Part shown: one piece after another, positions 1 through 64,000 of the stretch
Layout: every line of letters begins with the position of its first letter
How positions within the stretch are numbered: position 1 is the stretch's first letter
NCBI RefSeq assembly: GCF_000380125.1
Contig: NZ_KB904583.1
Coordinates: forward strand, 1 to 64,000
DNA length: 64,000 bases
Direction: 5' to 3'
Source: Streptococcus ovis DSM 16829
GTDB lineage: Bacteria > Bacillota > Bacilli > Lactobacillales > Streptococcaceae
Notes under the pieces: generated by a model
Told to the model about the DNA's origin: nothing
Seen by the model: the letters and a program-made list of their open reading frames with translations, nothing else
Databases searched by the model: none
Program-made: the position numbers and the translations under genes

Positions 1-870
1 TAGTGGAGCCTCTATTAGCCAGTTATGCCAATTGCTTGGAGTGTCTCGATCAGGCTATTATAAGTGGCTTAATCACAAAGAGACTACATCTGAGGAGACA
101 AATCGAACACTATTAAAAACCATCAAGGAACTCCATACCAAACACAAGGGAATTTTAGGCTACCGTCGAATGACACGAGCTATCAATCGGGAACTTGGAA
201 CAACTTATAACAAGAAGCGAATTCGTCGCTTAATGCGTATCCTTGGTATCTCATCAATTATCCGTCGTTCTAGAGGCTATTGCACGAAGACTAGTTTTGT
301 GAATATCGAAGAGAACATTCTTAATCGAGAGTTTACAGCTCAGTCACCTAATCAAAAATGGTGTACAGATGTGACTTTCTTGCAATATGGATTAGGTTGT
401 AAGGCTTATTTAAGTGCTATTAAAGACCTATATGATGGTTCTATCGTGGCTTACCATATCAGTAAGCACAATGATAATCCTCTTGTTATGGAAACTCTAA
501 GAAAGGCAATAGAGATTAACTCAGGAGCCACACCGCTGCTTCATAGTGATAGAGGCTCCCAATACACATCGCGAGAATACCGGATGGTAACAACACAATA
601 TCAGATGACACGTTCAATGTCACGAGTTGGCAAGTGCATTGATAATGCGCCGATTGAGAGTTTCTTTGGACACTTTAAAACGGAGTGTTATGATTTGAAG
701 ACCTACAAGACATTTGAGGAGTTGGTCACTGATATTGATGACTATATCTATTTTTACAATAATGAACGATTTCAAGAGAAACACAACGGCCTTGCCCCTC
801 TTGAAATGAGGAACAAGGCCGTTGCTTAATCTTTTATTATTTCATTGTCCACTTGACAGGGAGCAGTTCA
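1..870 (+). mobile_element. IS3-family insertion sequence, right part
   Basis: Only the right part of the element is in the window. It holds the DDE transposase reading frame and ends about 40 bases after its stop. The end is placed at 870 because the last bases (843-870, finishing GGGAGCAGTTCA) end in CA, as IS3 termini do, and because the interrupted ltrA-like reading frame resumes at 871. The left terminal repeat and OrfA lie outside the window, so the target duplication cannot be checked. Confidence 0.8.
2..829 (+). CDS. IS3-family transposase OrfB (DDE integrase), 5' end outside window
   Basis: The protein has an N-terminal HTH_21-type region followed by an rve integrase core. The catalytic triad is visible: Asp in WCTDVTFL, Asp in HSDRGSQYTS, and Glu in the SFFGHFKTE segment. 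The frame is open from base 2 with no stop, so the TTG at 32 is an internal codon and the gene probably starts before the window or is joined to OrfA by frameshifting, as in most IS3 elements. The C-terminus (YNNERFQEKHNGLAPLE) is the usual IS150/IS3-group ending. It appears intact as far as seen and could be active. Confidence 0.9.
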   Translation, partial: SGASISQLCQLLGVSRSGYYKWLNHKETTSEETNRTLLKTIKELHTKHKGILGYRRMTRAINRELGTTYNKKRIRRLMRILGISSIIRRSRGYCTKTSFVNIEENILNREFTAQSPNQKWCTDVTFLQYGLGCKAYLSAIKDLYDGSIVAYHISKHNDNPLVMETLRKAIEINSGATPLLHSDRGSQYTSREYRMVTTQYQMTRSMSRVGKCIDNAPIESFFGHFKTECYDLKTYKTFEELVTDIDDYIYFYNNERFQEKHNGLAPLEMRNKAVA

Positions 871-985
871 TAGGAATCACCCCTTGATGAACATGGTGAA
901 TGAGCGAGGTTGTCTGACTAAAGCCATAAACGTAAACCAAATCGTAAAATAGCTCCGTTAATTCAATTTTCTTATGTTTTATCAT
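871..985 (-). pseudogene. ltrA-like (low temperature requirement A) 5' fragment, cut by the IS
   Basis: Reading the minus strand from an ATG at 985 gives MIKHKKIELTELFYDLVYVY and then GFSQTTSLIHHVHQGVIP before the IS boundary. The ELFYDLVFVY...SQTTSLIHH pattern is the signature start of the LtrA family of membrane proteins. Roughly the first 37 codons remain; the rest should lie on the other side of the insertion sequence, outside the window. There is no room for a functional protein. A TTG two codons upstream is an alternative start. Confidence 0.75.
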
Positions 986-1147
986 TGCCAAAATATGTGA
1001 TTTTTCCTTTCAATAAAAGTAACTTGGAGGTCCGCAAATATCAATTATCATTCTAGTTTGGGCAAAATAGATCGTTCTCCCACGTGGCTGATAACCTGTT
1101 GGGTGAACGACTTATTATTGTTAATATCCACGAGCACCTGTCGTATC

Positions 1148-1468
1148 TTATTCTCCCCATACACCCTTAGCTATTCTAAAGACTGCCCAGGCTTTTGGCC
1201 AGCCGACATAGAAAGCCAGATGGGTAATGATAGCAGAGATTTCTTCCTTGGTGACACCATTTTTCTTGGCATTTTCCAAGTGATAGTTTAAAGAAGAATC
1301 GGTGATACCTGAGCTCATCAGAGCCGTCACAGTAATGATACAACGTGTCTTCAGATCAATGGCCTCATTATTCCAGTTTTCGCCAAACAAAACATCGTCA
1401 TTAAAATGAGCAAATTCAGGCGCAAATTCGCCTAGTTGATCACGCCCTGCTGTTTGTTTAATAGTCAT
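1148..1468 (-). CDS. carboxymuconolactone decarboxylase family protein
   Basis: A 106-residue single-domain protein of the CMD/AhpD-like fold. The helical core LKTRCIITVTALMSSG and the C-terminal VTKEEISAIITHLAFYVGWPKA are typical of the family. The CxxC pair of AhpD is absent, so peroxidase activity is unlikely; the first Cys sits in the core helix. It follows the cupin gene by one base, with a GGAGG ribosome site inside the end of that gene, so the two are translated from one message. Cupin-CMD pairs are common and are usually annotated only as possible detoxification or lactone-processing enzymes; the substrate is not evident. Confidence 0.85.
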   Translation of the reverse strand: MTIKQTAGRDQLGEFAPEFAHFNDDVLFGENWNNEAIDLKTRCIITVTALMSSGITDSSLNYHLENAKKNGVTKEEISAIITHLAFYVGWPKAWAVFRIAKGVWGE

Positions 1469-1469
1469 A

Positions 1470-1889
1470 TTATTCTTCCTCCTTATGAGCTGCTTGATAT
1501 TCTTCGCCTATCACTGATTCATAAAATTCACTGGCACCAGCTGTGATCGCCACATGACTGAACCAAGAATCTTTGGTTGCACCATGCCAGTGCTTCACTC
1601 CTTTGTCAGTCACAACGACATCACCTGCTTTTAGATGTCGCGCAGTTTTCCCAGCTTCCTGATAAAGACCTTCTCCTCCAGTAACAAGAAGAATTTGGTA
1701 CCCATCCAAATGCACATGCCAGTTATTACGACATCCCGGTTCAAAGGTCACATTTCCAACACTGGTATTGCCATCTGGCGCTTGTGCCAACATTGCTAGA
1801 TAGGATTGTCCCGTAAAACTAACACCGTACGGATTTTCTTCTCCAAAGGCAAATAAGGGATTGTTTTTAACGTCTTCATGTTTAAACAT
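1470..1889 (-). CDS. cupin domain protein
   Basis: A 139-residue single cupin barrel. The first cupin motif is seen around NWHVHLDGYQILLVTGGEG (two His and a downstream acidic position), and the second around LKAGDVVVTDKGVKHWHG with its metal-ligand His. A mononuclear metal site is therefore likely. It is the first gene of a two-gene unit with the CMD-family gene. A TTGTCA-17-TATACT promoter lies at 1931-1959. The product is cytoplasmic with no signal peptide. The substrate is unknown; a role in handling small oxidised or aromatic compounds is only inferred from neighbours. Confidence 0.85.
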   Translation of the reverse strand: MFKHEDVKNNPLFAFGEENPYGVSFTGQSYLAMLAQAPDGNTSVGNVTFEPGCRNNWHVHLDGYQILLVTGGEGLYQEAGKTARHLKAGDVVVTDKGVKHWHGATKDSWFSHVAITAGASEFYESVIGEEYQAAHKEEE

Positions 1890-1930
1890 GAGTCATCACT
1901 TCTTTCTATAATAATGTTAATCTCGATTAT

Positions 1931-1959
1931 AGTATATCTCTAACTACTAACAGTGACAA
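1931..1959 (-). promoter_or_regulatory. Sigma-70-type promoter for cupin-CMD unit
   Basis: On the minus strand TTGTCA (1954-1959) and TATACT (1931-1936) are separated by 17 bases, about 40 bases upstream of the cupin start. Confidence 0.55.
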
Positions 1960-2023
1960 ATACCTATAATGAAAGTTAATAGATGCTTCAAAAGTATTTT
2001 AACTTATCATCAAGCTACTAAAT

Positions 2024-2656
2024 CTATCCTCGATTCACCAGCATATCCCCATGCAACGTTTGAAGTTGTTTATCTAGGACCAATTTAGCACTTTGCTCAA
2101 TATAGTCTTTAAAATACGGTGTTGCTCTGTGTTGCTCATATGCAGCTTCATTTTGATAGACCTCAAAGAAATACCAAGTATCCGGATTGTCCACATCTGT
2201 ACCAGCATACATGACCAAGACTCCAGCTTCTTTTTCCATGCTTGTCTGCATTTCAGGTAAAACAATCTCTGAAAAGGCATTGCTATCCCTAACCGTCACT
2301 GTAGCTAGTCGAACAGCTAACTGCTTATCATCAAAAATCCGCAAGGCGGTTGGTTTTTGAAGCAATAATTGTGGCACCAAGGTCACCACTTCACGGCTAG
2401 TCAGTGCTTTTTGTGCCAAATCTACAAAGGCCTTAAAATGAGGTGATTGAACATGTTCCTGATAAGCCTCTTCACTAGCATAACATTCCACAACGATCTG
2501 CTGACTAAAATCTTCTGAAAGATGACCACCATACATAGCCAAAGTCCCTGGTTCTAGTGCCATTGACTGGGTAAAGTTCGTATAGCCAATTTGCTTATAA
2601 TCTTCTTCATAATCCAATTCCAAACCAAGACGAAACATTCTAAAGATCTCTGTCAT
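2024..2656 (-). CDS. Tandem ABM-domain (antibiotic biosynthesis monooxygenase-like) protein
   Basis: About 210 residues with two ABM-type ferredoxin-like repeats. The second (residues ~120-205, VLVMYAGTDVDNPDTWYFFEVYQNEAAYEQHRATPYFKDY, split here only for description) is the more typical, with the WYFFEVY strand and the H...YFKDY end. The first repeat ends in VECYASEEAYQEH and SPHFKAF. Family members are cofactor-free quinol monooxygenases or heme/stress proteins. The start is set at the ATG at 2656 because GGAGG lies 6 bases upstream; the TTG at 2662 would leave no spacing. It is coupled to the amidohydrolase gene upstream, whose stop codon is 2 bases away. Confidence 0.8.
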   Translation of the reverse strand: MTEIFRMFRLGLELDYEEDYKQIGYTNFTQSMALEPGTLAMYGGHLSEDFSQQIVVECYASEEAYQEHVQSPHFKAFVDLAQKALTSREVVTLVPQLLLQKPTALRIFDDKQLAVRLATVTVRDSNAFSEIVLPEMQTSMEKEAGVLVMYAGTDVDNPDTWYFFEVYQNEAAYEQHRATPYFKDYIEQSAKLVLDKQLQTLHGDMLVNRG

Positions 2657-2658
2657 TT

Positions 2659-3579
2659 TCAACCTCCAAATCCAAAGAGCCTATTGGCATTCCCACGAAA
2701 AATCTTTTCTTTATCATTATCCGTTAAAGGTAATTTTTCGATAGCATTACTGATTACTTCTGTCGCTCCAGCTGGAAGAATCCCAAGCGGTGCATCAGTT
2801 CCAAAAAGAACATGGTCAACACCGTAATAGTCCACACAGAGTTCCAGAGCTTTGCTATTGCCTAAAAGGGCTGTATCCACATAGAATTTCTTGAAATCAC
2901 TCGCCTGCTCCTCTGGTAAAATATGCTCAATCCGCTCTGCGAAGTAAGGAACCATAGCCCCACCATGATGAACTAAGATGTTGAGATTTGGAAATTCTTG
3001 AAAATAACCAGCCTGCACAATGTCTAGCATGGCTTGGGTTAATTCGTACTCCCAGCTAAAGATAATATTATTGTCTGGCTTCCGCTCATCAAAGACTGGG
3101 TGTAGCCAGATTGGGCTATTCGCCTTGGATGCTGCTGCAAATACTGGCTTGAAACTCTCATCTGCTAGGGATTTCCCCAGATGACGTGTGAATAATTGAA
3201 TCCCAAGTATCTCAGGATGACTAACAACAAAGCTCTCTATCACGCGCACTGCTTCTGGAATATTGTTCATCGCCACCATGGCTACACCACCCGAAAAAAT
3301 ATCCGCATTTTCTTTGACCGTCGCTAGCAATTCCTCATTCGCCAGTTCTACCAATTGAGTAGCTTCAGCACTATCCAGATAATCTTCTGGATTAGCATTG
3401 ACATAAGAAATAATTTGTTTTGTGTTAGCTGGCATCGTCTCGCGACGTTTTGTTATATCCGTCAAGACAGGGTTTTGGATAAAGGGCATTTTTGAGACTA
3501 ACTTCTTATCCAGCGTTAGCATTTTTCCAAAAAACTCAGGAAGTAAAACATGGGCAAAGGCATCAATTTTCAAAGTCAT
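2659..3579 (-). CDS. amidohydrolase 2 (ACMSD-like) family protein
   Basis: A 306-residue TIM-barrel protein of the amidohydrolase-2 family that includes aminocarboxymuconate-semialdehyde decarboxylase. Seen: a middle WLHPVFDE segment, VHHGGAMVPYFAERI, and a C-terminal VLFGTDAPLG carrying the conserved Asp. The N-terminal metal motif, normally H-x-H, reads D-A-F-A-H (residues 6-10), so the first His is Phe. Metal binding may be altered, or the protein may belong to a subgroup with a different ligand set. It overlaps the merR gene by 17 bases and directly precedes the ABM gene, forming a merR-amidohydrolase-ABM unit probably involved in turnover of a ring compound (inference). Confidence 0.8.
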   Translation of the reverse strand: MTLKIDAFAHVLLPEFFGKMLTLDKKLVSKMPFIQNPVLTDITKRRETMPANTKQIISYVNANPEDYLDSAEATQLVELANEELLATVKENADIFSGGVAMVAMNNIPEAVRVIESFVVSHPEILGIQLFTRHLGKSLADESFKPVFAAASKANSPIWLHPVFDERKPDNNIIFSWEYELTQAMLDIVQAGYFQEFPNLNILVHHGGAMVPYFAERIEHILPEEQASDFKKFYVDTALLGNSKALELCVDYYGVDHVLFGTDAPLGILPAGATEVISNAIEKLPLTDNDKEKIFRGNANRLFGFGG

Positions 3580-4021
3580 CTAATCTCTCCTTCCAGCTAC
3601 CGGCTTCATCAAAAATAATGCCATATTCTTCGTAATAGGTATCCTTATTTAAAATCTCTCCAGATTCATAAAGACTGATTTTGCGTGTCAAGCGATCAAT
3701 AGAACGTTGAAGATTTTTTTGTTTGTTTTCTAGCACTGCTAGTTGCTCACGCAACAAGGCTTCACTCGCTTCTACCGTCTGATCACCCTGCATGAGTAGC
3801 TGACAATAATCAATCAAGGCTTCGATTGGAATGCCAGAATGACGTAGGCAAATAATCATTTCAAGCCACTTATTAAGATCATCTGTAAAATAGCGATTGC
3901 CATTAGACTGACGAGGTATCTCTGGTAAAAGCCCTATCCGTTCATAATAACGCAGGGTATTGGGATTAATATCATATTTTTGTGACACTTCCGTAATGGT
4001 GTATTTTTTCGTTTCTGTCAT
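3563..4021 (-). CDS. MerR-family transcriptional regulator
   Basis: 152 residues: an N-terminal winged HTH (TITEVSQKYDINPNTLRYYERIGLLP), then a long dimerisation helix (residues ~75-120, LREQLAVLENKQKNLQRSIDRL). No cysteine-rich metal-binding tail is present, so a metal sensor is unlikely; the type resembles NmlR/AdhR or TipA-like regulators of stress and aldehyde genes. It lies between an aldo/keto reductase gene whose promoter has the 19-base spacer typical of MerR control (5129-5159) and the amidohydrolase-ABM genes. It is the best candidate to control both (inference). Confidence 0.88.
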   Translation of the reverse strand: MTETKKYTITEVSQKYDINPNTLRYYERIGLLPEIPRQSNGNRYFTDDLNKWLEMIICLRHSGIPIEALIDYCQLLMQGDQTVEASEALLREQLAVLENKQKNLQRSIDRLTRKISLYESGEILNKDTYYEEYGIIFDEAGSWKERLDDFEN

Positions 4022-4148
4022 CTCATTACCTTCTATCTAAACGTATCTTGTAACTCTAGTCTACTATAATTTTTGTTAAGTTACATTTTTTAGCACGTCA
4101 ACTCTTGCATCATTTAGTTACTCAGACAGTCCTTGTTGATTCATTGTG

Positions 4149-5099
4149 TTAAGCTTGTCCTTCCCAGCCACCGCGTGTATTGACACCAGCTTCTGAAGCC
4201 AATTCTTCTAATCTTGCCATTTCAGTCCCACTGAGAACCAGGTCGCTAGCTTTAGCCGCATCTAGAACTTGTTCAACTTTTGTAACGCCTAAGATTGGTG
4301 TTGTTCCACGCCCGATTGCCCAAGCTGTCGCAATTTGTGCTGGACTAACCTGATACTTGTCTGCCAAAACTTTCAATTCAGAAAGTAAGTCACCTAAGGC
4401 TGGAAACATCGGATTATAGGTTTTGCCACGATTGGAATCAGCTGGCATCGGATGCCTACTATCATATTTACCAGACAAAGCGCCTTGCTCTAGAACCATG
4501 TAAGAGAAAAATTGGATATCATTTTCCTTGCAATAGTCAAGCAATCCATCCTCAATAGAATTGCGGTAAAGCAAACTAAAATGGTTTTGAACAGCTGAAA
4601 TTTGTACCCCAGCTGGTTTCAAGATTTCCTGAACACGTTTCACTTGGTCAAGACTGTGGTTGGATACACCAATTCGTTTCACACGTCCTGATTTGACTAA
4701 GTCTGCTAAAAATGGTGTCCAACGTTCAACATCAGCAGCGTTATGAATCCAATAAATGTCAATATATTCTATTCCCAAGCGCTTAAGACTACCTTCTAAC
4801 ATATCTGCGACTGGATTTTCTTTGGTACCATCCTGCATTCCTGGTGTAAATTTGTCAGATATGATGACTTCTGACCTGTCATATTGGCTCACTAACTCAC
4901 CCAAAATCCTCTCAGATTCCCCATTGGCATAGGCAAAAGCAGTATCAAAGGTGTTGAGACCATTTTCCATAGCAACCGAAAAAACATCTTTCAAGTCAGT
5001 CGTATCAAGATGATTGCCAAAAACCACATTACCACCAGCAAATCCGCCAGTTCCCCAAGACCATGTTCCAAGTACGATTGATGCTGTATGTTTTGTCAT
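4149..5099 (-). CDS. aldo/keto reductase
   Basis: About 316 residues with the complete aldo/keto reductase barrel. The catalytic tetrad is visible as Asp and Tyr in FDTAFAYANGE, Lys in ISDKFTPG, and His in YWIHNAAD. The NADPH-binding C-terminal region (QIATAWAIGRGTTPILGVTKVEQV) is present. The start is placed at the ATG at 5099 (MTKHTASIVLGTWSWG) because AAGGAG lies 8 bases upstream; longer readings from 5198 have no ribosome site and would overlap the promoter. Probable role: NADPH-dependent reduction of reactive aldehydes or ketones. It is likely controlled by the neighbouring MerR protein. Confidence 0.9.
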   Translation of the reverse strand: MTKHTASIVLGTWSWGTGGFAGGNVVFGNHLDTTDLKDVFSVAMENGLNTFDTAFAYANGESERILGELVSQYDRSEVIISDKFTPGMQDGTKENPVADMLEGSLKRLGIEYIDIYWIHNAADVERWTPFLADLVKSGRVKRIGVSNHSLDQVKRVQEILKPAGVQISAVQNHFSLLYRNSIEDGLLDYCKENDIQFFSYMVLEQGALSGKYDSRHPMPADSNRGKTYNPMFPALGDLLSELKVLADKYQVSPAQIATAWAIGRGTTPILGVTKVEQVLDAAKASDLVLSGTEMARLEELASEAGVNTRGGWEGQA

Positions 5100-5128
5100 T
5101 TTGTTTCTCCTTTTTTGTTGATGGTGAC

Positions 5129-5162
5129 AGTGTACCACTTGTAGTTGACTATAAGTCAAGTG
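5129..5162 (-). promoter_or_regulatory. MerR-type promoter with 19-base spacer and dyad
   Basis: On the minus strand TTGACT (5154-5159) and TACACT (5129-5134) are separated by 19 bases instead of 17. The spacer sits in a dyad whose outer arms are CACTTG (5136-5141) and CAAGTG (5157-5162). Stretched spacers with a dyad are the hallmark of MerR-activated promoters. Confidence 0.7.
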
Positions 5163-5320
5163 TTTTATGAATGATTTTTTTAAATCTCGCTCCAACATTT
5201 AAAAAGGAAACATCTGTATACGAATTCTAATACCATTCGTTCTTTCCTTGATGGTAAAACCATTCTTCATTACCGATAACAATGCAGAAAGCTGAAATCC
5301 CATCTGATTCAAACATTATA

Positions 5321-5350
5321 AAAAGGCAACTTCCAAATGAAAGTTGCCTT
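5321..5350 (-). terminator. Rho-independent terminator after thioesterase gene
   Basis: Perfect 10-base stem AAGGCAACTT / AAGTTGCCTT followed on the minus strand by TTTTT, directly after the thioesterase stop codon. Confidence 0.8.
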
Positions 5351-5353
5351 AGA

Positions 5354-5839
5354 CTACATATGATCTTTGACCGCTACTGCAATCATTCGCGCTATTGCAC
5401 GAACCTCTCCTGCAGCTACCATTTCCATTGTGACAATGACTTTACGTTCGCCAATTTCTTCTGCTTTAGATGTCACAGTAATTGCTTCATTGACTGGAAG
5501 TGGCTTCTTAAAATCAACCTCTAGTCTTGCTGTGATATATCGTCCAATCACAGTCTCCTTTGTCAGCTCTAACCCCTTTTTACGATGGGCAAACCAGGCC
5601 GCTGACGCTGTTCCATGACAATCAAAGAGCACTGCAATCATCCCACCAAAAATATTGGATGGTACTCCCCCTGTATAATGAGCACCTGGGGTATACACTG
5701 AAAGACAACACTGTCCATCCTCACTCGGATAAGTCTTTAGGTGTAAGCCATCAACGTTTTTGGGACCGCATCCCCAACAATGTTGAAATCTTTCTCCATA
5801 TGTATCTTGAATGGCAATGACTTTGTTCATGTGAATCAT
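5354..5839 (-). CDS. PaaI/hotdog-fold thioesterase family protein
   Basis: 161 residues. An N-terminal CWGCGPKNVDGLHL motif, then the hotdog helix region GGMIAVLFDCHGTASAAW, and beta strands ending in VTMEMVAAGEVRAIARMIAVAV. This CxGCG-headed subgroup of PaaI-like proteins is usually annotated as acyl-CoA thioesterase. ATG at 5839 has AGGA 8 bases upstream; a second ATG three codons in is possible. It is a single-gene unit with a terminator directly downstream. The acyl substrate cannot be deduced. Confidence 0.8.
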   Translation of the reverse strand: MIHMNKVIAIQDTYGERFQHCWGCGPKNVDGLHLKTYPSEDGQCCLSVYTPGAHYTGGVPSNIFGGMIAVLFDCHGTASAAWFAHRKKGLELTKETVIGRYITARLEVDFKKPLPVNEAITVTSKAEEIGERKVIVTMEMVAAGEVRAIARMIAVAVKDHM

Positions 5840-5978
5840 GGTCGTTTCCTCGTTTTTATTTTATAGTATGGTCACATCATACCATATTATGTAAACGCTT
5901 ACCAATAATTTGTTTTAACTGCTAGCTTCACTCACAACACCCGCTATTTCAGTTTCCTTCTCCATTCTTATAACAAGC

Positions 5979-6005
5979 AAAAAAGCCTTGAAATCAAAGC
6001 TTTTT
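5979..6005 (-). terminator. Rho-independent terminator
   Basis: Stem AAAAAGC / GCTTTTT with a 12-base loop; on the minus strand it ends in a T run. It lies just downstream of the small frame at 6020-6091 and would end that unit. Confidence 0.6.
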
Positions 6006-6019
6006 CCTTTTATAATCCA

Positions 6020-6091
6020 TTATTGTATTTTGTAAAAAACTGATATCCAACATGCAACCTTTTGGAGAATACAAATTACCTGTTCATCCAT
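6020..6091 (-). CDS. possible 23-residue small protein
   Basis: An ATG at 6091 is preceded by a very strong ribosome site (GAGGAGG, 7 bases upstream) and opens a 23-codon frame beginning MDEQVICILQKVACW, with a hydrophobic centre, two Cys and an aromatic tail. A terminator follows 15 bases after the stop. It matches no family I know. The quality of the ribosome site and the fit between gene and terminator are the only support. Confidence 0.4.
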   Translation of the reverse strand: MDEQVICILQKVACWISVFYKIQ

Positions 6092-6124
6092 ACAATTTCC
6101 TCCTCAGCTCTTTTGTACTGTACA

Positions 6125-6411
6125 TTATTTACGAGCAACAAAACTTTCTAATGAAAAAATTGTTTGTGCTCTCATTTCCTCTTTATTCTGTTCGATAAAT
6201 GCAGTAATTGCTTTTTCATTATTTGAAATCGTCACAATATCAGCAACTTCCATATACTTATCCTTTGCAAGCAATGAGTAAATCTCTGAAAAAGTTAGAT
6301 TCTCAGAGACTTCGATAGAAGCGACAATGTTGTCTTGGTGAAAATGTGTTTCATAAAAAACATCACAACCTTCTCCTTCACCCACAACTTCAGAAACCGT
6401 ACTTGACGATA
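6125..6411 (-). pseudogene. Unknown reading frame without its own start
   Basis: About 95 codons stay open after the stop of the membrane-protein gene, encoding an acidic protein (GEGEGCDVFYETHFHQDN ... ESFVARK). The frame continues upstream inside the membrane-protein gene in a different phase, where it is only a shadow. No Met with a ribosome site is visible; a GTG near 6378 is the best alternative start. It may be the tail of a gene shifted out of frame with the membrane protein, or a remnant. Function unknown. Confidence 0.35.
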
Positions 6412-6909
6412 CTAGTTTGTTCCAATAAAGTTCATATAACCATTTACAGTATGAAGGATGAAAAATACTATTGCTACCCAGGCTAGCGGAAGGTTCTGTT
6501 TCCACATACCAAAACAGAAATAATACAAGGGAACAGCCGCAAATTGGCTACTGACAATAAGCCAGCTTATGTGATACCTTCTAAAATAAACTGTCCACCC
6601 AGTAAAATTAATAAAGAACAAGATAAGCATCAAGCTAAAAAAGAATGTTTCTCTAGTGGACTCAAGAGGAAACAGTACCGCATCCTCCCTCACGAGAAAG
6701 ATTAACATTAAGATGGTGAATATGCCACATATAGTCTGTGCCACTTCTATTCCCTTGGCCTCATGCTGGAGATTCATGATGGGATTGGACTCCAGCTTCA
6801 GAAATGGCATGATGAGATAGGGAATTTCCTGCATGATAAAGGCAAGTATGCCAACATAAGAGATTCCGATCGAATAGTCTTTCACTACATGTACAAATTG
6901 AATCATCAT
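6412..6909 (-). CDS. Uncharacterised five-helix membrane protein
   Basis: 165 residues with about five hydrophobic segments, near residues 12-36, 57-75, 88-106, 115-134 and 140-158. No catalytic motif or known domain is recognisable. Two adjacent ATGs (6909 and 6906) follow GAGGT; the second gives the better spacing. It is the first gene of a short minus-strand unit with the start-less frame at 6125 and the small frame at 6020. The product is presumably in the cytoplasmic membrane; function unknown. Confidence 0.65.
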   Translation of the reverse strand: MMIQFVHVVKDYSIGISYVGILAFIMQEIPYLIMPFLKLESNPIMNLQHEAKGIEVAQTICGIFTILMLIFLVREDAVLFPLESTRETFFFSLMLILFFINFTGWTVYFRRYHISWLIVSSQFAAVPLYYFCFGMWKQNLPLAWVAIVFFILHTVNGYMNFIGTN

Positions 6910-7012
6910 AATACCTCACTATTCTTGCAACAATGGAATGTCTTCAAGCAGTAGGTTGATTGCTGTGACAGTTGTGAGTGGAGATTTTTATTTTTTGACA
7001 GAGTAGAACATT

Positions 7013-7264
7013 TTACGATTCAATATTCTTTTTATTCATCGAAGTTCTTATCTTTTGACAGCCTTCAAAAAAACGTTCATTTGTCACAACTTCACCTGGA
7101 TATTGATTTTCAAGTAATTTGAAAATGTCTCCTACATCAATTCCTTCGTCAGATAGTTCTGCAAGTAGCGGACTACAGAGCATCACTTCACCCTTACGAG
7201 AAAATTTTAAAATCGTTCCATAAACTGGAATCATCGTCAATAATTTATAGGTAGCTTTCTTCAT
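7013..7264 (-). CDS. Small hypothetical protein (83 residues)
   Basis: Begins MKKATYKLLTMIPVYGTILK and ends in a Lys-rich tail. No signal peptide or domain is recognised, and the ribosome site is weak. It is followed on the minus strand by the membrane-protein gene and preceded by pezT. It could be a real small gene or a remnant in this accessory stretch. Confidence 0.45.
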   Translation of the reverse strand: MKKATYKLLTMIPVYGTILKFSRKGEVMLCSPLLAELSDEGIDVGDIFKLLENQYPGEVVTNERFFEGCQKIRTSMNKKNIES

Positions 7265-7355
7265 TTCTTTTGTCTCTCAACTCTTTGTTTCTAGCGATGA
7301 TCAAGCACACTTTACTTCGTTGTCGCTTTTTAAGCATTGTTTGGCTGTTGGTATA

Positions 7356-8129
7356 CTAAAATTCCTTATTTCCTTCAACTAATTCACACAACTGCTCCTG
7401 ACCTACCTTCAACATCTCTTCCTCGACCTTGCTCCATTTTCCAAAGAGACACTCTTGTAGAATATCGGTAGCTCTTCCTCTACCTGTTTCAGAATCATAG
7501 ACACACCGTCTGTCTCTCTGGTAAATTTGAATCCGGTCAAAGAGTTTATCAGTTTCTAATTCTCGTAAATTATCAATCAAATGGTCTACAATACCATCAT
7601 GATGTTCTTTAGGCGTTGCTCTAGCTTGGTTTGGATTAACCGCATAGACTTCTTCGTAGCAAATTAAGATGCTGAGATAAGACAATTCAGGCTTGGTTGC
7701 TATCAAAGCTAACGAGACTTGATAACCTCTCGCCTTCCATAGCTGAGCTTTTTTTCGTGGGACTTTTGTCGTTCTCAAGGTTCCTTCAATTAACAAATGG
7801 TAGCCTTGGTTACTCAGTTCATCCATAAGACATTCTACCATTTCTCCAGCAAATGCTTTGGTATAATCCACACTATCTTTTCCGAATTCTTCCTGCAATG
7901 CTAGATAATTCGGGTGTAAAGAACGATAGCTGTCACCGTCAATAATGATGATATTGCCTTGAAATTCTTTTTGTTTAATCCGGTTTATCGTTGTTTTTCC
8001 TGCTCCGCTTTGCCCACCAAGTAAAATGGCTATTGGGTTAACTGATATCTCTTTACCACGAGTTAAGGAACGAATGGCTCGTTTTAAGGCCAGATCAAAG
8101 TCATCTTGGCTAAATTCTTCTAACCTCAT
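7356..8129 (-). CDS. pezT: Zeta toxin PezT
   Basis: 257 residues, the length of the pneumococcal PezT. Zeta toxins phosphorylate UDP-N-acetylglucosamine and so block peptidoglycan synthesis. Seen: Walker A GGQSGAGKT (residues ~38-46), the catalytic-base Asp in IIIDGDSYR, the IEGTLRTT segment, and the Arg/Lys-rich lid region RATPKEHHDGIVDHL and IYQRDRR. All key positions look intact, so the toxin should be active. The ATG overlaps the stop of pezA by four bases (ATGA), so translation is coupled. Confidence 0.92.
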   Translation of the reverse strand: MRLEEFSQDDFDLALKRAIRSLTRGKEISVNPIAILLGGQSGAGKTTINRIKQKEFQGNIIIIDGDSYRSLHPNYLALQEEFGKDSVDYTKAFAGEMVECLMDELSNQGYHLLIEGTLRTTKVPRKKAQLWKARGYQVSLALIATKPELSYLSILICYEEVYAVNPNQARATPKEHHDGIVDHLIDNLRELETDKLFDRIQIYQRDRRCVYDSETGRGRATDILQECLFGKWSKVEEEMLKVGQEQLCELVEGNKEF

Positions 8130-8563
8130 TCAGCCACCACCTGATGACGAGCAAGCCCCAACATGCGCTCAATGCCATCCAAATACCCATTGTAGCACTC
8201 CACTTCATCAAAAGTATTAACAAGATAAATCTTGGTATTGATAAGGTCAGACAAGTCATCACTCATCAAAATCCAAGGATTGGTCTCATCGTCAAAAGCA
8301 ATTCCTTGACTATCTTGATAGCGATACAATTGCGATAAAATCGTTGCGCCACGCTCTTTGATGATTTCGATTTTCAGCGTCAATTGATAATCTTCTACTG
8401 GTGTTAACATCTTTTCTTCTCCTACAATATCGACATACGACACATTAAATTTCTGACAAATACGGTCTATTAGCTCTGTTGAGACAGAACTTGTTCCATT
8501 TTCATAACGGCTAAAGCTATTCCTTGAAATACCAATAATTTTTGCGAATTCTGGTTGCGTCAA
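8126..8563 (-). CDS. pezA: Antitoxin PezA, 5'-truncated
   Basis: The protein is strongly PezA-like: HTH segment QPEFAKIIGISRNSFSRYEN, then the zeta-binding C-terminal region ending LDGIERMLGLARHQ. The normal N-terminus (about the first 13 residues, helix 1 of the HTH) is missing. In-frame codons for KTHD just upstream match PezA, but a TGA follows further up, so the only start is a TTG at 8563 with no good ribosome site. The break lies 16 bases after the stop of the upstream nucleotidyltransferase gene. DNA binding is probably impaired; toxin binding by the C-terminus may remain. Confidence 0.85.
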   Translation of the reverse strand: MTQPEFAKIIGISRNSFSRYENGTSSVSTELIDRICQKFNVSYVDIVGEEKMLTPVEDYQLTLKIEIIKERGATILSQLYRYQDSQGIAFDDETNPWILMSDDLSDLINTKIYLVNTFDEVECYNGYLDGIERMLGLARHQVVAE

Positions 8564-8579
8564 ATCATGTGTTTTCGTC

Positions 8580-9350
8580 TTATTGCTTCACTTCTTCAAG
8601 AAAGAATTGGTTGAGTGCTTCCCAGTTTCTTGTATCCTCTTTGACAGTCGCGACCAGCTCTTCTAATTCTTGAATGCTCTGTACCAAATAATCATGAATG
8701 GGCTGGATGGGTGCGATTTCCATTCCCTCTGGCCCATTGACTTTGATATCTAGTAAGGCTGACACATGTGGCTTCATGTTGTCTGGAACCAACTCTGTCA
8801 CCAAATCATCGAACAAAATCGGTGGAACACTATGGTACTTCTCAATCCAGCGACAGGCTAAAACTGGACGAAGGACATAGAAATACTTCTTCGGTTTCAC
8901 CTTGGGACCAGACAGATGGCGGCTCATCTGGTTTTTCGCCGTATTCAAGTAATGATAGAGCATCTTTTTCTCAGAAAAATACTGCTGGGCAAGCGGACGG
9001 AAACGTTCAATAAAATCTGTCTGATGATAGACAATCGGGGATTGCATCCATTCGAATAAGGTTGGATTGGACTTGTAGAGTAACTTCAACGTCTTGTCCA
9101 AATCCCAACCACTCACATCCCACGTATCGTCAATTGGCAGCTCAATCACATCGCGACCACTATTGAGCTTCAGATAGTAATCTTGATTGTGCTGATAAAT
9201 AAAACGAACATCAAAATCGCTATCGGGTGAGGCAAATCCCCAAGCACGACTACCGGACTCCACCGCCCACAAAACTGTAATATCGTACTCCTTCTCAATC
9301 TCTCGCAGTTTTTCGGGTACCAAACTGTTCATTTCTTCTTGGGTCAACAT
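8580..9350 (-). CDS. RlaP/YcgL-type nucleotidyltransferase
   Basis: 256 residues. The nucleotidyltransferase signature is clear: GSRAWGFASPDSDFDVRFIY gives the GSR...DSDxD motif with two metal-binding Asp residues, and the third acidic strand is near RDVIELPIDD. The C-terminal helices (KNQMSRHLSGPKVKPKKYFYVLRPVLACRW) match the COG3541/RlaP family, suspected to act in RNA repair or modification. The ATG at 9350 has a full GGAGGTGAT site. It now lies directly upstream of the truncated pezA and may supply its transcription. Not a classical MNT/HEPN antitoxin by length. Confidence 0.8.
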   Translation of the reverse strand: MLTQEEMNSLVPEKLREIEKEYDITVLWAVESGSRAWGFASPDSDFDVRFIYQHNQDYYLKLNSGRDVIELPIDDTWDVSGWDLDKTLKLLYKSNPTLFEWMQSPIVYHQTDFIERFRPLAQQYFSEKKMLYHYLNTAKNQMSRHLSGPKVKPKKYFYVLRPVLACRWIEKYHSVPPILFDDLVTELVPDNMKPHVSALLDIKVNGPEGMEIAPIQPIHDYLVQSIQELEELVATVKEDTRNWEALNQFFLEEVKQ

Positions 9351-9422
9351 CCTATCACCTCCTGTTTATCATTACAAACCCATCAAGACTATTTTTGTTA
9401 AATTACTGCTTGATTATTTTCT

Positions 9423-9632
9423 TTATTTTACCACGAATCCTTCTCTAGAGAAATTCATGAACCGAAAACGTAATTTCTCACAAAATAATATTTTCACCCA
9501 TTCATTGCTTATATTTCTTAAAGCAGCGTTCAAAACATCTGTCAAACTGATTTTCTCATCTGCTAAAATCTTCTTAGTCCGTTGATAAACAACAGAATCT
9601 TCACGAAAATGAACTGGTTGAGTCGTCGCCAT
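9423..9632 (-). pseudogene. RelB/DinJ-like antitoxin, degenerate
   Basis: From the ATG at 9632 (GAGGTG six bases upstream) the first ~40 residues (TTQPVHFREDSVVYQRTKKILADEKISLTDVL, here given only in outline) look like the ribbon-helix-helix region of RelB/DinJ antitoxins. After ALRNIS the frame passes into an unrelated basic tail (residues 45-69), and no toxin gene follows. It is most likely a frame-shifted or truncated antitoxin. A palindrome just upstream fits a former autoregulatory operator. Confidence 0.5.
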
Positions 9633-9646
9633 ATCAAGCACCTCTT

Positions 9647-9667
9647 GTAAATACTATTTGTATTTAC
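9647..9667 (-). promoter_or_regulatory. Palindromic operator upstream of RelB-like gene
   Basis: Perfect 8-base arms GTAAATAC and GTATTTAC separated by five bases, immediately upstream of the ribosome site. Position and symmetry suit an antitoxin operator. Confidence 0.5.
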
Positions 9668-10121
9668 ACTTTATCATACGCTTGGTGTCTATTCAACTAT
9701 AAACTCAATATTCCTTATTATTTGTGATTTCTAGATAAGTGGCATTTTTTTCCTATAGATTTGGACAATAGGATAATAGTCTCCGTATGGGGGATCAGAT
9801 CAACAATTTCTTTTTCTTATATACTCCTAAGCATAAGAAAAGGCTCGATATCAAGGCTTTTCATTATCCCTTTGTTCAAAGGTTTCTAATCTTTCACGAG
9901 CAGTGATACCGCCTCAACGTTTTCGGCTCATCGATAGTATTTAAACATACCAATAAACCATTTAACAGAACCAGTTGCTAATCTAAAAGTCAATCTTATT
10001 AATCTCATTGATCTTATCACTCCATTCTTTCCTAAATTATTATATCATGAAAATAGCGAGAAATCCCCACTCCTTTAACTTGCTTTTATCCTAGAGTTTT
10101 TCAAGCAAACTTACACACTCC
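9668..10121. other. Gene-poor stretch with two rlmD-3'-end-like scars
   Basis: No credible gene. Two short minus-strand stretches read like the tail of an rRNA methyltransferase: 9886-9927 gives AENVEAVSLLVKD-stop, and 10091-10140 gives LSSHVECVSLLEKL-stop. They resemble the end of the intact RlmD ([14 protein letters not shown]-stop at 14399), whose 3' end is a known integration target of streptococcal mobile elements. Confidence 0.5.
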
Positions 10122-10200
10122 ACATGTGATGAGAGCTTTCTTCTATACTAATGAACGAAAGGAAGTGAAAGTGATTTTAGGATTATACTGTGGAACGGAA
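10122..10200 (+). repeat. 79-base direct repeat, copy 1
   Basis: Nearly identical (two differences seen) to 13041-13119 in the same orientation. The similarity begins exactly at ACATGTG, inside the rlmD-like scar, and ends at GGAACGGAA. Confidence 0.85.
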
Positions 10201-10613
10201 CAGTAGCCCTAGTATTGACTACTGTCGTTTCTATTCATATTGGATATTCTAAGACTGAGATGAAAAAATCTATAAATGCTCAGAAAAAAATTGAACCCGC
10301 AAATCTCCCCAAAACAATGGTGAGTCATGTACTTGAATTATTCCGAAAAAAATACTCCTCTGGAGCAGTGAGACAAATTGGTGTATCTTGTAGTGGCTTC
10401 GTAGATGAAAGCTATACTCTACTATCACTCTTTGATGATGTAGAACAAATTGAAAAAGAAAATAGACTTCAGACAGCTATTGATGTTGTCAGAGAACAGT
10501 TTGGCTTTTTAGCCATACAAAAAGGAACCGTCCTAACTGAAGGTTCCAGAAATATTGAACGCAGTAAACTTATCGGCGGTCATTCCGCTGGTGGATTGGA
10601 GGGATTTAAATGA
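10155..10613 (+). pseudogene. Y-family DNA polymerase (UmuC-like), C-terminal remnant
   Basis: The frame from about 10215 gives VSIHIGYSKTEMKKSI, then AVRQIGVSCSGFVDE, SLFDDVEQIEKE and SRNIERSKLIGGHSAGGLEG. This is the little-finger and C-terminal part of the streptococcal UmuC/ImpB-type translesion polymerase carried by mobile elements. The catalytic palm is missing: upstream the frame runs only to 10155 and lies inside a 79-base repeat. The stop overlaps the start of the next gene (ATGA), as in intact operons. The fragment cannot be an active polymerase. Confidence 0.8.
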
Positions 10614-10978
10614 TTGACCGTTCATACTTACCATTTCAGTCAGCAAGAGAGTACCAGGATACAAAGATGCAAAAATGGATGGGCTTTTTCCTATCTGAGC
10701 ATACATCAGCACTCTCTGATGACACAAACAAAGTAACATACATGTCTGATTTATCACTAGAGAAGAAATTATTACTCCTCAGTCAAGTATACGCTGGGCA
10801 GCTACACACGCGCACTCATGTGATCGAAAAAAACAAGCGTGTTTCCTACACTGGAACAATACCAAGTCTGAATAAGGATTTCATTTTGATAAAAACTACA
10901 ACAGCTCATATCAATTTGAAATTGAAAGACATTATTAGTATTGAACTTGTTGAGGAGGTACTTTATGAATCAGCTTGA
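10610..10978 (+). CDS. YolD-like protein
   Basis: 122 residues, starting MIDRSYLPFQSAREYQDTKM, with WMGFFLSEHTSAL and a C-terminal beta-rich YolD-type part (VSYTGTIPSLNKDFILIKT). YolD-like proteins usually accompany Y-family polymerases on mobile elements and in SOS operons. It overlaps the polymerase remnant by four bases and is followed by a DUF5960-type gene, so the tail of a former umuC-yolD-DUF5960 operon survives here. The gene itself looks complete, but its promoter may be gone. Confidence 0.75.
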   Translation: MIDRSYLPFQSAREYQDTKMQKWMGFFLSEHTSALSDDTNKVTYMSDLSLEKKLLLLSQVYAGQLHTRTHVIEKNKRVSYTGTIPSLNKDFILIKTTTAHINLKLKDIISIELVEEVLYESA

Positions 10979-11270
10979 GTTTCAACGTAATCACCTGCAA
11001 ATGGACTATTACAGCGAGAGCTACCAAGATTTTGAACGTGACTTCTACCGCTACTCCAACATGAATATTCCATTGACCTTCCTGACCGATGATATCCTCA
11101 AAACAATGGCGACTTCACGTAAGAATTACTTTGTCCTCAATAAGGAAAAGTCCAGAGATAACCGCGATCACTTCTTCATATTTGAAGTAAGTACCGTAGA
11201 TGAGAATCCTCTAATCTACCGCTATTCTTATAAAAAAACTACAACGTATTTAGTACAAAAAATGGAATAA
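10965..11270 (+). CDS. DUF5960-like small protein
   Basis: About 101 residues from the ATG at 10965, which has GGAGGT five bases upstream; the longer reading from 10941 lacks a ribosome site. Sequence features: MNQLEFQRNHLQMDYYSESY, many aromatic residues, PLTFLTDDIL. I believe it belongs to DUF5960, usually found after YolD/UmuC genes in streptococci. It overlaps the yolD-like gene by 14 bases. Biochemical role unknown. Confidence 0.65.
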   Translation: MNQLEFQRNHLQMDYYSESYQDFERDFYRYSNMNIPLTFLTDDILKTMATSRKNYFVLNKEKSRDNRDHFFIFEVSTVDENPLIYRYSYKKTTTYLVQKME

Positions 11271-11304
11271 TATGTAAGCGCCCAATAACAAAGTATATTG
11301 AAAA

Positions 11305-11340
11305 AGGCTCCAAAGTCCTGTCGACCCTGGAACTTTTTTC
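11305..11340 (+). terminator. Possible terminator after the yolD unit
   Basis: An imperfect stem (AAAGTCC against GGAACTTT) followed by TTTTTT, on the plus strand just downstream of the DUF5960 gene. Confidence 0.4.
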
Positions 11341-11504
11341 TATTTACAAGCTTTCTTAATGTTTTTGTCCCATGGAAAATAAGCCTCTAGCACCTCTTTC
11401 TGGATGATTCTTTCAAGTCTTTATCAACTTGATGACATTAATTTACTCCTTGTTCAGAAAAAGATGAATGACAGTTGGTGCCTATCAATTACCATTTTGT
11501 GCCA

Positions 11505-11537
11505 AAAAAAAAAATTGAGAGTTTCCCCTCAAATCTC
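11505..11537 (-). terminator. Rho-independent terminator of corA
   Basis: On the minus strand TTGAG and CTCAA arms with a short loop are followed by about ten T residues, right after the corA stop. Confidence 0.65.
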
Positions 11538-11552
11538 TTTATAAAATCTTTT

Positions 11553-12467
11553 TTACCCTTGTCGACGCATGACAAATTTCAATACTTGTGCAATAATCAG
11601 CCATAATACAAGCGCTAGAATGACAATCCAAATCCACGCTTGTGGCTCGTTTTGCCATGGCAACTGAACATTCATCCCAAAGAATCCAGTGATAACAGCA
11701 ATAACTGCGAGTAAAATGGATATTATCGTTAAAATAGTCAGGTTGTCATTCAAGTTATTGTTCAAGATATTATTGTAGGCGCCTGACAATTGTTGAAGAA
11801 TCTGAGAATCCAGCTGCGTCATGGCTGCTAGCTGACGGGCTTCAATTAATGCATCGTCCAGTTCTTCCAATTCAATGCTATCGAGTTTTTGAATATGTGG
11901 GTGGTTCCGCAATTGTTCCAACACGAGCACATTTTGATTTCCTGCGGTTAGTAAATAGACTGACCCAGTTTCCAAGTCAGACAGTTCTAATAGCAGTTGC
12001 TTGGTCGTCCTCTTTCTTAACTTAGCATTGAGCGTATCTTTATCACGATCCAATTGATCCAAAACAGGGAAATATTCTTTGGAAGCAATCGTTAAGGTGG
12101 CGAATAGGAACTGTTGACAGGTCAAAACTGTATTATTAGCCAAATAGTTTTCTAGTTTTTCCAGCAAATAAGCATTTCTCACATTGAAAATCGTAATAAA
12201 CTGATTTTGTTGCACGATAAACGCCATCGGTGTGGTTTCATAATGATTATCCTCTTTTGTTACATCAAGAAGATTAAAAATCAATAATAATCGATCGAGT
12301 TTTACATTGTATTCTAAATGAGCCCGTTCATTTTTGTCTAATGCATATGAGACCAATTCTTTATCTAATCCATAGTCTTCGACTAATTGTTTGTCTATCA
12401 TTTCTCTTTCTGAATGGATAATAATCCAGCTCAGTTCGTTGTTGTTGCCAAAACGTTTTTCTATCAC
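11553..12467 (-). CDS. corA: CorA-family magnesium/divalent cation transporter
   Basis: 304 residues. Large cytoplasmic N-terminal domain (1-240), then two C-terminal membrane helices (~246-265 and ~278-298) with the invariant GMN motif in GFFGMNVQLPW between them. CorA forms a homopentameric Mg2+ channel in the cytoplasmic membrane. A single-gene unit with its own terminator. It is one of few intact ordinary genes in this degraded stretch. Confidence 0.9.
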   Translation of the reverse strand: MIEKRFGNNNELSWIIIHSEREMIDKQLVEDYGLDKELVSYALDKNERAHLEYNVKLDRLLLIFNLLDVTKEDNHYETTPMAFIVQQNQFITIFNVRNAYLLEKLENYLANNTVLTCQQFLFATLTIASKEYFPVLDQLDRDKDTLNAKLRKRTTKQLLLELSDLETGSVYLLTAGNQNVLVLEQLRNHPHIQKLDSIELEELDDALIEARQLAAMTQLDSQILQQLSGAYNNILNNNLNDNLTILTIISILLAVIAVITGFFGMNVQLPWQNEPQAWIWIVILALVLWLIIAQVLKFVMRRQG

Positions 12468-12584
12468 TTTCTGCCCTCCTATCTCTTTCTCTAACTATTA
12501 TAGTTAATAAACATTTTTTTGACAAGTTTTTCAATATTGTTAAAGAGATATTGAAATAAGCAAATTTTGAAACATTTTTCGATC

Positions 12585-12767
12585 TCAGATATAACTTAGA
12601 CAAATTTTCTTAAACAAAGATATTTTATTAAAGAATTCTAAATATTTATCACTATAATCTCGATAGCCATTTTCTGATTTTAAAGGTTTAATCAAATCTT
12701 TTTCTTCATAACACTCGATTGCTTTTCTATTCAAACCTGTTTTTTCTTGAATTTCATTTCTACGCAT
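12585..12767 (-). pseudogene. MerR-family regulator, N-terminal fragment
   Basis: 60 residues covering only the winged HTH: MRRNEIQEKTGLNRKAIECY, EEKDLIKP, GYRDYSDK. It then ends after SLFKKICLSYI, where a normal MerR protein continues into its dimerisation helix. GGAGGTG lies upstream of the ATG. It has a well-formed MerR-type promoter, so it was an autoregulated gene whose 3' part and target genes have been lost. Confidence 0.7.
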
Positions 12768-12789
12768 GGTCTAACACCTCCTTGATTAA

Positions 12790-12820
12790 AGTATATACCA
12801 GTCCCTAATGGGCAGGTCAA
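12790..12820 (-). promoter_or_regulatory. MerR-type promoter with 19-base spacer
   Basis: TTGACC (12815-12820) and TATACT (12790-12795) on the minus strand, 19 bases apart. Inside is a dyad of the ACCxGxCC...GG(G)ACxGGT kind, typical for operators of drug-responsive MerR proteins. Confidence 0.7.
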
Positions 12821-13239
12821 TACTAATCTTAATATTTTTTCTTCTGCAAAAATCTACATATCAGGGTAAGTACAAGGGGTGCATTTTTCTTGTCATCCAT
12901 TCCGATATGCTTAATACTAAACTCCCAATATCTAATTAGGAGTAAAAATCCCCACTGAGGATTTTTAGCAGCTTACCAGAAAATAAAGAGGCGAGCTGAA
13001 CACTTAATCTTCGGACTTCTCTAGTAATGCGATAGCCTCAACATGTGCTGAGAGCTTTCTTCTGTACTAATGAACGAAAGGAAGTGAAAGTGATTTTAGG
13101 ATTATACTGTGGAACGGAATTGCAAATCTTTACTTAACCACCCATATACGGAGCTATAAAAATTGATTCTATTTGATATTCTAGCATTTCTTATCAGATT
13201 CGATTAGTTAACCTAGGAAAGATTTGATTATATTTTATC
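12821..13239. other. Gene-poor stretch with hairpin and third rlmD-like scar
   Basis: No gene seen. A perfect 9-base hairpin (TAAAAATCC / GGATTTTTA) lies at 12943-12967. A minus-strand scar at 13004-13060 reads KLSAHVEAIALLEKSED-stop, again like the end of RlmD. The second 79-base repeat begins within it. Confidence 0.5.
13041..13119 (+). repeat. 79-base direct repeat, copy 2
   Basis: Second copy of 10122-10200, same orientation. The two copies bracket 2.8 kb containing the polymerase remnant, yolD, DUF5960, corA and the merR fragment. Confidence 0.85.
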
Positions 13240-13472
13240 TCACCTCAACATGACTAAAAATTCTTCAAAACTATGGCTCTGTAAGAGACTTATCCTTGGT
13301 AATTGATTGGGATCAGACAGTTCTGATGAGAGAATGCCTGTCTGACCAGTGAAGACCAAATCTGTCTGTAAGGACTTAGCAACAGACAGGGTATCTGCAT
13401 TGTGATTGCCATAAGGAGTGGCGATGGTGGTTCCAAAGGCAGTCCGTCCGAATCTCGGAAAAAAGTCATCTT
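13240..13472 (-). pseudogene. Polysaccharide deacetylase, C-terminal fragment
   Basis: The minus strand ending at a TGA at 13240 reads FGRTAFGTTIATPYGNHNAD, then TLSVAKSLQTDLVFTGQTG and LPRISLLQSHSFEEFLVMLR. TPYGNHN and the downstream segment match the end of streptococcal polysaccharide (peptidoglycan) deacetylases. A stop codon closes the frame upstream near 13473, and the catalytic N-terminal part is absent. A longer frame on the same strand (13290-13874) is a different phase and is not a gene. Confidence 0.6.
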
Positions 13473-13552
13473 TTCACCTGTAAATGTGTCTGTTCGTATT
13501 GGTTCACCACCTTCTGTTTTGCATTTTTTTGGTGAGGCCCTTTGTACCGCTA

Positions 13553-14119
13553 TTATTTGTGTAGCATCCTGAATATACCGACAGTCAGTATTACGACAAC
13601 GACAAGAATTATGACCAGACTGGCTATTGGAGCAAAGAACGAAACGATCATTGCTGCAGCATATGCAAGATAAAGCGGAATACGCACTTTCCGGGTATTT
13701 GTCACGTCCGGCTTTGTCCCCGGGAAGTCCTTCAGGATCTGATTGTCCATAATCTGAAACATCAGTGACCACGCAAACATAATGAAAACATAAAGGAACT
13801 CCGGCAATGTATCGTTCGGATATTCGCCTACCCATCTCGTTGTAAATGGAACCAGCGTTAGGAAGAATGTCCATATACCATTTAACGCAAAGATACGTAT
13901 AGTCACATGTTCTATCTTCTGGAAGGCGTTATGATGATTGAGCCATACCAGATAGATCAGGTCAAAGCTTGTCAGATAGGCAATAAAAACAGGCCATTGT
14001 GACAACAACCCCTGAAGAGTCGTGTCCTCCGGTGCTACCAATTCCAAAACCATTATGGTTGCCGCTATTGCAATAATTGCATCCGTAAAGGCCACCAGCC
14101 TTTCCTTATTTATGTTCAT
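13553..14119 (-). CDS. TMEM175-family (DUF1211) potassium channel
   Basis: 188 residues, the usual length for bacterial TMEM175. The pore-helix signature normally written F-S-D appears as F-T-D in LVAFTDAIIAIAATIMVLEL (residues ~9-28). About six hydrophobic helices follow (near 38-60, 73-92, 105-125, 143-160, 165-185). Bacterial members form tetrameric K+-permeable channels. An AAGGAG site precedes the ATG. Codon use (GC-rich codons, CCGG-rich stretches) differs from the neighbours, suggesting recent transfer from another Firmicute. No partner gene is nearby. Confidence 0.85.
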   Translation of the reverse strand: MNINKERLVAFTDAIIAIAATIMVLELVAPEDTTLQGLLSQWPVFIAYLTSFDLIYLVWLNHHNAFQKIEHVTIRIFALNGIWTFFLTLVPFTTRWVGEYPNDTLPEFLYVFIMFAWSLMFQIMDNQILKDFPGTKPDVTNTRKVRIPLYLAYAAAMIVSFFAPIASLVIILVVVVILTVGIFRMLHK

Positions 14120-14171
14120 TTACACATCATCTCCTTTATCTGTACACTACAAATCCCGAGTTGTCGACCTG

Positions 14172-14286
14172 ACATCTAAACCACAGCCACAACCCCATGT
14201 TATCCAAATCACTAACTCAACCCTGCGGAAAAAACATCTAAACCGCCCACTCAACCTACTGACATCCAAATGGCCTACTCAACCCT
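14172..14286 (-). repeat. Four degenerate ~25-base tandem repeats
   Basis: Four copies of a motif close to ACATCYAAA-N8-CTCAACCC start at 14172, 14200, 14234 and 14262 (spacing 28, 34, 28). They fill the space between the TMEM175 gene and rlmD. No gene is visible there. Confidence 0.65.
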
Positions 14287-14398
14287 CCGACAGAAGCGAT
14301 TGATATGTTCTGATAGAGCGATTTTCGCGGCATTTTCGCACCCCGACTCTGACGGTCAAATTCCAGAAAAGCCCGGAAATACTGAACTTTTTAGGCGG

Positions 14399-15772
<1,374 letters not shown>

Positions 15773-15801
15773 CTAACTCTCAGCTCTGCTATTTTCAAAA
15801 G

Positions 15802-15825
15802 AAAAAAGAGAGACCTTCGTCTCTC
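15802..15825 (-). terminator. Rho-independent terminator of the aroA-pheA-LCP unit
   Basis: Stem GAGAGAC / GTCTCTC with a 4-base loop and six T residues on the minus strand, immediately after the LCP gene. Confidence 0.85.
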
Positions 15826-15838
15826 CATTATATCATAC

Positions 15839-17185
15839 TTAACGGAATCCAAGGTCCGCAAGTTTGTTCTTGTACTTCTCAAAATCAATCTTCAGGCCAG
15901 AGCCACCATAGATGTCATATTCATCAACCCAGTCGCCAATTTCTGGAACTGTTGTTTGCTCGATTCCCTTCATTCCATCAAAGACCACAGGCAAGCCATT
16001 TGTCACTAAAAATCCAATCGGTAGACTTGTGGATGTCAATGCAAAGACTTTTCCTGCTGCTTCTGACCCCGTAAATAATTTCGTCGGATCTTTAGCTTGG
16101 CTTAAAATAGCTGCCATCACCTCTTGTTGGCGACGTGTCCGTCCATAGTCTCCTTCGTCATCACTTCTGAAGCGGGCATAGTTGAGCAAAGTCTGACCGT
16201 TCATCCGTTGCTCTCCAACATGAATCGTTTGATAAAGAGTGGATTGATCCCCAAAACCAACATCATTTGGTACCTCAACAGAATCGACAGTTTCCCCACC
16301 AATGGTACTAAACTGAGCATTCATCTTAACTCCATCTGGAAAAAGGGTATCAATAGCTGTCGCAAAAGTAGAAAAATCGACCAGGGCATAGTGTTTAATG
16401 TCCAAATCTAAATTTTCTTTTAAAATCTCACGGACATTTTCTGCGCCATGATGATCAAACTGCTCTCCAAGAGTATAGGTAGAATTAATCTTATAATCAT
16501 AACCATCAATTGTGACAAGCGTATCGCGCATGAAGCTGACCATCTTTACTTTTTTGTCCTTGTTGTTGATGTTAACAACCATGATAGAATCTGTACGAGT
16601 CATATCCGATGTATCACCTGAACGTCCATCCGTACCTAAGACAAGAATATTCACGCCATCTCTTGTATCCTGGCCATTAAATTCTTCCGCTACAATTGGC
16701 TCATCCGTTGCAGAGGAATAGCCCTTATAAAACATGAAAGCCATCCCAGCTAAAACAGCTATCAATAAAAAGAGAAGGGCCATCAACAACCGTTTAACAC
16801 GGCCTTTTCGACGAGGTTTTCTTATTTTTTCTTTTTTATTGGGATACTGAGGTAATGGTGACTCTTCTACCATTGAGTGTTGTTTTACTTTTTTAGGACG
16901 TTGTCGTCGTTCAGGTCTAGGATATTTAGGTAGATATACCTCATCGTCATCCTCTATTCCTGGACCAAGGTCAAGATGCTGCTCTGATCGGTACTCAGTG
17001 ACTGGTTCATTGCGACGTCTTCTTGTTGCACGACTCGGTGTAGGAGATACAACGAGACCTTCGTCCTTTGCTTGAAGATACGCCAATTCCCGCTTTTCTC
17101 TCGCATTTAAATAATAAACATTTTTCTCTAAATAATCTAGACGTAATTCCTCATGATGTGTGAGGTTACCACTATTTCTAACCAT
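15839..17185 (-). CDS. LytR-CpsA-Psr (LCP) family protein, Psr-type
   Basis: 448 residues. A long basic cytoplasmic N-terminus (~1-130, many Arg/Lys), one membrane anchor (~133-155), and an extracellular LCP domain (~175-420) with LGTDGRSGDTSDMTRTDSIM, the MVSFMRDTLV strand and YARFRSDDEGDYGRTRRQQ carrying the pyrophosphate-binding Arg residues. LCP enzymes attach undecaprenol-linked polymers (teichoic acid, rhamnan, capsule) to peptidoglycan. Position directly after pheA is conserved in streptococci. The rhamnan cluster at the right end of the window is a plausible source of substrate, though not shown. Confidence 0.92.
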   Translation of the reverse strand: MVRNSGNLTHHEELRLDYLEKNVYYLNAREKRELAYLQAKDEGLVVSPTPSRATRRRRNEPVTEYRSEQHLDLGPGIEDDDEVYLPKYPRPERRQRPKKVKQHSMVEESPLPQYPNKKEKIRKPRRKGRVKRLLMALLFLLIAVLAGMAFMFYKGYSSATDEPIVAEEFNGQDTRDGVNILVLGTDGRSGDTSDMTRTDSIMVVNINNKDKKVKMVSFMRDTLVTIDGYDYKINSTYTLGEQFDHHGAENVREILKENLDLDIKHYALVDFSTFATAIDTLFPDGVKMNAQFSTIGGETVDSVEVPNDVGFGDQSTLYQTIHVGEQRMNGQTLLNYARFRSDDEGDYGRTRRQQEVMAAILSQAKDPTKLFTGSEAAGKVFALTSTSLPIGFLVTNGLPVVFDGMKGIEQTTVPEIGDWVDEYDIYGGSGLKIDFEKYKNKLADLGFR

Positions 17186-17208
17186 ATCTCTTCATTTCTT
17201 CCTTATCT

Positions 17209-18036
17209 CTACTGGACTTGATAGACCAAGTAGTTCCCTAAAATTTTATAAGAAATTTGCAGACTTGTCAATTCTTTTAAGGCATATTGGACCAGTTCAT
17301 GCTCTTTATACTGGACATCTATAATAAAGAAATACTCTCCTAAGGCAGTTTTCAAAGGCCGATTTTCGATTTTTGTCAAATCAATTCCACGCCATGCAAA
17401 GACAGACATGGCCTTGTAAAGCGCACCAGGCAGATTATCTGGGAGGGTTAGGGCGAGAGATAGTTTCTCTTCTTGTGCGGGCAAGGAAAGGCTTGGCACC
17501 TCTTTTCCAAGTAACCAAAACCGTGTGAAATTCTCATCTATTTCCTGAATATCTGATGCAACAATTGCCAGCTGGTATTCTTCGGCGGCAGCCAAGGGAG
17601 CGATTGCCGCATATGGTTTTTCGGGATGCTGCGCAACATATCGGGCTGCATAAGCCGTACTGGCCGTCATCTCAAAGTGCGCCTGTGGATAATGAGCACG
17701 GATGTATTCCTTTCCTTGTGCAATGGCCTGCGGATGTGAATAGATAACCTCAATTTTCTTGTCTGGACTGGTTGCAAGCAATTGCTGGGCAATCGGTTGA
17801 ATAATTTCTGCTACCGCATGGATATCCGCCTGATGAAAGAGATAGTCCAATGTTTCATGAACCGACCCTTCAATCGAATTTTCCACAGGAATGACGGAGT
17901 AGTCTACCTGACCAGATTCGTAGGCCTTGATGACCTCAGTAATCGTTGAATAAGCCTGCAAATCCATTTCTGGAAAGGCCTGTTGAGCCACATGATGGGT
18001 AAAGGACCCACGCGGTCCCAAATAAGCTACATGCAT
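17209..18036 (-). CDS. pheA: Prephenate dehydratase
   Basis: 275 residues, monofunctional. The catalytic domain (1-180) shows [29 protein letters not shown] and the active-site TRFWLLG. A C-terminal ACT domain (~190-272) with [24 protein letters not shown]-like ENRPLK and YFFIID is expected to give phenylalanine feedback inhibition. It converts prephenate to phenylpyruvate. It overlaps aroK by 10 bases, so the aroA-aroK-pheA genes are one unit. Confidence 0.95.
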
Positions 18037-18518
18037 CGAATTAACCTTGCTACTTCTTCCGGTGTCCGGTGGTCTGTATTGATAATCAAATCAGACAACC
18101 CTTCGTAGAGCATCATCCGACGCTCATAAATCCCGTGAAAGTCTTCCTTAGAGTTATTTAAAAAGAGGGGACGTTGGTAGATCTTATCATGTTCAATTCG
18201 GTCATAAAGGACTTCAAATGAAGCCGCTAAAAGGACATTGTACTTGCGATTCTTTCTTAAAAGTTCACGATTTTTTTCAGATACAACAACACCGCCACCA
18301 GTTGAGATAATCACATCACCATCCAGTGCCAACAACTCCTCTAAAGTTTCAGACTCGATTTTCCGAAAGGCAGGCTCTCCCTCTTTGGCAAAAAATTCTG
18401 TGATGGACATGCCAATTTTTTCTTCAATAATCGTGTCCATATCATAAAATTCACCACCTAGATGTCCAGCAACAGTCGTTTTTCCTGCCCCCATAAATCC
18501 TAATAAAATCTTTGCCAT
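18027..18518 (-). CDS. aroK: Shikimate kinase
   Basis: 163 residues. P-loop GFMGAGKTT (residues 7-15), the shikimate-binding DMDTIIEEK and FRKIE segments, and ISTGGGVV are all present. Phosphorylates shikimate at the 3-hydroxyl using ATP. It follows aroA by 17 bases and overlaps pheA. Slightly short at the C-terminus, as in other streptococci. Confidence 0.95.
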
Positions 18519-18535
18519 AAGGCCTTCTCCTTTCT

Positions 18536-19816
<1,281 letters not shown>

Positions 19817-19961
19817 CTATTTTTCCTCTACATCCAAATCACTGATATATCTAATCATTATAGCATAAACATACTGAATTTTCGAACAATTTCTGTATCT
19901 TTTATGGAAAGACATCGCTTATACTTGCTATCATCCTGTATCTTCTATTGGAGCACAAAAA

Positions 19962-19986
19962 ACCGACAGCCTAATAGACTGTCGGT
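19962..19986 (-). terminator. Rho-independent terminator
   Basis: Stem CCGACAG / CTGTCGG and a T run on the minus strand, just after the small secreted-protein gene at 20007. Confidence 0.85.
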
Positions 19987-20006
19987 CATCGAATCACCGT
20001 ATCGAC

Positions 20007-20459
20007 CTAATCATTAGCCAATTTAAGGGCCACCTTAGCTTCCCCAACGGTTGTCGCTTCCGGACTAAAGAGATTATAGTGTATCTTAGTTCCGTCATTG
20101 TTAATGACATAGCCCAAATCACCATCGCCCTCATAACCAGGCACTTTAGACATGAGCCCACCGAACTCATCCGCCAAAATTCGCTGATCGTCAGATTCAA
20201 AGTAAGCAAAATAATCGTCAATTTGCTCATCAGTATATCCCTTGAGAGTCTCTTTCAGAATAGCGATTGTTACATTCTCTTTAGACTGAACAGTAATCAT
20301 ACTTTGACTTTCATCTTCATGGGTAATTGTGATGTTTCGACCTTCTCCTTCTTGGGCTTGAGCAAACAAGGTGGGAGAATTAGCTAGAAAAACACCCCAG
20401 GTTCCCACTCCAACTATCAAAATTGATAGAAATAAGCTCCTTTCTAATTTGCGTTTCAT
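20007..20459 (-). CDS. Small exported protein of unknown function
   Basis: 150 residues with a Sec-type signal peptide: basic MKRKLERS, hydrophobic LFLSILIVGVGTWGVFLA, and a probable cleavage after AQA near residue 36. The mature part is acidic (many Asp/Glu, EGDGDLGYVINNDGTKIHYN) and shows no known domain, lipobox or sorting signal. AAGGAGG precedes the ATG. It stands alone between the aroA unit and the flavoprotein gene, with its own terminator. Confidence 0.75.
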   Translation of the reverse strand: MKRKLERSLFLSILIVGVGTWGVFLANSPTLFAQAQEGEGRNITITHEDESQSMITVQSKENVTIAILKETLKGYTDEQIDDYFAYFESDDQRILADEFGGLMSKVPGYEGDGDLGYVINNDGTKIHYNLFSPEATTVGEAKVALKLAND

Positions 20460-20649
20460 TTTACACCTCCTTATAAATGATGCAACATAGAAATCAACAA
20501 CCTTACAGTAGCCATTTGATGAAACAACTGCAACTTTTTGGACGGCACCCCCTGCCCCTCCTCCTTTCTAAAAAAAGTTCATTCACTAAAATATATAACC
20601 TACTCTTTACTTTCATGATATGACTTTCTTTTTACTTTGTCAAAGAAAA
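20460..20649. other. Intergenic, no gene seen
   Basis: AT-rich spacer upstream of the exported-protein gene; it should hold that gene's promoter, but I see no clear consensus, palindrome or small frame with a ribosome site. Confidence 0.4.
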
Positions 20650-20684
20650 ACACAAAAGGTCTGAACCTACTGATTCAGACCTTT
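20650..20684 (-). terminator. Rho-independent terminator of the flavoprotein gene
   Basis: Perfect 11-base stem AAAGGTCTGAA / TTCAGACCTTT, then a T-rich tail on the minus strand. Confidence 0.85.
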
Positions 20685-20708
20685 AATGGTAGTTTTTAGT
20701 TCGTAAAT

Positions 20709-23612
20709 TTATTTCACTTGCTCGGCAGCGAGTTTACCTGATGTCAGTGCCCAAGCGTTGTTGGCACCTGATGGTGAATCGGTACCCATGACACCACCGA
20801 CAACTTCACCAGCCGCATAAAGTCCTTTGATGACATCTCCCTTAGTATTATGAACTTGGAGTTTATCATCGACAACTAGGCCACCCATCGTTGTTGCAAA
20901 ACGTGGTTTTTGCTCAATCATGTAGTATGGACCTTCGCCAACTGGCACTTGAAGGAACATAGCTGGACGACCGAAGTCTTCATCCACGCCTTTGGCTACC
21001 GCTTCGTTAAAGCGAGTTACCGTATTCTTCAAAGCTTGTGTATCCATACCAGCTAAGTCTGCTAATTCTTCCAGAGTATCCGCATGGAAGAGGAATGGAG
21101 TCTTACTACCATTTGCCTCCAACCATTCATTTACCTCTTTTGGCGAAATCCCCGCTTCAGCGAGTCCTTCACGGAAGATATCGAAGTATTTTTGATCAAG
21201 GAGAAGATAGAGGACTTTAGGTTCCTGTTCCATCAAGACTTCCAAGATATCATGGTTACTTGCACGCTCATTGATCACACGGTGTCCAAGAGAATTCACA
21301 AGGATACCATTTTCTTTCAAGACACGGAGGTTCCCGTCAATCGTAGATTTAGCTGTTCCAGGAGAAACTTCAACACCATTTGGATAGATTTTTCCGAGTT
21401 CCATCATGAGGGTTGCTGCATCCACATCTTCTGCCTGTGCCATTTGCACCCCTTCACCCATAGAAGAACGTGTTCCATAGAAGAGTACATCCTTGAGCTC
21501 GTCAGAAAGCATGGCCTTATTGTTTCCGTAACCACCGGTTGTCAGGATAACAGCCTTAGCAGCAATACGGTGAGTCGTACCATTCTCTTCGACTGCAACT
21601 AGACCAGTCACATTTCCTTGACCATCTGTCAAGAGTTTTTCTGCCTTGGTTTGAAGGAGAAGGTTGACATTAGACTCTGCCATCTTAGCACGAACGGCAG
21701 CGGCAAATCCATGTCCACCGTGATCATAAGCCAATTCACGGTTCTTACGATACTCAGCGAGAATATGAAGGCCACCTGCCATATCATACTGGACACCGAT
21801 ATAGTCATGCACCCAATCGGTTGCCTGACCGACATTGTTTGCCAAGAGTTCTAAGAGTTCGATAACATTCTTGTTATTTCCATTTTTGAGGAAATCTTCC
21901 ACCATGATTTGTGGTTCGTCATCTGTCACACCTGCTTCATGTTGCAAACGTGATCCTAGAACCACTTGGTTTCCTCCAGATACTGAAATGGCACCACCGA
22001 TGAAACTGAGTTTTTCAACAAGCGTTGTTTTCAAGCCAAGTTCATCTGCACGAAGGGATGCTGCAATACCAGCTGCACCACCGCCGACCACAACGACATC
22101 AACTTCTTCTTCAATGACTTCTGTTGATCGTTCAATAACTGGTTTTTGACGAGCTTTCAGAACATCAACAGCATCTTGTCCGCTGGCTTGACGAGCTGCA
22201 TCGGCTACCCCATCAATGACCCCTTGTGAGGTTGAAGAGGCACCTGATACAGCATCAACATTGAGCGTTTGGAATTCAATGATTTGTTTTGGCATGCGCT
22301 CAAAGACAAGATCCGATAGGCCCGCAGATTCGCCTGAGTTGTCAATTTCAATACCTGTAATCTTATGTTCATCAAATGTGACAACCATTGGAAGTGCACT
22401 GTTATGCCCATAAGACATGACATGGTATTGTCCAGGTTTGAAGGACAAATCCTTACTCATCAATTCTTTTAAGCGCTCAGCTTTCGCCTTTTCAGCTTCC
22501 ACATCTTTGACAAGGAAGAAGGTATCATCCATAAATTTCCAAAGTGGAGTAGGGATGACCAATTTCTCACGGTCATGAATATCTGCAAATGGCTGTACTT
22601 CTTTGCCTGCCTTAATAGCACCAGCCCAGTCAGGCTCTACAAGGAAGCCTTTTGCCACAGCTAACAAGTCATAGCCTGCTTCAAGAGCACCTTCAGCATC
22701 TTCTTTTTGTAGAATTGCTCCAACACCCATGATCGGTGTTTGCGCTAATTTACCAGTTTTTTGAGCATTAAATTTCGTAATGAGCATTTCTGCATCATCT
22801 GGGTTGACAATCGAATTACGAGTATAGGCTCCCATTGAAAAATGGAAGTAATCCAAGTCATATTCTGCTAAAGAGTGCAAGAGATACATGGTATCTTCAA
22901 AGCGAATCCCTGGCTCTTCTAGCTCTTCCGGTGAAAAGCGGTAGCCAAGAACAAAATTCTTTGCGCCTTCTTCTTCAATGACATGTTTGGCAGCCTTCAC
23001 TACTTCGACTGGGAATTTCGCACGTTTTTCCATTGTGCCACCCCAAGCATCCTGACGACGGTTTGAATGTGGTGAAAAGAATTGTTGCAAGAGATAAGTG
23101 TTGGCACCATGGAGTTCTACACCATCAAATCCAGCCTTAATCGCACGCCGAACCCCTTCTGCGAAGTAGTCAATCATAGCCAAGATTTCTTGGTGTGTCA
23201 TTTCAGTAGGTACAGGAGCATTTGGACGAAGGGCAGCTACTGCAGAAGCAGAGACTGGATTTTTTCCTTCGTTCATATTTGGAAAGGCCATCCGACCTGC
23301 ATGGTAAATCTGGATAAGAGCTTTCGAACCCTTAGCCTGAATGGCTTTCGCTAAGCGTGATAGACCTTCAATCTTATCATCATGGTCAATCCCAAGAGCA
23401 CCATAGAAGCCACGCCCAAAGTTCTCCACAAAGGCAGATTCAACAATGACAGTCCCCACTTCACCAGAACGATGTGCATAGTATTCAATCAATTCTTCTG
23501 TGATGCTCCCATCAAAATAGGCAGATTGAGTGGTCATTGGAGAAACCACAATACGGTTTTTCAAGGCTACACCCGATGGCAAGTTTACTGTTTCAAATAC
23601 TTGTTTTGTCAT
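20709..23612 (-). CDS. Three-domain flavoprotein enoate reductase (OYE + FMN-bind + FAD_binding_2)
   Basis: 967 residues. Residues 1-365: an Old Yellow Enzyme-like NADH:flavin oxidoreductase barrel (LKNRIVVSPMTT, GVELHGANTYLLQQFFSPHSNRR). Residues ~393-475: FMN_bind domain with DAVSGASST (453-461), the motif where ApbE attaches FMN covalently to Thr. Residues ~503-967: FccA/fumarate-reductase-type FAD domain (VVVVGGGAAGIAASLRADEL). This architecture is known from cytoplasmic NADH:fumarate and NADH:(hydroxy)cinnamate reductases. The fumarate-binding HTMGG and NRLGG segments read TTMGG and SPSGANNA here, so another unsaturated acid is likelier. There is no signal peptide. It starts 2 bases after aroD; no apbE is in the window. 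Confidence 0.9.
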   Translation of the reverse strand: MTKQVFETVNLPSGVALKNRIVVSPMTTQSAYFDGSITEELIEYYAHRSGEVGTVIVESAFVENFGRGFYGALGIDHDDKIEGLSRLAKAIQAKGSKALIQIYHAGRMAFPNMNEGKNPVSASAVAALRPNAPVPTEMTHQEILAMIDYFAEGVRRAIKAGFDGVELHGANTYLLQQFFSPHSNRRQDAWGGTMEKRAKFPVEVVKAAKHVIEEEGAKNFVLGYRFSPEELEEPGIRFEDTMYLLHSLAEYDLDYFHFSMGAYTRNSIVNPDDAEMLITKFNAQKTGKLAQTPIMGVGAILQKEDAEGALEAGYDLLAVAKGFLVEPDWAGAIKAGKEVQPFADIHDREKLVIPTPLWKFMDDTFFLVKDVEAEKAKAERLKELMSKDLSFKPGQYHVMSYGHNSALPMVVTFDEHKITGIEIDNSGESAGLSDLVFERMPKQIIEFQTLNVDAVSGASSTSQGVIDGVADAARQASGQDAVDVLKARQKPVIERSTEVIEEEVDVVVVGGGAAGIAASLRADELGLKTTLVEKLSFIGGAISVSGGNQVVLGSRLQHEAGVTDDEPQIMVEDFLKNGNNKNVIELLELLANNVGQATDWVHDYIGVQYDMAGGLHILAEYRKNRELAYDHGGHGFAAAVRAKMAESNVNLLLQTKAEKLLTDGQGNVTGLVAVEENGTTHRIAAKAVILTTGGYGNNKAMLSDELKDVLFYGTRSSMGEGVQMAQAEDVDAATLMMELGKIYPNGVEVSPGTAKSTIDGNLRVLKENGILVNSLGHRVINERASNHDILEVLMEQEPKVLYLLLDQKYFDIFREGLAEAGISPKEVNEWLEANGSKTPFLFHADTLEELADLAGMDTQALKNTVTRFNEAVAKGVDEDFGRPAMFLQVPVGEGPYYMIEQKPRFATTMGGLVVDDKLQVHNTKGDVIKGLYAAGEVVGGVMGTDSPSGANNAWALTSGKLAAEQVK

Positions 23613-23614
23613 TG

Positions 23615-24382
23615 TTACTCCTCATTAGTTAATTTCAATGTTGATAAGATATTGCGTAATTCTCCGACTGGCACTTGGCCTGGCGCAGAGGCTTTAGCTG
23701 CCGCACCAAATGTTGCTGATGAGCCAAATACTTCCCCGCTCACACGGCTGACCATTCCTAGCGCTCCCATAGACATGGTGATAAGTGGACGAGTCGCTTT
23801 CGAATAGACTTCTGCTGTCGCTGACAATAATGTCAAAACATCTGTATTCGACTGTGGCATGACTGCAATTTTGCAGATATCTGCATTTTTTTCTTCCATC
23901 AATGTGAGACGACGGACAATCTCATCTTTTTCAGGTGTCGCATCAAAATCATGGTTGCACATGATGACTTTGACATCTTTTTCATGTGCCAAAGCAATCA
24001 ATTCCTGTACCTCAGCTTCTGGCATAAAAAGTTCCACATCAATCAAATCTGCACGACCTTCTTGCAACAAAGTCATGTAAATATCAAAGTACAGTTCATC
24101 AGAAATTGGCCATACCCCGCCTTCTTTGGCTGTACGGAACGTTGCCAAAACGGGTTTGCCTGCAGCTTCACGTACCTTATGAGAAAGAGTTGCTACATTG
24201 CCAGGCGTTTCTACTCCTTCGTAGAAATCAATCCGCCATTCAATTACATCACAATCCAAGTCTTTTGCCTGTGAAGCAGCTAGTAAAATTTCTTCTTCTG
24301 TCTTGCCAACTAGAGGCACGATAATTTTTGGTCGTCCTTGTCCAAAAGTCACACCAGATACGGTTACTGTTGCATTTGCCAT
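23615..24382 (-). CDS. aroD: Type I 3-dehydroquinate dehydratase, second copy
   Basis: 255 residues. Type I Schiff-base enzyme: EWRIDF, the catalytic His in IMCNHDFDATP and the Schiff-base Lys in DICKIAVMP. The C-terminal SMGALGMVSRVSG and SAPGQVP close the barrel. It interconverts 3-dehydroquinate and 3-dehydroshikimate. A separate aroD sits with aroC at 45.4 kb, so this copy, coupled to the enoate reductase and near a carrier and esterase, is probably the catabolic (quinate) one. A long palindromic operator lies upstream. Confidence 0.93.
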   Translation of the reverse strand: MANATVTVSGVTFGQGRPKIIVPLVGKTEEEILLAASQAKDLDCDVIEWRIDFYEGVETPGNVATLSHKVREAAGKPVLATFRTAKEGGVWPISDELYFDIYMTLLQEGRADLIDVELFMPEAEVQELIALAHEKDVKVIMCNHDFDATPEKDEIVRRLTLMEEKNADICKIAVMPQSNTDVLTLLSATAEVYSKATRPLITMSMGALGMVSRVSGEVFGSSATFGAAAKASAPGQVPVGELRNILSTLKLTNEE

Positions 24383-24402
24383 GTTCCTACCATCCTTTGT
24401 TT

Positions 24403-24434
24403 TTGTGATTTAATTCACTTGAATTTTATCACAA
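24403..24434 (-). promoter_or_regulatory. 32-base palindromic operator upstream of aroD-flavoprotein unit
   Basis: The stretch has the symmetrical form TTGTGAT-N2-AATTCA-N2-TGAATT-N2-ATCACAA, 21 bases upstream of the aroD start. Symmetry of this length suggests a dimeric or tetrameric regulator. No such regulator gene is adjacent. Confidence 0.6.
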
Positions 24435-24504
24435 TTGAAAGCACAAATCTAATGAATATATTTTTCCAAACCGATAGATAAATTTTATGCATTTTGTCCA
24501 AAAA

Positions 24505-24538
24505 AGAAAGAGAATCCATGAATCTATGAATTCTCTCT
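24505..24538 (-). terminator. Terminator of the CitMHS-like carrier gene
   Basis: Imperfect stem AGAGAATCCATGA / TATGAATTCTCT followed on the minus strand by TTCTTTTTT, separating the carrier from aroD. Confidence 0.6.
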
Positions 24539-24544
24539 AATAAT

Positions 24545-25882
24545 TTAAAAATGTAGGACTCCTGTGAGTAAGGCTGTTAAAATAACTACCGCATTTGTCA
24601 CAAACATGATTGGAGCCGCATGACGAGTATATGGTCCTACTTCTTCTTCAATCAAGGAACAGCCGACAAAGGTTGCAGAGTTCATTGGAGTGACACTTGT
24701 TGCCAAGGCCAAGTTACATACGAACGGTGCAATGATGGCAATTGGTGATAAACCAAATGCTGCTCCCACTGAAATGAAGAGTGGGTAGAGTGCATTGTAC
24801 AATTGGTAAGGTACAAAGTAAATGATTGGCACTGCTAATAGCAAGAAGATAATGTGCATATACTTCAAAAGGAAGGATGGAAAGACACTTTCCAACAATT
24901 GTGCCAAAGAAGCTACCATAGAGAGTTTGCTTCCATCTTCAGGTGCTGCATTAAAGATAGCAAGGTAGAAACAGATAGCGAGAAGCATGATTAATACATT
25001 GAAGAAAGTCATGCCAGCCTTGTTCCAAATCTGACCAAAATTCTTTGGATAGTTGATGAGGGCTGTTACCATTGATGCTGCTACAAAGACCAAGTAAGAT
25101 GGTACCTTAAAGACAGCTAGAGCAACGATAACCAAGATAAAGACGATAAAGTTGACCCAGAAAAGATTATGACGAGCAAATTCTTTTTCTTTTGTCTCTC
25201 CTGCACCTTCTGTGTCTGCTACAGCTTCTTTTGGAAGTCCGAGTGTGCCATGCTCTTTCTTATGACGCCATGCGAAGTAAACATATTGCAAGATAATCGC
25301 TGGGATAAAGCAGAGTCCCCAAAGAATAGAAGCTGCTGCCAGTGTTTCTGCATCTGTTCCTGCCATTGTCGCAGACATGATAACACCAATTCCCCAAGGG
25401 AGCCAACACATGGCTGCTACAGCTGTTTGACAGATGATAAAGGCAAAATCACGGTCAATCTTAAATTTCTTGTACAAAGGAATCACAATTGGGAACACGA
25501 TCAAATAAGTAGTTGACATATTGGCTGTTAGGTAAGCAATCCCACCCAATACAGTTGTCAAAATCATGACACCGACCACATTCAAGCGGTCGCCAATGAT
25601 TTTCATCACGGCATTGACCATGACATCAAACATCCCTGTTTCTGTCAACATGACGAAGTAAATCAGACCAAACAAGAGCATGTAACCAGTCTGATTCATT
25701 ACCGTACTTAATTGATTCAAGATAAAGGTACTAGTTTGTGTCAAATCATACCCCATCAGGAAACTGAAAATCACTGGAACTGTAAATAAGACAAAGTTCA
25801 TCGGAATCTTCAATTGTTTTTCAAACAGAATGAAAACCACAATGATAGCAAGCATAATTAAGGCTAAAATAGCTGGACTCAT
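24545..25882 (-). CDS. CitMHS-type (ion transporter superfamily) carboxylate carrier
   Basis: 445 residues with about 12 membrane helices, a charged loop near residues 210-235 (KEAVADTEGAGETKEKE) and two half-repeats, each with re-entrant-loop-like segments (TANMSTTYLIVFPIVIPLY; LALATSVTPMNSATFVG). This pattern fits citrate-Mg2+:H+ symporter-like members of the IT superfamily. The substrate is not readable from the sequence. Given aroD, the enoate reductase and the esterase around it, an organic acid such as quinate, shikimate or a phenolic acid is likely (inference). Confidence 0.8.
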   Translation of the reverse strand: MSPAILALIMLAIIVVFILFEKQLKIPMNFVLFTVPVIFSFLMGYDLTQTSTFILNQLSTVMNQTGYMLLFGLIYFVMLTETGMFDVMVNAVMKIIGDRLNVVGVMILTTVLGGIAYLTANMSTTYLIVFPIVIPLYKKFKIDRDFAFIICQTAVAAMCWLPWGIGVIMSATMAGTDAETLAAASILWGLCFIPAIILQYVYFAWRHKKEHGTLGLPKEAVADTEGAGETKEKEFARHNLFWVNFIVFILVIVALAVFKVPSYLVFVAASMVTALINYPKNFGQIWNKAGMTFFNVLIMLLAICFYLAIFNAAPEDGSKLSMVASLAQLLESVFPSFLLKYMHIIFLLLAVPIIYFVPYQLYNALYPLFISVGAAFGLSPIAIIAPFVCNLALATSVTPMNSATFVGCSLIEEEVGPYTRHAAPIMFVTNAVVILTALLTGVLHF

Positions 25883-25907
25883 AATCTCTCTCCTAACATA
25901 TTATTCT

Positions 25908-26861
25908 TTATTTTTTCAACTCATCCAACATACCAAATTCACGTTTGAAGGACCAAGCCATCATGTCGTGAACAAAGTCAGTGTAAGGATGTGGTGCTGC
26001 AGTGAAGGTGTGTCCCACACGTGGAGCTAGGAACATTTCTGTTGGTACACCAGCTTGAAGCAAGCGTTGACCATATTCCAAAGCGGTATCACGTAATGTG
26101 TCATATTCACCCATGATAATCATCTGTGCCCCCAATCCACCAAGGTCATGGCAGAATTTTGGAAAGGCATAATAAGAAGGAACCGTACCATCATAGCCGC
26201 CTAGATAAGCAGCCTCAGCACTGAAGAATTTATTAGCAGGTCCCATTCTAAACTGATAGAGTTGTTGAAAGGCTGGTGTTGTTTCTAAGGCTGTGTCCAT
26301 GGTTGGACAATTCAAAACTGTCAATGCAGGAGTCCATTCATTGCGGTCACGAAGATAGAGAGCCAATCCTTCCGCAATAGTACCGCCTGCGCTTGAACCG
26401 TGAAGTCCAATCCGCTCACCATCGCCTCCAAATTCATCTGCGTGCTCATGCAGATACATATAAGCGGTGTGACAATCCGCAATGGTTTCTTTATAGGTAT
26501 AGCCTGTTTTACCTGTCAAACGGTATTCAACAGCCACGACGATTGCAGGTACTCGCTCTGCTATCGCAATACAGCGGGCATTGTCAAAGGCAACCGTCCC
26601 TGCCACAAATCCGCCACCGTGAATATCTAAAATCATCGGTGCCTTGTCTGGAAGATTAGCTGGTGTAAAGACACGAATTTGCAGTTCTTCGTCCGCATCA
26701 GGACGTGGAATAAAGCGATCTTCCATGGTCATCCCATCAGGCAATTCAAAACTCATCATTGCCTTTCCTTGGGCTTCCTTATATTTTTTCACTCCATCTG
26801 TCACTTCAGCCAAATTACTATACAAGTGATCTTCATATCCGGGAAATGGTGTAACGTTCAT
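25908..26861 (-). CDS. Alpha/beta hydrolase (HSL-type esterase)
   Basis: 317 residues. The oxyanion HGGGF motif (DIHGGGFVAG), nucleophile elbow GSSAGG, the Asp in MGEYDTLRD and the His in RVGHTFT give a full catalytic triad. This is the fold-3/hormone-sensitive-lipase type acting on small carboxylic esters. It is cytoplasmic (no signal peptide). It is 25 bases upstream of the carrier gene, so the two are co-transcribed. Together with the quinate-type genes, hydrolysis of an ester such as chlorogenate is an attractive but unproven role. Confidence 0.88.
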   Translation of the reverse strand: MNVTPFPGYEDHLYSNLAEVTDGVKKYKEAQGKAMMSFELPDGMTMEDRFIPRPDADEELQIRVFTPANLPDKAPMILDIHGGGFVAGTVAFDNARCIAIAERVPAIVVAVEYRLTGKTGYTYKETIADCHTAYMYLHEHADEFGGDGERIGLHGSSAGGTIAEGLALYLRDRNEWTPALTVLNCPTMDTALETTPAFQQLYQFRMGPANKFFSAEAAYLGGYDGTVPSYYAFPKFCHDLGGLGAQMIIMGEYDTLRDTALEYGQRLLQAGVPTEMFLAPRVGHTFTAAPHPYTDFVHDMMAWSFKREFGMLDELKK

Positions 26862-27070
26862 GATACTTTCCTTTCGATTACTGTTTTTTTTATATGTTTA
26901 TTCTAACATACTTTGAGAATGATTTCACAAATTCCTTTTATGAATTTTCGCACCCGTTTTCTATAAAATCCTTCTATGGATTTTTAGGTGATTTTCTTTG
27001 AAAATGCTTCCTATTCTGACTAGAAAAAGAGAAAAAAGAAGCGTATAATCAAAGCTATAAGGAGATTCAT
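26862..27070. promoter_or_regulatory. Divergent promoter region (esterase / MBL hydrolase)
   Basis: Both flanking genes are read outward from here. A hairpin-like dyad AAAATCC / GGATTTT lies at 26965-26984. AAGGAGA precedes the MBL gene. No exact consensus promoter could be fixed. Confidence 0.4.
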
Positions 27071-27931
27071 ATGTACGACTCAACAATTACACTTGGAATA
27101 GATAACTTAGCAACAACTTGCCAACATTGGCAGATAACAGATACCATCTATGCTATTCAAAATCCAGGCTTTCTTCCTGGTCCTGGTAGACTCCCAGGCT
27201 GGGGCTACTCCCTGTCTTACCTGATTTTAGGAAAAGAACGAGCGCTGTTACTGGACACAGGATTTGGAATTGCGGATTTGAAATCATATATAGAAGACCT
27301 CACCCCTCTACCACTTATAGTTGTCAACAGTCATGTCCATCCAGATCATTCTGGTGGCAATCGCCAATTTGAGACAGTCTATATCGGTGAAAATGAATGG
27401 CCTTCAAAAGAAGGGTTTGTCTTTCCAATCGCGACTGTGCCTCACAAAAAAGTCCACCCAGCTGTTGTTTCTGGCGGAGACTACCAGTTTAGCACCTTGA
27501 AAGATGGTGAGTGGATTGAACTTGGCAAGAGGCGCCTTCAAGTGATAGCCATTCCGGGTCACACCAAGGGATCCATCGCTCTATATGATGAAGAAAGTCA
27601 CTACTTATTCAGCGGTGATGCCATTGTGAAACGAATTTTCTATGGAGCAAGTGTTCCTCTTAGTCAATACAAAGCGGCACTGTTAACAGTAAAAGGTTTA
27701 GATATAAAGGAAATTCTGAGTGCCCACTGGCCACAACCTTTACCAACCAGCTTCATTGATCAGGTTCTTTATCTAATTGATCACTTTAATCCAGACCAAT
27801 CTGAACCCGCTGCTTGGAATGTGCCCGATACACCTGACCTAAGAATGGTCCATTATGGCCAAGATTTTGATGATCCTAATTTTTGTGCGATGAGTTTTGC
27901 GATGGACCAATTAGAAGCAATAATGCAATAA
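27071..27931 (+). CDS. Metallo-beta-lactamase-fold hydrolase
   Basis: 286 residues. The metal motif HVHPDHSGG (HxHxDH, residues ~92-98), the second His in IPGHTKGS, Asp in LFSGDAIV and a C-terminal His in LSAHWPQP form the usual dinuclear site. Substrate unknown; MBL hydrolases act on lactones, thioesters and phosphodiesters. Divergently transcribed from the esterase-carrier unit, and possibly sharing its control; a lactone such as quinide is a conceivable substrate, purely by context. Confidence 0.85.
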   Translation: MYDSTITLGIDNLATTCQHWQITDTIYAIQNPGFLPGPGRLPGWGYSLSYLILGKERALLLDTGFGIADLKSYIEDLTPLPLIVVNSHVHPDHSGGNRQFETVYIGENEWPSKEGFVFPIATVPHKKVHPAVVSGGDYQFSTLKDGEWIELGKRRLQVIAIPGHTKGSIALYDEESHYLFSGDAIVKRIFYGASVPLSQYKAALLTVKGLDIKEILSAHWPQPLPTSFIDQVLYLIDHFNPDQSEPAAWNVPDTPDLRMVHYGQDFDDPNFCAMSFAMDQLEAIMQ

Positions 27932-27972
27932 ATGAGCCACCTAAACCCTCTTTGATGAGTACTGCAAAAAAC

Positions 27973-28129
27973 AGGCTGGGACAAAACTCTGAACAATAAA
28001 ACAAAAAACGAACAAAGGCTATCTCTTATATATTTAAAGAGTATCTTTGTTCGTTTTTATGTACATTTTATTAGAAAAGTAGATTTATTGGTATAAATTT
28101 TCTAAACTAAAAATCTTTTGTCCCAGCCT
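27973..28129. repeat. Small palindromic element with 14-base inverted termini
   Basis: AGGCTGGGACAAAA at 27973-27986 is exactly inverted at 28116-28129. Inside is a second long hairpin (AAAAACGAACAAAG near 28004-28017 against CTTTGTTCGTTTTT at 28045-28058). GGCTGGGACAAAA-ended elements are widespread non-coding repeats in streptococci. Here it lies between convergent genes and may also serve as a two-way terminator. Confidence 0.75.
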
Positions 28130-28145
28130 CTTTTTCGTTTTTCTA

Positions 28146-31001
28146 TTATTTTGTCGTAATAGCTTCTGTTTGAACACTTGGATTCGTTGGTATCAGAGAC
28201 GTCTCAGTCGTAGTTGTCGGTACTTCGGTCGTCGTTGGTACTGTGCTCATACTTTGTCTACTTGTAGTAGGTTCTCCAATAGTTGTTGACCTACTTGTTG
28301 TCTCGTCATTTGTTACACTTGTAATCGGCTCTTTAACCTCTGTTGTTGCATGGGAAGTAGTCTTTGCTTCAGTAGAAGTCGTCGGTTTTTTAGGTTTCTT
28401 TGGTTTCGCTTTTACTTGTGGAGCTTTCTGACCACCAAGCTCACCACCTCTAATACTTGGATAATATTGCGCTAATACTTTTGGAATACCATTCTCATTG
28501 AATTCTAATTCTCGAGGAGGAATGAAGTTATAACGAACATCTATGTATGTGAGGCTATGATTCTGCTCTGTAATCGCCAAAGTTACCAACTGATTAGAAG
28601 GAACTTCCAATGTCTGCAAGCTGGTAAAGGCATTGATGCCTTCCAAGTTTTTGAGGCGGTTTTCTGATAGTTTAAGGGTTTGTAATGTTCCTTGTGTTCC
28701 AGAAATTGCCAAACTAGAAATCTGATTTTGATTGGCAGAGAAGGTATCAATTTGAGGAAGAGCTTCCAAACCAGCCAAAGAGGTCAACTGATTATTGTCC
28801 ATCTGTAAATTCGTCAAAGCTACATTATGCTTTAAGAAAGACAAGTTCTTAATATTGTTCCCATTCAAGTATAGTTCATGCACACTTTCTGTTCTTAGTG
28901 TATCCACATTCAAGTTTGGATTACTAGATAGGAAGAGGGTGATTAACTGTGGCTTATTGGCAAGGGCAGATACATCCTGTAGTTGGTTCTGTTCCAAGCT
29001 GATAGCTGTCAAGTGTTGCAAATCTTTTAAGGCTGAAATATCAGAAATATTATTTTGTTCTAAGTTAAGAGACTCCAACAGTGGCAAGTCTTTCAAGGCT
29101 GAAATATCAGAGATATTGTTGCCTGCCGCAGCCACACTCTTGAGTTTTGGGAATTCCTTTAAGAAGGATAAGTCAGACACATTATTTTGTGAGATATCAA
29201 TACCTTCCAGTTCTGGTAAGCCTTTTAGGAAATCGTAGTTGCTAATACCTGTTTGGGTCATCCACAACTGCTTCAGCTTCTTAAATTTTAGTACAGGTGT
29301 CGGATCCTTAATTGGTGTAAACCCAATTCCCAATACTTCAATATTAGGCATCAAGTCTAGACCTTTACGGGTCAATGGATCTGGATTTTGACCGATATTC
29401 AACTTTTTAACAGTCAAGAGCCAAGCTTTCATTTTCTCAGGATCTGTTTCATTTGCTGGGAACTCTTCATCGGCTACAGCGTGCAAAATATCACGGATAA
29501 TATCATCGTCAAATCCTAATTTTTTCAGTGTATCCATGCCTGTCTGCTGATGAGCATGGGGATCGCCATGATGACCATGTGGGTCAAAAGGCTTGGAGGT
29601 GTCAATATCCTTAAGCAAAATAGAATGTTGATGGTCACCATGTGGGTACACTAGCGCTTTCCCGTTTGGCGTATCCACAACCTGAATACTGGACACATCT
29701 ATACCAAGCTGCGCTGCCAAATAAGCTTTCTTGACTTTTACTTCCTCATCATCTTGCTGCTTTGGATCCCCAATTGGTTTTCCTGTATCAATTGGCTCTG
29801 TATGGTAGTGGTCTCCGTGTGGATAAACTATCATATTGTTCTTCCAATCCACAATAATTTGATCACGTGGAATCTGATATTGCGCCATGATTTGAGCAAC
29901 ACGCTGATCAATCAATTGTTGCAAAGCTGGACTTGGTTGATCATCTTTTGGGGTTGGACTCGGTGTCTTTGGTGTAGATGGTTTCTTTGGAGTTGCTTTT
30001 TTCTGTTTAGCCGCCATCCAGAGTTTTGAAATTTTGATTTCAAGTGGTGATAGCTTAGCAAAAGGGATAAAGTGCTCGTGATTTCCATGCGGAACCACAA
30101 CTCCGTAATCTGTTATTTTCCGAATATCTTTTGGATCGAAAACATAGCCATCACCTTCATGATACCGCTGGCTTTTTGGTAAAGCATACAATTGTTTGAA
30201 TAACTGATCTAGCGTTTCTTCTGCTGGGGTATCTCCTTTTCCTTGCACTTTTGGTGTATGGGGAGCTGGCGGTACTTGGCGAAGAGGTTGGGATTTCTTC
30301 TTCCGTTGTCCTGCTGTTAAGCTATTCCAATAGGCTTGTCCTGCTTGCAAATCTTGCGGTGGGAGAGCTGATTTTGGAATATAATGGTAATGCCCATTAT
30401 GGGTAACGATGTAGGCATCTCCTGTATCATCCACTATATCAGATGCATTGAAAACATAGCCATCATCGGTACGATAGTGCCCATCAGAACCGCGATTATT
30501 AGCGGCTGCTTGTTGCTGTTGAGCAACAGTGGCACTACTTCGAACATTACTTCTCTTCTGAGGATCTCTTAAATAGAGATAATATTGGCCATTTACTTTG
30601 ATAATATAGCCGTCTTTCACTTCATTAACGACATCTTCTTGCTTAAGTGTGTAGTTCGGGTCTTTCATTAAAAGGTCTTCACTGATGATGGCATCAAATG
30701 GCACCTTTCCATTGTAGAAATGGTAGTGGTCCCCATGCAGCGTCACGTAACCATCATCTGTAATCTTGATGACAATCTGCTCCGCAGCAATCCCTTCTTT
30801 CTTAGAAACTTCCTCTGGGGTCAATTTTTCTCTTTTTGCATGTTGATCATCTTTGGTTGTCTTTTTAGAATCTGTTACATAAGCAACCTGATTGTCTCTC
30901 TCACCTCCTTGAGATTTACTATGTTGACTTAAAGTATAAGCTCCTACTAGACCAATACAGGCGACAGTCGCCACCGAGGTCAGAATGATTTTTTTCTTCA
31001 T
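28146..31001 (-). CDS. Histidine-triad (Pht/Htp) surface protein with leucine-rich repeats
   Basis: 951 residues. An N-terminal signal/anchor (1-25, with a Cys in TVACIGLVG as in Pht proteins) is followed by five H-x-x-H-x-H triads: HGDHYH (89), HNGHYH (201), HGNHEH (305), HGDHYH (395), HGDHQH (454), plus a His cluster near 475-484. About ten internalin-like leucine-rich repeats of the LP-LESLNLEQNNISDISALKD type (~560-840) come next, then a Thr-rich tail (~880-951) without LPXTG. The triads bind zinc; LRR versions (Slr/Blr type) act in adhesion. Zinc-repressor (AdcR) boxes lie upstream. Confidence 0.92.
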   Translation of the reverse strand: MKKKIILTSVATVACIGLVGAYTLSQHSKSQGGERDNQVAYVTDSKKTTKDDQHAKREKLTPEEVSKKEGIAAEQIVIKITDDGYVTLHGDHYHFYNGKVPFDAIISEDLLMKDPNYTLKQEDVVNEVKDGYIIKVNGQYYLYLRDPQKRSNVRSSATVAQQQQAAANNRGSDGHYRTDDGYVFNASDIVDDTGDAYIVTHNGHYHYIPKSALPPQDLQAGQAYWNSLTAGQRKKKSQPLRQVPPAPHTPKVQGKGDTPAEETLDQLFKQLYALPKSQRYHEGDGYVFDPKDIRKITDYGVVVPHGNHEHFIPFAKLSPLEIKISKLWMAAKQKKATPKKPSTPKTPSPTPKDDQPSPALQQLIDQRVAQIMAQYQIPRDQIIVDWKNNMIVYPHGDHYHTEPIDTGKPIGDPKQQDDEEVKVKKAYLAAQLGIDVSSIQVVDTPNGKALVYPHGDHQHSILLKDIDTSKPFDPHGHHGDPHAHQQTGMDTLKKLGFDDDIIRDILHAVADEEFPANETDPEKMKAWLLTVKKLNIGQNPDPLTRKGLDLMPNIEVLGIGFTPIKDPTPVLKFKKLKQLWMTQTGISNYDFLKGLPELEGIDISQNNVSDLSFLKEFPKLKSVAAAGNNISDISALKDLPLLESLNLEQNNISDISALKDLQHLTAISLEQNQLQDVSALANKPQLITLFLSSNPNLNVDTLRTESVHELYLNGNNIKNLSFLKHNVALTNLQMDNNQLTSLAGLEALPQIDTFSANQNQISSLAISGTQGTLQTLKLSENRLKNLEGINAFTSLQTLEVPSNQLVTLAITEQNHSLTYIDVRYNFIPPRELEFNENGIPKVLAQYYPSIRGGELGGQKAPQVKAKPKKPKKPTTSTEAKTTSHATTEVKEPITSVTNDETTSRSTTIGEPTTSRQSMSTVPTTTEVPTTTTETSLIPTNPSVQTEAITTK

Positions 31002-31031
31002 GATACTCCTTATTTTCTAATTTTATTAAAT

Positions 31032-31067
31032 TTAACCAGTTTATTAACCATTTTATTAACTAGTTAA
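31032..31067 (-). promoter_or_regulatory. AdcR (zinc) operator pair
   Basis: TTAACTAGTTAA at 31056-31067 is a perfect 12-base palindrome matching the AdcR consensus TTAACYRGTTAA. TTAACCAGTTTA at 31032-31043 is a near match 24 bases away. Both lie upstream of the histidine-triad gene, so it should be derepressed in low zinc. Confidence 0.8.
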
Positions 31068-31119
31068 TAGTTTACCTAAAATAAAATTTTTGTCAACCCT
31101 TTTTCAACATTTTCTAAAA

Positions 31120-31147
31120 AGAAAAACCTTAGTTTCCACTAAGGTTG
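31120..31147 (-). terminator. Rho-independent terminator after aroE
   Basis: Stem AACCTTAGT / ACTAAGGTT with a 4-base loop, then TTTTTC on the minus strand, 11 bases past the aroE stop. Confidence 0.85.
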
Positions 31148-31157
31148 CATTCCCACA

Positions 31158-32030
31158 TTATTTGTAAAATAGAATCTCTCGAATATCGTCCACAGGCATG
31201 TCCTTTCCTGTATGAAGTTTAAAGGCTTCTGCTCCTTGATAAAGCATCATCGACAGACCATTGAAAGCTTTCTGACAACCATGTTGCCGGGCAAATTTGA
31301 GCAATTCTGTCTCGGAGGGATTGTACACGACGTCAAACACAACTAAATCTGGACGGATAACGGCTGGATCATTAATTAATTTCATGTCTTCATAGGGCTT
31401 CATCCCAATACCTGTCGCATCTATATAAATTGCGCTTTCCCCAATAGAACGATAAAAATCTTCCGTGTTGGACAAATCATTCAAGGTTACCTGACAGTCG
31501 GTTTCTTGATTAATCCGCTCAACAACAGTGGCTGCTTTTTCAAAAGCCGTGTCCTTAATGTTATAGATTCGAACTTCCTTAGCCCCATCAAGAGCAGCCT
31601 GTACCGCAATTGCAGTTCCGGCACCACCAATACCTGCCATGGTGATAATCTGATCTCGGACCGCCACCCCTTCTGCTGCTAAGGCTTGAATAGCACCTGT
31701 GCCATCTGTATTGTAACCAACCAAATGTCCATCTTTATTGGTAAAGGTATTGACGGCACCAATCATCTGAGCAGCTGGTGATAATTCATCCAAATAGGGC
31801 AAAATTGCCTGTTTATTTGGCATAGAGATATTGCCACCGACAATTCCAAGAGCACGGACCGCGCGAACCGCATCCGCTAACTCTTCTTGCCCCACTTCAA
31901 AAGCTAGATAGGCATAGTCCAATCCTAATTTAGCGTAGGTTTCATTGTACATTTTGGGTGACAATGAATGACGAATTGGAGTTGCCATCAAAGCCAACAT
32001 TTCTGTATGTCCAGATAAACGTTCTGACAT
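31158..32030 (-). CDS. aroE: Shikimate/quinate dehydrogenase (AroE/YdiB family), paralogue 1
   Basis: 290 residues. N-terminal substrate domain with [20 protein letters not shown] and the catalytic Lys in SMPNKQA, Asp in YNTDGTGA; then a Rossmann domain with [18 protein letters not shown]. The loop after the second strand reads RIYNIKD rather than the NRT/NR-[ST]-xx-[KR] loop of NADP-specific AroE, which suggests NAD use as in quinate dehydrogenases. About 120 bases downstream of a close paralogue with a terminator-like hairpin between. One copy probably serves biosynthesis and the other catabolism, but which is which is not readable. Confidence 0.9.
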
Positions 32031-32055
32031 AAGCTTCCTTCTTTCTTTTCATCGA

Positions 32056-32107
32056 AAAAGGAGTGATTGCTATCAATCACTTGCCGAAATTGATTCCTCA
32101 CTCCTTT
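32056..32107 (-). terminator. Hairpin/terminator between the aroE paralogues
   Basis: AAAGGAGTGA pairs with TCACTCCTTT across a loop that also holds a GTGATTG / CAATCAC hairpin; T run on the minus strand. It probably reduces read-through from paralogue 2 into paralogue 1. Confidence 0.65.
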
Positions 32108-32151
32108 ATATGGTAGGTTTGCCAATGGGCATAACCTCTTATTTTCCTACT

Positions 32152-33036
32152 TTAGTTTGCATCACTAAAGAAGGTATCGCGAATATAGTCAACTGGCATA
32201 TCATGTCCTGTATGGAGTTTGAAGGCTTCAGCGCCTTGGTACAACATCATACCGATACCATTGATAGCTTTTTTCGCACCATGTTCTCTAGCGAATTTCA
32301 ACAATTCTGTTTCTGCTGGGCTATAGACCACATCAAAGACCACCAAATCATCGCGGATAACAGCTGGATCATTGATCAATTTTTGATCTTGCAATGGTTT
32401 CATACCAACACCTGTCGCATCAATGTAAATGGAAGATTCCGCAATAGATGCATAGAATTCTTCTGTATTTTCCAAGTGATGTACAGTTGCTTTTGCAGAA
32501 GTTTTGGCATTGATTTTTTCTGCCATATCCACAGCATTTTGCCAGCAACGGTCATCAATATTGAAAATGCGGATTTCTTTCGCACCATCAATTGCCAACT
32601 GGGCTTCAATGGCACTACCTGCACCACCTGCACCAGCAATGGTGATAATTTGGTCTTTGACTTCAACACCTTCAGCAGCCAAGGCACGAACCGCACCTGT
32701 ACCATCTGTACAGTAACCTTTCAAATGACCAGTACCATCCACATTGACAACTGTATTCACCGCACCAGTCAATTCAACAACTGGATCGATTTCATCCAAG
32801 AGTGGAATGATGGCTTGTTTGTTTGGCATTGAGACATTTGAACCGCGAATGCCCAAGGCACGAATACCTTGAACCGCATCTGCTAATTCTTCTTGACCGA
32901 CTTCAAATGCCAAATAAGCATAGTCCAATCCTAATTTTGCATAGGCTTCATTGTGCATTTTTGGTGACAAAGAATGACGAATTGGAGTTGCAATAAGAGA
33001 AACCAAAAGTGTGTGACCTGATAAACGTTCTGCCAT
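32152..33036 (-). CDS. aroE: Shikimate/quinate dehydrogenase (AroE/YdiB family), paralogue 2
   Basis: About 294 residues from the ATG at 33036 ([20 protein letters not shown]); the frame's earlier start at 33066 has no ribosome site, whereas AGAGGT precedes 33036. Same landmarks as paralogue 1: [33 protein letters not shown] and [18 protein letters not shown], with RIFNIDDR at the cofactor loop. The two proteins are alike along their whole length, so a tandem duplication is clear. It follows the MFS gene closely and is part of the LysR-flanked unit. Confidence 0.9.
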
Positions 33037-33077
33037 GATAGACCTCTTTCTAATGATAAAATTCAACTAGAGATTGA

Positions 33078-34298
33078 TTATGAAACTGCTTGTTTCGAGT
33101 AAAAAATTGCTTGATAACGTCGATGCACAAAGTAGAGACTGACTGTTCCTACAAAGGCTAAAGCCACTACCAGTACAAAGACAAGAGAAATATGTTGTTC
33201 TGCTAACAAACCGGTCAGATATGGGACCCCCATCACAGAGATTGAGGTTGCTAACGAATAATAGCTGGTAATCAAACCACGTTTGAAAGGGAAAAATTCA
33301 AGTAAGACAGCTAGGCCTAATTGCCAAATACCTCCAGCAGCGAAAAATCCAACACAGAAAGTCGCAACTAAGACGGTGAACTCATTTGGAAAGCCTAGCA
33401 TGATAGCCAGCGACATCCCTGTAATCGCTGTACAAAACATCATGTAAACCGGAACATTGATGCCACGGTTCACAATAAAAGATGTGATGAAAACAGAGAT
33501 AAAAGAAAATATGCTGTAGGCGCTGACCAGAACAAGACTGTCTGCCTCCTTCATCATCAATGCTTCCTGTGCAAATGTTGGAATCCAAGTGATAAAGACA
33601 TTGAACAGTGAGACCGATACAAAGGAGAAGACCATCAGAGCCATTCCCTCCACTAAAAATGTCGCACCTGTTGGCTCATATCCGCTATTTTCCTCTTCAT
33701 TTTTTTCAATTTCGACAACCTTTGCTCCTGAGACAGCTGGAAATGGGAGTCTCAAAATCAAGAAAAGGTTCAGGAGTAAACAAACCGCGGATACAATAAA
33801 GGTCCAACCAAAATAGAGATTTCTTTGTAAAATAAAACGTGTCACGATTGGAAAGACAAACTGTCCCATTGAAATAAAAGCCTTATTCAAGACACTTAGG
33901 GCACTATTTTTTGTTCGACTTTCAAACGCCTCTACTACTACTGGGTAAGTGGCGGTATCAAGAAAGGCATTTCCAAAGCCCGCAAAGACGGACACGACAA
34001 ACGCGCAAATGTAATTTGGAGAATAGAGCAAACCAATGAAAAAGACGATGTAGGAAAGAACACCTAGCAGGACAGCTCGCTTCCGACCTAATTTATCAGA
34101 AATAAGCCCAGCTGCATTGATACTCAAAATGCGCCCTAACCCTACCGCGCTCAGCACTAGAGTTACTTGACTAAGGGACGCTCCCCATTGTTCTCTCAGT
34201 ATCGTCATGTTCTGTGAGACGATAATGGCTGCGATTCCTTGAAATACATAATTGACATACAAACTACTAATCGTAGGAATATACTGATTTTTCTTCAT
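33078..34298 (-). CDS. MFS transporter (shikimate/quinate-type cluster), 1
   Basis: About 406 residues, 12 predicted helices. The MFS loop 2-3 motif GLISDKLGRKRAVLLG is intact. Start at 34298 (MKKNQYIPTISSLYV) is preferred since AAAGGGA lies seven bases upstream; the ATG at 34316 has none. Two MFS genes in a row resemble the Listeria qui cluster, where such carriers import shikimate or quinate. The substrate here is inferred only from context. A small hairpin (34333-34362) lies just upstream of the gene. Confidence 0.85.
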   Translation of the reverse strand: MKKNQYIPTISSLYVNYVFQGIAAIIVSQNMTILREQWGASLSQVTLVLSAVGLGRILSINAAGLISDKLGRKRAVLLGVLSYIVFFIGLLYSPNYICAFVVSVFAGFGNAFLDTATYPVVVEAFESRTKNSALSVLNKAFISMGQFVFPIVTRFILQRNLYFGWTFIVSAVCLLLNLFLILRLPFPAVSGAKVVEIEKNEEENSGYEPTGATFLVEGMALMVFSFVSVSLFNVFITWIPTFAQEALMMKEADSLVLVSAYSIFSFISVFITSFIVNRGINVPVYMMFCTAITGMSLAIMLGFPNEFTVLVATFCVGFFAAGGIWQLGLAVLLEFFPFKRGLITSYYSLATSISVMGVPYLTGLLAEQHISLVFVLVVALAFVGTVSLYFVHRRYQAIFYSKQAVS

Positions 34299-34381
34299 CG
34301 TACGATTCCCTTTCATCCAATCTGTTATAATGGAAAGCTAGGATTCACACCTAGCCTTTCATCATTTATTATAACATGATT

Positions 34382-35707
34382 TTAGTTTGCTTTTTTAGAA
34401 TTTGAGAAGATAGATACACCAAAAATATGACCATAACGGTAGCCTACAAAGACCATCAAGGCTGCTGACAAAATACCAGTAGCAGCAATAAGTAGTAAAA
34501 TCGTTGGTGCATTTGGATATGTAAGAACACCATTGACTTCCTCAGCTGCTAAAAGAGCTGACGCAGCTTTTGGTACGATGTAAGAACCAAGTGCCATTAC
34601 AAAGTAGTACACACTTGTATTGAATCCTTTGTTAGAAGTAAAGAATTGGTTTAACACACCATTTCCCATTTGAAGAAGACCACCAGCTGCACAGAAACCA
34701 ACAACAACACCTGCAAGCGTCAATGTCATAGGTGATGGGAAGAAGTAAACAAGCAAACCAGCAAGACCTGAGAAGACTGGTGCTACTACCAAGATTGCCA
34801 CGTCACGAATACCACGTGCCATCAAGAATGAGAAGAAAATCGTCGCAACTAATCCACCAAATTGGTAAAGAGAAGTTACAGAAGCGGCTGCTCCTTCGCT
34901 CATTTTCAAAACTGTTCCAGCATAGATTTTTGATACTTGTTGGAAGAGATAGAAGTTTGAGTAAATTGTCAACGCAAAGAGTGACAAAACAGTCCCATCA
35001 ATGATGAATTTCGCACGATCATTGTGGTTGGCTTTATCTGTTGTTTCTGCCACTTGCACATTTCCTGATTGGCGTTTTTCCAATTCTTTAATCGCTTGCG
35101 CAGGTTTTAAGCCTTCAGCCTTTTGCATATCCAAGTCTGGGAATGGCGCAAAAATGGCACCAACCAACACAACAATACTCAAGATGAATGGTAACCAAAT
35201 TCCCAATTCAGCTGACATGCTATTTGAAGCCAAGAAAGCCACAAATAATGGATAAAGGATAGAAGATACAGAAATAAATGTTTTACCAAGTACAGAAGCT
35301 GTTGACTTGTTTTCTGGATACATTTCAAAGAGAGCTGGGTTGATTGACCCATCAAAGAGTGACGTCATAGCACCACCGATAAAGGCTAAGATACTTGCTA
35401 CTGCCAAGTTATTCGCAACCAAGAAGGTTCCAAACATCAAGACATATCCAATCAAACCAGTTACTGCGACAGGTTTCCGACCAATTTTATCGGATAAAGG
35501 ACCTGAGAAGACAAGGAAGGAAATTTTACCAATCCCAGTCCACGCAACAACTGACAAAATGTCTGCGGCAGCCGTTTTTGGATCCAAGTCCCATTTTTCT
35601 GTGAAGAGGGCTGCATTTTGTGAAATCGTAATGGCTTGCATCCCATGACAGAAGTATGCCATCCAGAGCAAGATTGCAGTGAAATTGTACTTATTATTTT
35701 TAAACAT
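34382..35707 (-). CDS. MFS transporter (shikimate/quinate-type cluster), 2
   Basis: 441 residues, 12 helices, loop motif GPLSDKIGRKPVAVTG and a central cytoplasmic loop near residues 195-230 (KAEGLKPAQAIKELEKRQSG). It is related to the following MFS gene (shared start Q-A-I-T-I-S-Q-N against AAIIVSQN). Co-transcribed with the SDR gene upstream (73-base gap). Membrane protein; substrate inferred from neighbours. Confidence 0.85.
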   Translation of the reverse strand: MFKNNKYNFTAILLWMAYFCHGMQAITISQNAALFTEKWDLDPKTAAADILSVVAWTGIGKISFLVFSGPLSDKIGRKPVAVTGLIGYVLMFGTFLVANNLAVASILAFIGGAMTSLFDGSINPALFEMYPENKSTASVLGKTFISVSSILYPLFVAFLASNSMSAELGIWLPFILSIVVLVGAIFAPFPDLDMQKAEGLKPAQAIKELEKRQSGNVQVAETTDKANHNDRAKFIIDGTVLSLFALTIYSNFYLFQQVSKIYAGTVLKMSEGAAASVTSLYQFGGLVATIFFSFLMARGIRDVAILVVAPVFSGLAGLLVYFFPSPMTLTLAGVVVGFCAAGGLLQMGNGVLNQFFTSNKGFNTSVYYFVMALGSYIVPKAASALLAAEEVNGVLTYPNAPTILLLIAATGILSAALMVFVGYRYGHIFGVSIFSNSKKAN

Positions 35708-35780
35708 TTCGTCCTAAATTCCTTTCATAAATGCAGTTGAGAGCGGCTAATTGCCTAGTCGCCTCAACTATTTTTACTGT

Positions 35781-36638
35781 TTATTGATTGCCTTTGATAC
35801 GTTCAAGGTAAGCATTGTGTTCTTTAACTGCAAATTCACGACGGCCACCTGGTTTTGGTGTTTGGTCACCCATCATGATACCGAATCCGCCTTCAACACG
35901 CAATTCGTGGCCATTTGTGTAATCTGAACGATCACTTGCTAGGTACATAACAGCATTGGCAATATCCATTGTGTTTCCGATGCGTTTGTTAGCCGTCAAG
36001 GCTTTACGACCTTCTTCAACGACTGGATCAGCATAGAAGCTTTCTGATAATGGTGTTTTCACAAAACATGGTTGGATACAGTTTGAACGAACCCCAAATT
36101 GTCCCCATTCAGCTGCCATTTGACGTGACATCATGTTGACACCAGCTTTTGTTGAGCTATAAGCTGCTGAGTATGTTTCTGGGAAAACTGAAGCAATCGT
36201 TGAGATATGTACCATTGTCCCCTTACCTTGCTTGATAAATTGACGACCAAAGCGTTGAGATACCAAGAAGTAACCTGTCAAGTTGATATCCACTGTTTGG
36301 CGCCATTCTTCTAATGGAAGATCTTCCAAAGGACAGGCACGGAGCATAGCAGCTGTATTGACCAAGATATCCACCCGACCAAATTTTTCGAGGGCTTTTG
36401 CGACTGCATTGTCCACTTCTTCTTCTGAAGTCGAGTTTGTTTTCACCGCAAGTGTTTCTACGCCATATTCTTTCGCAATTTCTTCGGCGTATTCGACAAG
36501 AGCATCTTCACGAATATCCAATAAGATGACACTTGTTCCTTGTTTTGCAAATTCTTGAACGATTGTCCGTCCCATACCACCTACGGCACCCGTAACGGCT
36601 GCGACTTTTCCTTCAAGACCTAACCACTTATCTGACAT
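35781..36638 (-). CDS. Short-chain dehydrogenase/reductase
   Basis: 285 residues. Classical SDR: cofactor motif TGAVGGMGR (residues ~16-24) with Asp at the end of strand 2 (LLDIRED), which favours NAD; NTAAM; catalytic Ser in VHISTIAS and Y-S-S-T-K. The C-terminal YTNGHELRVEGGFGIMMG is standard, followed by ~25 extra residues. It probably oxidises or reduces a ring hydroxyl in the quinate/shikimate route, e.g. a cyclohexane carboxylate (inference). 27 bases downstream of the TIM-barrel gene. Confidence 0.88.
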   Translation of the reverse strand: MSDKWLGLEGKVAAVTGAVGGMGRTIVQEFAKQGTSVILLDIREDALVEYAEEIAKEYGVETLAVKTNSTSEEEVDNAVAKALEKFGRVDILVNTAAMLRACPLEDLPLEEWRQTVDINLTGYFLVSQRFGRQFIKQGKGTMVHISTIASVFPETYSAAYSSTKAGVNMMSRQMAAEWGQFGVRSNCIQPCFVKTPLSESFYADPVVEEGRKALTANKRIGNTMDIANAVMYLASDRSDYTNGHELRVEGGFGIMMGDQTPKPGGRREFAVKEHNAYLERIKGNQ

Positions 36639-36665
36639 GATATCCTCCTCTTTTATTGTCTACTC

Positions 36666-37508
36666 TTATTTTGATGGCAATTGTTCTGGCCATGCTTCTT
36701 CCAATACTTTCACTGTATTGTCAAAAGTATGCGCCGCCGCTTCTACCAAACCACGTCCCAAGATTTCATCTGAAATCACTTCAACACCAATGACTTTAGG
36801 TTCGATACCAGCTTCTTTAATCATGCGAACAAAACCAGCTGTGTCTTTTGCACCTGTACCTGGTGCCAAACGGTCATGCATAGATTCATCACGCAAGATT
36901 GAGAATGCGTATGGACGATCATAGGCGTCATTGATTTGGATAGAAATAACTTTTTCAGCTTCTTCTTTTGTCAATGCACGGTAAGGCTGATCTGCACGAA
37001 CCCAGTGCCATGTGTCTAAGATAAGCATCGCATTGTCAGCACCAGAAGCTTTCACAACAGCGTACGCTTTATCAAAATTAGGAAGACCTGAATAAGGCAT
37101 TGGCTCTACACCAATGATGCGATGACCAGCACGCGCACACAATTCTTTCAATTTTTGTGCAGTGTATTCAACAGAATAGTTTTCCATCAAGCCACAGTTG
37201 ATATGGCCTACGTTGAACAAATCACACATATGGAAGCACATTTGTTCTTTGTATTTTTGTTCATAGCTACGGTTTTCTTCAGCCCATTGAACAATATATT
37301 CTACTTCGGTTACCTTGATATCGTATTTATCAAGAATAGCAAGAATATCTTGGTCCGTCAAGCCTTCTTGAAGGGCATCAACATACGTTTCAGCACGAAG
37401 TCCAATTCCTTCATAACCAGCTTCTTTAGCAGATTTTACACGGTCTTCAAAGGTACATTGGTCACCCAATGTCCAAGAGCTAATAGTAATTGGTGAAAGT
37501 TTAGACAT
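36666..37508 (-). CDS. Sugar-phosphate isomerase-like TIM barrel, dehydroshikimate dehydratase candidate
   Basis: 280 residues of the xylose-isomerase/AP-endonuclease-2 fold. Metal ligands can be placed: Glu in IIGVEPMPYS, Asp and His in LILDTWHWV (D-x-x-H), the QINDA strand, and Glu in VIGVEVISDE. Dehydroshikimate dehydratases of the QuiC/AsbF type share this fold and the D-x-x-H ligand pair, and in Listeria such a gene sits with aroE, MFS genes and a LysR regulator. If so, it would make protocatechuate. Other isomerase roles remain possible. First gene of the LysR-controlled unit. Confidence 0.8.
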   Translation of the reverse strand: MSKLSPITISSWTLGDQCTFEDRVKSAKEAGYEGIGLRAETYVDALQEGLTDQDILAILDKYDIKVTEVEYIVQWAEENRSYEQKYKEQMCFHMCDLFNVGHINCGLMENYSVEYTAQKLKELCARAGHRIIGVEPMPYSGLPNFDKAYAVVKASGADNAMLILDTWHWVRADQPYRALTKEEAEKVISIQINDAYDRPYAFSILRDESMHDRLAPGTGAKDTAGFVRMIKEAGIEPKVIGVEVISDEILGRGLVEAAAHTFDNTVKVLEEAWPEQLPSK

Positions 37509-37554
37509 AATCCAGTCCCCCTAGTTTGTTAATTTTTTCACTTTCTACACTGCT

Positions 37555-37583
37555 ATTATAATCCAGTGGGGACGGAAAAACAA
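37555..37583 (-). promoter_or_regulatory. Promoter of the quinate/shikimate-type operon
   Basis: TTGTTT (37578-37583) and TATAAT (37555-37560) on the minus strand with 17 bases between, about 50 bases upstream of the TIM-barrel gene. Confidence 0.65.
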
Positions 37584-37604
37584 ATTAGAAAAAAATTATG
37601 AATT

Positions 37605-37621
37605 GATAGATTTTATCTATC
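37605..37621. promoter_or_regulatory. Probable LysR-type operator
   Basis: GATAGAT-TTT-ATCTATC, a perfect 7-base dyad with a T-N11-A core, in the divergent region 22 bases upstream of the -35 of the operon promoter and 45 bases upstream of the LysR start. A typical placement for the activator recognition site. Confidence 0.7.
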
Positions 37622-37665
37622 ATTCGTGCTATACTTACACTAACAGCACAGAGAGGGGATTCTAC

Positions 37666-38568
37666 ATGAACTTGCAGCACTTGCGCTATTTTATAGTCTT
37701 AGCCGATTTGGAGCATTACACCGAGACTGCCAAACGTCTCCACATCACCCAACCAACTCTCAGCCATGCCATTGCGACCTTAGAAGAAGAACTTCGAGTT
37801 CCTCTTTTTAGCAAGCAAGGGAGAAATGTTGCCTTAACTCCTCAAGGTCGGGAATTTTATGCAACTGTCCAATCTTCACTAGGAATTTTGGACAAGGGAA
37901 TTGAACTGCTTCAAAAGAAACATTCCAATCGACCTGTGATTAATCTGACCCTGCTTCGCGTTCTCGGAAGAAAGGCCGTTCCCAATCTGGTTCGTACTTT
38001 TTTGGACCAATTTCCTGAAACGAATTCCCGTTTTGACTTCCATAATGATAGCGGGATGTCTATCGATATGATTGAAGGAGTCTTAAACGACCGATATGAT
38101 ATTGCATTTTGTTCCAAACTCGAACATTATCCAACCATTTCCTTTATCCCAATCTTCGCACAAGACTTGGTGCTGATTGTCCCTAAAAAACATCCACTGA
38201 CAGAGCTAGAGAAGGTAACAGTGGCAGATACGCTTCAGTATCCACAAGTCTGGTTCTCCCCAAGAAGTGGGATGCGTCCCCTCATCGAGCAGGTCTATCA
38301 AAAGGAAACTGAACAGCCTCAGATTGCCTTTGAAGTCAGTGAAGATGAAACTGTTGCAGGACTAGTTGCACAAGGATTTGGCCTTGCCCTTATGCCTAGA
38401 CTCGATTTCTTAGATACCCTTGAAGACATTGATATCATTTCGATTGAAGAACTCAAAAAAGCACGTGTTTACTATGCCGCCTATCGCAATAACAAGCCAC
38501 TCCCCAAAGATGTCCGCAACTTTATCGACTTTATCGCAACAGCTACCGAATTAAGCGATATTATTTAG
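37666..38568 (+). CDS. LysR-family regulator (QuiR-like candidate)
   Basis: 300 residues from the ATG at 37666 (MNLQHLRYFIVLADLEHYTE), which has AGAGGGG upstream; the frame's earlier start at 37603 lies inside the operator. N-terminal winged HTH (RLHITQPTLSHAIATLEEEL) followed by a periplasmic-binding-like effector domain (~90-295). Divergent from the aroE/MFS/SDR/TIM-barrel genes, as LysR activators of catabolic operons usually are. In Listeria the equivalent regulator QuiR responds to shikimate; the effector here is unproven. Confidence 0.9.
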   Translation: MNLQHLRYFIVLADLEHYTETAKRLHITQPTLSHAIATLEEELRVPLFSKQGRNVALTPQGREFYATVQSSLGILDKGIELLQKKHSNRPVINLTLLRVLGRKAVPNLVRTFLDQFPETNSRFDFHNDSGMSIDMIEGVLNDRYDIAFCSKLEHYPTISFIPIFAQDLVLIVPKKHPLTELEKVTVADTLQYPQVWFSPRSGMRPLIEQVYQKETEQPQIAFEVSEDETVAGLVAQGFGLALMPRLDFLDTLEDIDIISIEELKKARVYYAAYRNNKPLPKDVRNFIDFIATATELSDII

Positions 38569-38574
38569 CAAAAA

Positions 38575-38611
38575 AATGAGAGATTGAGAGCTAGTCCCAA
38601 TCTCTTTTTTA
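38575..38611. terminator. Bidirectional terminator
   Basis: Stem AGAGATTG / CAATCTCT flanked by an A run and a T run, between the convergent lysR and ABC ATPase genes. Confidence 0.8.
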
Positions 38612-39412
38612 CGCTAAAATTAACTCATCATTCGATAGGACTTGGCCACTATTTTTCTGGAAGAGAGCCATCAAATCTGGAACTGTCAGATTCGCTTTTT
38701 CTTCTCCTTGGACGTCCACAACAATTCGTCCTTGATGTAGCATGACCAGACGGTTGCCGTATTCAATGGCATTTTCCATGTTATGGGTAATCATCAAGGT
38801 TGTCAGTTGGTGGTTGCTCACGATTTTCTGAGTCAATTCCATCACCATATCACTAGTTTTCGGATCTAGTGCTGCTGTGTGTTCATCTAGTAAAAGCAAT
38901 TTGGGTTTCACAAGGGAAGCCATTAAGAGAGTCAAGGCTTGACGTTGACCACCTGATAAAAACTGTGTATCCACTTTGAGACGATTTTCCAGTCCTAGCC
39001 CTAATTCTTTCAGAGATTCTTTGAAAATTTGGCGTTCTTTTTCTTTGACACCCCAGCTCAAGCCACGGGATAGACCACGACGATAGGCAATGGCCATATT
39101 TTCTTCAATGGTCAGTCGAGATGCTGTCCCCATTTTCGGATCTTGGAAAACGCGACTGATGACTTTGGCACGTTTGGCTGCTGGAATATGCTTGATTGAT
39201 TTTCCTTCAAGAAGGATGTCACCTTCATCCACCATGATGGTTCCCGCTAAAGAATTCATTAAGGTAGATTTCCCAGCACCGTTTCCTCCAATGATTGAGA
39301 TAAAATCTCCCTCTGCCACATCTAATTGGAGGCCCTTCAGAACATGATTTTCATTAATCGTTCCTGCTTCAAAGGTTTTATGAATAGATTGAATAGATAA
39401 TAGATTGGTCAT
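38609..39412 (-). CDS. ABC transporter ATP-binding protein (TrpZ-like)
   Basis: About 267 residues. Walker A GGNGAGKST, signature LSGGQRQALTLLMA, Walker B PKLLLLDEHTA (Glu and His switch region ITHNMENAIEYG). The ATG at 39412 (MTNLLSIQ) is chosen because GGAGG lies 8 bases upstream; the GTG at 39421 is part of that site. It pairs with the permease 14 bases upstream and powers the importer. Confidence 0.92.
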   Translation of the reverse strand: MTNLLSIQSIHKTFEAGTINENHVLKGLQLDVAEGDFISIIGGNGAGKSTLMNSLAGTIMVDEGDILLEGKSIKHIPAAKRAKVISRVFQDPKMGTASRLTIEENMAIAYRRGLSRGLSWGVKEKERQIFKESLKELGLGLENRLKVDTQFLSGGQRQALTLLMASLVKPKLLLLDEHTAALDPKTSDMVMELTQKIVSNHQLTTLMITHNMENAIEYGNRLVMLHQGRIVVDVQGEEKANLTVPDLMALFQKNSGQVLSNDELILA

Positions 39413-39425
39413 GTCTGACACCTCC

Positions 39426-40322
39426 TTATGCTTTCTTATTTGTCACTGCTAGTGGTCGAATGTTTAATTTCTTTTGCAATTCTGGTACAAACAAAACCAC
39501 GGCTAGTAAAATGGCTGAGAATAGTTTCACCAAATCAGCATCCATACCCGGTATTTCCAAAATCGCTAAGATAATCAAACGATAGACAACAGAACCCAGT
39601 ACAACTGCTGCTAATCGTTTTCCAATGCTCAAATTACGCAATATCACTTCTGAAATGATAATAGAAGCCAGACCGATAACAATGGTACCCGTACCAGAAT
39701 TCAAGTCTGCATACCCATTGTTTTGTGTTAACAAAGCTCCACACAAGGCAATCAAGCCATTAGAGAGCATATAACCTAAAATCTTCATATTGTCCACATG
39801 AATCCCATTGGCCTCACTCATCGGAATATTATCCCCTGTTGAACGAAGAGCAAGGCCAACCTGTGTTTTCAATAGTAGTGTCAAAAAGAGAATGACCACG
39901 ACCACAAAGATTGCCCCAATTAACATCACTGCGTTGGTTTTTGATAATCCTAATCCTTGCAACTGCGTCACAAGTGTCTCCTGACGCAGGAGGGCGACAT
40001 TGGCTTTGCCTAAGACTTTCAAATTAACTGAGTAAAGACCCGTCAGCGTCACAATCCCTGTTAACAATGCTGGGATTTTTAATTTGGTATGAAGAAGTCC
40101 CGAAGCCAGTCCTGCACCCATCCCTCCTAAAAAGGCAAGGAAGGTAGCGAGTAATGGGTTGGTGCCATTGACAATCCCCACAGCACAGATTGCCGCTCCA
40201 AGAGGATAAGAGCCTTCTGCCGTCAAATCCGCAATATCCAAAATTCGATACGTCAAACACACGCCAATCGCCATGATAGACCATAATAGCCCCTGCGATA
40301 CACTTGATAATATAAGATCCAC
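39426..40322 (-). CDS. ABC transporter permease (TrpY-like)
   Basis: 298 residues with about eight to nine membrane helices, and the branched-chain-type permease segment GDNIPMSEANGIHVDNMKILGYMLSNGLIAL (described in parts: GDN...A..G, then KI.GY). This matches permeases paired with ABC_sub_bind lipoproteins (TrpXYZ-like). One permease gene only, so it should work as a homodimer. 32 bases downstream of the second binding-protein gene. Confidence 0.88.
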   Translation of the reverse strand: MDLILSSVSQGLLWSIMAIGVCLTYRILDIADLTAEGSYPLGAAICAVGIVNGTNPLLATFLAFLGGMGAGLASGLLHTKLKIPALLTGIVTLTGLYSVNLKVLGKANVALLRQETLVTQLQGLGLSKTNAVMLIGAIFVVVVILFLTLLLKTQVGLALRSTGDNIPMSEANGIHVDNMKILGYMLSNGLIALCGALLTQNNGYADLNSGTGTIVIGLASIIISEVILRNLSIGKRLAAVVLGSVVYRLIILAILEIPGMDADLVKLFSAILLAVVLFVPELQKKLNIRPLAVTNKKA

Positions 40323-40354
40323 AATCTTCTCCTTTTTAACGATTAACTTCTTTT

Positions 40355-41329
40355 TTATTTTTTATCTGCAACTTGAATCGTTGAGATATCAATGCCTAAT
40401 TGTTTTGCCATTTCTTCATTGATGTGTACATCAACAGACTCTGGATACTGGACTGCCACTTCCGCAGGATCTGCCCCTTCAAGCACTTTTATAGCCATCT
40501 TAGCTGTCTGACGACCTAGCGCGTCATAATTGGTCCCATAGGTCAAGAGGCCACCCGCATCTACCATGTCGGTCGATCCACCAATGACAGGTACTTGATA
40601 TTGTACCGATAGCTCCCCAATCATGGTCATGGTGGAAGCAACTGTATTATCCGTTGGAACAAAAACAGCATCTACATCTTTCATCAAACTCGTAGCAGCA
40701 TCTTGTACATCGTTTGTATTTGAAATACCCTTGACAATTACCTGATAGCCTGCCTTTTTTAATAATTTTTCCGCTTCTTCTACTTGTACTTCTGAGTTTC
40801 TCTCACTTGTTGTATAAAGAATACCCACTGTTTTCGCTTGAGGGACAGCCTGTCCTAACAACTCAACCTGTTCTTCAATCGGGGCTTGGTCACTCGTACC
40901 AGTCAAGAGGCCACCTGGTTTTTTGATACGATCCACCAAGTCAGCAGATACTGGATCCGTCACCGCGGTAAACAGAATCGGAACCTCCATCGAGACTGTT
41001 GCTAAACTCTGCGCTGCAGGTGTTGCTATGGCAAGAACAAGATCATTCTCACCAACTAATTGCTCTGAAATGGTTTGGAGATTAGATTGGTCACCTTGTG
41101 CATTTTGGTAGTCAATTGTGATTTTCTCTCCTTCTTTGTAACCATTTTTTACCAATTCATCCACAAATCCTTCACGTGCTGCGGTCAAGGAATCATGTTC
41201 CATGTATTGCAATATGCCAATTTTTACAGTTTCTTTATCTGTCGAATTTGTTGTTGAACTGCATCCAGCTAAAGCCAAGAGGGCCAGTCCGACCGAAGCT
41301 ATCCGTGTATAATAGGGTAATTCTTTCAT
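40355..41329 (-). CDS. ABC transporter substrate-binding lipoprotein (TrpX-like), 2
   Basis: 324 residues. Lipobox LALAGCSS with the lipid-bearing Cys at about 23. The mature part is a two-lobe ABC_sub_bind (PF04392) domain: KIGILQYMEHDSLTAAREGF, ILFTAVTDPVSADLV, VGILYTTSERNSEVQ, ADAVFVPTDNTVAST. It closely resembles the binding protein encoded just upstream, with a 3-base gap, so the two arose by tandem duplication. Family members bind aromatic amino acids or similar ligands. Confidence 0.9.
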   Translation of the reverse strand: MKELPYYTRIASVGLALLALAGCSSTTNSTDKETVKIGILQYMEHDSLTAAREGFVDELVKNGYKEGEKITIDYQNAQGDQSNLQTISEQLVGENDLVLAIATPAAQSLATVSMEVPILFTAVTDPVSADLVDRIKKPGGLLTGTSDQAPIEEQVELLGQAVPQAKTVGILYTTSERNSEVQVEEAEKLLKKAGYQVIVKGISNTNDVQDAATSLMKDVDAVFVPTDNTVASTMTMIGELSVQYQVPVIGGSTDMVDAGGLLTYGTNYDALGRQTAKMAIKVLEGADPAEVAVQYPESVDVHINEEMAKQLGIDISTIQVADKK

Positions 41330-41332
41330 GAT

Positions 41333-42304
41333 TTATTCCTCTGTTTCATTCAAATTTTCAATGGTTGTTGGATCAATCCCAACTGCCTTAGCCATCTTTT
41401 CATTCACAACGATACTCGCTGTTTCTGGTGTTTGAACTGCTAAATCTGTAGGTTTTTTCCCTTTTAACAATTTTACTGCCAGCTCACCAGCTTGGACTCC
41501 AATACCATGGTAATCGACTCCGTAAGTAAACAAAGCTGCATCAATAACGGCTGCATCACTTCCTATAGCTGGAACTTTCTTCTCCATCAAGATATCACCG
41601 ATTGTCGAAGCTGTCGAAGCAACTGTATTATCTGTTGGAAGGTAAATAGCATCCACCTGACCTGCTAGAGAAGTCATGACTTGTTGTACATCATTAGTTG
41701 TGGTGACTGTTTTAACAACGACTTTCAATCCAGCTTTTTCAAGTGCAGTTTCTGCTTCTTTTGCCTGAACTTCAGAGTTAACCTCGCTTGAATTATAGAA
41801 AATACCAACCGTTTCCGCATCTGGTACAACCTTTAGAAGCATCTCTATTTGTCCCCTCACATCGGTAGCATCAATGGACCCCGTCATATTCCCTGCCGGT
41901 TTCTCTAAAGATTCAACCAAACCAGCTGATACAGGGTCAGTCACTGCTGTAAAAACAGATGGCGTTTCTGTATCGACATTTAAAAGGGCTTGGGCTGCAG
42001 GTGTTGCAATAGCAAAGTTCACATCATTTTCACCTGCCAATTGTTCAACCATTGTTTGAAGATTAGCCTGATCCCCTTGTGCATTTTGGTAATCCACAGT
42101 TAGGTTCTCCCCTTCTTTGTAACCAGCTTCTTCCAAGACTTGTAAAAATCCTTCACGTGATGCGGATAAGGCTTCGTGTTCAGCATACTGGATAATACCA
42201 ATGGATACCTCATCAGACGACGATTTGGTATTATTACTGCACGCAGCCAATGTTACTGCTGAAAAAAGAATAGCAGTTGTAAAGGCAAATGTTTTGAATT
42301 TCAT
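41333..42304 (-). CDS. ABC transporter substrate-binding lipoprotein (TrpX-like), 1
   Basis: 323 residues. Lipobox VTLAACSNN (Cys ~22). ABC_sub_bind domain with VSIGIIQYAEHEALSASREGF, VFTAVTDPVSAGLVESL, VGIFYNSSEVNSEVQ and AIYLPTDNTVAST. First gene of a four-gene unit (binding protein 1, binding protein 2, permease, ATPase). The leader upstream codes for a Tyr-rich peptide with terminator and antiterminator folds, so the ligand is probably tyrosine or another aromatic amino acid rather than tryptophan (inference from the leader). Confidence 0.9.
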   Translation of the reverse strand: MKFKTFAFTTAILFSAVTLAACSNNTKSSSDEVSIGIIQYAEHEALSASREGFLQVLEEAGYKEGENLTVDYQNAQGDQANLQTMVEQLAGENDVNFAIATPAAQALLNVDTETPSVFTAVTDPVSAGLVESLEKPAGNMTGSIDATDVRGQIEMLLKVVPDAETVGIFYNSSEVNSEVQAKEAETALEKAGLKVVVKTVTTTNDVQQVMTSLAGQVDAIYLPTDNTVASTASTIGDILMEKKVPAIGSDAAVIDAALFTYGVDYHGIGVQAGELAVKLLKGKKPTDLAVQTPETASIVVNEKMAKAVGIDPTTIENLNETEE

Positions 42305-42380
42305 AAATGTTTCTCCTGTTTGTGATATAGTTTTCCTTTATAAGCGCGAATGAAAACAATGGTCCTTCTTAATTTTGTAT

Positions 42381-42420
42381 AAAAATAAGGGACCGCTAGA
42401 TTCAATCTAAACGGTCCCTT
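42381..42420 (-). terminator. Attenuator terminator upstream of the ABC operon
   Basis: GGGACCG / CGGTCCC (42412-42418 with 42389-42395) around an inner TAGATT / AATCTA stem, then TTATTTTT on the minus strand, about 77 bases before the first gene. Confidence 0.85.
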
Positions 42421-42569
42421 TTACAAGCGTAAAACGAAAACAATTGGAGTCTTTCGTGCCCATTTAGATTTTCATCTATGCGGACACACGTCGAAATTAC
42501 CACAGCCACATAGATACAAACAAAACGTTTCCGTGTTTGTATCCATGTTAACCATGTCTACAAACACTA
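42404..42569 (-). promoter_or_regulatory. Alternative-hairpin chain of the tyrosine-leader attenuator
   Basis: Minus-strand segments that can pair in two ways: 42559-42567 with 42533-42541; 42535-42543 with 42513-42521; 42506-42515 with 42474-42483; TAGAT with ATCTA across a GAAA loop near 42466-42478; and AATCTAAA (42463-42470) with TTTAGATT (42404-42411), which would open the terminator. The first segment starts at the last base of the leader stop codon. Confidence 0.65.
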
Positions 42570-42629
42570 TCTAAAGTAGCTGTAGTAATAACGATGATTG
42601 CTAGTTAAGTTCTGACAACTCAATAACAT
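42567..42629 (-). CDS. Tyr/Phe-rich leader peptide
   Basis: ATG at 42629, with GGAG 8 bases upstream, opens a 20-codon frame: MLLSCQNLTSNHRYYYSYFR, stop TAG at 42567. Four Tyr codons and one Phe codon fall within six codons near the end. It lies 34 bases downstream of the -10 element and directly before a chain of alternative hairpins ending in a terminator. Too short for a normal gene; the layout is that of an attenuation leader. Confidence 0.75.
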   Translation of the reverse strand: MLLSCQNLTSNHRYYYSYFR

Positions 42630-42669
42630 AGACCCGTCTCCATTTCTCGTTTCTTTTAAGGTTACTAAG

Positions 42670-42698
42670 ATAATAATACTTTTTTATTCACTTGTCAA
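42670..42698 (-). promoter_or_regulatory. Promoter of the leader-ABC transporter operon
   Basis: TTGACA (42693-42698), 17 bases, TATTAT (42670-42675) on the minus strand: close to the sigma-70 consensus. Confidence 0.8.
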
Positions 42699-42763
42699 GC
42701 ATTTTTCTGAATAAATTCTCTTTTTTCTGAAAATTTTGATTTGACACACTTTTCAGTATGACA

Positions 42764-43102
42764 TCAAAACAAATCTTGCAATGGTTTAAAAATGATTTTT
42801 TCCAAGTCAGAAATGTAAATGGAAAGTTGCTGCTGCTTACTGAAGTACTCTGTTAACAGTAGATTGGCTTGGACATGTCTGTTAAATTCCTTCATTTTTT
42901 CTTGTACGTCATCATTTGGAATCTGTCCTGCTTGTAATTGTTGTTGCAAATCAGACTGGAAGGCCAAATATTGCTCTAAAATGGTCTTTGCTTCTGGATT
43001 TCCTTCAATTGAGACCTTCACAACTTCCACCGCCTTGTATTCAGGCAATTGACGAATCGCACGATCTAGCTCGTTGGCCAAATCATAAATGTTTTGAGAC
43101 AT
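42764..43102 (-). CDS. YlbF/YmcA family protein (UPF0342)
   Basis: 112 residues, mostly alpha-helical: IYDLANELDRAIRQLPEYK, then a long helix with QSDLQQQLQAGQ and a C-terminal VQANLLLTEYFSKQQQLSIY. Length and pattern fit the UPF0342/YlbF group found after tyrA in streptococci. In Bacillus, relatives form the Y-complex affecting RNase Y. It follows tyrA by 12 bases, so it shares that message. Confidence 0.85.
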   Translation of the reverse strand: MSQNIYDLANELDRAIRQLPEYKAVEVVKVSIEGNPEAKTILEQYLAFQSDLQQQLQAGQIPNDDVQEKMKEFNRHVQANLLLTEYFSKQQQLSIYISDLEKIIFKPLQDLF

Positions 43103-43114
43103 GATGTTCTCCTC

Positions 43115-44218
43115 CTATTTGATGGTGAATGGATAAGACGTATGCGTTCGAATAACCTGCGCAGCCCGATCCAAATCCCCTTTATTTTTAAACGTAATTT
43201 GTAAAATACCATGAATATCTTCACGATTTTCTTCATTGATCCGAATGTTGACGACAAAAATCCCGCGTAACAATTCCAATACCTTGAGAATCACATCTTC
43301 TTCATCAGGAACCATGATAAAAATATCATAAAAGCTATCCACACCAGCTCGTCTATGAATTTCCATTTCTTGCCGAATGTCACGTCCAGTCGCAAAGAAT
43401 TTCCAAAGGCTATCTGCATCTTTTTGAAGGATTTGTTCCGAAATCAGCGACAAGCGTTTTTGAAAATCTGCTATCCGCTCCACAATCTTTTCCCCGTTCG
43501 TCAAAAGGATACTCGTCCACTTCCCTGGCTCGCTTTCTGCTATCCGCGTCATATCACGGAAACCACCAGCCGCAAAGTTATTTGTGAAGGGATGCTCTAA
43601 GGCATATTCGCCAGCCTCATGCATCAGACTAGAAGCCAATACATGCGGAAAGTGGGAAATCTGACTGGTCACTCGACCATGTTCTGCCGCATCGATTTCA
43701 ATGAAACGGGCATGTAAACCTGATAGTAGATCAATCATGCGAGCTATCGCATCTTTTTGCGTTGCCTGAGAAGGAGTAAAAATATAATAGGCGTTCTCAA
43801 ACAGATTGACATCTGCTGCAATAGCACCTGTCTTATGGCTACCGGCCATTGGATGCCCACCGATAAAATTAATTCCCAGTGGGGCAAGATATTGATCGGC
43901 TACCGTTGTAATCATTTCCTTAGTGGAACCGGCATCTGTGACCAAGACTCCCTCTTTCAAAGATTGACCTGCTAGTATTTTGAGCAACTCTATCACTTGT
44001 GCAATTGGAACCGTAAGTAGAATGACATCTGCTTCTGGCAAAAATTCTGTAAAATCAGCTGATACCGCATCTACAAAACCTTTTTCCAGAGCAATCTGGC
44101 GCGACTCTTCCCCTCAGTTATAGCCCAGAATACGATAATCTGGGTGATCTCGTCGAATTCCTAAGGCTATTGATGCACCAATCAAACCAAGACCTGCGAT
44201 ATAAATCGTTTTTCCCAT
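43115..44218 (-). pseudogene. tyrA: Prephenate dehydrogenase with in-frame stop
   Basis: From the ATG at 44218 (GGAGATGAG upstream) the frame gives [20 protein letters not shown], the NAD-binding GxGLIG, and reaches ILGYN, where codon 35 is TGA (44114-44116). The same phase then runs unbroken to 43115, for 367 residues in all, the expected length. Downstream landmarks include TDAGSTKEMI, FIGGHPMAGSHKTG (active-site His) and a C-terminal ACT-like domain. A CGA-to-TGA change is the simplest cause. Restart at a TTG (44041) would lack the nucleotide-binding fold. Either a true null allele or a base error. Confidence 0.85.
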
Positions 44219-44242
44219 CTCATCTCCTCTCGCAGCTTTCTG

Positions 44243-45409
44243 TTAAAAGTTTCTAACAAATGTTCGATGCGATTGAACAGCTGCTTTCAATTCTTCCATA
44301 TTATCTGAAGAAAACTTTTCAAGTATTTCCTGAGCTAGTACCGTAGCCACGACAGCTTCCATGACAACTCCAGCAGCAGGTAAGGCCGTTGGATCTGAAC
44401 GTTCGACTGTCGCCTTGTAAGGCTCATGCGTGTCAATATCAACGGACATGAGAGGTTTATAAAGGGTTGGAATTGGTTTCATCACTCCTCGAATGACCAA
44501 TGGTTGACCATTGGTCATACCACCTTCAAAACCACCTAAATGATTGGTCCGACGTGTGTAGCCCTCTTCTTCATTCCAGAGAATTTCATCCATGACTTCA
44601 GACCCCTTATGGTGACCAGCCTGAAAGCCCATCCCAAACTCAACTCCTTTAAAGGCATTGATGGAAACAACTGCCTGTGCCAATTTAGCATCCAGTTTTT
44701 TATCCCACTGTACATAGGACCCAAGTCCAACGGGAACACCACCGACAACAGTCTCAATAACCCCACCAATAGTATCGCCTTCACGCTTGATTTGATCAAT
44801 ATAATCCTTGATTTCCTGCTCTCGTTCCCGATTGACAACAGAAATTTCAGACTCTTTAGCTAGCTCTTTAATGTGAGAAACGGTCAGTCCTTCTGGGACG
44901 TCAATCACTTTTCCGCCGAAAACAACGACATGGTTTGCAATTTCAATGCTGAGTTCCGTCAATATCCGCTTGGCCACCGCACCAATTGCCACGCGCATAG
45001 TCGTCTCACGAGCAGATGACCGCTCAAGTGAATTGCGGAGATCGTCAAAACGGTACTTCATCCCGCCGACCAAATCGGCGTGACCTGGTCGAGGACGAGC
45101 AATTCTACGTTTTGATTTTAAACGATCCTCAATGTCTTCTACTGACATGATATCCAACCACTTTTGATGGTCCTTATTGACCACATGCAGTGTAATCGGA
45201 GCACCGGTTGTCTTCCCATGGCGAACTCCTGAGGTTATTTCAACCTGATCAGATTCAATTTTCATCCGACCTCCGCGACCATACCCTCCTTGGCGGCGCT
45301 TTAGGTCCACGTTGATATCCTCAACAGTCAACGATAGGCCAGCAGGAACTCCTTCGATAATTGCTGTTAAGCGAGGGCCATGTGACTCTCCAGCAGTCAG
45401 ATATCTCAT
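44243..45409 (-). CDS. aroC: Chorismate synthase
   Basis: 388 residues. Signature segments [54 protein letters not shown] and [18 protein letters not shown], plus the C-terminal [13 protein letters not shown]. Converts EPSP to chorismate with reduced FMN. It is followed by tyrA (24 bases) and preceded by aroD (1 base): one biosynthetic unit. Confidence 0.96.
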
Positions 45410-45410
45410 C

Positions 45411-46085
45411 TTAGTCCTCCAATTCCTCTAAAAACTTTTTCATCGTTCCAAGTGAAATTTGTCCAGGGGCACTCGCTTCATCTAAGCTAGCAAACGTCCA
45501 ACAAGAACCTGTTAATCTTCCTGATAAACGTGAAAGCTTGCCTAAGTCACCCATAGACATAGTAGCGTATGATTGTGCAGCATTCAAAGTTTTGAAACCT
45601 CTTGTGTAGTTCATGACATCTAGTACATCTTGTTCTGTGCGAGGCATTACAGCCATTTTTACTACTGCTGGCGATAAGCTAGTTAATTCAGACATAATCT
45701 CCATGAAATTTTCTGGTGTTTCTTGGAAATTATGGTAACTCAACACTAGATTTGGAAAATCTAACATTTGTTCAAATACAGCTTGATGAGAATAGTACTC
45801 AAAATCAATAAATTCTGGTTGGTACAAGGCTGCAACTTCTTTAATCAGGGCCACATATTCTTGATCGGTCAAATTGATATTGCCACCCTCTTGACGTGTG
45901 CGAATGGTAAAGATGATTTCCCGACCTAAAAATTTTTCAAAGACTGCTGGAGCAACTGTTAGAATATCTTCTTTTGGCAAAACATCTGCTCGCCATTCAA
46001 TTAAATCCGCATCTTCTAGCCTTTCTACGTCAATTGCTTCCACATCTGCAATCGATTTTGGCATAATTGGAACTACAATTTTCAT
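45411..46085 (-). CDS. aroD: Type I 3-dehydroquinate dehydratase, biosynthetic copy
   Basis: 224 residues. EWRADV, catalytic His in [13 protein letters not shown] and Schiff-base Lys in [15 protein letters not shown]-terminal [13 protein letters not shown] and SAPGQISLG. It is about 30 residues shorter at the N-terminus than the copy at 23.6 kb. Overlaps the upstream methyltransferase gene by four bases. Its place before aroC and tyrA marks it as the housekeeping shikimate-pathway enzyme. Confidence 0.95.
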
Positions 46086-47245
46086 CTTTTCACCTGTATC
46101 GTAAAGACCTTAAGGTAATTACTACTTTCGTCGTTTTTATTGTATGAAAAATCGCTAGGCAAACGATGGGTTGCAAGATAGCTGTGCTGTACTCCAGCAA
46201 ACCCTTTTTCAATCTGCTGCTTGAATTTTTCAAGGCTGACATTTGCCGCATTTGTTGAAGCAATCAATACACCATCTGGCTTCAGAATATCTAATGCTTG
46301 TGAAATCAGACGATGATAGTCTTTTGCAACGGAGAATGTTTGTTTCTTATTACGGGCAAAGCTTGGTGGATCAAGGACAATCAGATCAAACCTCATCCCA
46401 TGCCGTTTTGCGTATTTGAAATAGTCAAAAACATCCATGACAACAAGCTGATTATCCTGCACATCTAGGCCATTCGCCAAAAAATGTGCCTCTGATAACT
46501 CTCTCGATCGCTTTGCTAAATCCACAGAAACAGTGGATGATGCTCCTCCCATAGCAGCCGCTACCGAAAAAGCAGCAGTATAGGAAAACATATTGAGAAC
46601 AGTTTTGCCTGCAGCTAAACCATCCACAAGCGAACCTCTGACCTCATGTTGATCTAAGAAAATCCCAGTCATTAACCCATCGTTTAAAAAGACCTGATAG
46701 GCAACTCCATTTTCTACAACTGTAAAATATTCAGGCGCCTCTTGACCGTACAGATGGTCTGATTCCTTATCCAACCCTTTGAAGCGGATTTTTTCATACG
46801 CTCCTTGTACTTCAGGATAGACCTGCTGAAATGCAGAAAGAATCTTCTCTTTTAAGGTGTATACAAATTCATTATACCAAGAGAAAACTGCAAAATCATT
46901 GTATAGGTCTATGATTAAACCTCCAAATCCATCTCCATCTTGATTGAAGAGACGGTAAGCAGTGGTCTCAGTTGACTGCTGAAAATGCAGACGCTTTTTC
47001 TTTGCCTGTTGAAACAATAGCTCAAAAAAAGTCACATCTACAGATTGAACCTTCCGTGTAATGACCCAACCTACTCCCTTATTTTGCTTCGAAAGATAGG
47101 CAGTCCCTAGCGATATCCCTTGTTCAGAAACTAATTCTATTAATTGATTGTCCAAGGTTAATTTCTGAAAATCTGCACTGTCTAACAAGCAAATCCCCTG
47201 CTTGATTTTCTTTTCTGCATATCGGTTTATCCTAAGTTTTTCCAT
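46082..47245 (-). CDS. RlmI-like class I rRNA (cytosine-C5)-methyltransferase
   Basis: About 387 residues. N-terminal PUA-like region, then a Rossmann methyltransferase domain (~190-387) with [35 protein letters not shown] (SAM loop), VDLAKRS and the [10 protein letters not shown] catalytic-loop motif. Modifies 23S rRNA. The ATG at 47245 ([17 protein letters not shown]) is chosen because the promoter -10 element ends only seven bases before it, leaving no room for a ribosome site: the message is probably leaderless. Confidence 0.85.
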
Positions 47246-47252
47246 AATCTTC

Positions 47253-47281
47253 ATTATATCAAATTTTGGCTTATATCTCAA
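47253..47281 (-). promoter_or_regulatory. Promoter giving a leaderless methyltransferase mRNA
   Basis: TTGAGA (47276-47281), 17 bases, TATAAT (47253-47258); the ATG begins at 47245, seven bases after the -10 element. Confidence 0.65.
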
Positions 47282-47295
47282 AAAAACTTCTGTAT

Positions 47296-47325
47296 TTGAA
47301 GGTTATTTTGAAAATGTGTTATAAT
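47296..47325 (+). promoter_or_regulatory. Promoter of ltaS
   Basis: TTGAAG (47296-47301), 18 bases, TATAAT (47320-47325) on the plus strand, 41 bases upstream of the start. Confidence 0.6.
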
Positions 47326-47366
47326 GGACTGAGATGTTAGAACTTGTACAGTAAGAGGACATTTTT

Positions 47367-49538
47367 GTGAAAAAAATTAAACATTACCTATCAACCATGG
47401 TACATTCCCGTTTAGGGTTTGTACTACTTCTCGTCATAACCTATTGGTTAAAGAGCCTATGGGCTTATGTAGTTGATTTCAACTTAGATACCAAAGGTTT
47501 TTATCAGAATTTCATCGCCTTTATCAACCCCATTCCAATTGCCTTATTGTTGATTGGACTGGCTCTCTATATTAAACGGACAAAGATTTTCTATACGATT
47601 GCGAGCCTCATTTATATCATTTTGTTTGCTTGGCTCTTTTCGAATGCCATCTATTATCGAGAATTTACAGATTACATCTCCATTTCGACAATGCTTGCCA
47701 GTTCGAGTGTCTCTGCAGGTTTAGGAGAGGCGGCAATGAAACTCTTCCGCATTTGGGATCTAGTCTATTTTATCGACTTCATTGCTGTCATTTATTTTTA
47801 TTTTTCTCGTAAAAAATTTATATTAGATGAGAAACCTTTTAACAAACGAGCCAGTTTTGCAGTAACTGCACTCTCAGTCATGCTCTTTTCAGCCAATCTT
47901 TTCTTAGCAGAAATTGATCGACCAGAGTTGTTATCACGTGGTTTCTCCAATACTTACATTGTCCGTGCCCTTGGACTTCCAGCGTTTTTAGGCTACAATG
48001 CCAACCAGACCTACTCAGCCCATAAGGACCGTTCTGAAGCTTCAGCTAATGATTTGAAACCCGTTCAGGCCTATGTTGCTGACCATTATGCTGCTCCAAA
48101 CCCAAACTACTTTGGGATTGCAAAAGGGCGAAATGTCATCTATCTTCATCTAGAAAGCTTGCAACAGTTCATCATTGACTACAAGCTCAATATTGATGGA
48201 ACAGAGCATGAAGTCACGCCATTTTTGAACTCTCTGTACCACTCCAAGTCGACGCTGGCCTTTTCAAACTTCTTTCATCAAGTCAAAGCTGGGAAGACAT
48301 CGGACGCAGAAACCATGCTTGAAAATTCACTTTTTGGTTTGTCACAGGGTTCTTTCATGGTTCAATACGGCGGTAGCAATACCCAACAAGCAGCGCCCTA
48401 TATTCTGTCTGAGAAGGCAGGATATAAAACTTCAGCAGTTTTCCACGGAAATGCGGCGGCCTTTTGGAACCGAAACAACACCTACAAACAATGGGGCTAC
48501 AATTACTTCTTTGACGCTTCCTACTTTAGCGAACAAACTGATGAAAATTCCTTCCAGTATGGTTTGAATGACAAGATTATGTTTGCTGATTCCATTCAGT
48601 ATCTAGAACGCATGCAGCAACCCTTCTACACCAAATTCATCACCGTTTCCAACCACTATCCTTACACAACTAGCTTGATTGGAGATGAGATTGGTTTCCC
48701 GCTAGCTCAAACAAAAGACGAAACCATCAATGGTTACTTTGCTACCGCTAATTATCTAGATGCTGCGATCAAGTCTTTCTTCGACTATTTAAAAGCAGCT
48801 GGTCTATATGACAACTCCATCATTATTTTGTATGGAGACCATTACGGCATTTCCAATTCTCGTAACCCTGATTTGGCACCACTATTAGGCAAAGATTCAG
48901 AAGTGTGGTCTGATTATGACAATGCCATGCTCCAACGCGTACCTTACATGATTGTTGTTCCAGGTATGACAAATGGTGGTATCATTAATACCTATGGTGG
49001 TGAAATTGATGCCTTGCCAACGCTTGAACACTTGCTTGGACTTGATGCTAGTCAGTACATCCAGGTTGGACAAGATTTACTCTCTAATGAACATGATCAG
49101 GTGGTAGCAATGCGTACATCTGGTAGCTTTATTACTCCTAAATACACCAGCTACGCTGGTAAACTCTACTATACTGAAACAGGACAAGAAATTACTAATC
49201 CAGATGAAACAACACAAAAAGAAATCGAAGCAATTGAGTCTGCTGCTGATTCACAACTCTCAGCCAGTGACGCTGTGCAAACAGGTGACCTCATTCGTTT
49301 CTTAAAAAATGATTTAACCCCTCTGGATACTAGCCAATATTCATATATTGATTCATTGGCCGCCGAAATTAAACTTGAAAAAACACTAGGAGATAAATCA
49401 ACGAGTCTCTATAGCAAAAACGGAAATAAGACAACCGCTGATTTGTTTACATCACCAAGTTATCAAGAACTCTACGGCACCACAACCACTGACACAACTG
49501 GAACCACTACAACTTCCAGTTCAACTCAAAAAAAATAA
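47367..49538 (+). CDS. ltaS: Lipoteichoic acid synthase LtaS-type
   Basis: 723 residues. Five N-terminal membrane helices (~15-200) then an extracellular sulfatase-fold domain (~250-600). Landmarks: NVIYLHLESLQQFIIDY (first metal Glu), the catalytic Thr in GKTSDAETMLENSLFG, KFITVSNHYPY and IILYGDHYGIS (metal Asp-His). It polymerises glycerol phosphate from phosphatidylglycerol on the outer face of the membrane. The Thr/Ser-rich tail (GTTTTDTTGTTTTSSS) is unusual. One of two such enzymes in the window; the other (53.98 kb) belongs to the polysaccharide cluster. Confidence 0.93.
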   Translation: MKKIKHYLSTMVHSRLGFVLLLVITYWLKSLWAYVVDFNLDTKGFYQNFIAFINPIPIALLLIGLALYIKRTKIFYTIASLIYIILFAWLFSNAIYYREFTDYISISTMLASSSVSAGLGEAAMKLFRIWDLVYFIDFIAVIYFYFSRKKFILDEKPFNKRASFAVTALSVMLFSANLFLAEIDRPELLSRGFSNTYIVRALGLPAFLGYNANQTYSAHKDRSEASANDLKPVQAYVADHYAAPNPNYFGIAKGRNVIYLHLESLQQFIIDYKLNIDGTEHEVTPFLNSLYHSKSTLAFSNFFHQVKAGKTSDAETMLENSLFGLSQGSFMVQYGGSNTQQAAPYILSEKAGYKTSAVFHGNAAAFWNRNNTYKQWGYNYFFDASYFSEQTDENSFQYGLNDKIMFADSIQYLERMQQPFYTKFITVSNHYPYTTSLIGDEIGFPLAQTKDETINGYFATANYLDAAIKSFFDYLKAAGLYDNSIIILYGDHYGISNSRNPDLAPLLGKDSEVWSDYDNAMLQRVPYMIVVPGMTNGGIINTYGGEIDALPTLEHLLGLDASQYIQVGQDLLSNEHDQVVAMRTSGSFITPKYTSYAGKLYYTETGQEITNPDETTQKEIEAIESAADSQLSASDAVQTGDLIRFLKNDLTPLDTSQYSYIDSLAAEIKLEKTLGDKSTSLYSKNGNKTTADLFTSPSYQELYGTTTTDTTGTTTTSSSTQKK

Positions 49539-49598
49539 TAGAGGAAAACTTCCTCTATTATTTTTTACTTATCAGCCACCAGCATAGCTGGTGGTTTT
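49535..49598 (+). terminator. Double terminator after ltaS
   Basis: AATAGAGGAA / TTCCTCTATT with a T run (49537-49567), then a second stem CCACCAGC / GCTGGTGG followed by TTTTCT (49576-49598). Confidence 0.85.
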
Positions 49599-49633
49599 CT
49601 CATTTTTCTCTGCGAGAAAAACTGGCTTGAAGT

Positions 49634-49669
49634 AATCAAAAAAATGAGCTTTCGCTCATTTTTTTGATT
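49634..49669 (-). terminator. Terminator of infC-rpmI-rplT
   Basis: A 16-base perfect stem closed by TTTC, which begins in the rplT stop codon; T run on the minus strand. Confidence 0.85.
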
Positions 49670-50027
49670 ATTTACCAAGTTTTGTTTTCGCTGCATCTGC
49701 AAGAGCTGTGAATGCTGCTGCATCGTTAACAGCCAAGTCAGCAAGCATTTTACGGTTTACTTCGATTTCAGCCAATTTCAAACCGTGCATCAATTGTGAA
49801 TATGACAAACCATTCATACGAGCAGCCGCGTTGATACGAGTAATCCATAATTTACGGAAATCACGTTTCTTTTGACGACGGTCACGGTATGCATAGTAGT
49901 AAGAGTTCATTACTTGCTCTTTTGCAGTACGGAACAAGAGATGTTTTGCTCCATAGTAACCTTTAGCTAATTTTAAAATACGTTTACGACGTTTGCGTGA
50001 AACAACGCCACCTTTAACACGTGCCAT
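49668..50027 (-). CDS. rplT: 50S ribosomal protein L20
   Basis: 119 residues, standard length. [39 protein letters not shown] and [20 protein letters not shown] are family hallmarks. Binds 23S rRNA and is needed early in 50S assembly. In Firmicutes L20 also represses its own operon by binding the infC leader. Third gene of infC-rpmI-rplT. Confidence 0.97.
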
Positions 50028-50072
50028 TTATTTTTCCTCCGAATAATTCTCTAATTTCTAGTCTATGTTTGC

Positions 50073-50273
50073 TTATTTCATGCGAGTAAGCATTGCTTTG
50101 ATACGTTTAAAGTCACCAGCATGTACCATACCTGCTTTACGAAGGTGACGACGTTGTTTCTTAGTTTTACCGTGGAAACGGTGTGAAGTAAAGGCGCGGA
50201 AGCGTTTCAATCCACCAGAACCTGTACGTTTGAAACGTTTAGCTGATGCGCGGTGAGTTTTTTGTTTTGGCAT
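50073..50273 (-). CDS. rpmI: 50S ribosomal protein L35
   Basis: 66 residues, highly basic: [20 protein letters not shown] and [18 protein letters not shown]. Sits between infC and rplT, as in nearly all Firmicutes. Confidence 0.97.
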
Positions 50274-50299
50274 TGTTATTCTCCTTTAGCTCTCTAAGC

Positions 50300-50821
50300 T
50301 TATTTTTTTTCTGAATTTGGGGCAAGTTGCATGAACATCTGACGTCCATCCATCTTTGCACGTTGCTCAATGATCGCAATATCTTGCGTTGCTTCTGCAA
50401 ATTCTGCAAGGACTTTTGCTCCAACTTCTTTGTGCGTAATCATCCGACCTTTAAATCGAATGGATACTTTAACCTTGTTTCCTTTTTCAAGGAATTTACG
50501 GGCATTACGAAGTTTGGTCTCAAAGTCTCCCTTATCAATAACAGGACTGAGACGAACTTCTTTCACAGTGACAACGCTTTGTTTCTTGCGTTGTTCCTTT
50601 TGTTTTTTCTGATACTCAAATTTGAACTTACCGTAGTCCATAATTTTTGCAACAGGTGGTTTAGCTTGCGGTTGAATCAGTACCAAGTCAACGTTGGCAG
50701 CGTCTGCTAGGGACTGTGCTTCTGCGAGTGGTTTGATTCCTAACTGTTCACCATCGAGACCGATAAGACGAACTTCCCGCACACGAATTTCATCATTGAT
50801 GAACAAATCTTGCTTTGCTAT
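50300..50821 (-). CDS. infC: Translation initiation factor IF-3
   Basis: About 173 residues. N-terminal domain ([21 protein letters not shown]) and C-terminal domain ([35 protein letters not shown]). It prevents premature subunit joining and checks the start codon. The start is set at an ATA codon (50821), since GAGGTG lies six bases upstream and the position equals the AUU start of Bacillus infC; IF-3 genes use such rare starts to regulate themselves. A GTG at 50830 is in frame but overlaps that ribosome site. Confidence 0.92.
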
Positions 50822-50831
50822 GGCTTTCACC

Positions 50832-50975
50832 TCATTTTATTTTTTTCGAGAAAAACAAAGGCGGACCTAATAAATCAGACCCGCACACATAATATTCCCA
50901 AAGGAATCTTGACATGTAGGGCCAGACAACCGAAGTCGCAAGGCGAGAAGCTCTCACTTCTGCTTTTCTCAATAT
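50832..50975 (-). ncRNA. infC leader with terminator-like hairpin (L20-type leader)
   Basis: About 145 bases of structured leader between the promoter and infC. It has an AGAAGTGAGAGCTTCT hairpin and, nearer the gene, GCGGGTCTGA / TTAGGTCCGC followed by CTTTGTTTTT, a Rho-independent terminator form. This matches the attenuating leaders of infC-rpmI-rplT operons controlled by L20. Confidence 0.7.
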
Positions 50976-50979
50976 TGAT

Positions 50980-51008
50980 AGTATACCAATACTTTTATTC
51001 CTTGTCAA
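50980..51008 (-). promoter_or_regulatory. Promoter of infC-rpmI-rplT
   Basis: TTGACA (51003-51008), 17 bases, TATACT (50980-50985) on the minus strand; it overlaps the last codons of cmk. Confidence 0.8.
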
Positions 51009-51675
51009 GAATTTCTTTCGCTTTTTCTGAAATAAATGCAACAACTTCATCAATTGACACACCAGTGGTATCAAATGTAATGGCATCATCTGCCGCCATC
51101 AATGGTGACACTTTCCGATGACTATCCTTGTAATCACGCGCTGCAATTTCTTCTTTCAAGATTTCCAAATCAGTTGGAATGCCTTTTTCTTGATTTTCCT
51201 TAAATCGACGAAGAGCTCGTTCTTCGACAGATGCAATCAAGAAGATTTTTAATTCTGCTCGCGGCAAGACAACTGTCCCAATATCACGGCCATCCATGAC
51301 AATACCACCAGCTTCTGCAATTCTCTGTTGTTGCGCGACCAGTTCTTGACGCACTTCGGGAATCGCAGAAACCCATGACACATTATTTGTCACATCATTT
51401 TGCCGGATTGCCAATGTCACATCTGTATCCCCAAGAAAGACTAGTTGACTACCATCTGCTGCCTTCCCAAAACTGATAGGATGATCAGCTAATTCTGCTA
51501 AAAGGCTTGGAATATCTGCTTCTGTTAAATGATTTTTCAGAGCTAAATAGGTCGCACAGCGGTACATCGCACCTGTGTCTAAGTAAGTGTAGCCAAAATC
51601 CTTGGCAATAATTTTCGCAACAGTTGACTTCCCACTAGAAGCAGGCCCGTCAATCGCAATTTGAATTGATTTCAT
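50995..51675 (-). CDS. cmk: Cytidylate kinase
   Basis: 226 residues. P-loop [13 protein letters not shown] (residues ~8-20), [21 protein letters not shown] and the C-terminal [13 protein letters not shown]. Phosphorylates CMP and dCMP. It is 11 bases downstream of the LysM-protein gene and contains the infC promoter in its 3' end. Confidence 0.96.
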
Positions 51676-51686
51676 AATTCCTCTTT

Positions 51687-52157
51687 TTACTTAATCCGTA
51701 CTGTATCTCCTGGGTGAGCCAACCAGGTACCCGTAGTCATTTTTTCTGGGTTCAATCGTTCTAAGTCTGCAATCGAAATTCCAGCGCGAGCTGCAATCAT
51801 AGCCTCTCCTTCACCAGCTTGAACCGTTAATGTTGAACCGTCTTCAGCTGGCGCTGAAGATTCAGTCGTTGCTTCCTCTTGAGGTGCGCTACTCTCTGCT
51901 GGAGGAGCAGTTTGAGTGGTGCTACTAGCAACAATAGCACTCGAAGTGCTTGACTGATAAAACTCTTGTTTCGAATTGGTTTTACTACCTCCATTCGATA
52001 GATAAATGGCCAACGCGGTAATCGCAATCACTATAATCAAGAATAGCACTGCCAATATCGTAAAGACTCTATTTGCCATACTGCCTTTTTCTGTACGACC
52101 TCTTCTACTTTTTTCATTTCCATCATAAATCTCATCGTTCCATGGTTCTTGTGACAT
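51687..52157 (-). CDS. Membrane-anchored LysM-domain protein
   Basis: 156 residues. A charged cytoplasmic N-terminus (~1-30), one membrane helix (~32-53, [21 protein letters not shown]), a Ser/Thr/Ala/Glu-rich extracellular linker (~60-108), and a C-terminal LysM domain ([27 protein letters not shown], given in part). It should bind peptidoglycan on the outer face. Placement before cmk is usual in streptococci. The LysM start lacks the common Y-x-V-x-x-G-D-T form but keeps the overall pattern. Confidence 0.88.
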
Positions 52158-52171
52158 TTCAGTGTTTCTCC

Positions 52172-52200
52172 TTGTTTTTTTTAAGTATCTTGTTTACAAT
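52172..52200 (+). promoter_or_regulatory. Promoter giving a leaderless ferredoxin mRNA
   Basis: TTGTTT (52172-52177), 17 bases, TACAAT (52195-52200). The ATG is at 52207, six bases on, and no ribosome site is visible. Confidence 0.6.
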
Positions 52201-52206
52201 AACAGT

Positions 52207-52404
52207 ATGAAAGTTCAACTAATCCCAGAAAAATGTATTGCCTGCGGGCTTTGTCAAACCTATTCCAATATCTTTGATTATGATGATGACGGTATTGTCA
52301 TCCTAGCTGATCAACCACACAGCCAATCCGCTGACTTTTTAGAAGACCCAGCTATCTTACGTGCTGTAAAATCTTGTCCAACCAAGGCCATTTTAGTGGA
52401 ATGA
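52207..52404 (+). CDS. Ferredoxin, single [4Fe-4S]
   Basis: 65 residues from the ATG at 52207 (MKVQLIPEKCIACGLCQTYS). The cluster ligands are C-x2-C-x2-C plus a remote C in VKSCPTKAI. The frame opens earlier (52162), but that would include the promoter. Its last 12 bases overlap the end of ebsA on the other strand. A cytoplasmic electron carrier of the small Fer4_15 type found at this place in streptococci. Confidence 0.92.
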   Translation: MKVQLIPEKCIACGLCQTYSNIFDYDDDGIVILADQPHSQSADFLEDPAILRAVKSCPTKAILVE

Positions 52405-52881
52405 TTTTGCATTGTCAGAATAATATTCTTCAAAATAATCTTGCGCAACTAGGTGGTCTACTAACTCAATTTCACCTTGAAAATGAGGATTGAGCACCAA
52501 AGCATTCACGAAATATTTTTTGGGCCATTTCCGCATGTAGTAAATTTTTCCATCAGGAAATTCTTTTGAAAAAATCTTGATAAATAAAATGGTGACCTCG
52601 ATTTTTTGAATACCTGAAATAGTGATTCTACGGTTGGTAAATGGATTGGAAGAGGCAATGTAAATCTGTTCATCCTCAATCACAAAAAAGCGGTGAAACC
52701 CAATGCCCATTAGAAGGACAAAAAGGAAGAACATCACAAAAATCGCCGTTGCAATCTGTGCTCGTTCATAGAGCAGAGACAAACCAATAAACATAGGAGT
52801 CATGGCCAAAGACCAATAAATAATCGCCCATGATAGTTCTGGTTGCCAGTGATATCTCATCTTTCCGAAAATTTTAATCAT
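52393..52881 (-). CDS. ebsA: EbsA-family membrane protein
   Basis: About 162 residues from the ATG at 52881 (MIKIFGKMRYHWQPELSW), which has AGGAGG six bases upstream; the first ATG of the frame (52896) overlaps that site. Two membrane helices (~20-40 and ~47-68), then a PH-like cytoplasmic part (FFVIEDEQIYIASSNPFTNRR). EbsA was named in Enterococcus as a gene near an aggregation-receptor locus; its function is not well defined. Confidence 0.8.
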   Translation of the reverse strand: MIKIFGKMRYHWQPELSWAIIYWSLAMTPMFIGLSLLYERAQIATAIFVMFFLFVLLMGIGFHRFFVIEDEQIYIASSNPFTNRRITISGIQKIEVTILFIKIFSKEFPDGKIYYMRKWPKKYFVNALVLNPHFQGEIELVDHLVAQDYFEEYYSDNAKSFH

Positions 52882-52908
52882 CTCATGCCTCCTCATTTAT
52901 TCTAACAC

Positions 52909-52938
52909 AAAAGCCATAAAAATCCTATGGCTTTTTTT
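52909..52938. terminator. Hairpin between ebsA promoter side and the polysaccharide operon
   Basis: Stem AAAAGCCATA / TATGGCTTTT with a seven-base loop; the stronger T run is on the plus strand. Confidence 0.6.
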
Positions 52939-52973
52939 GTTTATTTTTTGAAAGAGAACAAGGAAAATATGGA

Positions 52974-53004
52974 AAAACTGCGAGAAAATAAGTATTCTCT
53001 CGCA
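52974..53004 (-). terminator. Terminator of the polysaccharide operon
   Basis: TGCGAGA / TCTCGCA stem followed by GTTTTT on the minus strand, 18 bases after the last gene of the cluster. Confidence 0.7.
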
Positions 53005-53021
53005 AATTCTCCCTTCTATTT

Positions 53022-53948
53022 TCATCCCTTTTCTTTGATAATGTAAATTGGTCTCTTTTTCGTTTCCAAGAAAATTTTTGCTAGGTATTTACCGATAATG
53101 CCAAGGGCCATCAGTTGAATTCCCCCAATAAACAGAATAATGGACACTGTACTGGCCCAACCGGATACTGGGTCTCCAAATAGTAACTTTCTCACTACAA
53201 TGACAAGAATAGCTAGCATAGAAAGTAAAAAGGTTAGAAATCCAAACCAGGTTGCCAAATTTAACGGCAACTCTGAAAAATTGATAAAGCCATCTATGGA
53301 GTAACGAACAAGCGACCAAAAACTCCACGAGGTCTGCCCTGCAGAACGATCTCGATTTTCATAGCTGATGTGTGTCACTTCATAACCAACCCAAGAAAAC
53401 AAGCCCTTCGAAAAACGATTAACCTCCTGTAGTTCCAAGATGCTATCGACCACTTGACGCGTCATCAAGCGAAAATCACGTTCACCATCTACTATCTCTG
53501 TATTGGATATTGTTTTGATTAAGGAATAAAAGAGCTTGGAAAAGAAAGAACGGATGATTGGTTCACCTTTACGGTCAATTCGCCGCGTCCCCACAACATC
53601 ATACCCTTCTTGTATCTTGTGATACATTTGTGGCAATAATTCCGGAGGATCTTGCAAATCAACATCCATTACAACGACATAATCCCCTTTCGATTCCTTC
53701 AGCCCTGCTAAAAGCCCCGCCTCTTTCCCAAAATTCCGTGAAAAGGAAAGGTAATGAACGTTTTGAAAACGAGAAGCTAGTTTTCGCAGAACAACAAGAC
53801 TGTAATCTTGAGACCCATCATTTACAAAGATATATTCAAAGGTCAGCTCTTTTGAAAGGATTTTCTCTATTTTTTGGCATTCTACCAAACATGTTTCAAT
53901 TGTCTCCTCCTCATTAAAACAAGGAATTACGACAGATAAGAGTTTCAT
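53022..53948 (-). CDS. GT2 undecaprenyl-phosphate glycosyltransferase (GtrB-like)
   Basis: About 308 residues from the ATG at 53948 (MKLLSVVIPCFNEEETIETC; GGAAGG four bases upstream). GT-A domain with VNDGSQD, the DVDLQDPPELLPQM metal motif and GTRRIDRKGEP; then two C-terminal membrane helices (~230-255 and ~265-290). Such enzymes move a sugar to undecaprenyl phosphate for later transfer outside the membrane. It is the last gene of the cluster and is not part of the standard Gac set, so it may supply an extra side-chain sugar. Confidence 0.88.
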   Translation of the reverse strand: MKLLSVVIPCFNEEETIETCLVECQKIEKILSKELTFEYIFVNDGSQDYSLVVLRKLASRFQNVHYLSFSRNFGKEAGLLAGLKESKGDYVVVMDVDLQDPPELLPQMYHKIQEGYDVVGTRRIDRKGEPIIRSFFSKLFYSLIKTISNTEIVDGERDFRLMTRQVVDSILELQEVNRFSKGLFSWVGYEVTHISYENRDRSAGQTSWSFWSLVRYSIDGFINFSELPLNLATWFGFLTFLLSMLAILVIVVRKLLFGDPVSGWASTVSIILFIGGIQLMALGIIGKYLAKIFLETKKRPIYIIKEKG

Positions 53949-53982
53949 GTGACCTTCCAACTTTCTTTATGCACTTGATCCA

Positions 53983-56571
53983 TTACTGAAAATACTGATT
54001 AAGGGTATGTTTATCAAAAGCGTTATAATATTCCATGATTTGATAATGATGGAATGCCTCAATTTTTTCTGGTTCTTTGATTTCTTGTCCATCCTGACCC
54101 AGCGTTCCCCAAGTCGTTAAGATTGGCACCTGTTGACGAACATCATTTAAGAATTGGTAATACGGTGAGCTAGGTATTGGATGTTCCGTTTCTTGAAGCA
54201 CATTCATTAAATACGGAACCAAATAGTTTGGACTCATGGTTGTTTCTGGGTGTTGTGGTAAGGTAAAGTTGGCCCAAATGACAAATGGTACACTGTATTT
54301 ATTACTCTTGACAGAGTCGTCTAAAAAGTCTTTGTAGAACTCCTCAGATAATCGAGGCTGATGATCACCATACATGACCAGAACTGTCGGCTCGGTTTGA
54401 CCTTTAAAATACTCCACTAAATCTTTGAAATCATCATCTGTCTTTTTAATCAGAGACAAATATTGACTCTCCTGCGGATAATTGGTTAAAGAATCATTGA
54501 CTTTAACGGTGCTTTCATAGTCCATTTGATAGCCACCATGGTTTTGCATGGTGACTACAAAATTAAAGAGTGGCTCATCCTTTTTTGTTTCATAGAGTTT
54601 TTTGATTCCTTGGAAGAGGGATTTATCTGACAAATACACACGTTCCATTACAGGATCTTCTATTAAGCTGTTGATTTCTGGATCTGAATCATCAAAGTAA
54701 GACAAATCAAAACCTAAGTTATTGTATACATTATGACGATTATAATTTAACTTGCTTTGAGGGTGCATCGCAACCGTCTGATAGCCTTGAGCATCTAGGG
54801 CTCTAGCAAAACTATTTTTATCGCTATTTACAATTTGCTGATAGGGAAAAATAGTTGGAGACATATTTCCTAAGGCATTGCTTGTTAAAACTTCATATTC
54901 TGTATTAGCTGTTCCACCACCAAACACTGAAACATTCAAACGGCCTTTTATCGTATTTTCAGACAAAGAATGCTGGAAAGCAAGTGGATCTGGATCCATC
55001 TTCATATTTGGAATATTTGAAAAATCAGCCTGAGATTCATTTTGAATGATAATGATATTTGGTTTTTTAGCCGTGCCAGCTTCCATTGCCTTGTATGGTT
55101 CCATAATCTCAGCAACCTTCTCTTTCGAATAGCCTTTAGGTGGATCAATAATAGAATCAAGGTAAAAACTAGCAAAAGATAAAGCAAATCCTTCATGGGC
55201 ATATGTCGATTGCATCTTCCAAAGATTGAGTTTTATCTCCTCTTTTTTAGCAATTCCCAACAATACATTTGGCAGTAGGAATACTCCGATAAGAGCACCT
55301 ACTACAAATTTGATAGCTTTAGTAGTCACTAACCTTTTTGAAAATTCAATTGGACCTATTTGAGTCGTTTTATCATTTTTTAAATACGGTAAAACAGATT
55401 GCGGCTTATGTAGGAAGAATAGAATAATTACAACAATCCACATGACAACTAATGATTGCATAATTCGATTGGTTAGCACAAAATCAAAATTTCGTGCGAC
55501 ATTTAATCCGTCATTTACTTGAAGCAAATTGTAAAACAGGATTGGCACATTCCGAAAATCAATAACAATCTTATTGGCAACACCTAGTCCAAACGCCACA
55601 ACTGCTAACAGTAAGCCCGAGGTCCTGAGTGAAGTCATACATGCTATGACCAAAAAAATAGCGTAAAGCATGAGTAAATTAGCCTGAATACTAGACTGAG
55701 AAATATTGCTGACTTGCGAATAGGTATTTTCAAGAATGAAAAAGATCACAAAAGGCACTGGTAATGTGAGCGTGTAGTAAAGCACCTTATCCAGATGGTA
55801 TTTTTTCCCGATTGTTTCTTTGAAAACCTTTAAAGTAATAGCAATAAAGAGTGTCAAAAGTGGAAGGAACAATATGACTCTTGTTGAGAAGAAATTTAAC
55901 TGGAAGATCGTGAAATAATCTTGGTAAAGAAATTGTCTCGCATATAATAAAGTTGCAACGGATAGCAACGAAATCAATATAAATTTCACCAGATTAACTT
56001 TGCTAACTGTTTCGTAATAACGATTTCTAACAAACACTAAAATAGCGAGTAAAAATACAACTAGCTGCAAATACCAGATTAGATTTCCTTTATCCACTGA
56101 ATAACTTTGCTTGAAATTCACATTTTCAAAGGACCAACCGCCTTCTTTAGACGTAGTATTAATTGTTTGATAGAGAGTGTCGTCTATATAAACTTCTACT
56201 GATCCTACTCCTTCAGACATGGAAAAGAATTCAAAAGAAAGTGATTTTGTATTTCTTTCTCCGTCAATCAATAGATAATTATTCGCAGGGGACCCTGTTG
56301 CATACAAGGTATCTACTTGATCTACGTCATGAACTAGCCAACCCTCGTGTTCCTTAATTTGCTCATCAGCAATCGTGTAGCCATTTATGGAGATGTTTCG
56401 AATCGTTTGACTACCTTCATGTGAAACAATTTTGACATGACCAAGATTATAGGCCGTTTTTAATTCTTGACGAATACTGTAAGCATAAATGCCTAATAGC
56501 CCAATTAAAACAACTCCTAAGATATACGGTACAAATGTTTGAAACCAATTTTTCTTGGTTGGTATTCTCAT
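53983..56571 (-). CDS. GacH-like glycerol-phosphate transferase (LtaS-type sulfatase fold)
   Basis: About 862 residues from the ATG at 56571 (MRIPTKKNWFQTFVPYILGV; AGGAGG upstream). One N-terminal helix, an extracellular ~100-residue domain, a multi-helix membrane part (~170-430), then a sulfatase-fold domain (~500-800): NIIIIQNESQADF, catalytic Thr in FGGGTANTEYEVLTS, FVVTMQNHGGY and LVMYGDHQPRL. This build matches GacH/ScrH, which decorate rhamnan side chains with glycerol phosphate. The cluster context supports that role over LTA synthesis. Confidence 0.88.
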   Translation of the reverse strand: MRIPTKKNWFQTFVPYILGVVLIGLLGIYAYSIRQELKTAYNLGHVKIVSHEGSQTIRNISINGYTIADEQIKEHEGWLVHDVDQVDTLYATGSPANNYLLIDGERNTKSLSFEFFSMSEGVGSVEVYIDDTLYQTINTTSKEGGWSFENVNFKQSYSVDKGNLIWYLQLVVFLLAILVFVRNRYYETVSKVNLVKFILISLLSVATLLYARQFLYQDYFTIFQLNFFSTRVILFLPLLTLFIAITLKVFKETIGKKYHLDKVLYYTLTLPVPFVIFFILENTYSQVSNISQSSIQANLLMLYAIFLVIACMTSLRTSGLLLAVVAFGLGVANKIVIDFRNVPILFYNLLQVNDGLNVARNFDFVLTNRIMQSLVVMWIVVIILFFLHKPQSVLPYLKNDKTTQIGPIEFSKRLVTTKAIKFVVGALIGVFLLPNVLLGIAKKEEIKLNLWKMQSTYAHEGFALSFASFYLDSIIDPPKGYSKEKVAEIMEPYKAMEAGTAKKPNIIIIQNESQADFSNIPNMKMDPDPLAFQHSLSENTIKGRLNVSVFGGGTANTEYEVLTSNALGNMSPTIFPYQQIVNSDKNSFARALDAQGYQTVAMHPQSKLNYNRHNVYNNLGFDLSYFDDSDPEINSLIEDPVMERVYLSDKSLFQGIKKLYETKKDEPLFNFVVTMQNHGGYQMDYESTVKVNDSLTNYPQESQYLSLIKKTDDDFKDLVEYFKGQTEPTVLVMYGDHQPRLSEEFYKDFLDDSVKSNKYSVPFVIWANFTLPQHPETTMSPNYLVPYLMNVLQETEHPIPSSPYYQFLNDVRQQVPILTTWGTLGQDGQEIKEPEKIEAFHHYQIMEYYNAFDKHTLNQYFQ

Positions 56572-56593
56572 TATTTTCCTCCTAAAGAGCAAC

Positions 56594-57739
56594 TTACATT
56601 TTTTTCATTCTTTCTATCAGCTGATACCACTCTGCTACGATTGCATTTTCTGAGAAGGTATCATTTACATACGTAAAGCTCTTTTTTGCTAATTTTTCTA
56701 AATATGTACGGTCCTGCAACAATTCATCCATCTTGGCTGCAAATGCGTCAACATTATCGAGTTCAACAAGTAATTCTGGACTACCTGCTTGGATAAGCTC
56801 CACACCGGGCGAACAGTTGTAGGATAAAACAGGTGATGAATTCATTATCGATTCCAACATGGAAATTGGAAACCCTTCTCTGTGAGATGTCAAGACAGAA
56901 AAAAGTGACTGACGAAAAACACCTTCCGCATCTGTTGTAAACCCCTGTAAGGTAATCTGGTTGGTTAAACCTTGTGATTGAATCAATTCTTTTAAGCGTT
57001 CTTCTTCTGGCCCTGTTCCGTAAATCGAACAGTGCAACTTTGGATATTTCTCTGCTAATAGTCCCACTACGTGAACAAGATGGTCTAACTGCTTGATGAC
57101 ATCTAGACGGCCGATAAAGACAATTTCATTTTCATTGACCACCGTTCGATCAAACTGGTAATGTTTCTCTTTTGAAATTGGATTGGCGATAGCAGACACT
57201 TGTTGACTTGGGAATTGATAGGCTAGTGCCACTCTTTCAGCATCTCCATTTGTCAAAAAAAGAACATGATCCAAGTGCCTATACTTATTTTTAATAATAT
57301 AAGGATAAACCTTAAAAGCACCTTTACACTCAAACACATAATCCGCTGAATTATGCATTTGTCCAATAAAGGTTACTTTGTGGTTGTAATCCTTGATCAC
57401 TTTCTCCATCAATAAGTAAACAACCGGATTTGTTAAAATAACGGTAGCAGTATCAAGAGAGTCAAGCATTTTTCTCAAGGTTTTTTCTAATTTTCGATGA
57501 AGATATTTTTCTGAAAAAAATAGCCAAGGCTTCGTGAAGAAAATATCCTCATCGTAAAGGAGAATTTCCTTGTAATTTTTTTGCTCAGCCTGAAAAATTC
57601 CTTTTTTCTGTACACCACAGCCAATAACTGTTACTACATTCCCATCTTCAGCGAAGCGATGCGCTAGCTGGTCTACCACTTTTTGCACACCGCCAATCCC
57701 GCCCAGATGATGACTGACCATAATGATATTTTGCTTCAT
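56594..57739 (-). CDS. GT4-family glycosyltransferase
   Basis: 381 residues, GT-B fold. N-terminal VSHHLGGIGGVQKVVDQLAHRF and C-terminal nucleotide-sugar site VFIGRLDVIKQLDHLV, YGTGPEEERLKELI, SHREGFPISMLESIMN (E-x7-E type). Cytoplasmic, acting on the lipid-linked chain. It follows the GacJ-like gene by one base and precedes the GacH-like gene. It is not in the group A carbohydrate set, pointing to a strain- or species-specific side chain. Confidence 0.88.
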   Translation of the reverse strand: MKQNIIMVSHHLGGIGGVQKVVDQLAHRFAEDGNVVTVIGCGVQKKGIFQAEQKNYKEILLYDEDIFFTKPWLFFSEKYLHRKLEKTLRKMLDSLDTATVILTNPVVYLLMEKVIKDYNHKVTFIGQMHNSADYVFECKGAFKVYPYIIKNKYRHLDHVLFLTNGDAERVALAYQFPSQQVSAIANPISKEKHYQFDRTVVNENEIVFIGRLDVIKQLDHLVHVVGLLAEKYPKLHCSIYGTGPEEERLKELIQSQGLTNQITLQGFTTDAEGVFRQSLFSVLTSHREGFPISMLESIMNSSPVLSYNCSPGVELIQAGSPELLVELDNVDAFAAKMDELLQDRTYLEKLAKKSFTYVNDTFSENAIVAEWYQLIERMKKM

Positions 57740-57740
57740 C

Positions 57741-58094
57741 TTATTGCTCTCTCTCTTGATTGTGATTTAATTTTTCTTTCATAGCAATCGTTTGGACCAA
57801 TTCTTTCAATTTTTGGTCCAAAATAGATAATTTAAGACTCAAGAAAAATTGATGGAGCATCAATAAAAAGATGATCAATAAAAAGATGAAATTAACTGGA
57901 GAAGCAATCCCCATCAGTTGTGCCAACCAGTCTGCTAGATGAGGAAAAAGACTAAAAATTAGGAGTACCGCTGAAAAGAAGAGCCAAAAAAGAGCGTCAT
58001 CAATCTGTACCTTAGACTTACGAATTTTTTGTAAAATCATTGCCATGGTTGCAATAGAGACAAAAATTAAAATAATTTGAAATAATACTGTCAT
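57741..58094 (-). CDS. DUF2304 membrane protein (GacJ-like)
   Basis: 117 residues, with three hydrophobic helices (~2-20, ~33-53, ~64-84) and a charged C-terminal helix (LKLSILDQKLKELVQTIAMK). DUF2304 proteins pair with small GT2 enzymes; GacJ in group A Streptococcus enhances GacI activity. The GacI-like gene is immediately upstream (8 bases), which supports the match. Confidence 0.82.
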   Translation of the reverse strand: MTVLFQIILIFVSIATMAMILQKIRKSKVQIDDALFWLFFSAVLLIFSLFPHLADWLAQLMGIASPVNFIFLLIIFLLMLHQFFLSLKLSILDQKLKELVQTIAMKEKLNHNQEREQ

Positions 58095-58102
58095 AACTAT
58101 CT

Positions 58103-58792
58103 TTACTTTCTAAGTCGAAAATTCTGAATCACCAAAATGGAAGCAAACATGTGCCACATATACTTAATAGAACGAGTTAGGGTCAAGTAGCTTTGACCTG
58201 TTTCACGCTCTCTCATTTCTACTTGGACTTCTGCAACCTTTGCACCTTTGCGAATGAGGTAGGAAACCGTATCTGGCTCAGGACCGTAATTGAGATTAAT
58301 CGCAAACTCTTTAATAAGAGACTGGTCTAACATCCGCATCCCTGATGTTGGATCCTTGATGGTCTTCCCAGTTGTCAATTTAATGGCTCCAGAAATCAAA
58401 ATATTTCCCAGCATACGCAGACTATTTGGGCGAGGTTGGGTCACAAAGCGAGAACCAATTGTCATATTATACCCTTGATCTAGTTTATCAGACAAGTCCT
58501 GAATATACTCAGGCAAATGTTGACCATCCGCATCAAACTGGATAGCTTTTTTATAGCCCATTTCATAAGCATAACGCAAACCTGTCTGAAAAGCACCTGC
58601 TAAGCCTAAATTAACAGGTAAGTCTATAATGTTAAATCCATGCTGATGACAAATTTTCGAAGTTTGGTCTTTTGACCCATCGTTGATGACAACATAGTCA
58701 AATTGAGGGTACTGATGAACAATATTAGACACAACTGTTTCGATGGATCCTTCCTCATTATAGGCTGGGATAACAATTAAAATATCTTTCAC
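58103..58792 (-). CDS. GT2 polyprenyl-phosphate sugar transferase (GacI-like)
   Basis: About 229 residues from a GTG at 58792 (KDILIVIPAYNEEGSIETVV follows), chosen because AAGGAG lies six bases upstream; the ATG at 58819 has no site. GT-A motifs VVINDGSKDQT, QFDADGQHLPEYI and DPTSGMRM. No C-terminal helix pair, as in GacI, which makes GlcNAc-phosphate-undecaprenol with GacJ. The sugar used here cannot be read from the sequence. Confidence 0.85.
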   Translation of the reverse strand: MKDILIVIPAYNEEGSIETVVSNIVHQYPQFDYVVINDGSKDQTSKICHQHGFNIIDLPVNLGLAGAFQTGLRYAYEMGYKKAIQFDADGQHLPEYIQDLSDKLDQGYNMTIGSRFVTQPRPNSLRMLGNILISGAIKLTTGKTIKDPTSGMRMLDQSLIKEFAINLNYGPEPDTVSYLIRKGAKVAEVQVEMRERETGQSYLTLTRSIKYMWHMFASILVIQNFRLRK

Positions 58793-58818
58793 TACTTTCT
58801 CCTTAAAACAATTCTTCA

Positions 58819-60096
58819 TTATTTTGATATATTATTGATTCGAGTAAGGGCTCGGTTTACAAACCAATAAACCAAGAAACTTGCTGCTAGAAAGGCTATC
58901 ATAGAGAGCAAGAAACTAAGCGCTGCTCCTAACATTCCATACTGCGTCACCAGTGGATTTGTCACTAATTTGGATACCATAAAAGTGATGAGGTAGACAA
59001 GTAACAAATTCGTTTGCTTTCGGAAAATGGTCATGATATTTCCTATGATAGCTGCCAACATGTAGAAAACCCCTCCGATTAACAAGATAGCAAAGGGGAG
59101 CTTGTAACTTGTTAACGCCACACCAAATACGATTCCTAAGACCTCTGTACCGATAAAATAGCCCAATGCAACCACTAGAAAGCCCAGTCCAGTTAAAATG
59201 AGGGAAATCATTCCAAACTGTCCATAAAATTCCTGGTATTTTTTTTCTAGCCAAAAATCAGATAATTTTGTAATCAGTGGACGTAAAATCATGAGCATGA
59301 GGGACATCACAAAGGCTGGCATAAACAGGATATTAAAATTCCGCTGCAAGCCAGCAGCTAGTTCACCAGTTGTCAGTAGTTTATCGATGACGAGTTTAGG
59401 CTCATTGAAAACATAAGTCAATAAAAACCCATTTAAAAAGAGAGGGAAACAACTTTTTAACAATGCGATAACTTTTTCAAAGCTCTCCCTATTCAGCACG
59501 ATAGACATTTTTTCTTGTAAATGAGAATGCAGATAAGGTAAATCTAGTAAGAAAATGATACTAAAATTCAGTAAGAAAATACCCAAACAGGCAAGCATCA
59601 GCGATTTGGTTGCCAAAAGAAGGACAAAAAAACCAATCATAACTGCAAGACTGCGGTAAAAAAGAATTTTTCCTGCCAAATCTGAACGCCCACGTTGTTG
59701 ATAATAACCTTGAAATACATCCGAAAAAGCATCACAAGCCCGACATAGGACCAAGAGAAAGAGCACTACTGATTTTTCCAGGTTGTACTGATTCCACCAA
59801 ATAAAGCCCAAAGTGCTTGCAACCATGAGACCAACGGTCACCATACGCGTCAACAGATAAGAAGAAAAAGAATAAGTTTGGCGAACATCTGTTGCTTGAA
59901 AATCCCGTACTTGAAACAAGCCAATAATGATAAATTGCTGACCAAGTGAATAAGCTAATCCGAACAAATCTGACGATGCTGGTGACAATAATCGAGAAGC
60001 AATCAAGAGAAGAACCGTCGAAATTAGGGCTGTAAAAATAGAACCAATCATATTCCAAACGTAGTTGCTCTTCTCATTTATGGCTTGAGAACTCAT
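58819..60096 (-). CDS. Wzx-type polysaccharide flippase (GacK-like)
   Basis: 425 residues with 12 or so membrane helices, of the MOP/polysaccharide-export type. Features: SNYVWNMIGSIFTALISTVL at the start, LGQQFIIIGLFQVRDFQATD, and a central charged loop (YQEFYGQFG). It should flip a lipid-linked sugar to the outer face. GacK occupies the same place next to GacI/GacJ in group A Streptococcus. GGAGG precedes the ATG. Confidence 0.85.
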   Translation of the reverse strand: MSSQAINEKSNYVWNMIGSIFTALISTVLLLIASRLLSPASSDLFGLAYSLGQQFIIIGLFQVRDFQATDVRQTYSFSSYLLTRMVTVGLMVASTLGFIWWNQYNLEKSVVLFLLVLCRACDAFSDVFQGYYQQRGRSDLAGKILFYRSLAVMIGFFVLLLATKSLMLACLGIFLLNFSIIFLLDLPYLHSHLQEKMSIVLNRESFEKVIALLKSCFPLFLNGFLLTYVFNEPKLVIDKLLTTGELAAGLQRNFNILFMPAFVMSLMLMILRPLITKLSDFWLEKKYQEFYGQFGMISLILTGLGFLVVALGYFIGTEVLGIVFGVALTSYKLPFAILLIGGVFYMLAAIIGNIMTIFRKQTNLLLVYLITFMVSKLVTNPLVTQYGMLGAALSFLLSMIAFLAASFLVYWFVNRALTRINNISK

Positions 60097-60121
60097 TTCT
60101 TTTCCTCCTTTCTAAAACAGA

Positions 60122-61615
60122 TTACTTCACGAATGTAGAAGCCAACGTAATACTTTGTAAAAAGACAGCCGATGACATAATGATACCAGTTTGAATCACA
60201 AAGTTATCGGGGATAGGATCCATCTGTAAATGCTTGATTTTGAAGGATGATAAAATGAGCAAGTACATCGTATAAACGCCCATATAATAACGACCTTGAA
60301 CTCCTAAAACAGTATTCCCACCAACTTGAGTCACTAACAGATACATTGATAAGATGATGGCAAATGCAATAGCACTTCCGACTAGGGCAAGGCCATTACG
60401 TGTCACATTTTTCAATTGAATCTTATTGGTATTGCCCACAATAATGTAGAGAATTGGAAGCATTAGGTAAGGGTACATGCTCGTCATAAAAATATCCAAA
60501 TAGCCAAAATGCCATAGTTGTTCTGTCTTATATCCCATATTGAAGAACTCTTTTAAAAGGACAAGGAAAGAAGCAACCGGTTGGTTTAAGATGCTTGCAA
60601 TCTGCCTACCAGTATCCACATTTTGAACATCGGTATAATTAAAATGAACTTGGCTACTCACCTTAAACCATACAAGGGCAAGGATAGCAAGTAACATCCC
60701 CAATCCCCAACCTGAAAAATAGGTCCATCTATTTTTAAAACGCTTAATGGGTATAAACACTATCAAGCCAAATAACATCACGTAAGGAATTTTACAAACA
60801 ATCATCAGACCCGATAAAATCGCAAATAATAAGACTTGACGAAAATGAATTTTCTCTTTTTTCTCAAGCAAATGAATAAAGTAACCAATAATAACAAATT
60901 GTAATCCAACCGCCGTTCCATCTTGGTTGTAGGATCCAGCCAAGATAATATTCATCGGCAACATCCCCATCATCAAGATGATTTGCTTAAATCGACCGCT
61001 TAGCCTTACTGCAATCACAAGTAGTAAGGCATAAAAAAGAGCATTCATAATACGACCCAAATAGAACATATGCCCTGCACTAAGGTGAAGGCTCTTCGCA
61101 ATCAGAATTCCTGTTACTTGAGGAATATAAGAGATGAAGGAATAAGCATTGGTTGCACGAAAGTCTACTAATTTCCAAAAATCTTGCTTCCTATCTGAGT
61201 TTGGAACACGAAACAAGTCTGTACCTGTAATCAGTTCTTTTCGTTCATCTACCGTTTGAAAGTAATTCTCTGTTACCACTAAGTGTTCTTTTTTATTGTC
61301 CATATTGACTTCCCCAGTAGAAATATAGAGAGAACGAGAATAGTGGACCGTTTCATCAGGTGTATATAAAACAGGGGTCAACAGTGCCGCTGAAACACCC
61401 AAAAATGCAATTACCAAATAAAGAAGTTTGTAATAATGTTTCTTCCCTGAAAAGGTAGGAAGAAAAAGAGTCGCTAACAAGCCTCCTACTATGACTACAT
61501 ACGCTAACTTAGGAGTCCCTACATTACCTGGATAAGAGACTAAAATAACAACATAAGCTATCATGGCAGCGATGGCATATTTATAATTTGACTTTATCAA
61601 TTCTATCATATTCAT
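60122..61615 (-). CDS. DUF2142 polytopic membrane protein, GT-C-type glycosyltransferase (GacL-like)
   Basis: 497 residues with about 11-12 helices. After helix 3 comes the extracellular-loop motif LYTPDETVHYSRSLYIS, the PDE-x2-H pattern of DUF2142 proteins and functionally like the acidic loop of GT-C enzymes. It probably transfers a lipid-phosphate sugar to the rhamnan outside the cell, the role of GacL. A second ATG (61609) is possible. It lies between rgpF and the flippase. Confidence 0.8.
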   Translation of the reverse strand: MNMIELIKSNYKYAIAAMIAYVVILVSYPGNVGTPKLAYVVIVGGLLATLFLPTFSGKKHYYKLLYLVIAFLGVSAALLTPVLYTPDETVHYSRSLYISTGEVNMDNKKEHLVVTENYFQTVDERKELITGTDLFRVPNSDRKQDFWKLVDFRATNAYSFISYIPQVTGILIAKSLHLSAGHMFYLGRIMNALFYALLLVIAVRLSGRFKQIILMMGMLPMNIILAGSYNQDGTAVGLQFVIIGYFIHLLEKKEKIHFRQVLLFAILSGLMIVCKIPYVMLFGLIVFIPIKRFKNRWTYFSGWGLGMLLAILALVWFKVSSQVHFNYTDVQNVDTGRQIASILNQPVASFLVLLKEFFNMGYKTEQLWHFGYLDIFMTSMYPYLMLPILYIIVGNTNKIQLKNVTRNGLALVGSAIAFAIILSMYLLVTQVGGNTVLGVQGRYYMGVYTMYLLILSSFKIKHLQMDPIPDNFVIQTGIIMSSAVFLQSITLASTFVK

Positions 61616-61639
61616 TCTTTAACTATTTCATTCCTCTAT

Positions 61640-63394
61640 CTAACTATTTTTTACTTTAAGCAATGTGCGGTTGATGATATATTTTATCGCTCTTGCAGGT
61701 CCGATTACGATATATTTCAAGGCTCCTTTAATTCCACCTAGATGGTCGAAATTGACATAAGTGTGTGGCAAGGCATCTTCACGTTCATTAAGCAATTTAT
61801 TATCAATAAAGGCTGTCAAATCGTGAGGATTTTTTGAAATGCGAAAATCGTAGTTTTTATCCCAAGCAATATACACTAAGAGGCGCTCAATCGCATGAAG
61901 AATAGAGTTTTGTGGCAACGGTTCTGCTGGAACATCTTTATCTGTCAGATTTAAATCGAACAGTGGTTGTAAAGCATCATACTTAAACCAGACATACGTA
62001 CCATAGGACATAACGAAAGTATGTAGATTATTGAAATCAACCGATTTTTTCAAATTCATTTGTCGCCATAAATCATTCATGGCTGGTGCAATCTGATTTT
62101 CATTATATGCATCCACGATTTTATTGTAACGGAAAAAGGTTGGAATATCCGCAATGACGGCCCCTAAATCAGATCTTGTTTCAAGATTTGCCAGGATAGT
62201 GTTGGCCGGTAAAACCAGCATCTCAATCAGTTCTTTTCGCCAAGATTCTCCTGCCCAGAAATCCGCTTCTTTCGATTTTTTCGTGTGGAAATGTCCAATG
62301 TAATCATACTCTTTCAAGTGTTCTTTCAATTTCAACATCGGAAGAACGTCGCGACCAATATTTCCTGTCACAAAAATCCTTGCAATCACTTGATTGGCGG
62401 ACAAGATAGCCTCTATCTCACTTCGTTTTTCCTCAATATCTGTTGTGATAAACACATCATAATCAAATGAAAATTGTGCAAAGGCATCCAAGAATTCCTG
62501 CAATAAGTCGGTGTAAAAAACATGCAAGTGCACTGCTACTTTCTTATTCCCAGAAAAGGAAACTGGGCTCGGGGCAAGAAACTTCCGTGCCAACAGATAT
62601 TTAAAATCCGGATAATTGATTTGTGACATATGTGACACAATCAAATCCACTGGATAATCCGATACCCGTTCTATTTCATTTAAGATGTAAGGCGTAATAT
62701 GCTGGTTGGCGTCTATCGTTTTCACCTTGATAAAGTGGACATGATTTTTCAAGATAGCTGTAGGATTGTAATATGAAAAATCTGGATGCAACATACCTGT
62801 AGTATCTGCGTCAACCGTGTTAAAGACAGTCTGGTAACGGAATCCAGCATCTGTTAGATTTGTCGTCACCTGTGTCTCATAGTGTGTAATCACATCCTGT
62901 ACATCGGTAAAATTCTGAATCCCCATCCAGAAATCTTGAAACGTTTTTGAAACAATGACCTTTTGAGAAAACGATAGGTAATAACTTTGGATATGTTCTT
63001 TAAACTGATGATTGGCACGGAAGTTGGTCATCCCCCAAAAATCAACCGTGTCATCCGATTCAAACTTGTCATAGATTGGAGCCATATCCCACAAGGGGCC
63101 AAAACAGGTATCATTCATAAGCGTTACGGAGTCATAACCTTTCAAGGTTTCAAAACCAAGAAAATTCATGCCATCACGCCATGCTGCAAAATCAAAACCA
63201 ATATTTTCTCGCTGAATAAAGTCATCTATCAGATGTTGGTTGCGTAATTTTTCTTGGAGGCTATCTGAAAATGCGCTATTTGAAATAAAAACAACTTTAG
63301 AAAACACTGGCCGCATTTTGGTTAGTTGATACTCAACATGCGGACTAAGCTCCTGAAATTTATTAAAATGGACATATAACAGCAAACGCTTCAT
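61640..63394 (-). CDS. rgpF: Rhamnan synthesis protein F
   Basis: 584 residues, the RgpF/GacG size. N-terminal region LYVHFNKFQELSPHVEYQLT, then FDFAAWRDGMNFLG, SVTLMNDTCFGPLWDM, and in the second half VHLHVFYTDLLQEFLDAF, NIGRDVLPMLKL and YDYIGHFHTKKS. This is the PF05045 rhamnosyltransferase pattern, with two related halves. It extends the polyrhamnose backbone in the cytoplasm. Its ATG overlaps the stop of the preceding gene (ATGA). Confidence 0.93.
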   Translation of the reverse strand: MKRLLLYVHFNKFQELSPHVEYQLTKMRPVFSKVVFISNSAFSDSLQEKLRNQHLIDDFIQRENIGFDFAAWRDGMNFLGFETLKGYDSVTLMNDTCFGPLWDMAPIYDKFESDDTVDFWGMTNFRANHQFKEHIQSYYLSFSQKVIVSKTFQDFWMGIQNFTDVQDVITHYETQVTTNLTDAGFRYQTVFNTVDADTTGMLHPDFSYYNPTAILKNHVHFIKVKTIDANQHITPYILNEIERVSDYPVDLIVSHMSQINYPDFKYLLARKFLAPSPVSFSGNKKVAVHLHVFYTDLLQEFLDAFAQFSFDYDVFITTDIEEKRSEIEAILSANQVIARIFVTGNIGRDVLPMLKLKEHLKEYDYIGHFHTKKSKEADFWAGESWRKELIEMLVLPANTILANLETRSDLGAVIADIPTFFRYNKIVDAYNENQIAPAMNDLWRQMNLKKSVDFNNLHTFVMSYGTYVWFKYDALQPLFDLNLTDKDVPAEPLPQNSILHAIERLLVYIAWDKNYDFRISKNPHDLTAFIDNKLLNEREDALPHTYVNFDHLGGIKGALKYIVIGPARAIKYIINRTLLKVKNS

Positions 63395-63999
63395 TTTCTT
63401 CTCCTAAAGAAATTAATTACTTTCGTTGGAATAATCCAACGCCGTGACCCAATGACACTATTATAAGCATGGGTCATCTCTTCTAATTGCTTATCTCTTG
63501 CTTGTAAATACTTGATTTGCTGGATAAATTCTGTCTTCTCACGGATTAACTGCTCCACCTGAACAGTCTTATCTAACAAATGTTGAGATAAAATTTTTCC
63601 AATATAGTCATTAGATTGGATGTTGGTCGTGTCTAGAAGTTCATATTCCAAATAAAATTCTTGACCATATACTTCCTGAGGCAGTTCATAGATAATTTGC
63701 GGATCAGGGTTTGGAAAGGCATAGATGTCTCCAATAACAATCGCATTTTTAAAACTTGGAATCATTTCTGTGTTAGTCTGTTTCGCAATTAATCGCACAT
63801 AGCTATAAAAACTTGGTTGTTCTGATAAATCTACACGAATTCGTTGACAGCCTTCTGGTAATCGAATAGGTATGCGCTCCTTGACTTGTAAAGAGCTTTG
63901 TTGAAGCCTATCTTCGCTAAACCCTTCTCCATTCCTATCAAAATAGATGGTCACTTTTTCAAGACCAACATCAACTAATCCATAGGATTTCTTGGTCAA
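63391..63999 (-). CDS. C-terminal part of an rgp-cluster protein, cut by the window edge
   Basis: The frame is open to the right edge, so the TTG at 63999 is internal. What remains is a beta-rich domain (~1-135) and a coiled-coil tail (~140-185, TVQVEQLIREKTEFIQQIKY) ending in IGSRRWIIPTKVINFFRRRK, a basic amphipathic end common in streptococcal polysaccharide glycosyl- and methyltransferases located before rgpF. No catalytic part is in the window, so the activity cannot be named. Confidence 0.7.
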   Translation of the reverse strand: MTKKSYGLVDVGLEKVTIYFDRNGEGFSEDRLQQSSLQVKERIPIRLPEGCQRIRVDLSEQPSFYSYVRLIAKQTNTEMIPSFKNAIVIGDIYAFPNPDPQIIYELPQEVYGQEFYLEYELLDTTNIQSNDYIGKILSQHLLDKTVQVEQLIREKTEFIQQIKYLQARDKQLEEMTHAYNSVIGSRRWIIPTKVINFFRRRK

Positions 64000-64000
64000 C

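Follow-up and report, generated by a model that had tools for sequence, protein, structure and literature searches.

In a 64,000-nt stretch of Streptococcus ovis DSM 16829 (contig NZ_KB904583.1, positions 1 to 64,000; hereafter the window), the minus strand carries what is very likely a ribosome-mediated transcription attenuator. It would sense how much tyrosine is available and regulate an ABC importer of aromatic amino acids, probably tyrosine or phenylalanine. Between 42698 and 42381, ahead of a TrpXYZ-like ABC operon, we confirmed the elements that an earlier note had described from the letters of this DNA: a promoter, a 20-codon leader peptide ending YYYSYFR* (* denotes the stop codon), a terminator and a chain of helices that are alternatives to one another (Table 1). 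All links of the chain (1:2, 2:3, 3:4, 4:5 and 5:T, where T is the terminator) are found in this leader. We also find an additional stem, P1, absent from the earlier note, in which the aromatic-codon and stop region (42588-42568) pairs with 42516-42497. The 281-nt leader folds to -106.4 kcal/mol (z = -9.1), and 0 of 200 dinucleotide shuffles were equally stable. Direct folding of the terminator hairpin gives -20.4 kcal/mol, and an intrinsic terminator accordingly stands before the operon, as in an attenuator. A simple terminator scan of the window returned no hits and missed this hairpin, and a promoter scan alone gave no more hits than chance (2, where shuffles led us to expect 3.4). At gathering score, the sole Rfam match in the window is an L20 ribosomal protein leader (RF00558, 50847-50971, minus strand), with the attenuator leader unmatched.

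Table 1. Features of the leader and operon in the window, and of the tryptophan-codon leader elsewhere in the genome
Feature	Coordinates	Strand	Basis
Sigma-70-type promoter TTGACA-17-TATTAT (-35 42698-42693, -10 42675-42670)	42670..42698	minus	11/12 consensus bases
Shine-Dalgarno-like GGAG of leader ORF	42638..42641	minus	sequence
Leader peptide ORF MLLSCQNLTSNHRYYYSYFR, 20 codons, end YYYSYFR	42567..42629	minus	sequence; frame test
P1a 5′ strand UUACUACAGC, within Tyr codons	42579..42588	minus	MFE fold; covariation
P1b 5′ strand AGAUA, Arg codon and start of stop codon	42568..42572	minus	99.5% of cells paired
Segment 1 GUGUUUGUA, begins within stop codon	42559..42567	minus	covariation and duplex tests
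Segment 2 GAUACAAACAC	42533..42543	minus	covariation and duplex tests
Segment 3 UGUUUGUAUCUAUGUGG, partner 2 or 4; its UAUCU also closes P1b	42506..42522	minus	alignment and duplex tests
P1a 3′ strand GCUGUGGUAA	42497..42506	minus	MFE fold; covariation
Segment 4 GUGUCCGCAUAGAU	42474..42487	minus	4:5 hairpin, covariation and duplex tests
Segment 5 AAUCUAAAUGG	42460..42470	minus	5:T duplex test
Terminator 5′ arm portion pairing with segment 5, CCGUUUAGAUU	42404..42414	minus	5:T5 duplex test
Intrinsic terminator, hairpin 42420-42387 and T tract to 42381	42381..42420	minus	sequence; folding
First solute-binding protein, TrpX-like, Tyr at specificity position	41333..42304	minus	profile and alignment
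Second solute-binding protein, TrpX-like, Tyr at specificity position	40355..41329	minus	profile and alignment
ABC permease (BPD_transp_2)	39426..40322	minus	profile match
ABC ATPase	38609..39421	minus	profile match
Leader (RF04312) of the TrpX paralogue, with the Trp-codon ORF MHTQFITTWQSWRR* just before the motif	L120 2536-2646; genome G000:C18:69195-69305	minus	

To determine helix conservation, we reduced 280 loci to 149 non-redundant leaders. The Streptococcus search contributed 41, the order 75 and a pattern scan 33; in these last 33 the pattern itself fixes part of the tail. Covariation was measured as the share of standard pairs together with the cells changed on both sides, relative to the mean of 200 column shuffles. 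For P1a (standard pairs 0.843; 55 double changes, 20.6 shuffled), 1:2 (0.931; 36, 7.7 shuffled) and 4:5 (0.861; 117, 42.5 shuffled), 0 of 200 shuffles reached the pairing level. The corresponding number was 9 of 200 for 2:3 (0.889; 14, 10.4 shuffled). Helix 3:4 (0.867; 12, 10.3 shuffled) is conserved yet without covariation support, because 191 of 200 shuffles pair at least as well. We also compared duplex energies of true partners with those of cross-species permutations, which ignore relatedness. These kinship-uncorrected permutations gave z values of -12.3 for 1:2, -6.8 for 2:3, -2.5 for 3:4, -18.1 for 4:5 and -12.0 for P1a across the 149 leaders, with +1.1 for 1:3 as a negative control. 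For 5:T, taking as terminator the best hairpin that our script placed before a T run (located in 149/149), native duplexes reach -14.16 kcal/mol against -9.69 when permuted (z -19.6, likewise uncorrected for kinship).

Together, these data show that 1:2, 4:5, 5:T and P1 co-vary. Support for 2:3 is weaker, and 3:4 is backed mainly by conservation, its duplex signal being weak. Segments 1, 2 and 3 vary jointly in some lineages (L182, L187, L189, L286). The antiterminator is mutually exclusive with the terminator, as in an attenuator, although link 3:4 is only weakly supported. A promoter with at least 10 of 12 consensus bases is present in 138 of the 149 relatives, compared with 11% of mononucleotide shuffles. 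The leader frame holds an ATG with an SD-like 4-mer in 138 of 149, whereas the remaining two frames do so in 2 and 0 leaders. The conserved frame and codons thus point to translation of this short ORF, which carries codons of the amino acid that is probably regulated. The earlier note had suggested aligning related leaders to look for compensatory changes and conserved Tyr codons. In our alignment the aromatic tail is conserved and the stems are conserved or covary, and the lack of conservation that it named as speaking against an attenuator is not seen.

We then examined how ribosome position might influence this fold, by folding each leader as far as the terminator's 5′ arm and, to mimic a ribosome, keeping the mRNA unpaired to 12 nt beyond the first A-site base; footprint, equilibrium assumption and truncation point are our own choices. 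The window leader is expected to form 0.89 5:T pairs without a ribosome; placing the A site at -7, -6, -5 or -4 (codons counted back from the stop) raises this to 6.43, 8.95, 9.37 or 9.45, respectively. The number falls to 0.47 at -3 and 0.03 at the stop, such that the leader is predicted to be ON while the A site lies within codons -7 to -4 and nowhere else, and OFF with a ribosome at the stop codon or with none. The two states in the earlier note, a stall at Tyr giving 1:2, 3:4 and 5:T (ON) and a ribosome at the stop giving 2:3 and 4:5 (OFF), are reproduced by this folding. Its overlap of exactly three bases between 2:3 and 3:4 holds, but the exclusivity it considered partial does not appear so, as the two are computed as alternatives in the window leader. 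Because the ON window coincides with Tyr14-Tyr16, its term tyrosine-responsive fits the window species, in which codons -7, -6 and -5 are all Tyr; relatives interchange Tyr and Phe codons. Family means of 5:T pairs trace the same curve (4.6 at -11, 8.7 at -4, 5.0 at the stop). Counting a leader as ON when 5:T exceeds 4:5, equilibrium folding gives a clean switch (ON at -5, OFF at the stop) in 52 of 149 Tyr/Phe leaders, while 61 are ON in both positions, 30 OFF in both and 6 reversed. By computation, ribosome position therefore decides the fold in the window leader, and does so cleanly in these 52 members of the family.

These results suggest a mechanism with three states. On a leader free of ribosomes, P1 and 1:2 would occupy segments 2 and 3, and 4:5 followed by the terminator would form; in this model, P1 should keep the switch OFF for as long as no ribosome is present. 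With ample Tyr-tRNA, a ribosome at the stop codon would cover segment 1, and 2:3, 4:5 and the terminator would form, again leaving the operon OFF. When Tyr-tRNA is scarce, we infer that the ribosome halts while its A site occupies the Tyr-Tyr-Tyr codons (-7 to -5), with P1 melted and segment 1 free. Helices 1:2 and 3:4 would then form, segment 5 would capture the terminator's 5′ arm, and the resulting read-through would turn the operon ON.

The genes behind the leader bear on which amino acid is sensed. Tandem solute-binding proteins (40355-42304) serve one permease and one ATPase; some relatives have a single one (e.g. L036-L038). The name TrpXYZ-like is apt insofar as the ABC genes are TrpX-like, but their specificity residues indicate a probable Tyr/Phe importer rather than a Trp importer. 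Against the profile of the tryptophan-binding protein TrpX (NF041285, curated at 390 bits), the window proteins score 295.7 and 344.4 bits and a paralogue in the same genome (L120) scores 465.6. According to the accessible part of PMC6816091, a Tyr blocks tryptophan in CD0873 (C. difficile, Tyr-binding) and VC_1101 (Phe-bound), and SP1069 has Gln there. We placed this position by alignment; both the distance to Glu-263 and the Gln in SP1069 are consistent with that placement. Among 172 leader-linked binding proteins (near-identical loci included) it is Tyr in 168, Phe in 4 and the Trp-permissive Gln in none; the genome's other TrpX has Gln. A second specificity column (Glu-263 of CD0873) reads as Ser by eye and Thr by MAFFT in the second binding protein; because a local gap makes it unreliable, only the Tyr-279 column was used. 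Both window proteins are nearer to CD0873 (E 4.7e-73 and 1.2e-74) than to SP1069 (3.2e-56 and 7.6e-65). Among 67 distinct leader tails from outside the genus, Tyr or Phe occupies position -7 in 55 and positions -6, -5, -3 and -2 in all 67, and Trp is found at none of these five positions. On codon content and specificity residues we dropped the reading as a Trp importer; the cargo is probably Tyr/Phe, as judged from the specificity residue. Separately, tyrA (prephenate dehydrogenase) is broken at codon 35 by an in-frame TGA (44116-44114, minus strand). If this codon is genuine rather than an error of sequencing, the strain may have to rely on imported tyrosine.

Within Streptococcus, a DNA search matched 133 of 284 genomes (E up to 1e-3). 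Of the same 284, a covariance model trained on 46 leaders recognised 161 and left 123 without a match; the window's own match is by construction, because its leader is among the 46. An ORF with an aromatic tail, for which our script required four or more F/Y within the final nine residues, is present in 110/110 loci fetched from the 133 matched genomes. The usual tail is [YF][YF][YF][SG][YF]FR*, with exceptions at L045 (Glu at -6), L048 (Thr at -6) and L046 (Met at -2). Six leaders, three among these 110 (L050, L065, L066) and three from other searches (L342, L344, L345), are one codon shorter, ending SYF* with the Arg lost, and keep or compensate the RNA letters. The stop is shifted three codons downstream with the RNA segments kept in L006 and, outside the genus, in L171, L178, L194, L195, L197, L198 and L199. 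A TrpX-like binding protein lies downstream in 47 of 49 Streptococcus loci compared with the window genes. The exceptions are L035, at a contig end, and L033, where an ORF that we take to be transposase-like and opposite-strand genes follow, with no importer.

Beyond the genus, the window leader resembles RF02863 ("Enterococcus sRNA 2410"). In a permissive Rfam scan its 47.6 bits fall short of the 61-bit cut-off, and the similarity is significant within its own genome (E 1.0e-6). RF02863 matches 215 of 395 genomes of the order, spanning 52 of 80 genera, and passes the cut-off in 98 genomes; a single genome can hold as many as five copies, and none of 14 control genomes has a match. The leader, of a kind that the earlier note called rare in Firmicutes, is thus no isolated case but widespread in Lactobacillales. 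Of 299 genomes sampled across the class, 27 match, five of them outside the order; of these five, three from one family carry MLLTKQQQHNRFYFSYF and one from another family has a leader ending QLNQYYFSYFR. In a phylum sample the covariance model matched 2 of 249 genomes, both Lactobacillales. Each of three clostridial genomes searched holds a second leader copy. All 90 loci fetched from outside the genus have a leader ORF with an aromatic tail, typically QLNNYYFSYFR*. The QLNN at codons -11 to -8 (L124-L213) is conserved, though written in varying synonymous codons, and is explained neither by Tyr sensing nor by the tested helices. A Lacto-rpoB RNA motif lies on the opposite strand near the leader at Enterococcus-family loci (L124 1197-1255, minus; L126 1959-2017, plus).

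The genes downstream of these leaders are mostly related to aromatic amino acids. With names taken from HMM matches of cluster representatives only, the 90 non-Streptococcus loci precede TrpX-like genes (62), aroE (22), genes with DAHP synthase (3, including L182, where prephenate dehydratase comes first) and aroC (1); the remaining two precede prephenate dehydratase followed by a tyrA-like gene, and another binding protein. The pattern scan of named genomes gave at least 120 stretches. Among the matches listed are Streptococcus (including S. suis, S. mitis and S. pneumoniae), Enterococcus, Tetragenococcus, Vagococcus, Lactobacillus, Atopobacter, Ruoffia, Globicatella, Clostridium and Eubacterium multiforme. 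Downstream are at least 82 TrpX-like genes, 14 aroE, 6 DAHP synthase, 1 aroC, 4 sodium:neurotransmitter-type symporter-like and 5 unassigned-protein-like genes, and at least 8 cases of another gene or no ORF in reach. Among the 80 matches listed, the respective numbers are 55, 9, 5, 1, 3, 4 and 3. The symporter name comes from an HMM match for L245 only. Four loci (L232, L262, L272, L284) are followed by an unassigned gene, of which a fragment from L232 has no Pfam or NCBIfam match.

The TrpX paralogue operon of the same genome (L120) offers a counterpart. Upstream of it lies RF04312, the "trpB ncRNA motif", preceded by a leader ORF with Trp codons (Table 1). In the genus, 41 of 197 genomes have an RF04312 match, which in 23 exceeds the cut-off. 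Among 30 fetched loci, WQSW or WQNW occurs near the leader end in all 30, and the gene behind the leader is TrpX-like in 29 (as read from sequence) and trpB in one. In the masking test, RF04312 leaders are ON in 30/30 with the A site at -6, 27/30 at -3 and 1/30 at the stop. With the ribosome far upstream (-11), 20 of 30 still count as ON (mean 3.6 pairs against 8.8 at -6) by a rule that compares 3:T with 2:3 alone and ignores P1-like pairing. Leader codon and predicted cargo agree twice within this one genome. Whether RF02863 and RF04312 form one Lactobacillales attenuator superfamily seems to us evenly balanced; in such a superfamily, codon swaps at -7 to -5 and -3 would set the amino acid, a ribosome at the stop codon rather than a stalled one would be the OFF effector, and importer duplicates would have inherited cargo-matched leaders.

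The conserved tail could alternatively act as an arrest peptide. TnaC arrests the ribosome with Trp; similarly, free Tyr or Phe might stall the ribosome at or near the stop of QLNN-x-YFSYFR*, covering segment 1 and turning the operon OFF. Consistent with this, the peptide is unusually strongly conserved, beyond what charged-tRNA sensing alone explains, and in the 67 non-genus tails Leu at -10 is written in synonymous codons (CTG 22, TTG 12, CTA 5, TTA 4). Several lines of evidence make such an arrest unlikely, however. First, Y and F swap at several positions. Second, several codons are near-fixed, as RNA pairing would require (TTT at -5 and -2, 65/67 each; AGC, 66; AGA, 61). Third, the six Arg-less leaders and the eight with a shifted stop alter the peptide end while the RNA is kept or compensated. 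Finally, the Trp family has another peptide (WQSWRR) in an unchanged layout.

The label that Rfam gives RF02863 (Gene; sRNA) implies a small RNA acting in trans, for which the operon position would be incidental. The accessible text of PMC5593968 describes a 195-nt E. faecium transcript and two transcripts on a Northern blot, though a terminated leader would yield such a short transcript as well. We consider this reading very improbable, since most loci sit on the same strand close upstream of an aromatic amino-acid gene, antiterminator and terminator co-vary, and 138 of the 149 leaders appear to hold a translatable frame. Least probable of all is a T-box or ligand-binding riboswitch with an incidental short ORF: although S. 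suis trpX is controlled by a Trp T-box (PMC9382623, in the part accessible), we dropped T-box RF00230 because L001 and L038 have no match at E up to 1, the genome's nine T-box matches lie elsewhere, and the ORF keeps its frame and its codon positions, which coincide with the A-site range predicted to be ON.

Leader-peptide attenuators as such are already known. His leader peptides have been described in Firmicutes (PMC2965389, PMC9413887) and an aroF uORF motif in Acholeplasma (PMC8632094); as far as their accessible text goes, these are likewise leader-peptide attenuators outside Proteobacteria, for another amino acid or lineage, and none of the three names an RNA like the window leader. The accessible part of PMC9382623 gives trpX T-boxes as tested in S. 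suis (Trp), predicted in S. pneumoniae and not found in S. pyogenes, where control was left open. Our searches of the open PMC literature turned up no leader peptide of the Tyr/Phe or Trp kind at these operons, nor any paper containing the leader tail sequences searched. If our reading is correct, it would assign a function to the Rfam "sRNA" RF02863 and to the gene-named motif RF04312, make leader-peptide attenuation a main control of aromatic amino-acid genes in an order usually credited with T-boxes, provide a lead on the missing T-box before the trpX-like operon of some streptococci, and correct "TrpXYZ" labels for probable Tyr/Phe importers.

Among known systems, the S. suis trpX T-box likewise attenuates transcription of a TrpX operon, but by direct tRNA sensing and with no leader peptide (PMC9382623, accessible part). 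RF02863 is a similar RNA whose consensus starts in the S-Y-F-R-stop codons; it differs in being filed as an sRNA, and the accessible text of PMC5593968 on it names no leader peptide or attenuation. RF04312 shares with the window leader the aromatic codons at -6/-3, Ser or Asn at -4, the stop, segments 1-2-3 and the terminator, and differs in its Trp codons and in a relay that is shorter (1-2-3-T), lacking segments 4 and 5. In the E. coli trp, his and phe leaders, coupled translation of an ORF with cognate codons selects terminator or antiterminator, through a multi-segment relay in the case of his. There the stalled ribosome masks segment 1, whereas in the window leader this would be done by the ribosome at the stop codon. 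Unlike the E. coli leaders, the window leader would also have a ribosome-free OFF state, provided by P1 over its codons.
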